This document shows, piece by piece, positions 1 through 33,274 of a stretch of 33,274 bases of DNA. Under the pieces are notes generated by a model, which made no database searches, was not told where the DNA came from, and worked only from the letters and a program-made list of their open reading frames with translations. Positions within the stretch are counted from its first letter, which is position 1. Each line of letters begins with the position of its first letter. Made by a program: the position numbers and the translations under genes. Source of the DNA: Bacteroidales bacterium (GTDB taxonomy: Bacteria > Bacteroidota > Bacteroidia > Bacteroidales > UBA3824); contig JAKSLV010000019.1 of assembly GCA_024401025.1 (NCBI GenBank), positions 1 through 33,274 of the forward strand, given 5' to 3'.

Positions 1-51
1 GCCGACTATTAAGACAGAATCATTCATTTATACATTAAACACATCAAAATT

Positions 52-1104
52 ATGAAGAAATTTTTTACTACATTTGTTATGAAGGCTGTTATGCTTATTG
101 TTGCAGTATCAGCCACAGCCATGGGCGCAAAGGCCCAGCAGACCGACAGTACATTTGTTACTGCAAATCTTGAGTCTTTTACCCCTTATTTCGACAAGAT
201 CTCTCCCATGTTCGAGAGTTTCCTGGACGAGAACGTTATCCGTCAGGAGCGCAAGACCAAGAGTTTCTGGGAGGTTTCGTGCAAGCTTACCATGACTCAG
301 GCTCAGTTTGCCGAGCTTAAGGCCAAGATGGATGAGTGGAAGTGTCAGACCATCCTGCAAAACGAGATGATCGTATATGTAAACAAGGAAAAGGCTGTCA
401 AGATAGAGTCAAATAGGGATTTGCAGGCTTCTATTGATGATAGAAATGCTATTCTGGATACTTTGAAGGATGCGAGAGAGCGCGCACGCCTCAAGTCCGA
501 TAATGCCGACGGCTATGCTACAATAAGGAGCAACAACAAGAAAATTGCTGATCTTGAGGAGCAGATTGGCACTGTTTCCTTGAGTGTGGTTCTCAAGCGC
601 GAGATGACAACTCCCAAGAACGGCCGCAGAGTAAAGTTCGTGAATATGCCTGGTTTCGAGTACAGCTACCTCAATATCGAGAATCCTAAGGCTGGCCTCT
701 CTGCCGAAAGCTACACCGGCTACAACATCAAGTACGTATTCACACAGGGCAAATCGCACGTTACTGTAGGCGTTTTCAAGGCCAACGATTTTGTAAAGAC
801 CGATTCGTCTACCTACTCAGACATCTTCAACTTCAGCTATGGTCAGGATTTCTATTCGAGACATATGGGCCGTGGCGGTCGCAAGTTCTTGAATGTTTAT
901 TCCGGCTATAATGTTGGTTTCATGGCGTACACATCCGAGGAGAAAACCCTTAAGAATCTGTATATAAGCCCATCTGTGGGATGCGAGATCTTCAAGAACA
1001 ACTTTATGCTCTGGGATTTCAAGGTCAACTACGTGCTCCCATTCTCCAACAACTTCAATCTTAGAGGTTTGCAGTTTGCCACATCTCTCAACTTCTCGTT
1101 GTAG
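52..1104 (+). CDS. Exported protein with coiled coil and barrel-like C-terminus, unknown function
   Basis: I do not recognise this 350-residue protein. It begins with a clear signal peptide of about 28 residues (Lys-rich start, hydrophobic core, cleavage near AKA-QQ), so it is exported. Residues about 115-180 are rich in Lys, Glu, Asp, Arg and Leu and look like a coiled coil. The part after residue 200 alternates polar and hydrophobic residues with many Tyr and Phe and ends in short amphipathic strands (final residues ATSLNFSL), as in small outer-membrane barrels. A periplasmic coiled coil joined to a small barrel is therefore my inference. The ATG at 52 is the first good start and is followed at once by the signal peptide. 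The next gene also encodes an exported protein, 66 bp downstream, so the two may be co-transcribed. I see no clear promoter in the 51 bases upstream. Confidence 0.7.
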   Translation: MKKFFTTFVMKAVMLIVAVSATAMGAKAQQTDSTFVTANLESFTPYFDKISPMFESFLDENVIRQERKTKSFWEVSCKLTMTQAQFAELKAKMDEWKCQTILQNEMIVYVNKEKAVKIESNRDLQASIDDRNAILDTLKDARERARLKSDNADGYATIRSNNKKIADLEEQIGTVSLSVVLKREMTTPKNGRRVKFVNMPGFEYSYLNIENPKAGLSAESYTGYNIKYVFTQGKSHVTVGVFKANDFVKTDSSTYSDIFNFSYGQDFYSRHMGRGGRKFLNVYSGYNVGFMAYTSEEKTLKNLYISPSVGCEIFKNNFMLWDFKVNYVLPFSNNFNLRGLQFATSLNFSL

Positions 1105-1107
1105 CAA

Positions 1108-1131
1108 ATATTTTTAGCACAGATAGCATAG
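1108..1131. repeat. Degenerate half of an extragenic CACAGA-type element
   Basis: The gap between the first two genes contains ATATTTTTAGCACAGATAGC, which resembles the left arm of the inverted repeat at 2286 (ATTTTTCGCACAGACAAC). No matching right arm follows, only a short GCATA/TATGC hairpin around a T run. It may be a decayed member of the same family. Confidence 0.35.
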
Positions 1132-1170
1132 TTTTTTTATGCATTAATAACATTAACACACATCATAATC

Positions 1171-2238
1171 ATGAAACAAAAAATTTTCTCTTTCCTGATA
1201 GCGCTTATGTGCTGCGGAAATCTTTTGGCACAGTCGTCATCTGATCTTGAAATGATGGCTGCGATGGAAAATGCTGATAAGGGTGAGCTGAAGCTAAAGT
1301 CGCCAGCCCGAAAGATTGGAAACTCAAAGTATGGATATATATTTGAAGTTTCCATTTACGATACCAATGGCGAATTGATCTCCAAAAATAAAAGATTGGA
1401 ATGCCTTTCATTTGCTTCTTCTTTTTGTTATGTAGTCAATATTGACGGACAGGACAAATTGTTTGAGATGGAAATCAATGGTCTTGCGAGAGGCGTGTAC
1501 CACCTCGATCTACTATATAAGCCAGAGTTCGTAGTTACATACAAACCAGATGTGTCGAAGGCTGATCCATATGTACAAAAGGCAATGTTATGCGCCGCAA
1601 AAGGAAACACCGACAAATCTGTCGAATATTTGATGAAATCGGCCGACAACGGCAGTCAGTGGGGACTGTATTTCCTGGGTATGCTTTATCTCCAACAGGG
1701 CGACCCAAGAGCTTTGGACCTGTTTAAGAGGTCCGCTGACAAGGGCAACGCCTGCGCTCAGGAATTTTGGGCCAACATTATAATCGAGCAGCAGGATACA
1801 GCTAATTACTCCAAAGCATTGTCTATGTTGAAAAAATCTGCCAGTCAGCGTTATGTGAATGGTCAGGTGTCATTGGCTAATCTTTATTATTCGGGCATAG
1901 CTGTAGAACAAGACTTGGGTATGGCATTGCGTTATTATGAGCTTGCCGCCAAGCAGGGACATCCAGAGGCATTGATAAAGGTTGCATGCCTTTATCTGGA
2001 GGGTGTTAAACAGAACGATCCTCTCGCTTTCCGCTACTTAAAAAAGGGAATCTCCCTCGTGGAATCAATGGGTGAGCCCGAATTGGCCGAATTGGCCGAA
2101 GATAAAGGTTATTATTGTTTGGGCAAATGCTATGTGGAAGGCATTGGCACAGAGAAGAATATGGAGATGGGCAAACACTATTTAAGCAAGGCCAAGAATC
2201 AGGAAGCCGTGGAATATCTCCGCAATCTGGGGCAGTAA
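1171..2238 (+). CDS. Exported Sel1-like (TPR family) repeat protein
   Basis: This 355-residue protein has a signal peptide (MKQKIFSFLIALMCCGNLLAQ, cleavage after LLAQ). From about residue 130 it carries four to six Sel1-type repeats, a TPR variant, recognisable by motifs such as ALSMLKKSA, SLANLYYSG, ALRYYELAAKQGHPEA, LGKCYVEGIG and GKHYLSKA. Residues 25-125 are a separate domain of mostly beta character that I cannot assign. Sel1 repeats form an alpha solenoid that binds other proteins, so a periplasmic adaptor role is likely, with unknown partner. The gene follows another exported protein by 66 bp and converges on trkA, with a long inverted repeat between them. Confidence 0.85.
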   Translation: MKQKIFSFLIALMCCGNLLAQSSSDLEMMAAMENADKGELKLKSPARKIGNSKYGYIFEVSIYDTNGELISKNKRLECLSFASSFCYVVNIDGQDKLFEMEINGLARGVYHLDLLYKPEFVVTYKPDVSKADPYVQKAMLCAAKGNTDKSVEYLMKSADNGSQWGLYFLGMLYLQQGDPRALDLFKRSADKGNACAQEFWANIIIEQQDTANYSKALSMLKKSASQRYVNGQVSLANLYYSGIAVEQDLGMALRYYELAAKQGHPEALIKVACLYLEGVKQNDPLAFRYLKKGISLVESMGEPELAELAEDKGYYCLGKCYVEGIGTEKNMEMGKHYLSKAKNQEAVEYLRNLGQ

Positions 2239-2285
2239 GATGAGGATTCATCTGAAGGATGCGATACGTTGTAGAATATATTTTT

Positions 2286-2367
2286 CGCACAGACAACACA
2301 TATTTTCACTGATAATGAAATTTTATCGAACTTTCATTAATCTATGAAAATCTGTGTTGTCTGTGCG
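2286..2367. repeat. Long extragenic inverted repeat, probable terminator for the Sel1 gene
   Basis: The left arm (2286-2308, starting CGCACAGACAACACA) and right arm (2345-2367, ending TGTGTTGTCTGTGCG) are complementary over 23 bp with one mismatch. The 36-base loop contains a smaller AATGAAA/TTTCATT stem. A T run follows on the plus strand (2370-2379), so it could terminate the Sel1 gene. The arm sequence resembles elements at 1108 and 16972, so this may also be a dispersed extragenic palindrome. Confidence 0.75.
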
Positions 2368-2379
2368 AATATTTTTTTC

Positions 2380-3075
2380 TTAATCATCCACAAAAGCCTT
2401 CAGCATCTTTGCCTTGCCGAAAACCACAATCCTGTCGCCCTCCTGAAGCACTGTCATTGCCAATGGCTCGGTGAGTTTACGCTCGCGGATTACCTTGCCG
2501 CGCCAGTTGGTGCTTTCGGTCATTCGCAGTATGGTGAGGATGTTCAGCTTGTATTTCGATCTGATGTCGCTGTCCTTTATCACCACTCCGTAATACCTCG
2601 ACGGCAAATCCACCTCGGCCACCTTGTGCTGGTCGAAGAGGCTGAAAACCTCCTGAGCGCCCGTCAGCGACAGACGGTCGGTGAGTCTCTCGGCAGATTC
2701 CTCCTCGGGGTGAACGATCTCTATATTGTGGTCGATGGCCTCCAACACTCGCTGATGCGTATCGTTGATGGCGCGGCAGATGAGGCGCTTGTTCTCGTCC
2801 ATCTGGTGGAAAGTGGCGGTTACGAGTATCGACTGTCCTATGTCCTCGCCGATGGCCACAATCACGCAGTCGGCCTCGTCCCAGACGGGCAGACCCGCAC
2901 GGATGGCGTTCACATCGGTGCAGTCTAGCTTTACCGATGATGTTATCATATCTTTCAGCGCGTCCACCTTCTTGTCGGAAGTATCAGCACCATAAACCTC
3001 GTTGCCGGCGTTGGTGAGTCTCATGGCCAGCGACGAGCCGAAGTTTCCTAGTCCTACTATGATGTATTTTTTCAT
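2380..3075 (-). CDS. trkA: TrkA/KtrA-type K+ uptake regulatory protein
   Basis: This cytoplasmic gating subunit (231 residues) of a Trk/Ktr potassium system has an N-terminal RCK_N Rossmann domain with the nucleotide-binding motif GLGNFG (residues 8-13) and the acidic end of strand 2 (YGAD). The C-terminal RCK_C domain (about 145-231) ends with EGDRIVVFGK, typical of the family. The length fits a single-RCK KtrA-like protein rather than the doubled E. coli TrkA. Proteins of this family bind NAD(H) or ATP/ADP and open or close the TrkH/KtrB channel. Its partner trkH lies 27 bp upstream on the same strand, so the two are surely co-transcribed. The ATG at 3075 starts directly at the first beta strand. 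Confidence 0.93.
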   Translation of the reverse strand: MKKYIIVGLGNFGSSLAMRLTNAGNEVYGADTSDKKVDALKDMITSSVKLDCTDVNAIRAGLPVWDEADCVIVAIGEDIGQSILVTATFHQMDENKRLICRAINDTHQRVLEAIDHNIEIVHPEEESAERLTDRLSLTGAQEVFSLFDQHKVAEVDLPSRYYGVVIKDSDIRSKYKLNILTILRMTESTNWRGKVIRERKLTEPLAMTVLQEGDRIVVFGKAKMLKAFVDD

Positions 3076-3102
3076 TTTTGATTTTCGATTTTTGATTGTT
3101 GA

Positions 3103-4947
3103 TTATCCAACGTACACATTCTCTTTCGGGTACATGTAGTTGAGCGATTTTACCGGTGTGAAGAATGCCTTGGCCAATGTGAGCGCGCCCACACGGCCTA
3201 TGAACATCAGCAGCGACAGCAGTATGCGGCTGGCGGGGCTAAGCGAGTCGGTGATGCCCATGCTGAGTCCGCAGGTGCAGTAGGCCGACGTGGTTTCGAA
3301 AAGCATCTCCGCCATTCCAGCGTTGCTGTTTTCCGATTCGAATATGCTCATCAGGAATGTGCCGCCGGCTATGAATATCAGTGATATTATGATTACCGCA
3401 AAGGCCAGGCGCACGGTGCGGTTGGCTATCTTGCGGCGGAAAATCTCTATCCTGTCCTTGCCCTGGAGTATGCTGATGATATCCAGCACCGCTATGCCGA
3501 ATGTGGTGGTTTTGATGCCGCCTCCGGTGGATATCGGCGATGCTCCAATCCACATCTGCACTATTATGAACACTATGGTGGCCATGTGCATTGTGTTGAT
3601 TCCTATGTCGTTGAATCCGGCGCTTCGTGGCATTACGGCGTAGTAGAACGAATCCACCAGCTTGTGCCAGAATCCGTCGTGGGCCAGCAGCGTGTTGTTC
3701 CATTCCAGAGCCATGAACATCAGTGTGCCTATCACGAAGATTATGGTGCTTACTATGGCGGCCAGCTTGGTGTTAACGTTTATGAGCCTGGGCTCGTGGA
3801 TGTAGCGCTTGTGGTCCCAGATTACGCGCTTCAGGTTCACCAGCTTGTGGTAGATGAAGTTCTGGAGGTTTATCAGTATCGGGAAACCCACGCCGCCCAG
3901 TATGGCCAGCACAGATATTATTATCTTCAGCGAATAGTTGTGGAAGAGCATATCGGCGCACATGCTGCCGGGTATGGTGGTGAATCCGGCGTTGCAGAAT
4001 GCTGATACTGCGTTATATATGGCAAAATATATGCGGTCGCTGGTGGTGGGGATCTCGGGGCCACATTCCACTGTGAAGAATATCGTTATGGCGCCGATAA
4101 TCTCGATGGTGAAGGTGTAGATTACGATGGTGAGGATAATCTTGAGCGTGCTGCCCATGCCCTCGGTGCCCACCATGTTGCCGAGCATGGCGTCGGCCTT
4201 GAAGGAGCTTGTGTCCTTGAAGAAATATGCTATGAAGCAGGTGAAGGTCATTACTCCCAGGCCGCCTATCTGCAAGAGGAAGAGCAGTATGCCCTGACCC
4301 AGAGGTGTGAGCATCTCGCCCGAATCCACGCACTGCAATCCCGTGATGCTTACGGCGCTGGTGGCCATGAAGAGGCAGTCAACGAAGGGCAGCTTGGTAA
4401 CTGCGGCGTTGGGCAGCTTCAGCAATCCGGCGCCTATGAATATTATCACTATGAAGCTGAGCGCAAAGAGCGATTCTGGCTTTATCTTGGCCACAAGCAC
4501 CTTGAAGGTGTTTTTGCTGACCTCGATGAAGAATGTGGACAATATTATAAGGTACACCAGATCGGGGCTGGTGAGAAACCGGTATACAATGCCGTGATAA
4601 TCAACGGTATCGAATACAAATTTTACATTGAAGAGGTAGAATATCAGGAACACGAAAAGCAGAATCCTGATTACCAGCATGTATATCTTCTGACCCTTGC
4701 CGCGGTTTTTCAGGATGCTGGGCATCTTGGTGCTGAAGAAGATGAAATACAGGAACAGGTATGCGTAATACACATTGTGGAGCCAGCGGGTATCGGTGTT
4801 GTCGCTCAGGAAACCTATCTCGTACACCGCCGCAAAAAATATCACAATGGTGGTGTAGAACAATACATTGTCGATGATTGTCCTAAGCCTGGAGCTCTGA
4901 TACTTCGAAAGCCCGTTTTTATATATGTTTTTTAGGTATTCCAGCAC
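3103..4947 (-). CDS. trkH: TrkH/KtrB family K+ (or Na+) transporter with long N-terminal membrane extension
   Basis: This is the inner-membrane pore subunit for potassium uptake (614 residues). The four pore repeats of the superfamily are visible by their filter loops: SITGLQCVDSG (about 200-210), FCNAGFTTIPG (about 325), PRSAGFNDIG (about 440) and CTCGLSMG (about 560). The conserved STGGGIKTTT segment lies between the third and fourth loops. The first 150 residues hold about four extra hydrophobic helices that E. coli TrkH lacks, which accounts for the length. trkA follows 27 bp downstream and encodes the gating partner. A thioredoxin-fold protein gene precedes it by 33 bp. Whether the ion is K+ or Na+ cannot be decided from sequence; K+ is the usual substrate. 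Confidence 0.93.
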   Translation of the reverse strand: MLEYLKNIYKNGLSKYQSSRLRTIIDNVLFYTTIVIFFAAVYEIGFLSDNTDTRWLHNVYYAYLFLYFIFFSTKMPSILKNRGKGQKIYMLVIRILLFVFLIFYLFNVKFVFDTVDYHGIVYRFLTSPDLVYLIILSTFFIEVSKNTFKVLVAKIKPESLFALSFIVIIFIGAGLLKLPNAAVTKLPFVDCLFMATSAVSITGLQCVDSGEMLTPLGQGILLFLLQIGGLGVMTFTCFIAYFFKDTSSFKADAMLGNMVGTEGMGSTLKIILTIVIYTFTIEIIGAITIFFTVECGPEIPTTSDRIYFAIYNAVSAFCNAGFTTIPGSMCADMLFHNYSLKIIISVLAILGGVGFPILINLQNFIYHKLVNLKRVIWDHKRYIHEPRLINVNTKLAAIVSTIIFVIGTLMFMALEWNNTLLAHDGFWHKLVDSFYYAVMPRSAGFNDIGINTMHMATIVFIIVQMWIGASPISTGGGIKTTTFGIAVLDIISILQGKDRIEIFRRKIANRTVRLAFAVIIISLIFIAGGTFLMSIFESENSNAGMAEMLFETTSAYCTCGLSMGITDSLSPASRILLSLLMFIGRVGALTLAKAFFTPVKSLNYMYPKENVYVG

Positions 4948-4980
4948 TTTAAGTCACTGATTTTGCCGTGATTGTTCTTT

Positions 4981-6432
4981 TTATTTTATTCCCTGATTCT
5001 CGCGGTACTGCTTGCGCATCTGCTCCTGTTTCCAGCTGCGGAATGTGGCGTCGAATTTTTGCAGGAAGCCCTCCGTGGGACTTGGTGCGGGTTTCATCGC
5101 CAGCATCAGGTCTGGATTTATAAGGTAATACGTTGGGAAAGCCCTCACCTCGTATTTCTTGAGCATCTCCTTGTCGCCATTGTACCAGTAGATTGGGAAC
5201 CCGAGGTCTTCCTCTAGGTTGTTGCAGAAATCAGTGTATTGGTTTTTGTTCTGATCCACAAACACCAGCACCACGTTTAGCGCCTCGGGCGGAACCTCGG
5301 CCCTTACATCGCGTATCAGCTCCAGATCGCTCTGAGCCGAGTAGCTGTTAGGGTTGAAGAAAATAAGGTATGTGAATTTTCCGTGGAAGCTAGTAAGGTC
5401 GTATTTCTTGTTTTCCATGTCGGAAATGTTGAAATCGGGAGCCTGATGCCCGCACATCAGCTGTGTAAAATAGCCCGAGATGTTTTCGGCCATCTTCCTG
5501 AAATCCTTCGACTTGCAGGCGCCCGCCATGGAATCGGCCAGAGCCACCAGACATTCCTTCGATATGGTGTCGGCATAGTAGGCGTCCTTTATTCCCTTCA
5601 GGATTATGTAATCGGCCAGGCGGTCGTTGCTCACCTTGGGTTCAGCCACAATGGACTGATGCAGAGCGTGATAGCTCTTGTCGCGGATGGCCTGATACTT
5701 GTCGTTGTGGCTGGCGAACATGTCCTTGAAATTGGCGAACACGTTGGTGTAGATCTCGTCGAAGAGGTCGTTGTAGGCCGGATTTTTGGGCATCACGTCC
5801 TTGCCGGCGAAATACTCCTTTATAATAATGTCGTTGTTGCGGCGGTAGGCGGTGCGGTCCAGCATTGCAAACCTGTATCGCATGTAGCTCTGGAAGAAAG
5901 GGTCGTCGCTCTTTAACTGAGCCGCAATCTTGGCCTCCAGGGTGTCGGTTTTGGCCTTGCTGAAGCTGTATTGCGATGTTATGATCCTGTTCATGGCCTG
6001 CACGTACAGCTTGTCGAAAGCCGGAATCAGCTCGTTGAGGTCGCTTGGGTCGGCGTTTATAAGCTTGGGATAGAATTCGTATTTCCTGAAAAACGGATTC
6101 ACCTCGTCCTGAGGCTTAATCTCCTGTTTCTCAGGCAGTATTATGGTCTGCTTGGTGTTGGGTTTCAGGTAAAGCATGCATTTGAAAACATTGAGGTCGA
6201 TGTATGCCTTTGTTACCTCCCTCAGCCTTACATTGAAAGAGAAATTGCCGTCCTTATCCACAATGGCTGTGGATATAACGGTCTCATTTTTAGTAATATA
6301 ATCGTCGATGGAATACATTCGCAGCGTGTCGCCGGCGTAGGTTTTGGCATTGCCGCTTACCACGTCGGTCTGCGCCATTGATAGGCTTGCCGATAAAATT
6401 ATCGCAACCATCAATAATAAATTCCTTGTCAT
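4981..6432 (-). CDS. Exported thioredoxin-fold (TlpA-like) protein lacking the CxxC active site
   Basis: This 483-residue protein has a signal peptide (cleavage near SMA-QT). An N-terminal beta-rich domain (about 22-110) resembles the DUF4369-type domain often found ahead of TlpA-like thioredoxins in Bacteroidetes. A helical middle region follows (about 120-325). The C-terminal thioredoxin fold (about 330-465) starts at GHQAPDFNI and includes the cis-proline loop AFPTYY (Pro433). At the place where WCxxC should stand the sequence is FFNPNSYSAQ (358-367), without cysteine. It is therefore unlikely to be a thiol oxidoreductase by the usual mechanism, and a binding or structural role in the periplasm is my inference. 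It lies between the FHA gene and trkH on the same strand. Confidence 0.85.
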   Translation of the reverse strand: MTRNLLLMVAIILSASLSMAQTDVVSGNAKTYAGDTLRMYSIDDYITKNETVISTAIVDKDGNFSFNVRLREVTKAYIDLNVFKCMLYLKPNTKQTIILPEKQEIKPQDEVNPFFRKYEFYPKLINADPSDLNELIPAFDKLYVQAMNRIITSQYSFSKAKTDTLEAKIAAQLKSDDPFFQSYMRYRFAMLDRTAYRRNNDIIIKEYFAGKDVMPKNPAYNDLFDEIYTNVFANFKDMFASHNDKYQAIRDKSYHALHQSIVAEPKVSNDRLADYIILKGIKDAYYADTISKECLVALADSMAGACKSKDFRKMAENISGYFTQLMCGHQAPDFNISDMENKKYDLTSFHGKFTYLIFFNPNSYSAQSDLELIRDVRAEVPPEALNVVLVFVDQNKNQYTDFCNNLEEDLGFPIYWYNGDKEMLKKYEVRAFPTYYLINPDLMLAMKPAPSPTEGFLQKFDATFRSWKQEQMRKQYRENQGIK

Positions 6433-6480
6433 AGTAAAATATGTTTGGTTGGTATGTTACAAAACTCAAGAGCCTGATGC

Positions 6481-6945
6481 TTACACTTTGCGCCTCAGCA
6501 CCACGCCCGGGGCCATTTTCTGCGGCACTGCCTCCTCTGCCAGTCGCTGTTGCAGTTTTACGCCATCCTCCACAGTCACAGATATTTCGGTGGTCTTTAG
6601 AGTAAACTTTGTTTTGCCGCATTGGATGGTGTCGCCGTCCTTCAGCATCACAGGCTGGTCGCCGATGCGCTTGCTGGATCCGTTTACGAAAGTGCCGTTG
6701 GTGGAAGGCTTTCCAAGCAGCTGCTCGTTGTCCACTATCAGGTATTCGTATACGTTTCGGTTGCTGATGCGCACCACAAGTATCGCGTGGTTTCGGCTGG
6801 CGTATTCGTCGCCCGTTATGGGCACGTCGGGGCGGCTTAGCCTCGAAACCCTTCCTATTCTGTTTTTGCCCACGTGAAGCTCGTAACTAGCTGTCTCTGA
6901 GTTGTCTGTATTTAGTATCAGCCATCCGGCCGCTGTGTTTGCCAT
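6481..6945 (-). CDS. FHA-domain protein (phosphothreonine-binding)
   Basis: This is a small cytoplasmic protein (154 residues) that is essentially one forkhead-associated domain. The conserved residues are present: IGR (30-32), SRNHA (50-54) and STNGTFVNG (81-89), followed by the GD and sensory beta strands (LKDGDTIQCGKTKFTL). FHA domains bind phosphothreonine peptides, so a Ser/Thr kinase may act on a partner, though no kinase gene is in this window. The last 35 residues (from about 120) are a charged tail. It is the first gene of a probable minus-strand operon with the thioredoxin-like protein, trkH and trkA (gaps of 48, 33 and 27 bp). A well-formed promoter lies about 45 bp upstream. A role in controlling K+ uptake is only suggested by position. 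Confidence 0.92.
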   Translation of the reverse strand: MANTAAGWLILNTDNSETASYELHVGKNRIGRVSRLSRPDVPITGDEYASRNHAILVVRISNRNVYEYLIVDNEQLLGKPSTNGTFVNGSSKRIGDQPVMLKDGDTIQCGKTKFTLKTTEISVTVEDGVKLQQRLAEEAVPQKMAPGVVLRRKV

Positions 6946-6990
6946 ATCTTTTTTTTATTAATTTGCGGTTTTGTTGATAGTTTTTCATTT

Positions 6991-7022
6991 GCGAAGTTAA
7001 AACAAAATTTGCTGTTTTCAAA
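6991..7022 (-). promoter_or_regulatory. Bacteroidetes-type promoter for the FHA-trkH-trkA operon
   Basis: Read on the minus strand, TTTG (7019-7022) is followed after 19 bp by TAACTTCGC (6991-6999), one base from the TAnnTTTG consensus. It lies 46 bp upstream of the FHA start. Confidence 0.6.
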
Positions 7023-7027
7023 AGTTT

Positions 7028-7060
7028 TTTGCATTATTTGAAAAATTCTTACTACTTTTA
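7028..7060 (+). promoter_or_regulatory. Possible promoter for the Lgt gene
   Basis: TTTG (7028-7031) is followed after 21 bp by TACTTTTA (7053-7060), a fair match to TAnnTTTG, 41 bp ahead of the ATG. It runs divergently from the FHA promoter. Confidence 0.35.
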
Positions 7061-7101
7061 CACTCAAATTTAACTGAAAATTCACAGCAAGAATACAAGA
7101 G

Positions 7102-8331
7102 ATGAACCACGTGCTTTTGAGCGTTGCTACCATTGGCGACGCACTCAGGGAACTATTGGGCTGGAATGTAACATTGCCCATACAGACATACGGATTTTTT
7201 GTTGCAATGGCCTTTCTTACAGGCGCATACATTATGAATGTGGTATATCGCCGCATGGAGGCCAAGGGCCTTGTGGGTCCGGTCTACAAGGTGATGGAGA
7301 TAGGACAGAAGGTTACCTTTGTGGATCTTGCCGCATCGTTTCTGGTGGCCTTCGTCATCGGCTACAAGCTTATAGGCATTGTGGTGGATTACAAGGATTT
7401 TGCCGCTGACGCCCAGAATTATCTGATTTCCACAAGGGGCAGCTGGCTTGGCCTTCTCATAGCCTTTGTATCAGTATACCTCACCTACAGGGACCGCAAG
7501 AAGAAAGAGCTTCCATCGCCCAAGAAGGTGATCCTGAGGCAGTGGCCGCATCAGCTGGCTGCCAACCTGCTGATTGTTACCGGTATCTTCGGACTCTTCG
7601 GCGCCAAGATTTTCCATAATTTCGAAAACTGGGACCGTTTTGTGGCCGACCCAATTGGCGAGCTCACATCATTCAGCGGACTCACATTCTTTGGCGGACT
7701 GATAGTTGGCGGTTTTGCAGGTGCCTGGTATCTCAGGAAAAACAAGCTCAGCTCGTTCCATACCTTGGACTGCGCTGCCTGCGGTATTCCTTTCGGCTAC
7801 GCCATGGGCCGCATAGGCTGTCAGCTTTCCGGCGACGGATGCTGGGGAATAGAGAACACCTCAGAGTGTCCGGCCTTCCTGCCTGAGTGGGCCTGGAAAT
7901 CCACATTCCCCCACAACGTTATCAACGCAGGTGCTCCTATGAGCGATTGCGGAGGCGCCACCCATTGTCACGAGCTGGCTACCAGCGTGTATCCAACCTC
8001 TCTCTACGAGACCATCATGATGCTGATAATCTTCTCGCTGTGTTTCTTCTGGCTGAACAAGAAGGTGAAGTTTCCCGGAATGCTTTTCGGAATCTACCTT
8101 ACTCTCCAGGGCGTGGAGCGACTCCTTATCGAAAGCATCAGGGTGAACAACAAATTCCACGTTTTCGGTATGGAAGTAACACAGGCTCAGATGATTGCGA
8201 CTGGATTGATAATAGCCGGCGGCACAATAATTTTCCTTACATGGAAATATAAGGACAGGATAGCCGAGATGGCAAAATACAAGGAAGACATTCCCAACAT
8301 CAAGGCCGATATTGTGGACAGGATAGACTAG
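7102..8331 (+). CDS. lgt: Long Lgt-family prolipoprotein diacylglyceryl transferase
   Basis: This multi-pass inner-membrane protein belongs to the Lgt family, which moves diacylglycerol from phosphatidylglycerol to the lipobox cysteine of prolipoproteins. Supporting motifs are SGLTFFGGLIVGG (about 192-204), the signature loop GRIG...SGDGCWG (236-249) and the late RLLIESIRV segment (340-348). At 409 residues it is much longer than E. coli Lgt (291). Extra sequence lies in two places: an added membrane region at about 70-145, and a cysteine- and histidine-containing loop at about 253-292. Residues differ from the E. coli pattern: the position of His103 is Phe (LTFFGG against SFHGG) and the Asn after the signature Arg is Cys. 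I believe the family call but am less sure that it is the housekeeping enzyme. A terminator follows at 8361. Confidence 0.85.
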   Translation: MNHVLLSVATIGDALRELLGWNVTLPIQTYGFFVAMAFLTGAYIMNVVYRRMEAKGLVGPVYKVMEIGQKVTFVDLAASFLVAFVIGYKLIGIVVDYKDFAADAQNYLISTRGSWLGLLIAFVSVYLTYRDRKKKELPSPKKVILRQWPHQLAANLLIVTGIFGLFGAKIFHNFENWDRFVADPIGELTSFSGLTFFGGLIVGGFAGAWYLRKNKLSSFHTLDCAACGIPFGYAMGRIGCQLSGDGCWGIENTSECPAFLPEWAWKSTFPHNVINAGAPMSDCGGATHCHELATSVYPTSLYETIMMLIIFSLCFFWLNKKVKFPGMLFGIYLTLQGVERLLIESIRVNNKFHVFGMEVTQAQMIATGLIIAGGTIIFLTWKYKDRIAEMAKYKEDIPNIKADIVDRID

Positions 8332-8360
8332 CCGCATCCGGGATACGCCGACATATCCGG

Positions 8361-8390
8361 GAAACGCCTGACGGCGTTTCGGTTTTTTTT
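8361..8390 (+). terminator. Rho-independent terminator after lgt
   Basis: The 8 bp perfect stem GAAACGCC/GGCGTTTC has a four-base loop and is followed by GG and eight T residues. It lies 30 bp past the lgt stop codon. Confidence 0.9.
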
Positions 8391-8419
8391 ATACGAAAAT
8401 TGAAAGAATGGGAAATTAA

Positions 8420-8544
8420 TTAAAAGAATTTTGGTTTTACGAGGAACACGAATTACCATGAATTATCACGAATTACCAAATATTTTTTTTATGAAAATTT
8501 ATGTAAATTCGTGGTAATTTATGTTTGAAAAGTAATTCTTTTAA
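8420..8544. repeat. Long extragenic dyad built from ~10 bp CACGAATTAC units
   Basis: The gap between lgt and the suhB-like gene (300 bp) is mostly this element. The left arm (8447-8477) has three ~10 bp units of the type ACGAATTACC. The right arm (8494-8523) repeats them inverted (AAATTCGTGGTAATTTATG). An outer pair TTAAAAGAATT (8420-8430) and AATTCTTTTAA (8534-8544) extends the symmetry, giving about 125 bp of imperfect dyad around a central T8 run. It holds no gene. Confidence 0.75.
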
Positions 8545-8584
8545 TTCTTTTTTATTCTTTAAATTTTTGGCGAAAGCAACTAAA

Positions 8585-8600
8585 AGCCGCCTTGGCGGCT
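8585..8600 (+). other. Short GC-rich hairpin in the likely leader of the suhB-like gene
   Basis: The perfect 7 bp stem AGCCGCC/GGCGGCT with a TT loop lies 31 bp before the ATG. There is no T run after it, so it is not a standard terminator. It may be a leader structure or a processing site. Confidence 0.4.
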
Positions 8601-8631
8601 GCAACCAACAATATTTTTGGATAAATACAAA

Positions 8632-9423
8632 ATGGATTACAAGGATATTTGCAAGCAGGTGGCTGATTTGGCCATCGAGACGGGGAAATATATACGCAGC
8701 GAGATTGCCGGTTTCGATTCGTCGAAGATAGAGACCAAAGGCAAGAACGATTTTGTGTCGTACGTCGACAAGACCACCGAGAAGAAACTGGTTGAAAAAC
8801 TCTCTCAGATAGTTCCTGAGGCTGGCTTCATTGCCGAGGAGGGCACTCGCAGCGACCGCGGCGAGGTCTACAACTGGATTGTGGACCCATTGGACGGCAC
8901 CACAAATTTCATCCACGGACTCTATCCCGTATGCATCAGCATAGCGCTTCAGGAAAACGGCAAAACCGTTGTGGGCGTGGTTTACGAGATTGGCCTTGGC
9001 GAGTGCTACACCGCAAGCCTCGGCGATGGTGCCTGTATGAACGGAAAGCCTATCCATGTATCTGAGCGCAAGACTCTTAAGGAATCGCTTGTGGGTACAG
9101 GGTTCCCGTATTCCGACTACAGCAAGCTCGACAGTTTCATGAAATCCATGGCCGACCTCATGCAGAACACTCACGGAATGCGCCGCATAGGATCGGCCGC
9201 CACCGACCTCATTTACGTGGCCTGCGGCAGGTTCGACTGTTTCTACGAGTATGGCCTCTCGCCATGGGACGTGGCTGCGGGCGCCTTTATCGTGGAAGAG
9301 GCCGGAGGCAAGGTAAGCGATTTCTCGGGCGGTGATAATTACATTTTCGGTCGTGAGATGCTGGCTGCCAACGCCCACGTTTTCAGCGAGTTTGTCAACA
9401 AGGTGAAATCCTATATGGAATAA
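8632..9423 (+). CDS. suhB: Inositol-monophosphatase family phosphatase (SuhB-like)
   Basis: This 263-residue enzyme is of the Mg2+-dependent IMPase superfamily. The metal-binding residues are visible: EE (69-70), DPLDGTTNF (85-93) and WDVAAG (212-217), with GSAATDLIYVACGRFD before the last motif. Known members hydrolyse inositol phosphates, PAP (CysQ) or related sugar phosphates; the full motif set and length fit the IMPase/SuhB branch best. The ATG at 8632 is chosen over a TTG five codons upstream. The stop codon overlaps the ATG of the following glycosyltransferase by one base (TAATG), so translation is probably coupled. Being in one unit with two glycosyltransferases suggests a role in glycan or phospho-sugar metabolism, which is inference. 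Confidence 0.9.
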   Translation: MDYKDICKQVADLAIETGKYIRSEIAGFDSSKIETKGKNDFVSYVDKTTEKKLVEKLSQIVPEAGFIAEEGTRSDRGEVYNWIVDPLDGTTNFIHGLYPVCISIALQENGKTVVGVVYEIGLGECYTASLGDGACMNGKPIHVSERKTLKESLVGTGFPYSDYSKLDSFMKSMADLMQNTHGMRRIGSAATDLIYVACGRFDCFYEYGLSPWDVAAGAFIVEEAGGKVSDFSGGDNYIFGREMLAANAHVFSEFVNKVKSYME

Positions 9424-10436
9424 TGAAAACCTCGTTAGTGATATTAAACTGGAACGGCGAGAAGTTTCTCCGCGATTATCTGCCTTCTGTGGTAAGGTTT
9501 TGCGAGAGTGCTGATGCTGAGGTTGTGGTGGCCGACAACGCCTCCACCGACGGCTCCATTGCGCTCTTGAAGTCTGATTTCCCGTCGGTCCGCATCATTC
9601 AGCTCGATAAGAACTATGGTTTTGCCGGCGGCTACAACAGGGCACTCGCTCAGGTGGATGCCGAGTATTACGTGCTCTGCAACAGCGACATAGAGCTTAG
9701 GATGGATGCCGTATCTCCGCTGATAAGGATGATGGATGCCGACAGTGAGATAGCAGTATCAGCCCCTAAGCTGAAATCGCTGCATCAGCCCGATATGTTT
9801 GAATATGCCGGCGCTGCTGGCGGATTTATCGACAAGTACGGCTATCCTTTCTGCCGCGGCCGCATCATGGATACCGTGGAGCGCGACGAGGGGCAATACA
9901 ACGATTCCTGCGAGATTTTCTGGGCCACGGGCGCTTTCATGGTGGTCCGCAGCAAGGTCTGGAAGGAGCTGGGCGGATTGGATGACAGTTTTTTCGCCCA
10001 CATGGAGGAGATAGATTTTTGCTGGCGCGTCCGCAATAAAGGTTACAAGGTAATGTATTGTGCTGATGCTGAGGCTATTCACTTGGGCGGCGGCACTCTG
10101 GAACAGGGAAATCCAAGAAAGATTTTCCTCAATTTCAGAAACTCGCTGTGGATGCTCATGAAGAACCTGCCGGGCAAAAGCCTCTTTATAACGCTGTATA
10201 TCAGGATGATGATGGACGGCGCATCGGCCATGGTGTATCTATGCAAGTTTCAGTTCTGCTATTTCTGGGCCGTGCTGAGGTCGCATCTGGCTTTCTACGC
10301 CAATATTCCGAGATTGTGGAAGGCGCGGAAAGAGCAAGCATCAGACCACGGAAAAAATGCCTGCGTGCTGGATGGCAGCATGGTGTGGCGATATATGATT
10401 AGGAAACAGAAAACATTCAACAAACTCTACAACTAA
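9423..10436 (+). CDS. Family 2 glycosyltransferase (WbbL/rhamnosyltransferase-like)
   Basis: This 337-residue GT-A fold enzyme is probably cytoplasmic and membrane-associated. It shows the nucleotide-sugar site VVVADNASTDGS (34-45), the DxD-equivalent LCNSDIEL (85-92), a GFAGGYN segment (66-72) and the catalytic-base region HMEEIDFCWRVRNKG (about 193-208). These match rhamnosyltransferase-like GT2 proteins used for polysaccharide assembly. The last 90 residues are hydrophobic and basic and likely anchor it to the membrane. It is translationally coupled to the upstream phosphatase (1 bp overlap), and the next glycosyltransferase starts directly after its stop codon. Donor and acceptor cannot be told from sequence. 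Confidence 0.92.
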   Translation: MKTSLVILNWNGEKFLRDYLPSVVRFCESADAEVVVADNASTDGSIALLKSDFPSVRIIQLDKNYGFAGGYNRALAQVDAEYYVLCNSDIELRMDAVSPLIRMMDADSEIAVSAPKLKSLHQPDMFEYAGAAGGFIDKYGYPFCRGRIMDTVERDEGQYNDSCEIFWATGAFMVVRSKVWKELGGLDDSFFAHMEEIDFCWRVRNKGYKVMYCADAEAIHLGGGTLEQGNPRKIFLNFRNSLWMLMKNLPGKSLFITLYIRMMMDGASAMVYLCKFQFCYFWAVLRSHLAFYANIPRLWKARKEQASDHGKNACVLDGSMVWRYMIRKQKTFNKLYN

Positions 10437-11165
10437 ATGGAGGACAAGAAGATAGTGATAATCCCTACCTACAAGGAACGGGAGAATATCGAGAACATTA
10501 TCCGCACCGTAATGGCGCTGGAGGGCAATTTTAATGTACTTATTATAGAGGACAACTCGCCCGACGGAACCGCCGACATCGTGAGATCGCTGATGCCGGA
10601 GTTCGACGGCAGGCTTTTCATGATAGAGCGCACCGGAAAACTGGGCCTCGGAACTGCCTATATCACAGGCTTTAAGTGGAGCCTGGAGCACGGCTACGAC
10701 TATATTTTTGAGATGGACGCTGATTTCTCGCATCCGCCTGAGAAGCTTATCGAGCTCCACAAGGCTTGCGCCGAGGATGGCTTTGATATGAGCATCGGCA
10801 GCCGCTATATATCTGGTGTTAACGTGGTTAACTGGCCCATCGGCCGTGTGCTGATGAGCTATTACGGATCGGCCTACGTGAGGTTTGTTACCCGCATGAA
10901 GATTATGGACACCACCGCCGGTTTCAAGTGTTACAGCCGCCGCGTGCTGGAGGCCATCGATCTCGACAAGGTCCGCATGAAGGGCTACGGTTTCCAGATA
11001 GAGATGAAGTTCACCGCCTGGAAGAAGAAATTCAAGATCAAGGAGGTGCCCATCATCTTCACCGACCGCAGCCTCGGCACCAGCAAGATGAGCACCAACA
11101 TCTTCGGCGAGGCCATCTGGGGCGTGCTGATGATGAAGATAAGGAGCTGGTTTACGAAGTATTAG
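10437..11165 (+). CDS. Polyprenol-phosphate mannosyltransferase-like GT2 (DPM1 family)
   Basis: This 242-residue soluble GT2 enzyme is related to dolichol/polyprenyl-phosphate mannose synthase. Motifs include IPTYKERENIENI (9-21), LIIEDNSPDGT (35-45), the metal-binding FEMDADFSHPPE (91-102), GSRY, and TDRSLGTSKMS near the end, all characteristic of DPM1-type proteins without the C-terminal membrane domain. Such enzymes charge a lipid carrier with a sugar from GDP-mannose or UDP-glucose for use outside the membrane. The ATG directly follows the stop of the previous glycosyltransferase. A strong hairpin terminator follows at 11176. Sugar identity is unknown. Confidence 0.93.
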   Translation: MEDKKIVIIPTYKERENIENIIRTVMALEGNFNVLIIEDNSPDGTADIVRSLMPEFDGRLFMIERTGKLGLGTAYITGFKWSLEHGYDYIFEMDADFSHPPEKLIELHKACAEDGFDMSIGSRYISGVNVVNWPIGRVLMSYYGSAYVRFVTRMKIMDTTAGFKCYSRRVLEAIDLDKVRMKGYGFQIEMKFTAWKKKFKIKEVPIIFTDRSLGTSKMSTNIFGEAIWGVLMMKIRSWFTKY

Positions 11166-11175
11166 GGGATAGAAG

Positions 11176-11210
11176 CGAAAAGCCGCATGTATGTGCGGCT
11201 TTTCGTTTCT
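11176..11210. terminator. Terminator between converging DPM1-like gene and ATPase 1
   Basis: The 12 bp perfect stem CGAAAAGCCGCA/TGCGGCTTTTCG has a six-base loop and a TTTCT tail on the plus strand. It ends one base before the stop codon of the converging ATPase gene, so it may act in both directions, though the T-rich tail is better on the plus strand. Confidence 0.8.
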
Positions 11211-12477
11211 AATCTTTCAGGCAGCCTATCGGAACTACCATAACATTGTCATCGCGCATATATGCGTATTTGCCTACTCCTGTAAGGACCATCATAAAAG
11301 ATGGCTGTTTCATTTTGTCGGTATCAATCTTGCTTGCAAGTGTTTTCAATGTCTGGGCACCTTCCTCTATGAGAGAGTCGCCGCCAAGTTTTATTTCTAT
11401 CAATCCGTAACTGCCATTCCTTAAATGTATTACAGCGTCGCACTCCAAGCCGTTTCGGTCTCGGAAATGGTAGATCTGTCCGTCGAGAGCATCAGCGTAA
11501 ACTCTTAGGTCTCTTATGCAAAGGGTCTCGAACATTAGGCCCATTGTATTCAGGTCGTTTATCAAGTCGTTGGGTCCCAAGCCCATAGCCGCCGTTCCGA
11601 TTGATGGGTCCACAAAATATCTGGTGTCGGCTGTACGGATGGCGGATTTGGAGCGGAGGTTGGGATTCCAAGCAGGAGAGTCTTCCACTACGAAAATTTT
11701 CTTGAGTGCCGATATATACGAAGATATCGTTTTGGTATCGGACTGGCTGTCGTTGGTTGACATATCTGCTGCAATGGTTCCAATGGTGGCCTGCGAGCCT
11801 TGGTTTCTGGCGTATGAACGCATCAGGAGTTTTACACGCTCAGGATTGCGTTGGATATTGTCGGTTCTTGAAATGTCGTATCTCACCACGGCGTCGAAAT
11901 AGTCTTTGGCCTGGTCGAGGGCTATGTCGTCATCGAAGAAGATGGAGCCCGGCCAACCACCACGGCAGATGAGGAATGCGAGTTTGTTGATGTCTATGTT
12001 GCTGATTCCTGATGCTTTTTTTCCTGCGAACAAGTCTCTGATGCTTACAGTTCCATTCGACTCACCCGATTCAAAAAGACTCATAGGCCGCATCGTCAGC
12101 CAAGAGAATCTGCCCGTTCCGCTGTGGCTGATGTCTTTGGTGTCGGGAGGCACTGCCGAACCCGTAAGGATAAACTGCCCCGGCTCACCACGCTGGTCAA
12201 CTTCGTAGCGCACCGCATCCCATATTTTGGGAGCAAGTTGCCATTCGTCGATAAGTCTTGGATTGTCGCCGGCTAAAAGGATTGCAGGATCCATCTCCGC
12301 AAGACGGATGTTCTGGTTTTTCTCGGCCGGGTTGTCCATAAGCAAGACGCTCTTTGACTGATGGCGTGCTGTGGTGGTTTTTCCGCACCATTTCGGCCCT
12401 TCTATCAAAACAGCACCCTTGCCGGCTAATTTTCGTTTTAAGATATTGTCTACTATTCTGTTACGGTATTCCTTCAT
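11209..12477 (-). CDS. AAA+ ATPase with DUF4143 and nuclease-like C-terminus (COG1373), copy 1
   Basis: This 422-residue protein has an AAA_14 ATPase domain: Walker A GPKWCGKT (27-34), a Walker B-like RLIDEWQ (74-80) and the sensor region TGSAVPP. The family-typical GRFSWLTMRPMSLFESGE leads into DUF4143. The C-terminus shows a PD-(D/E)xK-like pattern: ECDAV (Asp347), then LIEIKLG (Glu361, Lys363). Proteins of this family are common in Bacteroidetes and archaea and their function is not established. I chose the ATG at 12477 rather than a TTG at 12525, because the predicted promoter (-7 box 12502-12510) lies between them. Directly upstream is a five-unit 23 bp tandem array that fills the space up to the PARG gene. 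A paralogous gene with its own, different array lies at 17315-18661. Confidence 0.9.
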   Translation of the reverse strand: MKEYRNRIVDNILKRKLAGKGAVLIEGPKWCGKTTTARHQSKSVLLMDNPAEKNQNIRLAEMDPAILLAGDNPRLIDEWQLAPKIWDAVRYEVDQRGEPGQFILTGSAVPPDTKDISHSGTGRFSWLTMRPMSLFESGESNGTVSIRDLFAGKKASGISNIDINKLAFLICRGGWPGSIFFDDDIALDQAKDYFDAVVRYDISRTDNIQRNPERVKLLMRSYARNQGSQATIGTIAADMSTNDSQSDTKTISSYISALKKIFVVEDSPAWNPNLRSKSAIRTADTRYFVDPSIGTAAMGLGPNDLINDLNTMGLMFETLCIRDLRVYADALDGQIYHFRDRNGLECDAVIHLRNGSYGLIEIKLGGDSLIEEGAQTLKTLASKIDTDKMKQPSFMMVLTGVGKYAYMRDDNVMVVPIGCLKD

Positions 12478-12501
12478 AGCAAATATTAATAGTTCAACAC
12501 T

Positions 12502-12533
12502 GCAAAAATAACAAAATTCCGTCAAATGACGAA
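12502..12533 (-). promoter_or_regulatory. Promoter of ATPase 1, with its -33 region inside the tandem array
   Basis: On the minus strand TATTTTTGC (12502-12510) matches TAnnTTTG exactly and lies 25 bp ahead of the ATG. The -33 position, 19 bp further, reads TTCG (12530-12533) and falls within the first array unit. Occupancy of that unit would block the promoter or replace its weak -33 contact. Confidence 0.6.
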
Positions 12534-12627
12534 ATTTTATTGGGTCATTTGACGGAATTTTATTGGAGCGTTTGACGGAATTTTATTGGAGCATTTGACG
12601 GAAAATCATTGGGGCGTTTGACGGAAA
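12519..12627. repeat. Tandem operator-like array 1: five units at exact 23 bp spacing
   Basis: The motif TGACGG (TGACGA in the first copy) starts at 12527, 12550, 12573, 12596 and 12619, each step exactly 23 bp. Units 1-3 share TGACG, A/G, AATTTTATTGG; unit 4 is slightly diverged and unit 5 is cut short by the stop codon of the PARG gene (TCA at 12628-12630 on the plus strand). Next to the promoter the first unit forms the palindrome CGTCAAATGACG (12520-12531). The array occupies the whole intergenic space. There are no unique spacers, so this is not a CRISPR. See findings. Confidence 0.9.
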
Positions 12628-13458
12628 TCACCTCCCCATCACCTTCTTGAACACCTGATAGTTTTCTGTCTCGAAATCTCCGCAGTAGATGGCGAACTCT
12701 ATTGTGCGGAAGGCGTGGAGATAGTCGGGGAGGAGGGCCTTGTAGCTCTTGGCCACGAGCTCGGGATTGTTCTCGAATGCGCCGCATCCGAAAGCTCCTA
12801 TTACAACGGTGTCGGCCTCCTGACTGATGGCGGCATCCAATATGCGGGCTCCGCGCTTGTAGTGCAATATGCTCATTATCTGAGAGAAATCCTCTTTGTT
12901 GCGGATTTCGTATGGGCAGCCTCTTAGGTCGGGTGCTGCGGCTGTAATCACGTCAACATCAAACCAATCCTTCTCGTCCATCATCTCGGGCTTCAGGGTG
13001 TCGCTCTTGAATACTGTTACACCCGGCGAGTAGATTAGGTCGTTGTTGGCCATTGGGTTTCCTTCCTTGCGGTGTGGATTGTAGAACCTGTTGCGGCAGT
13101 CCTGAGTGGCAATGCAGGGATAAAGTGTCGAGATTCTGCAAAGGCATTCCTCCTGGGCGGTGCAGCCCTGAACAACGCCGCCTCCGGGTTCAAAGGAGTT
13201 GGCGAAGTTTAGCACGCATACCTTCCTGCCGATGGCGGTGTACTGGCGCGCTGCCTCCATGCTGCGGAACTTCGATACCCTTACTGTGGCCTCCTCCTCA
13301 TAGATGGCGTATTTGTCGGCATCGAACTGGAGTACGTCGCCCTCAAGGATTATCTTCTGACCCTTGAGGGTTTCCTCTATCGACCTCTTCAGGCTTTGAT
13401 TCGATTCGCACTTCTCCATCGAGTCGCGGAAGATTTTCTGATTTTCTAGCATTGACAT
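12628..13458 (-). CDS. Bacterial-type poly(ADP-ribose) glycohydrolase (TIGR02452/PARG family)
   Basis: This 276-residue protein carries the PARG catalytic signature GGG-x7-QEE (GGGVVQGCTAQEE, 92-104), followed by the family-typical CRISTLYPC segment, an aspartate-rich APDLRGC motif and the macrodomain-like VVIGAFGCGAFENNP (about 215-230). Bacterial-type PARG removes ADP-ribose polymers by acting on the terminal ribose-ribose bond; related proteins may act on other ADP-ribose adducts. I see no ADP-ribosyltransferase in the window. The start may be 13458 or the second Met at 13452. A consensus promoter lies 37 bp upstream. The stop codon abuts the 23 bp tandem array in front of ATPase 1, which is on the same strand. 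Confidence 0.9.
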   Translation of the reverse strand: MSMLENQKIFRDSMEKCESNQSLKRSIEETLKGQKIILEGDVLQFDADKYAIYEEEATVRVSKFRSMEAARQYTAIGRKVCVLNFANSFEPGGGVVQGCTAQEECLCRISTLYPCIATQDCRNRFYNPHRKEGNPMANNDLIYSPGVTVFKSDTLKPEMMDEKDWFDVDVITAAAPDLRGCPYEIRNKEDFSQIMSILHYKRGARILDAAISQEADTVVIGAFGCGAFENNPELVAKSYKALLPDYLHAFRTIEFAIYCGDFETENYQVFKKVMGR

Positions 13459-13494
13459 TTTTTCTCTGTTTTTGGGTTAATATGTAATTTATAC

Positions 13495-13527
13495 GCAAAA
13501 ATAAAGCCTTTTATTGTAAAAAGCAAG
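13495..13527 (-). promoter_or_regulatory. Promoter of the PARG gene
   Basis: On the minus strand CTTG (13524-13527), then 20 bp, then TATTTTTGC (13495-13503), an exact TAnnTTTG box. It lies 36 bp ahead of the start codon. Confidence 0.6.
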
Positions 13528-13547
13528 AAAAAAATGCAATTTTTTTT

Positions 13548-14786
13548 TCACCTCACCACCTTTGTCATCACCAGTCTGTGGCCGCGGTCCTTCATGAGCG
13601 TGGTGTACACGGCAATGAGGTACTCGTTCTGGGTGTTGAAATGGCTTCCGTGGTGATAATCCACAAAATTGCCGTCCTTGTCCCTTATCAGAAACATGTA
13701 GTTGTGCAGGCCCTGCTTTATGGTTGCAGTAACCTCCCATTGCTGATGCTCCTCATTGTAAATCAGGCGGCTATGGCTGTCGCATTGCCAGTTTGTGATG
13801 GCGCCGTAGAGGAAAATCTCGTGGTTGGTGAATCTGTCGTACTTCAGGGCGAAAGTGGCGTCCACATAGTCGCTCTCAAGGTCAAGGTTGAATGCGCGGT
13901 CGTTCTTCACGTAATATTGTCCGTTGATGTCGCCGCGGGTCTGGTAGGCGTTGTTGTATACGGCCGGAGTCATCACGTAGCGGTATCGCCCGGGCGTGTA
14001 GCTGATCTCGTCCACGCCCAGCGGACGGAAATGCACGTCCTTGGCATCCAGGAAATCAAACTCGTTGCCGCCGGGAAAAACGTTGCCGCCCTCGTTTTTG
14101 TGGTATTGAATCTCGTTGCCCAGATATCCGCTTATGTCCAGTTTTCTCCTAGAGCTGATGTCGCCGTTTTGCATGGCGTACACCTTTATATATCTGTCGG
14201 GGTTCGACACCCTCATCCTTGAATTGTCCACTGATACTTCCAGTTGCTGATACTGCATCTGATATTCAGGCAGAAACGGCTGCATCACCTTGCACCTTAT
14301 CTTGCCGCCCTCGTCCTCGTCGTACAGCATGAAATACTTTGTAAGCAGCGGAGTATCAGGGTCGTCGTCGTCATATATAGTTATCATGTAGTTGCCTGAT
14401 ATCGTGGGCTGTACGTCGCGGTTTGGGATGCTTAGGGTGTAGTGGCTGAACGTGGCCAGGGTATTGAACGAATTCTCGTAGTCCTGAAGCGGCCTGTCGT
14501 TGAACCCGTCGGCAAACTCGCTGAAATCCAGGTCGTCGGGCTGAAAATCGCTGTCGCAGTGGCATATCCTGTATGCCAGCGACGAGTAGTTGTCGTCCAG
14601 AATGTCGAACGTCAGGGTCACCTGGTCGCCCAGCCTCGCCATCGGATAGCCGAAATCGGCGCCCTCGGGCAGTATGCGCGCCGTCTTTATGTTGTTGGCT
14701 GATGCTTCTGCTATTATGTCCTGGGCGGCTGATGCGCAGGGGATGCACAGCATCAGGCCCGATAGAAATACGGAAAATCTGCTCAT
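13548..14786 (-). CDS. DUF5103 / type 9 secretion system plug-like protein
   Basis: This 412-residue exported protein has a signal peptide ending near CASA-AQ. The sequence matches my knowledge of the DUF5103 family, now named T9SS plug: an N-terminal immunoglobulin-like domain with RIxHCDxDF-type residues (YRICHCDSDFQPDDL, about 71-85), YTLSIPN, and SGNYMITIYDDDDPD (about 128-142). The C-terminal domain resembles a carbohydrate-binding or E-set fold (FLYGAITNWQ, about 322-331, then YMFLIRD). In Flavobacterium johnsoniae the plug protein closes the periplasmic side of the SprA translocon; the function here is inferred by family. No other T9SS gene is in the window. A putative porin gene lies upstream on the same strand, 156 bp away, with a hairpin between. 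Confidence 0.88.
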   Translation of the reverse strand: MSRFSVFLSGLMLCIPCASAAQDIIAEASANNIKTARILPEGADFGYPMARLGDQVTLTFDILDDNYSSLAYRICHCDSDFQPDDLDFSEFADGFNDRPLQDYENSFNTLATFSHYTLSIPNRDVQPTISGNYMITIYDDDDPDTPLLTKYFMLYDEDEGGKIRCKVMQPFLPEYQMQYQQLEVSVDNSRMRVSNPDRYIKVYAMQNGDISSRRKLDISGYLGNEIQYHKNEGGNVFPGGNEFDFLDAKDVHFRPLGVDEISYTPGRYRYVMTPAVYNNAYQTRGDINGQYYVKNDRAFNLDLESDYVDATFALKYDRFTNHEIFLYGAITNWQCDSHSRLIYNEEHQQWEVTATIKQGLHNYMFLIRDKDGNFVDYHHGSHFNTQNEYLIAVYTTLMKDRGHRLVMTKVVR

Positions 14787-14806
14787 GGTGTTGATGTGTA
14801 AATAAT

Positions 14807-14835
14807 AAAGGAGACCATTTGGTGTGGCCTCCTTT
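14807..14835 (-). terminator. Hairpin between the porin and the plug gene
   Basis: AAAGGAG (14807-14813) pairs with CTCCTTT (14829-14835) around a 15-base loop that can extend the stem through ACCA/TGG. On the minus strand it is followed by ATTATTT, so it may be a weak terminator of the porin transcript. The rest of the 156 bp gap (to 14942) shows nothing clear. Confidence 0.4.
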
Positions 14836-14942
14836 GCGGTTAATTCTGGGATAGGTTTTTGGTTTTAAAGAAAGTTCCCTCGTGTTTTCTGATTATATAA
14901 CACACGGATCGGTGCCTACCCTAATGCAAAATGCAAATTTTT

Positions 14943-16862
14943 TTAGTCGCCGAATCTCCACAGCAGGCCAAGCATGAAGTGGAAATCCTGCATCGGGTAG
15001 CAGTCGGTGGCCGCATACCATTCCTTGTTTTTCACCACATTGATGTGCTCCCACTTGAAGAACATCAGCACTCCGTGGATCTTTATGTTTACGAACGCGT
15101 TCATTATCGGGTAGTTGCCCGATTTCATCCTGTCGTTCTGATAAAACAGCGATGTGGCCGGCGAGTATCCCAGGGCGTTGTATTCGCCTGAGAACCTCAT
15201 CTCGGCGCCTATCTGTGTAAGCAGCACGTTTTTCACAAGATAAAACTGTAGATACGTTGCGTTGTAGAGCGCGTAGCTTGGCAGGCAGAGCTTGCCGTCG
15301 TCGTTGGCCTTCTGGATTGTAACCCTGTTCGCCATTCCCAGAGGTCCGGCGTGGAGGTCGTGCATCAGGCTCAGGCTAAACACGTTGAGCACTCCGCTCA
15401 TCTGCTGAGGCACTGCCTTTCGGTTTATGTACACATAATCGTTTATCAGGTAATAGGCACCGCCCACCTTCAGGTTCCATCTTGGCAGGCCCACCTCGCC
15501 GCCCACGCGTATGGTCTTTGTTTTGCTGAAGCTGTTGTCCCACTGATAGTTGTTGGAATAATAGCGCTTCTCGAAATACGTAGGCTCCTCGTTCCTGAAA
15601 TCCACCGACGCCTTCATCTCGTAGTTTACGGTGTCGCTCTCGCCCTTGTAGATCCTGAAGCCCAGGTTTCCGTTTACAATCATGTCGCCGCTCTTGTATC
15701 CCGATATGTATTGGCGGTATTTTCCGCTCAGTATCAGGTTCTTGGTCTTGTTTTTGCTGATGCCGCCCTCAAGATACGTGCCCGTATATTTGTGGTCGCT
15801 GTTGTCGGTGAGGTAGTTTCCGAAATTGTAGTAGAGCTCGTGCTCCAGGCCTATGGCGCCCCTTAGCTCGGGAGTGTACTGGTTCTCGCAGATTTTCAGG
15901 TGGAAACGGTTGCTGAGTTTGTGGTAGAACAGCGAGTCGAAGGTGGAGTATTGGCTCCTGAAATAGTCGTCGTAGAATTTCTTCTTAATCTCGGTGTCCT
16001 CGTAGGTCCTGAAAATCTTGTTGTACTGAAACGCGTATCCCACCGCCAGCCTTGGAGTGTAGATCTCGGTTCGGGTGCTGTCGTTTATTATCTTGAAGTC
16101 GGTGGATCCCACAGTGTATTCGCCCACAAGATTCCACGAGCGCATTCCCCAGTTGCTGAATGGGCTCTCAAGCCTGGTGGTGAATCTGTTGTTCTTGATT
16201 TCCACCGTATCTATGATGCCGCCGTTTTCCTCCACCGACAGCTTGTTGAAGTTGTAGAAGAAATGCACCTGCAGATGCTTTCCTGTGTAGCTCATCTGTG
16301 GCGTAAAGGTTACGTCCCTCATGTGCTGGTGGCTGTATCGTCCCTTGGAGCTCACCATGTTGATGTTGAAGCCCCAGTTGAATTTCTTGTTTACATTCTG
16401 TGTGTGGGTGAAATTCACCAGCTGACCGTTTCTGGCCTTGGGAGTGCAGGCATAGTAAAGCCATGTGTAAGGATAGTTTACCTGATAGAACTTTGTGTTC
16501 TCGGCGGTGGCCAGATAGTCGTTCATATAGTCGAGGAAAAACACGGGCGATTTTTTGGCCTTCATCCTGTCGTCGAAGATGTTGGACAGGTATGGCGAGC
16601 CCATGTTTCCGAGGTTGTTTACTGATATCGACTTCTGGTCGTTCTTGTCGTAGACCTGAAAAAGGTGAAGCGCCGTGTCCTTCTCCACGCTGTATTCCTT
16701 GGTGGAATAGTCCTCGTCTAGCTGCCAGATGCTTGCCTTTTTGGGGTATTCGGTTTTCTTTTTGTCCTTGTTGTCGTTTTTTTTCTTCTGCTGACCCATG
16801 GCCTGTCCTGTAATAGCACACAGTAATAGACTAATAGTCAGATATTTAATCAAGTTTGTCAT
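14943..16862 (-). CDS. Putative outer-membrane porin (Porin_10 family)
   Basis: This 639-residue protein has a signal peptide (cleavage near AMG-QQ) and a Lys/Asp-rich stretch just after it. The rest is a long run of alternating amphipathic strands rich in Tyr, Phe and Asn with Asp/Asn/Gly turns, ending in LLWRFGD, the pattern of a large beta barrel. The order of motifs (WQLDEDYSTKEYS near 46, PYTWLYYACTPKARNGQLVNFTHTQNVNKKFNWG near 130-165) agrees with the Bacteroidetes 'putative porin' family. It would sit in the outer membrane; the substrate is unknown. A consensus promoter lies 30 bp upstream. The T9SS plug-like gene follows on the same strand. Confidence 0.87.
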   Translation of the reverse strand: MTNLIKYLTISLLLCAITGQAMGQQKKKNDNKDKKKTEYPKKASIWQLDEDYSTKEYSVEKDTALHLFQVYDKNDQKSISVNNLGNMGSPYLSNIFDDRMKAKKSPVFFLDYMNDYLATAENTKFYQVNYPYTWLYYACTPKARNGQLVNFTHTQNVNKKFNWGFNINMVSSKGRYSHQHMRDVTFTPQMSYTGKHLQVHFFYNFNKLSVEENGGIIDTVEIKNNRFTTRLESPFSNWGMRSWNLVGEYTVGSTDFKIINDSTRTEIYTPRLAVGYAFQYNKIFRTYEDTEIKKKFYDDYFRSQYSTFDSLFYHKLSNRFHLKICENQYTPELRGAIGLEHELYYNFGNYLTDNSDHKYTGTYLEGGISKNKTKNLILSGKYRQYISGYKSGDMIVNGNLGFRIYKGESDTVNYEMKASVDFRNEEPTYFEKRYYSNNYQWDNSFSKTKTIRVGGEVGLPRWNLKVGGAYYLINDYVYINRKAVPQQMSGVLNVFSLSLMHDLHAGPLGMANRVTIQKANDDGKLCLPSYALYNATYLQFYLVKNVLLTQIGAEMRFSGEYNALGYSPATSLFYQNDRMKSGNYPIMNAFVNIKIHGVLMFFKWEHINVVKNKEWYAATDCYPMQDFHFMLGLLWRFGD

Positions 16863-16891
16863 TATGCCGCAATATTGTTATGTTTTGCACC

Positions 16892-16924
16892 GCAAAATTA
16901 GTAAACTCCTCAACACCTACCAAA
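16892..16924 (-). promoter_or_regulatory. Consensus promoter of the porin gene
   Basis: On the minus strand TTTG (16921-16924), 20 bp, then TAATTTTGC (16892-16900): exact matches to both Bacteroidetes promoter boxes, 29 bp ahead of the ATG. Confidence 0.75.
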
Positions 16925-16971
16925 TTTTTAACGAATAATAATATAATGCGAATTCTACGAAATGAAAGTTT

Positions 16972-17036
16972 CGCACAGATTACACAGATTACACAGATTT
17001 TATTATTTATAATGAACAATCTGCGTGTATGAAAAC
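16972..17036. repeat. Extragenic repeat of CACAGATTA units with partial inverted arm
   Basis: Between the porin promoter and tRNA-His lie three direct 9 bp units (CACAGATTA twice, then CACAGATTT, from 16974). A shorter, degenerate inverted arm follows at 17018-17036 (AATCTGCGTGTATGAAAAC). The left arm begins TTTCGCACAGA, like the element at 2286. The rest of the 330 bp gap 16863-17192 holds two promoters and AT-rich sequence, and no gene. Confidence 0.65.
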
Positions 17037-17129
17037 GTCAGCTCCGTATTGTAAACTATCCAAATATCAGTCTGCAATATATTGAGAAACATAATACTAA
17101 AAAAAAAATTAAAAAAACTTTCAAAAATA

Positions 17130-17162
17130 TTTGCACGAACCGAAAATTCGCCTTACCTTTGC
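17130..17162 (+). promoter_or_regulatory. Consensus promoter of tRNA-His
   Basis: TTTG (17130-17133), 20 bp, TACCTTTGC (17154-17162): both boxes match exactly. The mature tRNA starts 31 bp downstream. Confidence 0.8.
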
Positions 17163-17192
17163 AACGTCAAAAAAACAGAAATGTTAAGTACT

Positions 17193-17266
17193 GCCGAAGT
17201 AGCTCAGTTGGTTAGAGCATCGGATTGTGGATCCGAGGGTCATAGGTTCGAATCTTATCTTCGGTA
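17193..17266 (+). tRNA. tRNA-His (anticodon GTG)
   Basis: A complete cloverleaf of 74 nt can be folded: acceptor GCCGAAG/CTTCGGT, D arm GCTC/GAGC, anticodon stem TCGGA/TCCGA with loop TTGTGGA (anticodon GTG, histidine), five-base variable loop, and T arm ATAGG/CTTAT around TTCGAAT. CCA is not encoded. The base before position 1 is T and the discriminator is A, so the usual encoded G-1:C73 pair of bacterial tRNA-His is not seen, and position 1:72 is a G-T wobble. It has its own promoter and terminator. Confidence 0.96.
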
Positions 17267-17276
17267 CTTTTTAGGA

Positions 17277-17310
17277 ATGAGTTCTCAGAAATGAGAACTC
17301 ATTTTTTTTT
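17277..17310 (+). terminator. Rho-independent terminator after tRNA-His
   Basis: The 11 bp perfect stem ATGAGTTCTCA/TGAGAACTCAT with loop GAAA is followed by T8. It begins 10 bases after the tRNA and ends just before the stop codon of the converging ATPase gene. Confidence 0.93.
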
Positions 17311-17314
17311 GTCC

Positions 17315-18661
17315 CTATCCTGCCGCTTCTATTATCTTGTCGAGCATTCCGATGTAGTAGAATGGTACGTTTATAAGTCTGAAAGTCTTGCCTTGGTTGG
17401 TTGTAACCTCGTTTATGGAGTATTCTCCCGACCAGATTCTTATGGCAAGCTTGCTGGAGTTGTCGCTGTTGTCCATGAACGAATGTATGGATTTTAGGTG
17501 GGCGTTGGTGCCGGATTTCACCTCTATGGGGATTATCCTGGTGCCGTGCTGCCATACAAAGTCGGTTTCGGCGGTGGTGCCTTTCTTGTCGCGAACCCAG
17601 AAGTTAAGATTGTCCTTGTACAGCTTGTCATAAAGTGATATAAGCTCTTGAGCCACAACGTGCTCTGCGCTTCGGCCTCTCCATGTGTCGAGCAGTTCCT
17701 TGTTTTGCAGGAATTCTATTTGGATGTCGGCGCTGTAGTTTACAAGTCCCGTATCCACGAAAATTAGTTTGGGCGATCTTTTCAGTGCGGGTATGGCTGG
17801 GGCTGATGTTGCCGTTACGGGATAGCAGAGCCGTATTACGAAAGCCTTTTCAAGCACTTCCATGGCCTCGTGTATATCTGTTGACGAGTATCTGCTGTTG
17901 CCGAATCCGTTGAAGCAAATAGCCTCTCCGGCCGACATCCATCCTGTGTTGAGGATGTGGCGTATCACCTTGGCCTCGTTCTCGTTTTTGGCGTACTTCT
18001 CCACATCGTCCACATATCCGGTTATCAGCGATTTGTATATCGGGTTTATCTTTTGTATGTTTGACGATTCCTTGTATTTCTTCACCGCCTCGGGCATTCC
18101 GCCTATCAATGCGTATCTGTTGAAATGGTTTATCAATTCGTTGTGTATCAGGGTGTGGGCCGAAAGGTTCTTTATGCTGCTCACCCATGATTCGCCTTCC
18201 ATTACATTTATGTATTCCATAAACGAGAAAGGCCTCAGCTGCATGTATTCCACTCTTCCTACAGGAAACGATACGTGCTGCTTTATCAGACATTGTAGTC
18301 TAGATCCTGCTGATACTACGTAGAGATCAGGAATGTTCTCGTAGAAATACCTGAGCATTGCCACAGCCTTGGGTTCGTTCTGGATTTCGTCGATGAAGAG
18401 CAATGTTTGGGCAGGCTCTTGGCTGATATGTTTCTTCATGCAAAGAAATTCGTATATTTTCTTCGCATCGCTGAATCTGGTGAATATTTCGGCATCCTCT
18501 TTTTGCTCGAGGTTCAGGTAGATGTAATATTTGAATTCCTTGCTGAACTCGTCTACCAAAGTGGTTTTTCCTACCTGTCTTGCTCCCCTTATTACCATCG
18601 GTTTGTGGCTGAGGCTGCTTTTCCAGTCTTTAAGTTGCTGTATTGCTGTTCTGTAGTACAT
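17315..18661 (-). CDS. AAA+ ATPase with DUF4143 and nuclease-like C-terminus (COG1373), copy 2
   Basis: This 448-residue paralogue of the ATPase at 11209-12477 belongs to a more canonical branch. Walker A is GARQVGKT (26-33), Walker B TLLFIDEIQ (86-94), followed by VVSAGSRLQ and SFPVGRVEYMQLRPFSFMEY, the standard AAA_14-to-DUF4143 sequence. The C-terminus has the PD-(D/E)xK-like pattern TETDFVW (Asp367) and IPIEVKSG (Glu380, Lys382). The start at 18661 leads straight into the conserved YYRTAIQQLKDWKSS helix. A consensus -7 box lies 23 bp upstream, and a seven-unit 33 bp tandem array begins 12 bp behind that. The gene converges on tRNA-His. The cellular role of the family is not established; a toxin-like or self-regulating function is speculation. 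Confidence 0.93.
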   Translation of the reverse strand: MYYRTAIQQLKDWKSSLSHKPMVIRGARQVGKTTLVDEFSKEFKYYIYLNLEQKEDAEIFTRFSDAKKIYEFLCMKKHISQEPAQTLLFIDEIQNEPKAVAMLRYFYENIPDLYVVSAGSRLQCLIKQHVSFPVGRVEYMQLRPFSFMEYINVMEGESWVSSIKNLSAHTLIHNELINHFNRYALIGGMPEAVKKYKESSNIQKINPIYKSLITGYVDDVEKYAKNENEAKVIRHILNTGWMSAGEAICFNGFGNSRYSSTDIHEAMEVLEKAFVIRLCYPVTATSAPAIPALKRSPKLIFVDTGLVNYSADIQIEFLQNKELLDTWRGRSAEHVVAQELISLYDKLYKDNLNFWVRDKKGTTAETDFVWQHGTRIIPIEVKSGTNAHLKSIHSFMDNSDNSSKLAIRIWSGEYSINEVTTNQGKTFRLINVPFYYIGMLDKIIEAAG

Positions 18662-18683
18662 AATTTGCTGTTTTTTTCTTGTC

Positions 18684-18715
18684 GCAAAGTTATAAATAAT
18701 TTTCTAAAACATAGG
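18684..18715 (-). promoter_or_regulatory. Promoter of ATPase 2, with its -33 region inside the tandem array
   Basis: On the minus strand TAACTTTGC (18684-18692) is an exact -7 box, 23 bp ahead of the ATG. The -33 position, 19 bp further (18712-18715), reads CCTA rather than TTTG and lies within the conserved core of the first array unit, exactly as in ATPase 1. Confidence 0.65.
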
Positions 18716-18918
18716 TAACTTTCGTCAAAATTTCTTCTAAAACATAGGTAACTTTCCTCAAAATTACCTCTAAAACATAGGTAACTTTCCTCAATTTTTC
18801 CTCTAAAACATAGGTAACTTTCCTCAAATTTCTTCTAAAACATAGGTAACTTTCCTCAAAATTTCCTCTAAAACATAGGTAACTTTCATCAATTTTTCCT
18901 CTAAAACATAGGTAACTT
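18704..18918. repeat. Tandem operator-like array 2: seven identical 18 bp cores at 33 bp spacing
   Basis: The core CTAAAACATAGGTAACTT is identical in all seven copies, starting at 18704, 18737, 18770, 18803, 18835, 18868 and 18901. Steps are 33, 33, 33, 32, 33 and 33 bp. Between cores the sequence is AT-rich and varies (C/G/A at the base before TCAA, then A/T runs). The array lies between ATPase 2 and the SPOR-flotillin operon and fills most of the 378 bp gap. No unique spacers exist, so it is not a CRISPR. Core conservation with drifting spacers of fixed length points to protein-binding sites. See findings. Confidence 0.95.
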
Positions 18919-18928
18919 ATGGTGATGC

Positions 18929-18948
18929 GGGGCGGGGTGGGGGACGGG
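18929..18948 (+). other. G-quadruplex-forming motif
   Basis: Four G tracts (4, 4, 5 and 3 long) separated by C, T and AC fit the canonical G-quadruplex pattern with very short loops. It lies 10 bp after the last unit of array 2 and 34 bp before the -33 box of the SPOR operon, on that operon's coding strand. G runs of this kind appear nowhere else in the intergenic DNA here. Confidence 0.75.
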
Positions 18949-18981
18949 TGTTTCAAAATAAATTTTTTATTCAAATTATTT

Positions 18982-19013
18982 TTTGTATTTTGTTCAAAAT
19001 TAATTACATTTGC
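18982..19013 (+). promoter_or_regulatory. Consensus promoter of the SPOR-flotillin operon
   Basis: TTTG (18982-18985), 19 bp, TACATTTGC (19005-19013): both boxes match exactly, and the ATG follows 26 bp later. Confidence 0.75.
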
Positions 19014-19039
19014 CCCAAATATAAAAATCTCTGTACAGA

Positions 19040-21676
19040 ATGAAAGCCTTAAATCTTATATTGGCACTGGCCGCGCCGGCCGTTTTGGCTGCGGGGTATT
19101 TGCCTGAAAATTACAACTCTCAAATTATTAATGAGATACAGATTGTAAAATCTTCTGTTGACGACGACGACAGTTTCCGTCTCGCCAAGCAGCCATATTA
19201 TAAGAGCCTGTTTACTTCCAAGGAGCTTAAGAAGCTTGCCAAGGCCGAGAAATACAGGCTTAAGGCGTCGGAGAGCCTTGTGCTTGCCGCTGCCAGCCAG
19301 AAACAGGCCGACGACCTGAGGGCTTCGTCGCCGGAACTCACCGACAAGATTCAGAAGCAGATTGCCAAGCTGGAGGCTGCTTCGGCCCAGCAGGAGCTAA
19401 ACGGCCTCAAGACTTTCCACAAGGCCAGCGAGATCTACCGCGTGGTGTATACCAACGTGCTCAACAACTGCACTTTCACCGCTACTCAGCCTTCCGAGAA
19501 AACCGCTCAGGACCTCAAGATGGTGGCTTTCGATTATTACCAGAATGCCGATGCCAAGCTGGAGACCGCCGATTCCGACAATACCCTGGAGGTGTACCGC
19601 TCGATATACTCGTACGAGCATCAGGCCGTGCATTATCAGGAGATTTCGTTTGCTTTGCTTAAGGCTGATGCTGCCGTGGATTACACCAAGTATCAGAATG
19701 CCGGACAAAGCAACAGCGGCAATGGCGACGGCAACATCCCCAAGGACAGCATTCCGCGACTGATAGCCGCCGACCATTACGATTTCGACAAGGACATCAA
19801 TCTCTACCGCATGCGTTTCCATCAGTTTGAGGAGAGGCTTAAGGTTTCTGACGACGACAAAAAGATTATAGCCAAGGTGGAGGCCGACGAGGCCAATGCC
19901 GCCACTTTGTTTGGTAGGGCCGAGACTTACGGCTGCACCGCCGACACCTTCCGCGTGTATTCCGGCGAGGCCACCACTCTTGCCGAGCGCGAGTATTATG
20001 AGCAGAAGGCTCAGGAAAGCGAGCTTAATGAGTGCAGCAACCTGCTGAAGGCCGTTAAGCTGGAGGTGGCCGCCAACAACCAGGTTTTTGAACTCTACAA
20101 GAAATATGTGGGCAGCGTCCGCAACGACAAGGACTCCCTGGGCAAGGACATGGAGGCTCAGGCCGTGGACCTCTACAAGCTGAGCAAGACCTACGAGGAT
20201 ATGGCCGCCAAGCAGTACAGCCATGTGGAGCAGTACACTCAGCTCATGGAGGGCAACGAGGTGAAGCTTCAGGCCCTGAGATGCATGGAGAACGCCATAG
20301 CGTCGTATCTTGGCGATGCCGTGGGCTCGGGAACATTGTCGATGGCTTCGGGCGCCAGCGAGCGTCACAACGACGTGGCCATGGATTTCATGATGGACGA
20401 GAGCGACGGAGCTTCCACCACAAAGCCTGTTGCCACCGTAAACACCAATTATCCAAGCACCAAGCCTGCTGCCAACACCGTAGTGGAAGCCGGCAGCAAC
20501 GGCAACAAGCCTGCCAACACCACTACCGGCAATACTACAGCAAACAACACTGCCGCCAACACCAAGCCAGCCAATACCAGCAGCAACGGCAGCAAGCCGG
20601 CCGGTCAGCAGTCGGGCGCATCAGCCTCGGCATCAGCACCAGCTTCAGCATCAGCCTCAGCCTCAGCTGCCAAGAATCCTGCGCTTGCGGCTTCCAGCGC
20701 CGCCGTTACATCCACATCGTTCTACACCAGGAACGACCAGCGCATGCAGCCGTATCAGTATCCCAAGGGAACGATTTTCAGCGTGGAGGCCGGCATATAC
20801 AAGGAGATGCCCGAGCCTGTGGAGTTTCCGGCCGTGGAGAAGTTCCTGGCTCAGAACCTGAAGGGCGTAACTCCGCTCAGGTATTATATAGGTGAGTATC
20901 AGACCTATGACGCAGCATACGCTACCTGCGCCGCCGCCAAGGAAAACGGCTACAGAAACGCCAAGGTGGTGGCCTTTGTAAACGGAAAGAACTCCGACGT
21001 GCAGGCCGCCAAGAAGGCCGCCGAGAAGACTCCCGGATATCAGAACCTTGTGCAGGCCGAGCTTAAGAAGATAAACGCGCATCAGCGTGCCACCACACCC
21101 GTGGAGACTCCCAAGGCCCAGCAGCAGAATGCAGTAGCGGGTGCCGCCATTCCGCTGTCGCAGCTTTCGGGCGAGCAGTATGTGGTGCAGATTTCGTCGG
21201 TGCCTGCGCTGCTGGATGCCAAGGCGTTTAATGTGAGCGAGCTGTTCTACGACCGCAACGATGGCGGCCTCTACAGATATTACACTGGCGCCAGCAACGA
21301 TGTAAACATTGCGGCTGCCAACCTTTCCACCATGAAGCAGGCCGGATATCAGGATGCGTATCTCGTGCGCGTGGTGGACGGCAAAAACATGGGATCGGCC
21401 TCCAGCGCCAATGGAGGTCAGCAGAACGCCTCGTATCCCGTATACCGCGTTCAGGTGGGCGCCTACAGGCAGATAAACTCCAACGCTCAGGGCCAGATAG
21501 ACAATCTGCGCAAGGCCGGATACGCCGTGCACACCAGCAAGAGCGGCGAATATACCGTGATTACCGTGGGTGACTGCGGAAGCCGCCAGGATGCCGACAA
21601 GCTGCGTCAGGAGCTTAGGGCCAAGGGTTTTCCTGAGGCTTACGTGGTTACTTTCGTGAACGGTGTAAAACAGTAA
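19040..21676 (+). CDS. Large exported protein with C-terminal SPOR domain(s)
   Basis: This 878-residue protein has a short signal peptide (MKALNLILALAAPAVLAAG). Residues about 50-430 are highly charged and helical, rich in Ala, Lys, Glu and Gln, suggesting a long coiled-coil or helical-bundle region. Residues about 450-560 are a low-complexity linker of Asn, Thr, Ala, Ser and Pro. The C-terminus (about 800-878) is a SPOR domain: YRVQVGAYRQINSNA, YAVHTSKSGEYTVITVGDCGSR, DADKLRQELRAKGFPEAYVV. Two earlier segments (about 580-650 and 705-790: IFSVEAGIYKEM, YVVQISSVPALLDAKAF) look like degenerate SPOR units. SPOR domains bind denuded peptidoglycan, often at division sites. It is the first gene of an operon with two flotillin-like genes (37 and 21 bp gaps) behind a consensus promoter. 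Confidence 0.87.
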   Translation: MKALNLILALAAPAVLAAGYLPENYNSQIINEIQIVKSSVDDDDSFRLAKQPYYKSLFTSKELKKLAKAEKYRLKASESLVLAAASQKQADDLRASSPELTDKIQKQIAKLEAASAQQELNGLKTFHKASEIYRVVYTNVLNNCTFTATQPSEKTAQDLKMVAFDYYQNADAKLETADSDNTLEVYRSIYSYEHQAVHYQEISFALLKADAAVDYTKYQNAGQSNSGNGDGNIPKDSIPRLIAADHYDFDKDINLYRMRFHQFEERLKVSDDDKKIIAKVEADEANAATLFGRAETYGCTADTFRVYSGEATTLAEREYYEQKAQESELNECSNLLKAVKLEVAANNQVFELYKKYVGSVRNDKDSLGKDMEAQAVDLYKLSKTYEDMAAKQYSHVEQYTQLMEGNEVKLQALRCMENAIASYLGDAVGSGTLSMASGASERHNDVAMDFMMDESDGASTTKPVATVNTNYPSTKPAANTVVEAGSNGNKPANTTTGNTTANNTAANTKPANTSSNGSKPAGQQSGASASASAPASASASASAAKNPALAASSAAVTSTSFYTRNDQRMQPYQYPKGTIFSVEAGIYKEMPEPVEFPAVEKFLAQNLKGVTPLRYYIGEYQTYDAAYATCAAAKENGYRNAKVVAFVNGKNSDVQAAKKAAEKTPGYQNLVQAELKKINAHQRATTPVETPKAQQQNAVAGAAIPLSQLSGEQYVVQISSVPALLDAKAFNVSELFYDRNDGGLYRYYTGASNDVNIAAANLSTMKQAGYQDAYLVRVVDGKNMGSASSANGGQQNASYPVYRVQVGAYRQINSNAQGQIDNLRKAGYAVHTSKSGEYTVITVGDCGSRQDADKLRQELRAKGFPEAYVVTFVNGVKQ
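20618..20668 (+). repeat. Ala-Ser codon microsatellite in the SPOR-protein linker
   Basis: Tandem GCN-TCN codon pairs encode an alternating Ala-Ser run with one Pro. The near-identical hexamers (GCATCA, GCCTCA, GCTTCA) could slip in frame and change the linker length. Confidence 0.7.
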
Positions 21677-21713
21677 TTAATAAGGTATTCATTTTTTTCC
21701 GAAACATTATTAT

Positions 21714-23741
21714 ATGTACGTAATTATTTTTGTAGCATTGGCGATGATAGGCGTGGCGTTTTTTGTGGGGCGTACTTCCAAGAAGGAGCCCAACAAGTTT
21801 GTGCGCAGCCTAAACGCCATGGGTATCCGTCTCAGGGGCAAGGACCTCCAGGAGGCCAGGGCGCTGAGCGAGAAGACTCAGAACGCCATTATTTCCATTC
21901 TCCAGATTGGATCGCATGTGATAGAATCCAGCTACGCGCTGGAGACTGAGGAGGATTACTCCATAGGCGACTCGTTCATGGAGATGTTTTCTGACGGCAA
22001 CTCGAAGCGCGACCTCTATCATATAGCCAAGAAGATAGCTACGGCAGTGCCCGAGAATTACGACAAGTTCATGTACTGCTACCGCCTTATCCTTAGCGTT
22101 GACAAGACCTTTGTGCTCGACAACATGATTTCTGTGGCCAGGGCTTGCAAGAATTACAGCATGGAGGCTTTCGCCAGGGCCTGGTGCGATCAGAAACAGG
22201 CCGGCCTTAAGATCGACTTCCTGTCTGCGCTTAAGTTTGTATCCGACGGCAGGGATTTTGCCGCCTTTGTAAATCTGGACCTCATGGCCAAGCGCGCCGA
22301 GCTGGATATCGACGAGGCTCACCTCATGAACGATATCGACGACGAGGGCCTTAAGACCATCATATATTCCATCATCCGCGCCAAGTACGAGGGCATCTAC
22401 CTTACCGACGAGGAGAGCTTAAACATCAACAAGGCCAATGTGTTGGAGTATTCGGATTCGTTCAAGATTACGATGGCGCTGCTTGTGGATCTCTACAAGC
22501 TGGGCCGCGATGTAAACAGGTTTACCAACGTGATGATACGCGCCCACAACTCGGGCGTGATGATAAACATATCAATTGCCGAGCTCCACTCTATGACCGA
22601 CGACGAGTTCGACAACCTTATTACCAACATCATCCGTGCCTCCGACCAAGGCATCAGCATCGACCAGAAAGACCTTATCCGCCAGAACATCAATGGTACC
22701 GACATCACCAACCTGATATCGGCCCTCATAAAGAGCAACCAGTGCAAGCTGGAGTTCACCCCCGACGATCTCATGAACTATTTCGTGAACACGAGATCCA
22801 ACGTGGTGAATTTTGTGAACGCCGTGGATTACAGCAAGAAAAACAAGCTGGGCCTCTCGGTTGACTACTTGATAGAGATTTCCAAGCCCGAGAACAACCT
22901 CTTCGATTTTGTTCAGGCAGTAAAGATTGCCAAGGACCTGGAGGCTGAGGAAAACAATTTCGGCATCACTGTGGAGAGCGTAAAGGAGCATTTCAAGAAA
23001 TTCAACAAGGCCAAGGAGGCTGTATCAGTGGTGATAAAGGCTCGCAAGGAGCTGGGCCTGAAGATGAATTTCGGAATTGCCGGCAAGATAGAGGAGGGCG
23101 TGATAAATCCTCTGGACGGCGAGAAATACACCATGAAGTCGGCCATTGCCTGGGCGCAGAATCCGAAAGTGCTGGAGGTGGAGCCTTGCGTTACCTGTGT
23201 GTGCAAAAACGGCGTGCAGATTACTCCAAAGGTAAACATCACCGTACGCGGACGCATGGAGCAGATTTTCTGGGGCTACAAGATCGACGTGCTTTTCAAG
23301 CGCATCAACGAGGCCATAATCTTCGAGTTTGAATCCGCCGACAACCACGAGCACATCCTCAACAATCTGCCAAAGATTTCCTGCAATGTGCTTAAGCGCA
23401 TCAACGACGAGGACAATCTCCAGGAGATAAAGACTTCTGATGTTTCTGAAACCGACATCAACAAGCATTGCTCGTACATACTTTTGGATGTGAACATCTA
23501 CGACGTAAAGATAGGCCAGAACGTAAAGGCCGAGCTTGACCTGCGTCAGGCCCAGATAGACAGCGAGATGCGCCGTCTGAAGGCTGAGGCCGACCGTGCC
23601 AAGGCCGAGGCCGATATCCGCAAGGCAATGGTGGAGCAGTACAACAAGGGCATACGCCCAAACTTCAACGAGCTTCATAAGGCCGACCTCCTGGCCGAGG
23701 ACAAGCCGGGAATCATTACCGGCTACGAGCTGCCTGAATAA
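21714..23741 (+). CDS. Divergent flotillin-like (FloA family) protein with long repeat region
   Basis: This 675-residue protein has an N-terminal membrane helix (residues 2-19). Residues about 500-600 resemble the core of Bacillus FloA: AQNPKVLEVEPCVTCVCKNGVQITPKVNITVRG and DNHEHILNNLP align by eye with FloA's NPKVIE, VKAKARITVRA and DNHKKVLENP. A charged coiled-coil with Ala-Glu-Lys repeats follows (about 615-645), as in flotillins. Between about 165 and 480 there are about six to eight repeats of roughly 35-40 residues of the type xxIIRAxxxGIxIxxxDL, related to the two short repeats of ordinary FloA. B. subtilis FloA has about 330 residues, so this is doubled. FloA proteins organise membrane microdomains. 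It lies 37 bp after the SPOR gene and 21 bp before the second flotillin-like gene. Confidence 0.82.
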   Translation: MYVIIFVALAMIGVAFFVGRTSKKEPNKFVRSLNAMGIRLRGKDLQEARALSEKTQNAIISILQIGSHVIESSYALETEEDYSIGDSFMEMFSDGNSKRDLYHIAKKIATAVPENYDKFMYCYRLILSVDKTFVLDNMISVARACKNYSMEAFARAWCDQKQAGLKIDFLSALKFVSDGRDFAAFVNLDLMAKRAELDIDEAHLMNDIDDEGLKTIIYSIIRAKYEGIYLTDEESLNINKANVLEYSDSFKITMALLVDLYKLGRDVNRFTNVMIRAHNSGVMINISIAELHSMTDDEFDNLITNIIRASDQGISIDQKDLIRQNINGTDITNLISALIKSNQCKLEFTPDDLMNYFVNTRSNVVNFVNAVDYSKKNKLGLSVDYLIEISKPENNLFDFVQAVKIAKDLEAEENNFGITVESVKEHFKKFNKAKEAVSVVIKARKELGLKMNFGIAGKIEEGVINPLDGEKYTMKSAIAWAQNPKVLEVEPCVTCVCKNGVQITPKVNITVRGRMEQIFWGYKIDVLFKRINEAIIFEFESADNHEHILNNLPKISCNVLKRINDEDNLQEIKTSDVSETDINKHCSYILLDVNIYDVKIGQNVKAELDLRQAQIDSEMRRLKAEADRAKAEADIRKAMVEQYNKGIRPNFNELHKADLLAEDKPGIITGYELPE

Positions 23742-23762
23742 GCATGTAATAACAATCTGCAA

Positions 23763-25223
23763 ATGAATATGAAAAAGAAATATTTACTTTTGGTTTTTGC
23801 GCTGCTGGTATCCATGACGTTTTTCTCATGCATGCCCGACGGCTACCTGATGCCCGAGAACAACACTGAGGTTAGCTTCGATGAGGATTTCAACGAGGAG
23901 TTCAACGACAGTGTAACCTCCAGCGACGAAGGCATCAACGGTTTCGACGCCTTGATGGTGATTGTGCTCACCCTTGGTCTTGCGGCCATTATTGTATGGT
24001 TCTTCATTACGATGGTGCCTATTAAGCTGTGGTTCAACGCGATGCTTTCGGGTCTTAAGATTTCGTGGCTCTATCTTATAAAGATGCGCTGGCAGAATAT
24101 CCCTCAGGCCAAGATCATAAACCTGATGGTAACCGCCAAGAACGCCAACGTATCGCTCGACGTGCCTCAGCTCATGAAATACTACCTTGCCAAGGTGGAC
24201 CTGGAGGTGGTGGTGGCCACAATGATACGTGCCCGCGCCGCCAACATCAAGGATGTTAACTTCGAGGATATGGCCCAGCTGTATCTCAAGAAGGTGGATG
24301 TAGGCGCCATTGTACACGCCTTCATCAACGCTCAGAACGCCCAGATCGAGACCTCCATCCCCGAGCTTGCCGAGTTCTACCTGGCGGGCGGAAACGTAGG
24401 CGACCTCGTGAAGGCCAAGAACATCGCCGACAACTCTGGCCACAAGGAGGAGCTGGATCTCCCAAAGCTTAAGCAGCACTATCTGGCCGGCGGCAACCTC
24501 AAGAAAACCATCGAGGCCTACATCTCGGCACGAAAGGCCGGACTCAAGGAGTTCACTTTCAAGGATGTGTGCGATATCGACCTTGCCAACCTGGATGTTA
24601 CCGAGGCCATCAAGTCGGCCATCTCGCCCATTGTGGTGGAGACCGACGGCGTGCGAGGCATTGCCCGCGATGGCGTGGAGCTTACCATGAAGGTGAAGGT
24701 TACACTGCGCGCCCAGATCAAGAACATCATCGGAGGTGTAAGCTCCGATACCGTATTGGCGCGTGTAAACGAGGCCCTTGCCACTCAGATAGGTTTGGCC
24801 GGAAGCCACACCGAGATATTGCAGAATCCCTACCTGCTGGCCGACAAGGTGGAGAGCTCGCCCACCATCAACGAGAGCTCGGCCTTCGAGGTGCTCTCTG
24901 TGGACGTATCAGACATCAAGATAGGCAACGATGTGGGCGCCTCAATCAAGGTGGCCCGCGCCAAGGCTCAGGTGGAATACGCCAAGGCCGAGCTGATACT
25001 TGCCGAGGAGAAGGTTCAGAAAGCCATGGCCGGCGCCTTCCTCGATGGCAACATCTCCGTTCAGGAATACACCGACATCAAAAACAAGCAGGCCGACACC
25101 CTGATGCGTCAGAGCCTGGCCGGTGTGGACGAGACGGGCCATCACCTCAAGAATCAGACCACTGTAAACAATCCTGATACATCCGCCGACGGCAGCCCCG
25201 CCACCGACGATCCCAAGGAATAA
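23763..25223 (+). CDS. FloA-type flotillin with lipoprotein signal and expanded repeats
   Basis: This 486-residue protein is clearly homologous to FloA: VPIKLWFNAMLSGLKISWLYLIKMR (about 88-112) corresponds to the segment following FloA's membrane hairpin. HYLAGGNL, DVCDIDLANLDVTEAIK, VKVTLRAQIKNIIGG, ILQNPYLLADKV and FEVLSVDVSDIKIG also match. An Ala/Glu/Lys-rich coiled coil follows (about 405-450). Two unusual features stand out. A lipobox-like signal (TFFSC, Cys23) precedes the membrane helix (about 62-86), with a Glu/Asp-rich stretch between. The repeat part (about 112-300) has about five ~35-residue units (for example MKYYLAKVDLEVVVATMIRARAANI, EFYLAGGNVGDLVKAKNIA), more than in Bacillus FloA. 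The start could be the ATG at 23763 or the one two codons later. A terminator follows at 25231. Confidence 0.9.
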   Translation: MNMKKKYLLLVFALLVSMTFFSCMPDGYLMPENNTEVSFDEDFNEEFNDSVTSSDEGINGFDALMVIVLTLGLAAIIVWFFITMVPIKLWFNAMLSGLKISWLYLIKMRWQNIPQAKIINLMVTAKNANVSLDVPQLMKYYLAKVDLEVVVATMIRARAANIKDVNFEDMAQLYLKKVDVGAIVHAFINAQNAQIETSIPELAEFYLAGGNVGDLVKAKNIADNSGHKEELDLPKLKQHYLAGGNLKKTIEAYISARKAGLKEFTFKDVCDIDLANLDVTEAIKSAISPIVVETDGVRGIARDGVELTMKVKVTLRAQIKNIIGGVSSDTVLARVNEALATQIGLAGSHTEILQNPYLLADKVESSPTINESSAFEVLSVDVSDIKIGNDVGASIKVARAKAQVEYAKAELILAEEKVQKAMAGAFLDGNISVQEYTDIKNKQADTLMRQSLAGVDETGHHLKNQTTVNNPDTSADGSPATDDPKE

Positions 25224-25230
25224 GATACGC

Positions 25231-25264
25231 AAAAGGCCGTTCCCATAATCGGAAACGGCCTTTT
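25231..25264 (+). terminator. Terminator of the SPOR-flotillin operon
   Basis: AAAAGGCCGTT (25231-25241) pairs with AACGGCCTTTT (25254-25264), a perfect 11 bp stem with partial extension into the loop. It lies 8 bp after the stop codon. Confidence 0.85.
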
Positions 25265-25313
25265 GTGTATTCAATCATAATTAGACGCGCGTAAGTGCGT
25301 ATCTACGGGCGGT

Positions 25314-25697
25314 TTAATGTTCCATAGCATATTTGGCGCAGGCAAATTCTATCATCATGCCAAGGCTGTTGCGGTACAGGGGCTTTGTGAGCAGTCCGTA
25401 CACATTGGGCAGCACGCAGTTGGGCACCAGAGCCGGTTCCACGCCGCCGCTCACGAAAATCACGGGAGCCGCCGTTTGTTTGTCCAGCGCCCTGGCGGTA
25501 GCAATTCCGTCCATGGGGCCGTCAAGCTGTATGTCCATGAGTATGCAGCTGATGTCGCCGTTGCTGCTGGCGGTGGCCAGAGCCTCTTCTCCAGTGCGCG
25601 CCAGACCTGCCACCTCGTATCCCAGTTCCTGTATAAACATCTGGAATATAGTGAGCAGCATCTTGTCGTCTTCCACAATTAAAATTTTCTTTGCCAT
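25314..25697 (-). CDS. Orphan single-domain response regulator
   Basis: This 127-residue receiver domain has no output domain. The phosphorylation site is intact: acidic pair Asp10/Asp11 (VEDD), phospho-acceptor Asp55 (LMDIQLDG), Ser83 in the place of the usual Thr/Ser (FVSGG), and Lys105 (TKP). It would be phosphorylated by a histidine kinase encoded elsewhere and act by protein contact. No kinase is adjacent. It is transcribed alone on the minus strand, divergent from coaX, from an overlapping symmetrical promoter region. It ends 91 bp from the converging flotillin operon. The partner and output cannot be told. Confidence 0.92.
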   Translation of the reverse strand: MAKKILIVEDDKMLLTIFQMFIQELGYEVAGLARTGEEALATASSNGDISCILMDIQLDGPMDGIATARALDKQTAAPVIFVSGGVEPALVPNCVLPNVYGLLTKPLYRNSLGMMIEFACAKYAMEH

Positions 25698-25722
25698 AAT
25701 TATTATTTTTAATTGGATTTAT

Positions 25723-25747
25723 GGTGCAAATTTAGTAAACTTGCACC
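25723..25747. promoter_or_regulatory. Overlapping divergent promoters inside a GGTGCAA/TTGCACC palindrome
   Basis: On the minus strand TAAATTTGC (25726-25734) is an exact -7 box for the response regulator. On the plus strand TAAACTTGC (25736-25744) is a one-mismatch -7 box for coaX. They are separated by one base and lie in a perfect inverted repeat GGTGCAA (25723-25729) / TTGCACC (25741-25747). The two polymerases could not bind at once. Confidence 0.55.
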
Positions 25748-25777
25748 ACAAAAAAACATATTTAACGTTATATTAAT

Positions 25778-26524
25778 ATGAATTTGGTAATCGATATCGG
25801 AAACACGCGCGCCAAGCTGTGCGTCTATCAGGCCGAAACCCTGGTAGAGAAGCTCTCGGTGGAATCGCGGCCGGCCGATATACAGCAGGCTATCAGCGCC
25901 TTGCTTGATAGCCACAGCATCAGGGCCTGCATATACAGCTCGGTGGGGGCTGATGTCTACGGTCTTGTGTCGGGGCTGATGCCTCAGGGAACGGCCCTGC
26001 TCCGGTTCGGCAGCGATACGCCCGTGCCCATTGCCAACAGCTACGGCACTCCCGGCACTCTGGGCGTCGACAGGCTGGCTGCGGCGGTGGGGGCGTCGGT
26101 GCTTTTTCCCGGGGCTGATGCTCTCGTAATAGACGCGGGCACCGCCATCACCTACGATTACCTGCGCGGCGGATGCGAGTTTGTGGGCGGCAACATTGCC
26201 CCCGGCATCAGGCTGAGGATAAAATCCCTGAACAGCTACACCAGCCGCCTGCCCTTGGTGGAGCCCGGCAACGTGGTTAACGATTTCGGAAAGTCTACCG
26301 CAGAGGCCATCAGCAACGGCGTGGTGATGGGCGTAATGAGCGAGATAGCGGGCTATGTGGAGCTGTTAAAGCAAAAAAATGTTAAACCGGTAATAATTTT
26401 AACCGGCGGTGATAGTATTTTTTTGTATAGGAAATTAAAAATCACGATATTTGCAGAGCCAAATCTGGTGACGATTGGCCTTAATAGAATTTTAAATTAC
26501 AATGTACTCAATAAACCCAATTAG
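25778..26524 (+). CDS. coaX: Type III pantothenate kinase
   Basis: This 248-residue enzyme phosphorylates pantothenate, the first step of coenzyme A synthesis, in the cytoplasm. Family motifs are present in order: the phosphate loop DIGNTRAK (6-13), GTLGVDRLAA (93-102), DAGTAITYD (119-127), GGNIAPGIRLR (about 137-147) and the late NDFGKSTAEAISNG and LTGGD. Length is normal for CoaX. Bacteria with CoaX are insensitive to CoA feedback at this step. The next gene starts 23 bp before the coaX stop, so the two are coupled; linkage of coaX to envelope genes is, from memory, a recurring arrangement in Bacteroidales. Confidence 0.96.
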   Translation: MNLVIDIGNTRAKLCVYQAETLVEKLSVESRPADIQQAISALLDSHSIRACIYSSVGADVYGLVSGLMPQGTALLRFGSDTPVPIANSYGTPGTLGVDRLAAAVGASVLFPGADALVIDAGTAITYDYLRGGCEFVGGNIAPGIRLRIKSLNSYTSRLPLVEPGNVVNDFGKSTAEAISNGVVMGVMSEIAGYVELLKQKNVKPVIILTGGDSIFLYRKLKITIFAEPNLVTIGLNRILNYNVLNKPN

Positions 26525-27851
26525 ACTTATAGTGCTGATACTTGCATTATCGGCAATGCAGGCAACTGCGCAAACTATCACAAATTCCCCATATTCGCGC
26601 TATGGAATAGGCGATTTGTATTCCCATAGCCTGGGCCACTCCAACGCAATGGGCGGCGCATCGCTGGCCGAGGCCAGTCACCTGTATGTAAATTCTGCCA
26701 ATCCCGCCGCCAATACCAACCTGGTGACCCAGCGTTTTGTGTTCGACGTGGGCATGGACGCCAAATACACCAGCACAGAGTCGGCATCAGCCAGCCAGAA
26801 AAACAGCAACGTAAGCTTCAGCTACCTTGCAGGCGGATTTGCGGCCAAGCCATGGTGGGTTTTCTCGTTCATGTTTAAGCCATACAGCTCGGTGGGCTAC
26901 AAGTTCACCGATTCCACACACGTGGTTACAGGCGACCACACCACATATTACGGCGAGACATTCTCGGGCAAGGGCGGCCTCAACGAGGTTTCCATATCCA
27001 CAGCCTTCAAGTTCCTGAAGATGTTCTCGGCCGGAGCATCAGGAAGCGTGATCTTCGGCACCACCGAGCAGATACACAGCATCACTCACTCGGCCCTGGG
27101 CGGCAACATCAACGGCGGCATCACCACTGCCAACGGTGCCGTATCGTACAACAACAAGTACATAATGCACGGCCTTAAGTACGACCTCGGTTTCCGTTTC
27201 GAGCGCAGTTTCAGGTCGCGCAAGGATACCTTGACCGACGCCTTCCGCCTCTCGCTGGGCGCCGTGATGGGATGCGAGGCCAGGATAAAGGCCAAAAACG
27301 AGCTAAACCTGCTGTCGTACAATACCATAACGGGATCCACCGGCTCTTTGCAGTATTCGCAGAAATACGACACCCTGAGCAACGCCACCCTCTTCGACGG
27401 CAAGATTACCCTGCCAAAGAGCCTTGGCCTTGGCGTATCGATGGAGTTTATGGAGCAGCTGATGATAAACGCCGACTACCGCAAGCAGGACTGGACCAGT
27501 TTTGTGATGCCGGGAGTGGAGGAGAGCACCAGCATGCGCGCCATGCAGTACTACGGTATGGGTATGCAATATGTAAGGGATAGATTTTCTTCAAAATACT
27601 ACAAAACTGTCATCTATAGGGTAGGAATCCACAAGACGCAGACCTATTACAACATCAACGGACATGGAATAGATGAAAAGGGTTTTGCCTTTGGTCTGGG
27701 ACTTCCGCTGCGCACCCTGTTGGTGAATGTGGGCGTCGACTTTGGAAAACGCGGCACCACCGACAACAACCTCTACCAGGAAAAGTATGTGCTTTTCAAT
27801 GCCAGCATCACCACACACAGCATCTGGTTTGTGAAGAGAAAGTTCAACTAG
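26502..27851 (+). CDS. Putative outer-membrane barrel protein (FadL/OmpP1-like)
   Basis: This 449-residue protein has a signal peptide (cleavage near ATA-QT). The early motif SPYSRYGIGDLYSHSLGHSNAMGGASLAEAS (about 27-57) and the following NSANPAAN are typical of Bacteroidetes outer-membrane proteins related to the FadL/OmpP1 group, where NPA-type motifs follow the hatch region. The remainder alternates amphipathic strands and Gly/Asn turns (GFAFGLGLPLRTLLVNVGVDFGKRGT), consistent with a barrel. The start overlaps the coaX stop region by 23 bp, and no separate promoter is seen, so it is probably translated from the coaX transcript. Substrate is unknown. Confidence 0.83.
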   Translation: MYSINPIRLIVLILALSAMQATAQTITNSPYSRYGIGDLYSHSLGHSNAMGGASLAEASHLYVNSANPAANTNLVTQRFVFDVGMDAKYTSTESASASQKNSNVSFSYLAGGFAAKPWWVFSFMFKPYSSVGYKFTDSTHVVTGDHTTYYGETFSGKGGLNEVSISTAFKFLKMFSAGASGSVIFGTTEQIHSITHSALGGNINGGITTANGAVSYNNKYIMHGLKYDLGFRFERSFRSRKDTLTDAFRLSLGAVMGCEARIKAKNELNLLSYNTITGSTGSLQYSQKYDTLSNATLFDGKITLPKSLGLGVSMEFMEQLMINADYRKQDWTSFVMPGVEESTSMRAMQYYGMGMQYVRDRFSSKYYKTVIYRVGIHKTQTYYNINGHGIDEKGFAFGLGLPLRTLLVNVGVDFGKRGTTDNNLYQEKYVLFNASITTHSIWFVKRKFN

Positions 27852-27926
27852 CTCTTTAAACGTTTTCGATAAATTATCATCATAAACATAATTAAAAAAT
27901 CAAATAATTTAAACTAAGAAAATATT

Positions 27927-29588
27927 ATGAACGGAATTCAGTTTACCAAAATCGCGTTGGGCCTTTCGGCTATGCTCGTATCCGGCTCTGCATTTGCGCA
28001 GTCAGCCAGCGACGTACTCCAGGCCAAACTGCCCGAGATTACCGGCGACCTGGCCATCTCGGAGAACACTACTTACAATCCAGCCCTCAAGGGCCGCTAC
28101 CGCGAGCTCTACTACAAGCTCCGCAAGGGCGTAGGCGAGATAGAGCGTGTGGCCGCCATCGGCGCGTCTGACGTTACCGACCTCGAGGTTTTCGACAACA
28201 AGTCGCTCAAGGACCTCCAGAAGGCCGGCGGTCTCGACGATCTTAAGGGCGAGATCTTCGACTATCAGGCTAAGTTGAAGAGACTTATGAAGGCCGAGAA
28301 ATACGGCTGCGACTCTCTGGAGTGTTTCCAGATGCTCACCATCTTTGATGAGTACTGCAAGAAGAATGCTTGGGCTGATGCTTACGAGTCATGGTCGTCC
28401 CTGATGCGCAACTATCCTGCCAGCTCCAAGAACATCTACATCAGAGGCCTCAACATCATCAATGCCAAGATGAAGGAGGCTGCCACCGGCAAGGAGCAGC
28501 AGCTCTGGGTGGATACCCTCATGATTGTATGGGACAACAGAATGAAGTACATCATGCCTACCGACCGTCCTCAGTATGGCGAGGCCTACTGTCAGGGTCA
28601 GAAGGGTGTTACTCTCCTGAAGTACCGTCAGAAACCTATCGAGGAGCCCTACAAGATCCTCATGAGAGCTGTTGAGCTCGGCAGCGACGATATCGCAGTT
28701 CTCCAGAACGCCATGAAGGCCATCATGGCTATGTACAAGGAGCAGAAGGTGGATGTAAACACCGTGGTTGACAACTACCTGCTGTTCTCCGACAGAATCG
28801 ACGCCAAGAAGAAGGAGTTCCAGAAGACAATAGCCGAGCCTGCCAACGAGAAGGCCAAGACTGATGCCGAGAAGCTCCTGAGCGACTACTCTAAGGGTCA
28901 GTCTTTCATCGACCAGCTCTTCTCTACCAGCGACGCCGCTCAGTGCGACATCCTTGTTCCTACATTCACAGCCAGATTCAAGGAGGCTCCAGAGGATATG
29001 GAGCTCTGCGACAAGATCATCAAGCTGCTCGGCAGCAAGGGTTGCTCCGACAGCCAGCTCTACGAGGACGTAGTATCAAAGGTTGTGGAGAAGAACCCAA
29101 CCGAGAGCTCATGCGCCGGTTTTGCCAAGATGCTCGACAAGCGCGGCAAGCAGGACGACGCCATCTCTTACTACGAGAAGGCTATCTCTATGTCTGAGGC
29201 CGACACTATGAAGTCTGCCTACAACCTGGCAATCTCTGTAATCTACACCACCAAGAAGGCCTACACAACAGCCTGCGCCTACGCCCGCAAGGCCGTTGCC
29301 CTGGATCCCAACAATGGTGCTGCCTACATCATCATCGCCACATCATACGCAGCCGTTCCAGTAGGAGAGGACGCCTACCAGCGCAGCCTCACATACTGGG
29401 TAGTGCTCGACAAGCTCCAGAAGGCCAAGGCCGTAGACCCATCGGTAGCAGCCACAGCCAACAAGCTTATCGCCCAGTACAGCGGCGCCTGCCCAAAGAA
29501 GGACGAGGCATTCATGCACGGTGTTACAGCCGGCACACCTGTTACAGTAGGCGGCTGGATCGGCGAGTCTACAACAGCCAGATTCTAA
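27927..29588 (+). CDS. Exported TPR-repeat protein
   Basis: This 553-residue protein has a signal peptide (cleavage near AFA-QS). Residues about 30-380 are mainly helical and charged. From about 385 to 490 there are TPR units: AGFAKMLDKRGKQDDAISYYEKAISMSE, AYNLAISVIYTTKKAYTTACAYARKAVALDPNNGAAY. The mature protein is expected in the periplasm or at the outer membrane as a scaffold. It lies between the coaX-linked barrel protein and lptC. I believe this order (coaX, barrel protein, TPR protein, lptC) recurs in Bacteroidales, which would tie it to outer-membrane assembly, but I cannot check here. The codon choice (many GCC, AAG, GAG, CTC) looks like that of a well-expressed gene. The 75 bp gap before it shows no clear promoter. 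Confidence 0.85.
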   Translation: MNGIQFTKIALGLSAMLVSGSAFAQSASDVLQAKLPEITGDLAISENTTYNPALKGRYRELYYKLRKGVGEIERVAAIGASDVTDLEVFDNKSLKDLQKAGGLDDLKGEIFDYQAKLKRLMKAEKYGCDSLECFQMLTIFDEYCKKNAWADAYESWSSLMRNYPASSKNIYIRGLNIINAKMKEAATGKEQQLWVDTLMIVWDNRMKYIMPTDRPQYGEAYCQGQKGVTLLKYRQKPIEEPYKILMRAVELGSDDIAVLQNAMKAIMAMYKEQKVDVNTVVDNYLLFSDRIDAKKKEFQKTIAEPANEKAKTDAEKLLSDYSKGQSFIDQLFSTSDAAQCDILVPTFTARFKEAPEDMELCDKIIKLLGSKGCSDSQLYEDVVSKVVEKNPTESSCAGFAKMLDKRGKQDDAISYYEKAISMSEADTMKSAYNLAISVIYTTKKAYTTACAYARKAVALDPNNGAAYIIIATSYAAVPVGEDAYQRSLTYWVVLDKLQKAKAVDPSVAATANKLIAQYSGACPKKDEAFMHGVTAGTPVTVGGWIGESTTARF

Positions 29589-29628
29589 TCTGATACAAGG
29601 GCTTAATTGAGCCATTCCATAAAAATTT

Positions 29629-29664
29629 CCCCGCCGATACCTTGGTATTGGCGGGGATTTTTTT
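29629..29664 (+). terminator. Terminator after the TPR gene, overlapping the lptC promoter
   Basis: CCCCGCCGATACC (29629-29641) pairs with GGTATTGGCGGGG (29644-29656) with one mismatch and a two-base loop, followed by A and T8. The T run continues straight into the lptC -7 box. Confidence 0.93.
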
Positions 29665-29673
29665 TATCTTTGC
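29642..29673 (+). promoter_or_regulatory. Promoter of lptC, nested in the upstream terminator
   Basis: TTGG (29642-29645), 19 bp, TATCTTTGC (29665-29673). The -7 box is exact; the weak -33 box is in the terminator hairpin loop. The lptC ATG is 29 bp downstream. Confidence 0.6.
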
Positions 29674-29702
29674 ACCCAAACCATTACACAATATTATATA
29701 AG

Positions 29703-30272
29703 ATGCTAAACAAGGCACTTCCCGTTTTGCTGATGTCGCTGGCCCTGGCAGGCTGCGGCGGCAAGGTGGACTCGCTAAACAACTATAACGTCGACGAGTC
29801 GTTTGCCGACTTGTCGATTACCGACATGTACACCCGGTATTATTCCAACAACAGGCTCCAGACCACCGTTACGGCGCCTGTGGCCGACCGTTACTCGTCG
29901 GTGAAACAGCCGTATCTGGAATTCCCGAAGGGTGTCAAGGTGGTTTTCCTGGACGAGCAGCTAAGGGAGGAGAGCTCCCTTACGGCCGATTACGCCGTAT
30001 ACTACAACAAGAAGAAACTCTGGGAGGCGCGCAACAATGTGGTGATTACCAACGAGGACGGCACGCGCCTGATTACCGAGCAGATTTTCGGCGACGAAAA
30101 CCGCGAGAAGATTTTCTCGGTGAAGAAGGTTACTGTGGTGGATCCCGACAGCACCGTGATTGTGGGAAAATCGGGTTTTGAGAGCGACATGGCTTTCAAG
30201 AACTACAAGTTCCTTGATGTAAACGGCTCGGTGATGCTAAAGGAACAGTACGACGAGGAGATTGCAGAATAA
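29703..30272 (+). CDS. lptC: LptC-like LPS export lipoprotein
   Basis: This 189-residue protein has a clear lipoprotein signal (MLNKALPVLLMSLALAGC, Cys18). The rest is one beta-rich OstA-like domain: VKVVFLDEQLREESSLTADYAVYYNKKKLWEARNNVVITNEDGTRLITEQIFGDE (about 77-132) matches the LptC pattern in which LPS-binding strands alternate. LptC bridges the inner-membrane LptBFG transporter and periplasmic LptA. Bacteroidetes LptC proteins are lipoproteins rather than bitopic as in E. coli. I set the start at 29703, because longer readings begin before the terminator and promoter at 29629-29673. The family call rests on motif memory and on the position after coaX and two envelope genes. Confidence 0.85.
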   Translation: MLNKALPVLLMSLALAGCGGKVDSLNNYNVDESFADLSITDMYTRYYSNNRLQTTVTAPVADRYSSVKQPYLEFPKGVKVVFLDEQLREESSLTADYAVYYNKKKLWEARNNVVITNEDGTRLITEQIFGDENREKIFSVKKVTVVDPDSTVIVGKSGFESDMAFKNYKFLDVNGSVMLKEQYDEEIAE

Positions 30273-30305
30273 ACACATTACTAACACATTACAATACACA
30301 GCAGT

Positions 30306-30518
30306 ATGCGTTCACCAAAGAAAAATATGCATGCCATGGAGATTCTGTGGATATGTATGGGAATATTATGCCTGGTGATAGGCGTAAACAGGAACGTGGT
30401 ATACGGATTGGATGATGCGTGGCCCATGTACGGATTCGCGGCATTGTGCGGACTGTTTTACCTGTGGAGGCGCAGCCTCAGGAAAAAGGAGGAAAGCAAC
30501 AGCGAAAAAATGCAATAA
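30306..30518 (+). CDS. Small two-helix membrane protein, unknown function
   Basis: This 70-residue protein has two hydrophobic segments (about 11-27 and 42-54) joined by a short acidic loop with a Pro-Met-Tyr-Gly turn, then a strongly charged tail rich in Arg, Lys and Glu. By the positive-inside rule both ends would face the cytoplasm. It starts 33 bp after lptC on the same strand and is probably co-transcribed. The start could be 30306 or the Met at residue 8 or 11. I do not recognise a family. A partner role for the Lpt machinery is suggested only by position. Confidence 0.7.
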   Translation: MRSPKKNMHAMEILWICMGILCLVIGVNRNVVYGLDDAWPMYGFAALCGLFYLWRRSLRKKEESNSEKMQ

Positions 30519-30549
30519 TCCTTTTTTTGCTCTTTTGCTGATGGTGGAA

Positions 30550-30582
30550 TTTCGTAAAATGGAGTTTTTTCACCATCTTTGC
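30550..30582 (+). promoter_or_regulatory. Possible promoter of the VOC protein gene
   Basis: TTTC (30550-30553), 20 bp, CATCTTTGC (30574-30582): one mismatch in each box. An ATGGTG/CACCAT inverted repeat (30541-30576) encloses the region. The ATG follows 50 bp later. Confidence 0.5.
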
Positions 30583-30632
30583 AGCTGATAATTATCGATA
30601 TTATATATAACTTAAGTTTATCAATACAGGAA

Positions 30633-31832
30633 ATGGCATTTCAGATTTGCGGAATACAGCAGCTTGGCGTGGGAGTAAAGGAAGTTTACCCCGCCTGGGA
30701 CTGGTACCGTGAGAATTTTGGCCAGGACGTGTTGCTGAGCGACGCTCCCGGCGAGGCTGCGCTGATGCAGCCATACACAAATCATCAGCCTCAGAGCCGC
30801 CATACCATCATGGCGTTCAACATGCAGGGCGGCGGCGGACTCGAGATCTGGCAGTACACATCGCGCGAGCCCAAGGAGGCTCCTTTCAAGCTGATGCTCG
30901 GCGATCTGGGCACATACATCGGCAAGCTGAAGACTCAGCACGCGGCAGCGGCATACATAGCCATCAAGGACAAGCAGCCCGAGTTGCTGATGTCTGGCTT
31001 TGGAAAAAACATGGCCGGCGCCGACCATTTCTTCGTGAAGGATCCTTACGGCAATCTTTACGAGGTGGTGGAATGTGCCGAGGTGTTCTCTGATACCAAG
31101 AGCAAGATAGGCGGCGTGTATGGCGCCGTGGTGGGCGTAAGCCAGATGGAGCGTTCGATAGCCTTCTACAAGGATATTCTCGGCTACGACACTGTGGTGT
31201 ACGACAAGACCGACGTTTTCGAGGATTTCGCCAACCTTCCCGGCGGCAACGACAAATACCGCCGTGTGTTGCTGGCCCACTCGCAGAAACGCAAGGGTCC
31301 GTTCTCCAATTTCTTCGGAGCCAGCCAGATAGAGTTGGTGCAGCTGGTGGAGAGCGAGCGCGTGCCACGCAAGATTTACGATTTTAAGGAGCATCTCTGG
31401 GGCGACCCCGGTTTTATCCAGATCTGCTACGACATACGCAACATGAAGGAGCTGAAGGAGTATTGCGAGAGCAAGGGCTGTCCTTTCACCTGCGACAGCA
31501 ATCCTGAGGCTTACAGCAGCGAGGCCCAGATTTTCGACATGGGCGGAGCTTCAGGCCACTTCACTTACATAGAGGACCCCGACGGAAACCTCATAGAGTT
31601 TGTGGAGACATATTTTGTGCCCATATTGGCACGTCTGGGCTTGGGTCTCAACCTTAAGAAGCGCGACCCCGAGAAGGCTCTTCCAAACTTTATCGTTAAG
31701 GGTCTTAAGTTCCTGAGAAAGGACGAGAAGTACTCCAAGTCTGATGCCGCCGCCGCCAAGACAAAGATTTCGGACGAGTGCGCCGCCAAGATGAAGGAGC
31801 GCAACGCCAAGGAGGCCCCTAAACAGGATTGA
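30633..31832 (+). CDS. Two-domain VOC (glyoxalase-fold) protein with basic tail
   Basis: This 399-residue protein (start set at 30633, since the longer reading begins within the promoter) contains two vicinal-oxygen-chelate domains. Domain 1 (about 1-150) ends with FFVKDPYGNLYEVVE, domain 2 (about 160-330) with HFTYIEDPDGNLIEFVET, the C-terminal VOC signature. AIFYKDILGYD-like sequence (SIAFYKDILGYD) marks the start of domain 2. The glutamates of the final strands are kept, but the usual N-terminal histidine ligands are not evident (QLGVGVKE in domain 1), so the metal site may differ from known enzymes. The last 60 residues are a Lys/Ala/Glu-rich tail. The reaction is unknown. Next to it lies a PLP enzyme gene (44 bp gap). 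Confidence 0.85.
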   Translation: MAFQICGIQQLGVGVKEVYPAWDWYRENFGQDVLLSDAPGEAALMQPYTNHQPQSRHTIMAFNMQGGGGLEIWQYTSREPKEAPFKLMLGDLGTYIGKLKTQHAAAAYIAIKDKQPELLMSGFGKNMAGADHFFVKDPYGNLYEVVECAEVFSDTKSKIGGVYGAVVGVSQMERSIAFYKDILGYDTVVYDKTDVFEDFANLPGGNDKYRRVLLAHSQKRKGPFSNFFGASQIELVQLVESERVPRKIYDFKEHLWGDPGFIQICYDIRNMKELKEYCESKGCPFTCDSNPEAYSSEAQIFDMGGASGHFTYIEDPDGNLIEFVETYFVPILARLGLGLNLKKRDPEKALPNFIVKGLKFLRKDEKYSKSDAAAAKTKISDECAAKMKERNAKEAPKQD

Positions 31833-31876
31833 TAATTTTATAAATTTTACACATTCATATACCAATTTTTTCACTG

Positions 31877-33187
31877 ATGAGTACCAAATACTACTTTGTC
31901 TGCAAGAGCTGCGGACACAAGATTGGCGATTTTGCCGAATGGTTCAAGCTTGGACAGAAGTGTCCCGAGTGTGGCAAGAATTTCGTGGATGCCAAATACA
32001 ATACAGATCCTGAGAGACTCAAGGAGCTGATATTCACCAAGGACGAGGTTAAGAGCCTCTGGCACTATTTCGATTTCCTACCCTTGGACAAGAAGGAGAA
32101 CATCGTATCGGCCGGCGAATCCACTTCGCCTATCGACAACTGGACTTTCCTTGAGGATTTCGCCAAGAGGGAGTACGGCATCAGCATCAAGGTATATGCA
32201 ATGCGCCACAACTTCAACAACGCCACCCGCACTTTCAAGGACATAGCTGGCACCCTGGGCGCATCAGTGCTGAAGGAGACCGGCGTAAAGGACTATGCCG
32301 TGGCCTCCACCGGCAACACCGCCAACGCGTTCTCACACTATCTGGCCGCCGCCGGCATCAATCTTTATGTATTCATGCCCAAGGACGCCGAGAAGGAGAA
32401 TCTGGCATCAGTATCAGCCTACGGACAGAAGGCCGTGGTTTGCGATGGCGACTATGCCTTTGCCAAGAAGGTGGCCGCTGATTTCACCGCCAAGAACAAT
32501 GTGCTGATGACCATCGGCAACACCGACCCAATACGCGTGGAGAGCAAGAAGACATGGGTGTACGAGTGGCTGCGCCTTATCGGACAGCTCCCTACAGTAT
32601 ACATCCAGGCTCTTAGCGGCGGCACTGGCCCGATTGCTGTTGACAAGGCTCTCGACGAGGTGGCAAAGATAGGCTACACCACACGTCCAAGATACATCTC
32701 TGTTCAGCCAAGCCTCTGCGACCCAATGACTCAGGCTTGGGACAAGGCTAAGGCCAACAATTTCCCCGAGGGCTGGCAGAACGATTTCCCAAAAATCCAG
32801 AACCCAAAAACCAAGGTTCAGACCCTCGGCACCGGCATCCCCGGCACATATCCCATAGTGGCCGAGCTCACCAGAAAGTCGGGCGGCGACATCATCACCT
32901 TCGATGAGAGCAAGACCGCTGATGTGGCCCGCCTTATCGCCTACAAGACTCAGGAGAAGATTGGCCCTGCCTCTGCAATTGGTCTGGGCGGATACTTCGA
33001 GTCTCTCAAGAAGGGCCTCGTAAAGGACGGCGACGTGGTGATGATAAACCTCGGCGAGGGTATCGAGCGTGCCGCATCGTTCCTCAGCGAGCTGGCCTAC
33101 GACAAGAAGCTGGTTTCGTCTGCCGACCAGATAGAGAAATTCGACCGCGCAGCCCTCGAGCAGCAGCTTTGGGATGCAGTAAAGTAG
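31877..33187 (+). CDS. Threonine-synthase-like PLP enzyme with N-terminal zinc ribbon
   Basis: This 436-residue fold-type II PLP enzyme starts with a zinc ribbon with two CxxC pairs (CKSCG, residues 9-13; CPECG, about 29-33). The PLP lysine lies in ATRTFKDIAG (about 114-123). STGNTANAFSHYLAAAG (about 140-156) binds the cofactor and substrate, and LSGGTGPI (about 250-257) binds the cofactor phosphate. The ending IGPASAIGLGGYFESLKKG fits the threonine synthase family, which makes threonine from O-phosphohomoserine. The relative cysteate synthase makes cysteate from O-phosphoserine and sulfite. The zinc ribbon and the absence of other thr genes make a non-threonine product possible. Codon choice suggests good expression. 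A terminator follows at 33230. Confidence 0.85.
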   Translation: MSTKYYFVCKSCGHKIGDFAEWFKLGQKCPECGKNFVDAKYNTDPERLKELIFTKDEVKSLWHYFDFLPLDKKENIVSAGESTSPIDNWTFLEDFAKREYGISIKVYAMRHNFNNATRTFKDIAGTLGASVLKETGVKDYAVASTGNTANAFSHYLAAAGINLYVFMPKDAEKENLASVSAYGQKAVVCDGDYAFAKKVAADFTAKNNVLMTIGNTDPIRVESKKTWVYEWLRLIGQLPTVYIQALSGGTGPIAVDKALDEVAKIGYTTRPRYISVQPSLCDPMTQAWDKAKANNFPEGWQNDFPKIQNPKTKVQTLGTGIPGTYPIVAELTRKSGGDIITFDESKTADVARLIAYKTQEKIGPASAIGLGGYFESLKKGLVKDGDVVMINLGEGIERAASFLSELAYDKKLVSSADQIEKFDRAALEQQLWDAVK

Positions 33188-33229
33188 AGACGCTGCTCTG
33201 CCACGTCTTGCAAACATATAGATACAATT

Positions 33230-33274
33230 ATCGCCCGTTGCTTTGATTTCAACCAAAAAGCAGCGGGCGATTTT
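33230..33274 (+). terminator. Terminator after the threonine-synthase-like gene
   Basis: ATCGCCCGTTGCTTT (33230-33244) pairs with AAAGCAGCGGGCGAT (33257-33271) with one mismatch and a 12-base loop, followed by T residues at the window edge. Confidence 0.88.

Follow-up and report, generated by a model that had tools for sequence, protein, structure and literature searches.

Private, helically phased repeat arrays at the promoters of AAA_14/DUF4143 ATPase genes: candidate operators for the proteins they precede

In iteron-controlled plasmid replication the gene of the DNA-binding initiator is preceded by direct repeats spaced near whole helical turns, and is autoregulated. Restriction-modification C proteins and toxin-antitoxin autorepressors also place a self-made repressor on its own promoter. 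The two genes described here – A and B – resemble the former in having helically phased direct repeats upstream of the gene and a proposed self-control, and the latter in the self-made repressor proposed for their own promoters. They differ from iteron initiators in that their Pfam hits (at E≤0.001) include no replication-initiator domain, in having a nuclease-like part, and in number (up to 53 DUF4143 matches in a single genome); they differ from C proteins and toxin-antitoxin systems in that a single protein would serve as regulator and as putative effector, and in that the sites are direct-repeat arrays without a partner gene in 22 of 30 homology blocks. The archaeal AAA+ ATPases 2QEN and 2FNA (SSO1545) align with a structural model of protein B over a range that stops before its C-terminal nuclease-like part; arrays are not mentioned for them. 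Both genes match the models of PDC-S01, a candidate phage-defence type listed by PADLOC and described as an ATPase fused to PD-(D/E)XK (PMC12988326). According to the accessible portions of that description, PDC-S01 is the fourth most common defence across prokaryotes (9,986 archaeal and 29,494 bacterial instances), validation being pending for most such candidates (PMC12988326); in a rumen genome set it is reported to outnumber every other individual locus, with 10,358 occurrences (PMC13356809). The same portions say nothing of a repeat array, a private promoter or any autoregulation (PMC12988326): an earlier sequence-only reading, which knew of no described function for such arrays, is thus right about the arrays as far as those portions go, but the proteins themselves are already listed.

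The window, by which we mean the whole analysed stretch of 33,274 nucleotides, holds an array directly upstream of both ATPase genes (Table 1). This observation of the sequence-only reading is confirmed; the interpretation built on it is supported in part. Array A comprises four direct units (12539-12557, 12562-12580, 12585-12603 and 12608-12626) at a spacing of 23 bp, and array B seven 17-bp cores spaced 33, 33, 33, 32, 33 and 33 bp, so that spacing is indeed nearly invariant. TRF (score ≥30) finds no further repeat with a period of at least 20 in the window. The TAnnTTTG boxes, matches to the promoter-box consensus, are exact and lie 25 nt (gene A) and 23 nt (gene B) ahead of the ATG; in gene B, 26 bp separate the box from the point where the last 21-bp site starts. 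As had been noted, the sequences at -33 (TTCG and CCTA) are non-consensus. Gene A is taken to start at the ATG at 12477, the listed open reading frame that reaches 12525 beginning with TTG. Both units are private within the genome: matches to the unit B pattern are confined to array B, and unit A has one match elsewhere, with 3 mismatches, which is at chance level (the reversed control pattern gives two).

Table 1. Coordinates of the two ATPase genes, their arrays and associated features in the window.
Feature	Position	Strand	Basis
Gene A (23-bp-array subfamily), encoding a 422-aa AAA_14 + DUF4143 protein with P-loop GPKWCGKT	11209..12477	-	
TAnnTTTG box of gene A (TATTTTTG)	12503..12510	-	sequence
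Inverted unit A copy (3 mismatches) beside the promoter, covering the -33 region of gene A	12517..12535	+	sequence
Array A, 23-bp units TTCCGTCAAAYGCYCCAATAAAA	12527..12628	-	TRF
Gene B (33-bp-array subfamily), encoding a 448-aa AAA_14 + DUF4143 protein with P-loop GARQVGKT	17315..18661	-	
Proposed array reader of gene B: winged-helix-like region, residues 222-314	17720..17998	-	
TAnnTTTG box of gene B (TAACTTTG)	18685..18692	-	sequence
Array B, seven units, core GTTACCTATGTTTTAGA, period 33 (once 32)	18703..18918	-	TRF
Gene + array cassette, between tRNA-His (17193-17267) and SPOR gene (19040)	17315..18918	.	

Both Pfam domains exceed the curated cut-off in both proteins, which places them in the AAA_14/DUF4143 family (COG1373). 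For gene A the values are 2.9e-31 (DUF4143) and 3.2e-14 (AAA_14), and 2.7e-62 against the PDC-S01 models, all from searches with 11209-12480, one codon longer than the gene; the PDC-S01 value for gene B is 6.1e-176. By Pfam, PADLOC and an AlphaFold2 model (mean pLDDT 94.6) protein B comprises AAA+, winged-helix-like and PD-(D/E)XK-like parts. It has the AAA+ fold of STAND/CED-4-like proteins, and its winged-helix-like region may be the winged helix that follows the AAA+ domain in these. In the C-terminal part D367, E380 and K382 are invariant among 68 sequences and E365 is nearly so, these being the active-site residues of PD-(D/E)XK with its ExK; the same part has a weak profile match to Cas4 (4r5q, E = 0.0035).

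The array pattern extends far beyond the two window genes. At 11 of the 12 intact AAA_14/DUF4143 genes in the window's genome TRF reports an array upstream; the twelfth has four motif copies. Units differ between these paralogues. The expectation that arrays are commoner at family genes than elsewhere was borne out: among 40 stretches from the genus (genes with an upstream gap of at least 100 bp, array score ≥90) a 31-35 bp array precedes 31/47 family genes vs 1/174 others (Fisher P = 7e-25), the control set excluding the window and any gene whose upstream region overlaps that of a family gene. An earlier control (family 42/76; others 29/584, or 26/304 with a 100-bp gap) counted among the others many divergent neighbours whose upstream intergenic region is also that of a family gene. 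Outside the genus, in a comparison across phyla, 48/92 family genes vs 17/337 controls have their best lag at exactly 33 bp, and z33≥3 holds at 48/92 vs 6/337. Period follows subfamily: the six genes of gene A's type in the genus all have 23 bp, as do two spirochaete relatives. Many family members show no array by the tests used. In 12 non-Bacteroidota genomes TRF detects one at 17/43 long and 4/23 short family genes, and among long family genes at 0/6 in genome G060 and 0/8 in G063. Arrays precede 10/20 GPRQxGK genes of the genus, a subfamily in which no common lag was found, and 3/23 family genes from other families of the phylum; at the gene of Segatella copri none was seen. The counts exclude four partial hits on viral contigs (L224-L227).

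A further claim was that the unit co-evolves with the protein, and here too the data agree. The unit is common to 37 of 40 protein pairs at least 75% identical and to 9 of 60 pairs at 55-65% (pairs being related by ancestry and hence not independent). In two of the three exceptions (L293/L306 and L293/L327) TRF appears, on our reading, to have taken the array of a divergent neighbour; in the third (L280/L116) the unit score is 15. One motif holds across phyla in gene B's subfamily: a held-out motif, TTaCCcTnAcTTTGTnACAAA, has at least one site in 41/49 upstream regions and at least two in 34/49 (4 and 0 for the reversed sequence), and 70 of 84 spacings between sites are exactly 33. Cores are better conserved than linkers (difference 0.20 vs 0.11 with positions shuffled), the difference exceeding the shuffled mean + 2 sd in 41/74 genus arrays; this test presumes an exact period and misplaces the core of gene B because one of its spacings is 32. 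Gene B and L131 combine a CCTATG motif with H264, a residue found in no other of the 40 rows; in L134 one unit contains CCTATG and H264 is absent.

Operator-like sites occupy a set place over the promoter at gene B and in part of its subfamily. In Bacteroidota TAnnTTTG lies 24-28 bp from a site start in 11/27 upstream regions and away from this offset in 16/27. In 9/18 upstream regions from outside Bacteroidota the site has TTGACT at offset 5 and a -10 follows at N16-18, an arrangement found 0 times at each of 25 other site offsets; since the motif itself accounts for part of the -35 match, only the -10 is independent evidence. Coverage of the -33 region by the array fits this preferred place in gene B's subfamily; in gene A's type 4 of 5 other genus arrays end, as judged by eye, upstream of the promoter instead.

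Our preferred reading, to which we assign a probability of roughly two in three, is a self-contained cassette, probably autorepressed, whose protein reads its own private array. The arrays, their phasing, the privacy of both window units, the co-variation and the cassette boundaries are established, as is the promoter geometry in part of gene B's subfamily; the steps that follow are argued from sequence. The protein would bind its own array with one binding unit per ~three helical turns (two in gene A's subfamily), contact being made, probably, by the winged helix within an oligomer under ATP control. Because sites in gene B's subfamily lie over the promoter with one preferred offset, bound protein at such promoters would most likely exclude RNA polymerase: the gene would repress itself, and the nuclease would be kept scarce until something pulls the protein off the array. 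Alternatively, the protein may bind chiefly for activation or storage, the array serving as a platform on which the ATPase-nuclease is kept or primed, and repression being slight or absent. The 4 of 6 gene A type arrays that end upstream of the promoter (by eye), the non-consensus -33 sequences of the window, as at activator-dependent promoters, and a length of up to eight units in the longest array (L034) would suit such a role; we nevertheless think it unlikely, the -35 hexamer lying inside the site in 9/18 non-Bacteroidota upstream regions, which exclusion fits better.

As to which domain would read the array, the nuclease-like C-terminus had been put forward; the winged-helix-like region is the likelier reader, although covariation is weak and partly contradictory. 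Regional regression gives 0.43 for the AAA part, 0.29 for the winged helix, 0.20 for the lid and -0.02 for the nuclease-like part (bootstrap P(WH > NUC) 0.92). By residue-base mutual information the winged helix holds 9 of the top 20 pairs, and 22 of the top 100 vs 44 for the nuclease-like part; mean best z is 3.39 and 3.29, respectively. Searched alone, the winged-helix region shows weak likeness to repressors of the ArsR, MarR and CodY type.

Array and gene behave as one cassette. The homology block consists of the array plus one open reading frame in 22 of the 30 most similar pairs, in which no partner antitoxin gene, and hence no two-gene toxin-antitoxin organization, is present within the block, and the cassette is missing from the gene B site in all six informative relatives with the porin-tRNA-SPOR order. 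Direct repeats of at least 14 bp flank both sides at 7/139 loci (0.2 expected). The excess concerns few loci and the repeats have no fixed length – some may be array units – and we therefore claim no transposase-like mechanism. Each of these observations would also suit an array that is the end of a mobile cassette, used for insertion or copying in a homing-like manner with the nuclease-like domain as effector. This we regard as improbable: the array is on one side only, there is no fixed-length target duplication, mobility has no need of the promoter geometry, and passive transfer accounts for these boundaries as well. Sites for a host factor (a nucleoid protein or global regulator) would account for arrays that are AT-rich and located at promoters; we reject this very unlikely reading, given that units vary from paralogue to paralogue within one genome, that each window gene has a private unit and that, in gene B's subfamily, the motif tracks the protein across phyla. 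Neutral slippage, which the near-identity of copies within an array recalls, is hardly credible and is likewise rejected in view of the enrichment, the near-constant period and the cores common to orthologues.

If the protein reads its own array, the joint change of unit and protein means that paralogues sharing a genome would not have to silence each other. The proposal that arrays keep paralogues apart finds suggestive evidence at best: none of 237 same-genome pairs reaches 65% identity (3.7 expected, P = 0.019), a deficit that draft assembly could produce, and 3 pairs have units scoring at least 16, vs 5.0 expected (P = 0.25).

More tentatively still, and as a possibility we would not call probable, these may be a large family of mobile single-gene defence cassettes whose arrays serve as evolving identity codes (for incompatibility, insulated coexistence and self-silencing) and as a sensor. 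If so, a resident protein would silence an incoming cassette of the same code; different codes would coexist, and therefore one genome could hold dozens of insulated, self-silenced ATPase-nucleases; and stripping the oligomer off the array would switch the cassette on. For PDC-S01, a private phased array at the promoter is a molecular handle: it predicts binding sites and points to a candidate DNA-reading domain and a putative regulatory circuit. With as many as 53 DUF4143 matches per genome the family would offer a natural set of protein-operator pairs, and its arrays would be a case for how recognition codes diverge.

The two AAA_14/DUF4143 (COG1373) genes of the window, gene A and gene B, are each preceded by a repeat array, and in both a TAnnTTTG sequence, which we take to be a Bacteroidota promoter box, lies 23-25 nt 5' of the ATG. 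A search of 2.84 Mb of the genome (the assembly is approximately 75% complete) found the unit of array B, allowing two mismatches, seven times, always inside the array (reversed control pattern: once). The unit of array A, allowing three mismatches, occurred five times at its array and once elsewhere with three mismatches; because the reversed control gives two occurrences, this outside match is at chance level.

Features of the window at and around the two arrays
Feature	Position	Strand	Remarks
Gene A, AAA_14/DUF4143	11209-12477	minus	
Array A	12539-12626		four 23-bp direct units; inverted copy adjoining gene A promoter
Microbial PARG-type gene	12628-13458		its end is the exact start of array A
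Short tandem repeat CACAGATTA	16974-16999		2.9 copies; between porin gene and tRNA-His
Gene B, AAA_14/DUF4143	17315-18661	minus	
Array B	18703-18918		seven units, spacing 33 bp (once 32)

The same genome has 14 matches to DUF4143 (PF13635), namely 12 intact genes and two C-terminal fragments. The tandem-repeat finder TRF detects arrays 5' of 11 of the 12 intact genes, the unit being different in each, and at the twelfth (L001) there are four copies of the motif, spaced 33, 66 and 33 bp. At locus L013 the TRF array (-289 to -161) may be a neighbour's; other repeats can be seen closer to the gene. Loci L279 (G000:C179), L008, L009 and L013 present an intact DUF4143 gene inverted between two truncated C-terminal copies, which have a stretch of identical peptide in common, as if through past recombination.

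The sequence-only reading had predicted that arrays are commoner ahead of DUF4143 genes than of other genes, and this was borne out. Across 40 genus stretches, after removal of control genes that share upstream DNA with a family gene, arrays precede 31 of 47 family genes vs. 1 of 174 others (TRF score of at least 90, period 31-35, gap of at least 100 bp); looser limits (score 80, period 18-70) give 37 of 47 vs. 8 of 174. For other families in the phylum (20 stretches) the counts are 3/23 and 0/90. Thirteen genus genomes, including the window's own, hold 2 to 53 DUF4143 matches each among the matches listed, and among 144 genes drawn from the best-scoring part of these matches arrays occur at 77/99 of the long subfamily, 6/6 of gene A's GPKxCGKT type (all 23 bp), 14/19 of the short and 10/20 of the GPRQxGK subfamily.

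A cross-phylum set comprised 80 loci from named genomes and 17 from viral contigs; 93 were used (four partial viral hits were omitted), 92 with sufficient upstream DNA. A lag of exactly 33 scores best at 48/92 family genes vs. 17/337 of the remaining genes at those loci, and the 33-bp lag scores at least 3 (z33) at 48/92 vs. 6/337 (6/216 where the gap is 100 bp), control genes that could include unrecognised family members. TRF (score of at least 60) finds arrays at 43/92; loci from viral contigs and from Spirochaetales, Acidobacteriota and Cloacimonadota are among these. Some of the loci lie in 12 non-Bacteroidota genomes, where 66 family genes were scored, a few of them already in the earlier set: TRF arrays precede 17/43 long and 4/23 short genes, and the lag test (32-34) detects 22/43 and 3/23. 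Arrays of 23-bp period precede two gene A relatives from spirochaetes, whose P-loops are GPKWCGKT and GCKWCGKT. As these tests detect an array at only part of the members, the trait is widespread across the family, not universal.

By eye, a gene B relative (48.6%) on a scaffold recorded as bacteriophage (L343) has four units approximately 33 bp apart, and a family gene on a Bacteroides thetaiotaomicron plasmid (L342) has a pair of similar sites in its upstream region, 66 bp from each other. At L080 and L121, 51-52 bp repeats with inverted arms (GGGCGAAATCTA) lie 5' of other genes.

A further claim, that the unit co-varies with the protein, also stands: for the 77 array-bearing long genes of the genus, the unit is common (score of at least 16) to 37/40 pairs at 75% identity or more vs. 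9/60 pairs at 55-65%. In gene B's subfamily, that of the 33-bp arrays, the motif TTaCCcTnAcTTTGTnACAAA (sites first aligned using all genes) has at least one site in 41/49 and at least two in 34/49 upstreams of held-out genes, vs. four and none in reversed sequence. Opposite-strand sites (22/49; two or more in 9/49) arise because the right half is nearly palindromic. Exactly 33 bp separate successive sites in 70 of 84 intervals. In gene B and in L131, the relative closest to it, CCTATG in the motif goes together with H264 in the presumed recognition helix; H264 is in no other row of 40, and CCTATG is also in one unit of L134.

Among the 30 protein pairs of greatest similarity (at least 80% identity; many genes recur among pairs), 22 have DNA homology over array and ORF only. 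The remaining eight have both flanks in common (four), the 5' flank (three; in two, homology runs into a divergent neighbour's array) or a displaced downstream flank (one). Gene B and its array are missing between tRNA-His and the SPOR gene in 6/6 relatives with the porin-tRNA-SPOR order; of the other relatives' stretches, seven are uninformative and one is too short. Direct repeats of 14-23 bp flank the gene at 7/139 loci (L003, L002, L327, L040, L022, L277, L121) vs. 0.2 expected from shuffled pairs; some are hairpin- or terminator-like, one consists of A and T only, and others could be units of the array. Directly 3' of the DUF4143 stop codon, L293 has approximately 1 kb extra after position 4851, containing an apparent gene and missing from L306; the sequence beyond is common to both.

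PADLOC assigns genes A and B to the phage-defence candidate PDC-S01. In the structure model of gene B (mean pLDDT 94.6), the match to archaeal AAA+ ATPases (2QEN, 2FNA) and CED-4-like proteins spans residues 1-312; residues 222-314 alone give weak matches, none at E≤0.001, to winged-helix proteins, in many cases repressors. E365, D367, E380 and K382 are retained in the C-terminus, which weakly matches a Cas4 profile.

Of the 27 Bacteroidota upstreams with a site, 11 have a TAnnTTTG that starts 24-28 bp downstream of the beginning of a site. Judged by the sigma-70 promoter consensus, 9/18 upstreams outside Bacteroidota (counting L158, of unassigned phylum and not among the nine) have a -35 hexamer at site offset 5 and a -10 in the linker; zero genes pass at each of 25 other offsets. 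Since the motif is itself similar to a -35 hexamer at offset 5, only the -10 counts as independent evidence. Two kinds of promoter therefore seem to be fitted to a single site, and it is chiefly on this basis that self-repression is proposed. For gene A's type, activation instead of repression is possible, because 4/6 arrays (two from close relatives) end, by eye, upstream of the promoter.

Iterons, C proteins and toxin-antitoxin autoregulation provide general background; arrays at DUF4143 genes, and their coupling to the gene, are undescribed as far as the literature was searched (mostly open-access, so a published description may still exist). Together these data show that the coupling of a PDC-S01-type gene to a private phased array is robust and widespread, and self-repression, with the encoded protein reading its own array, would most likely be the array's function.
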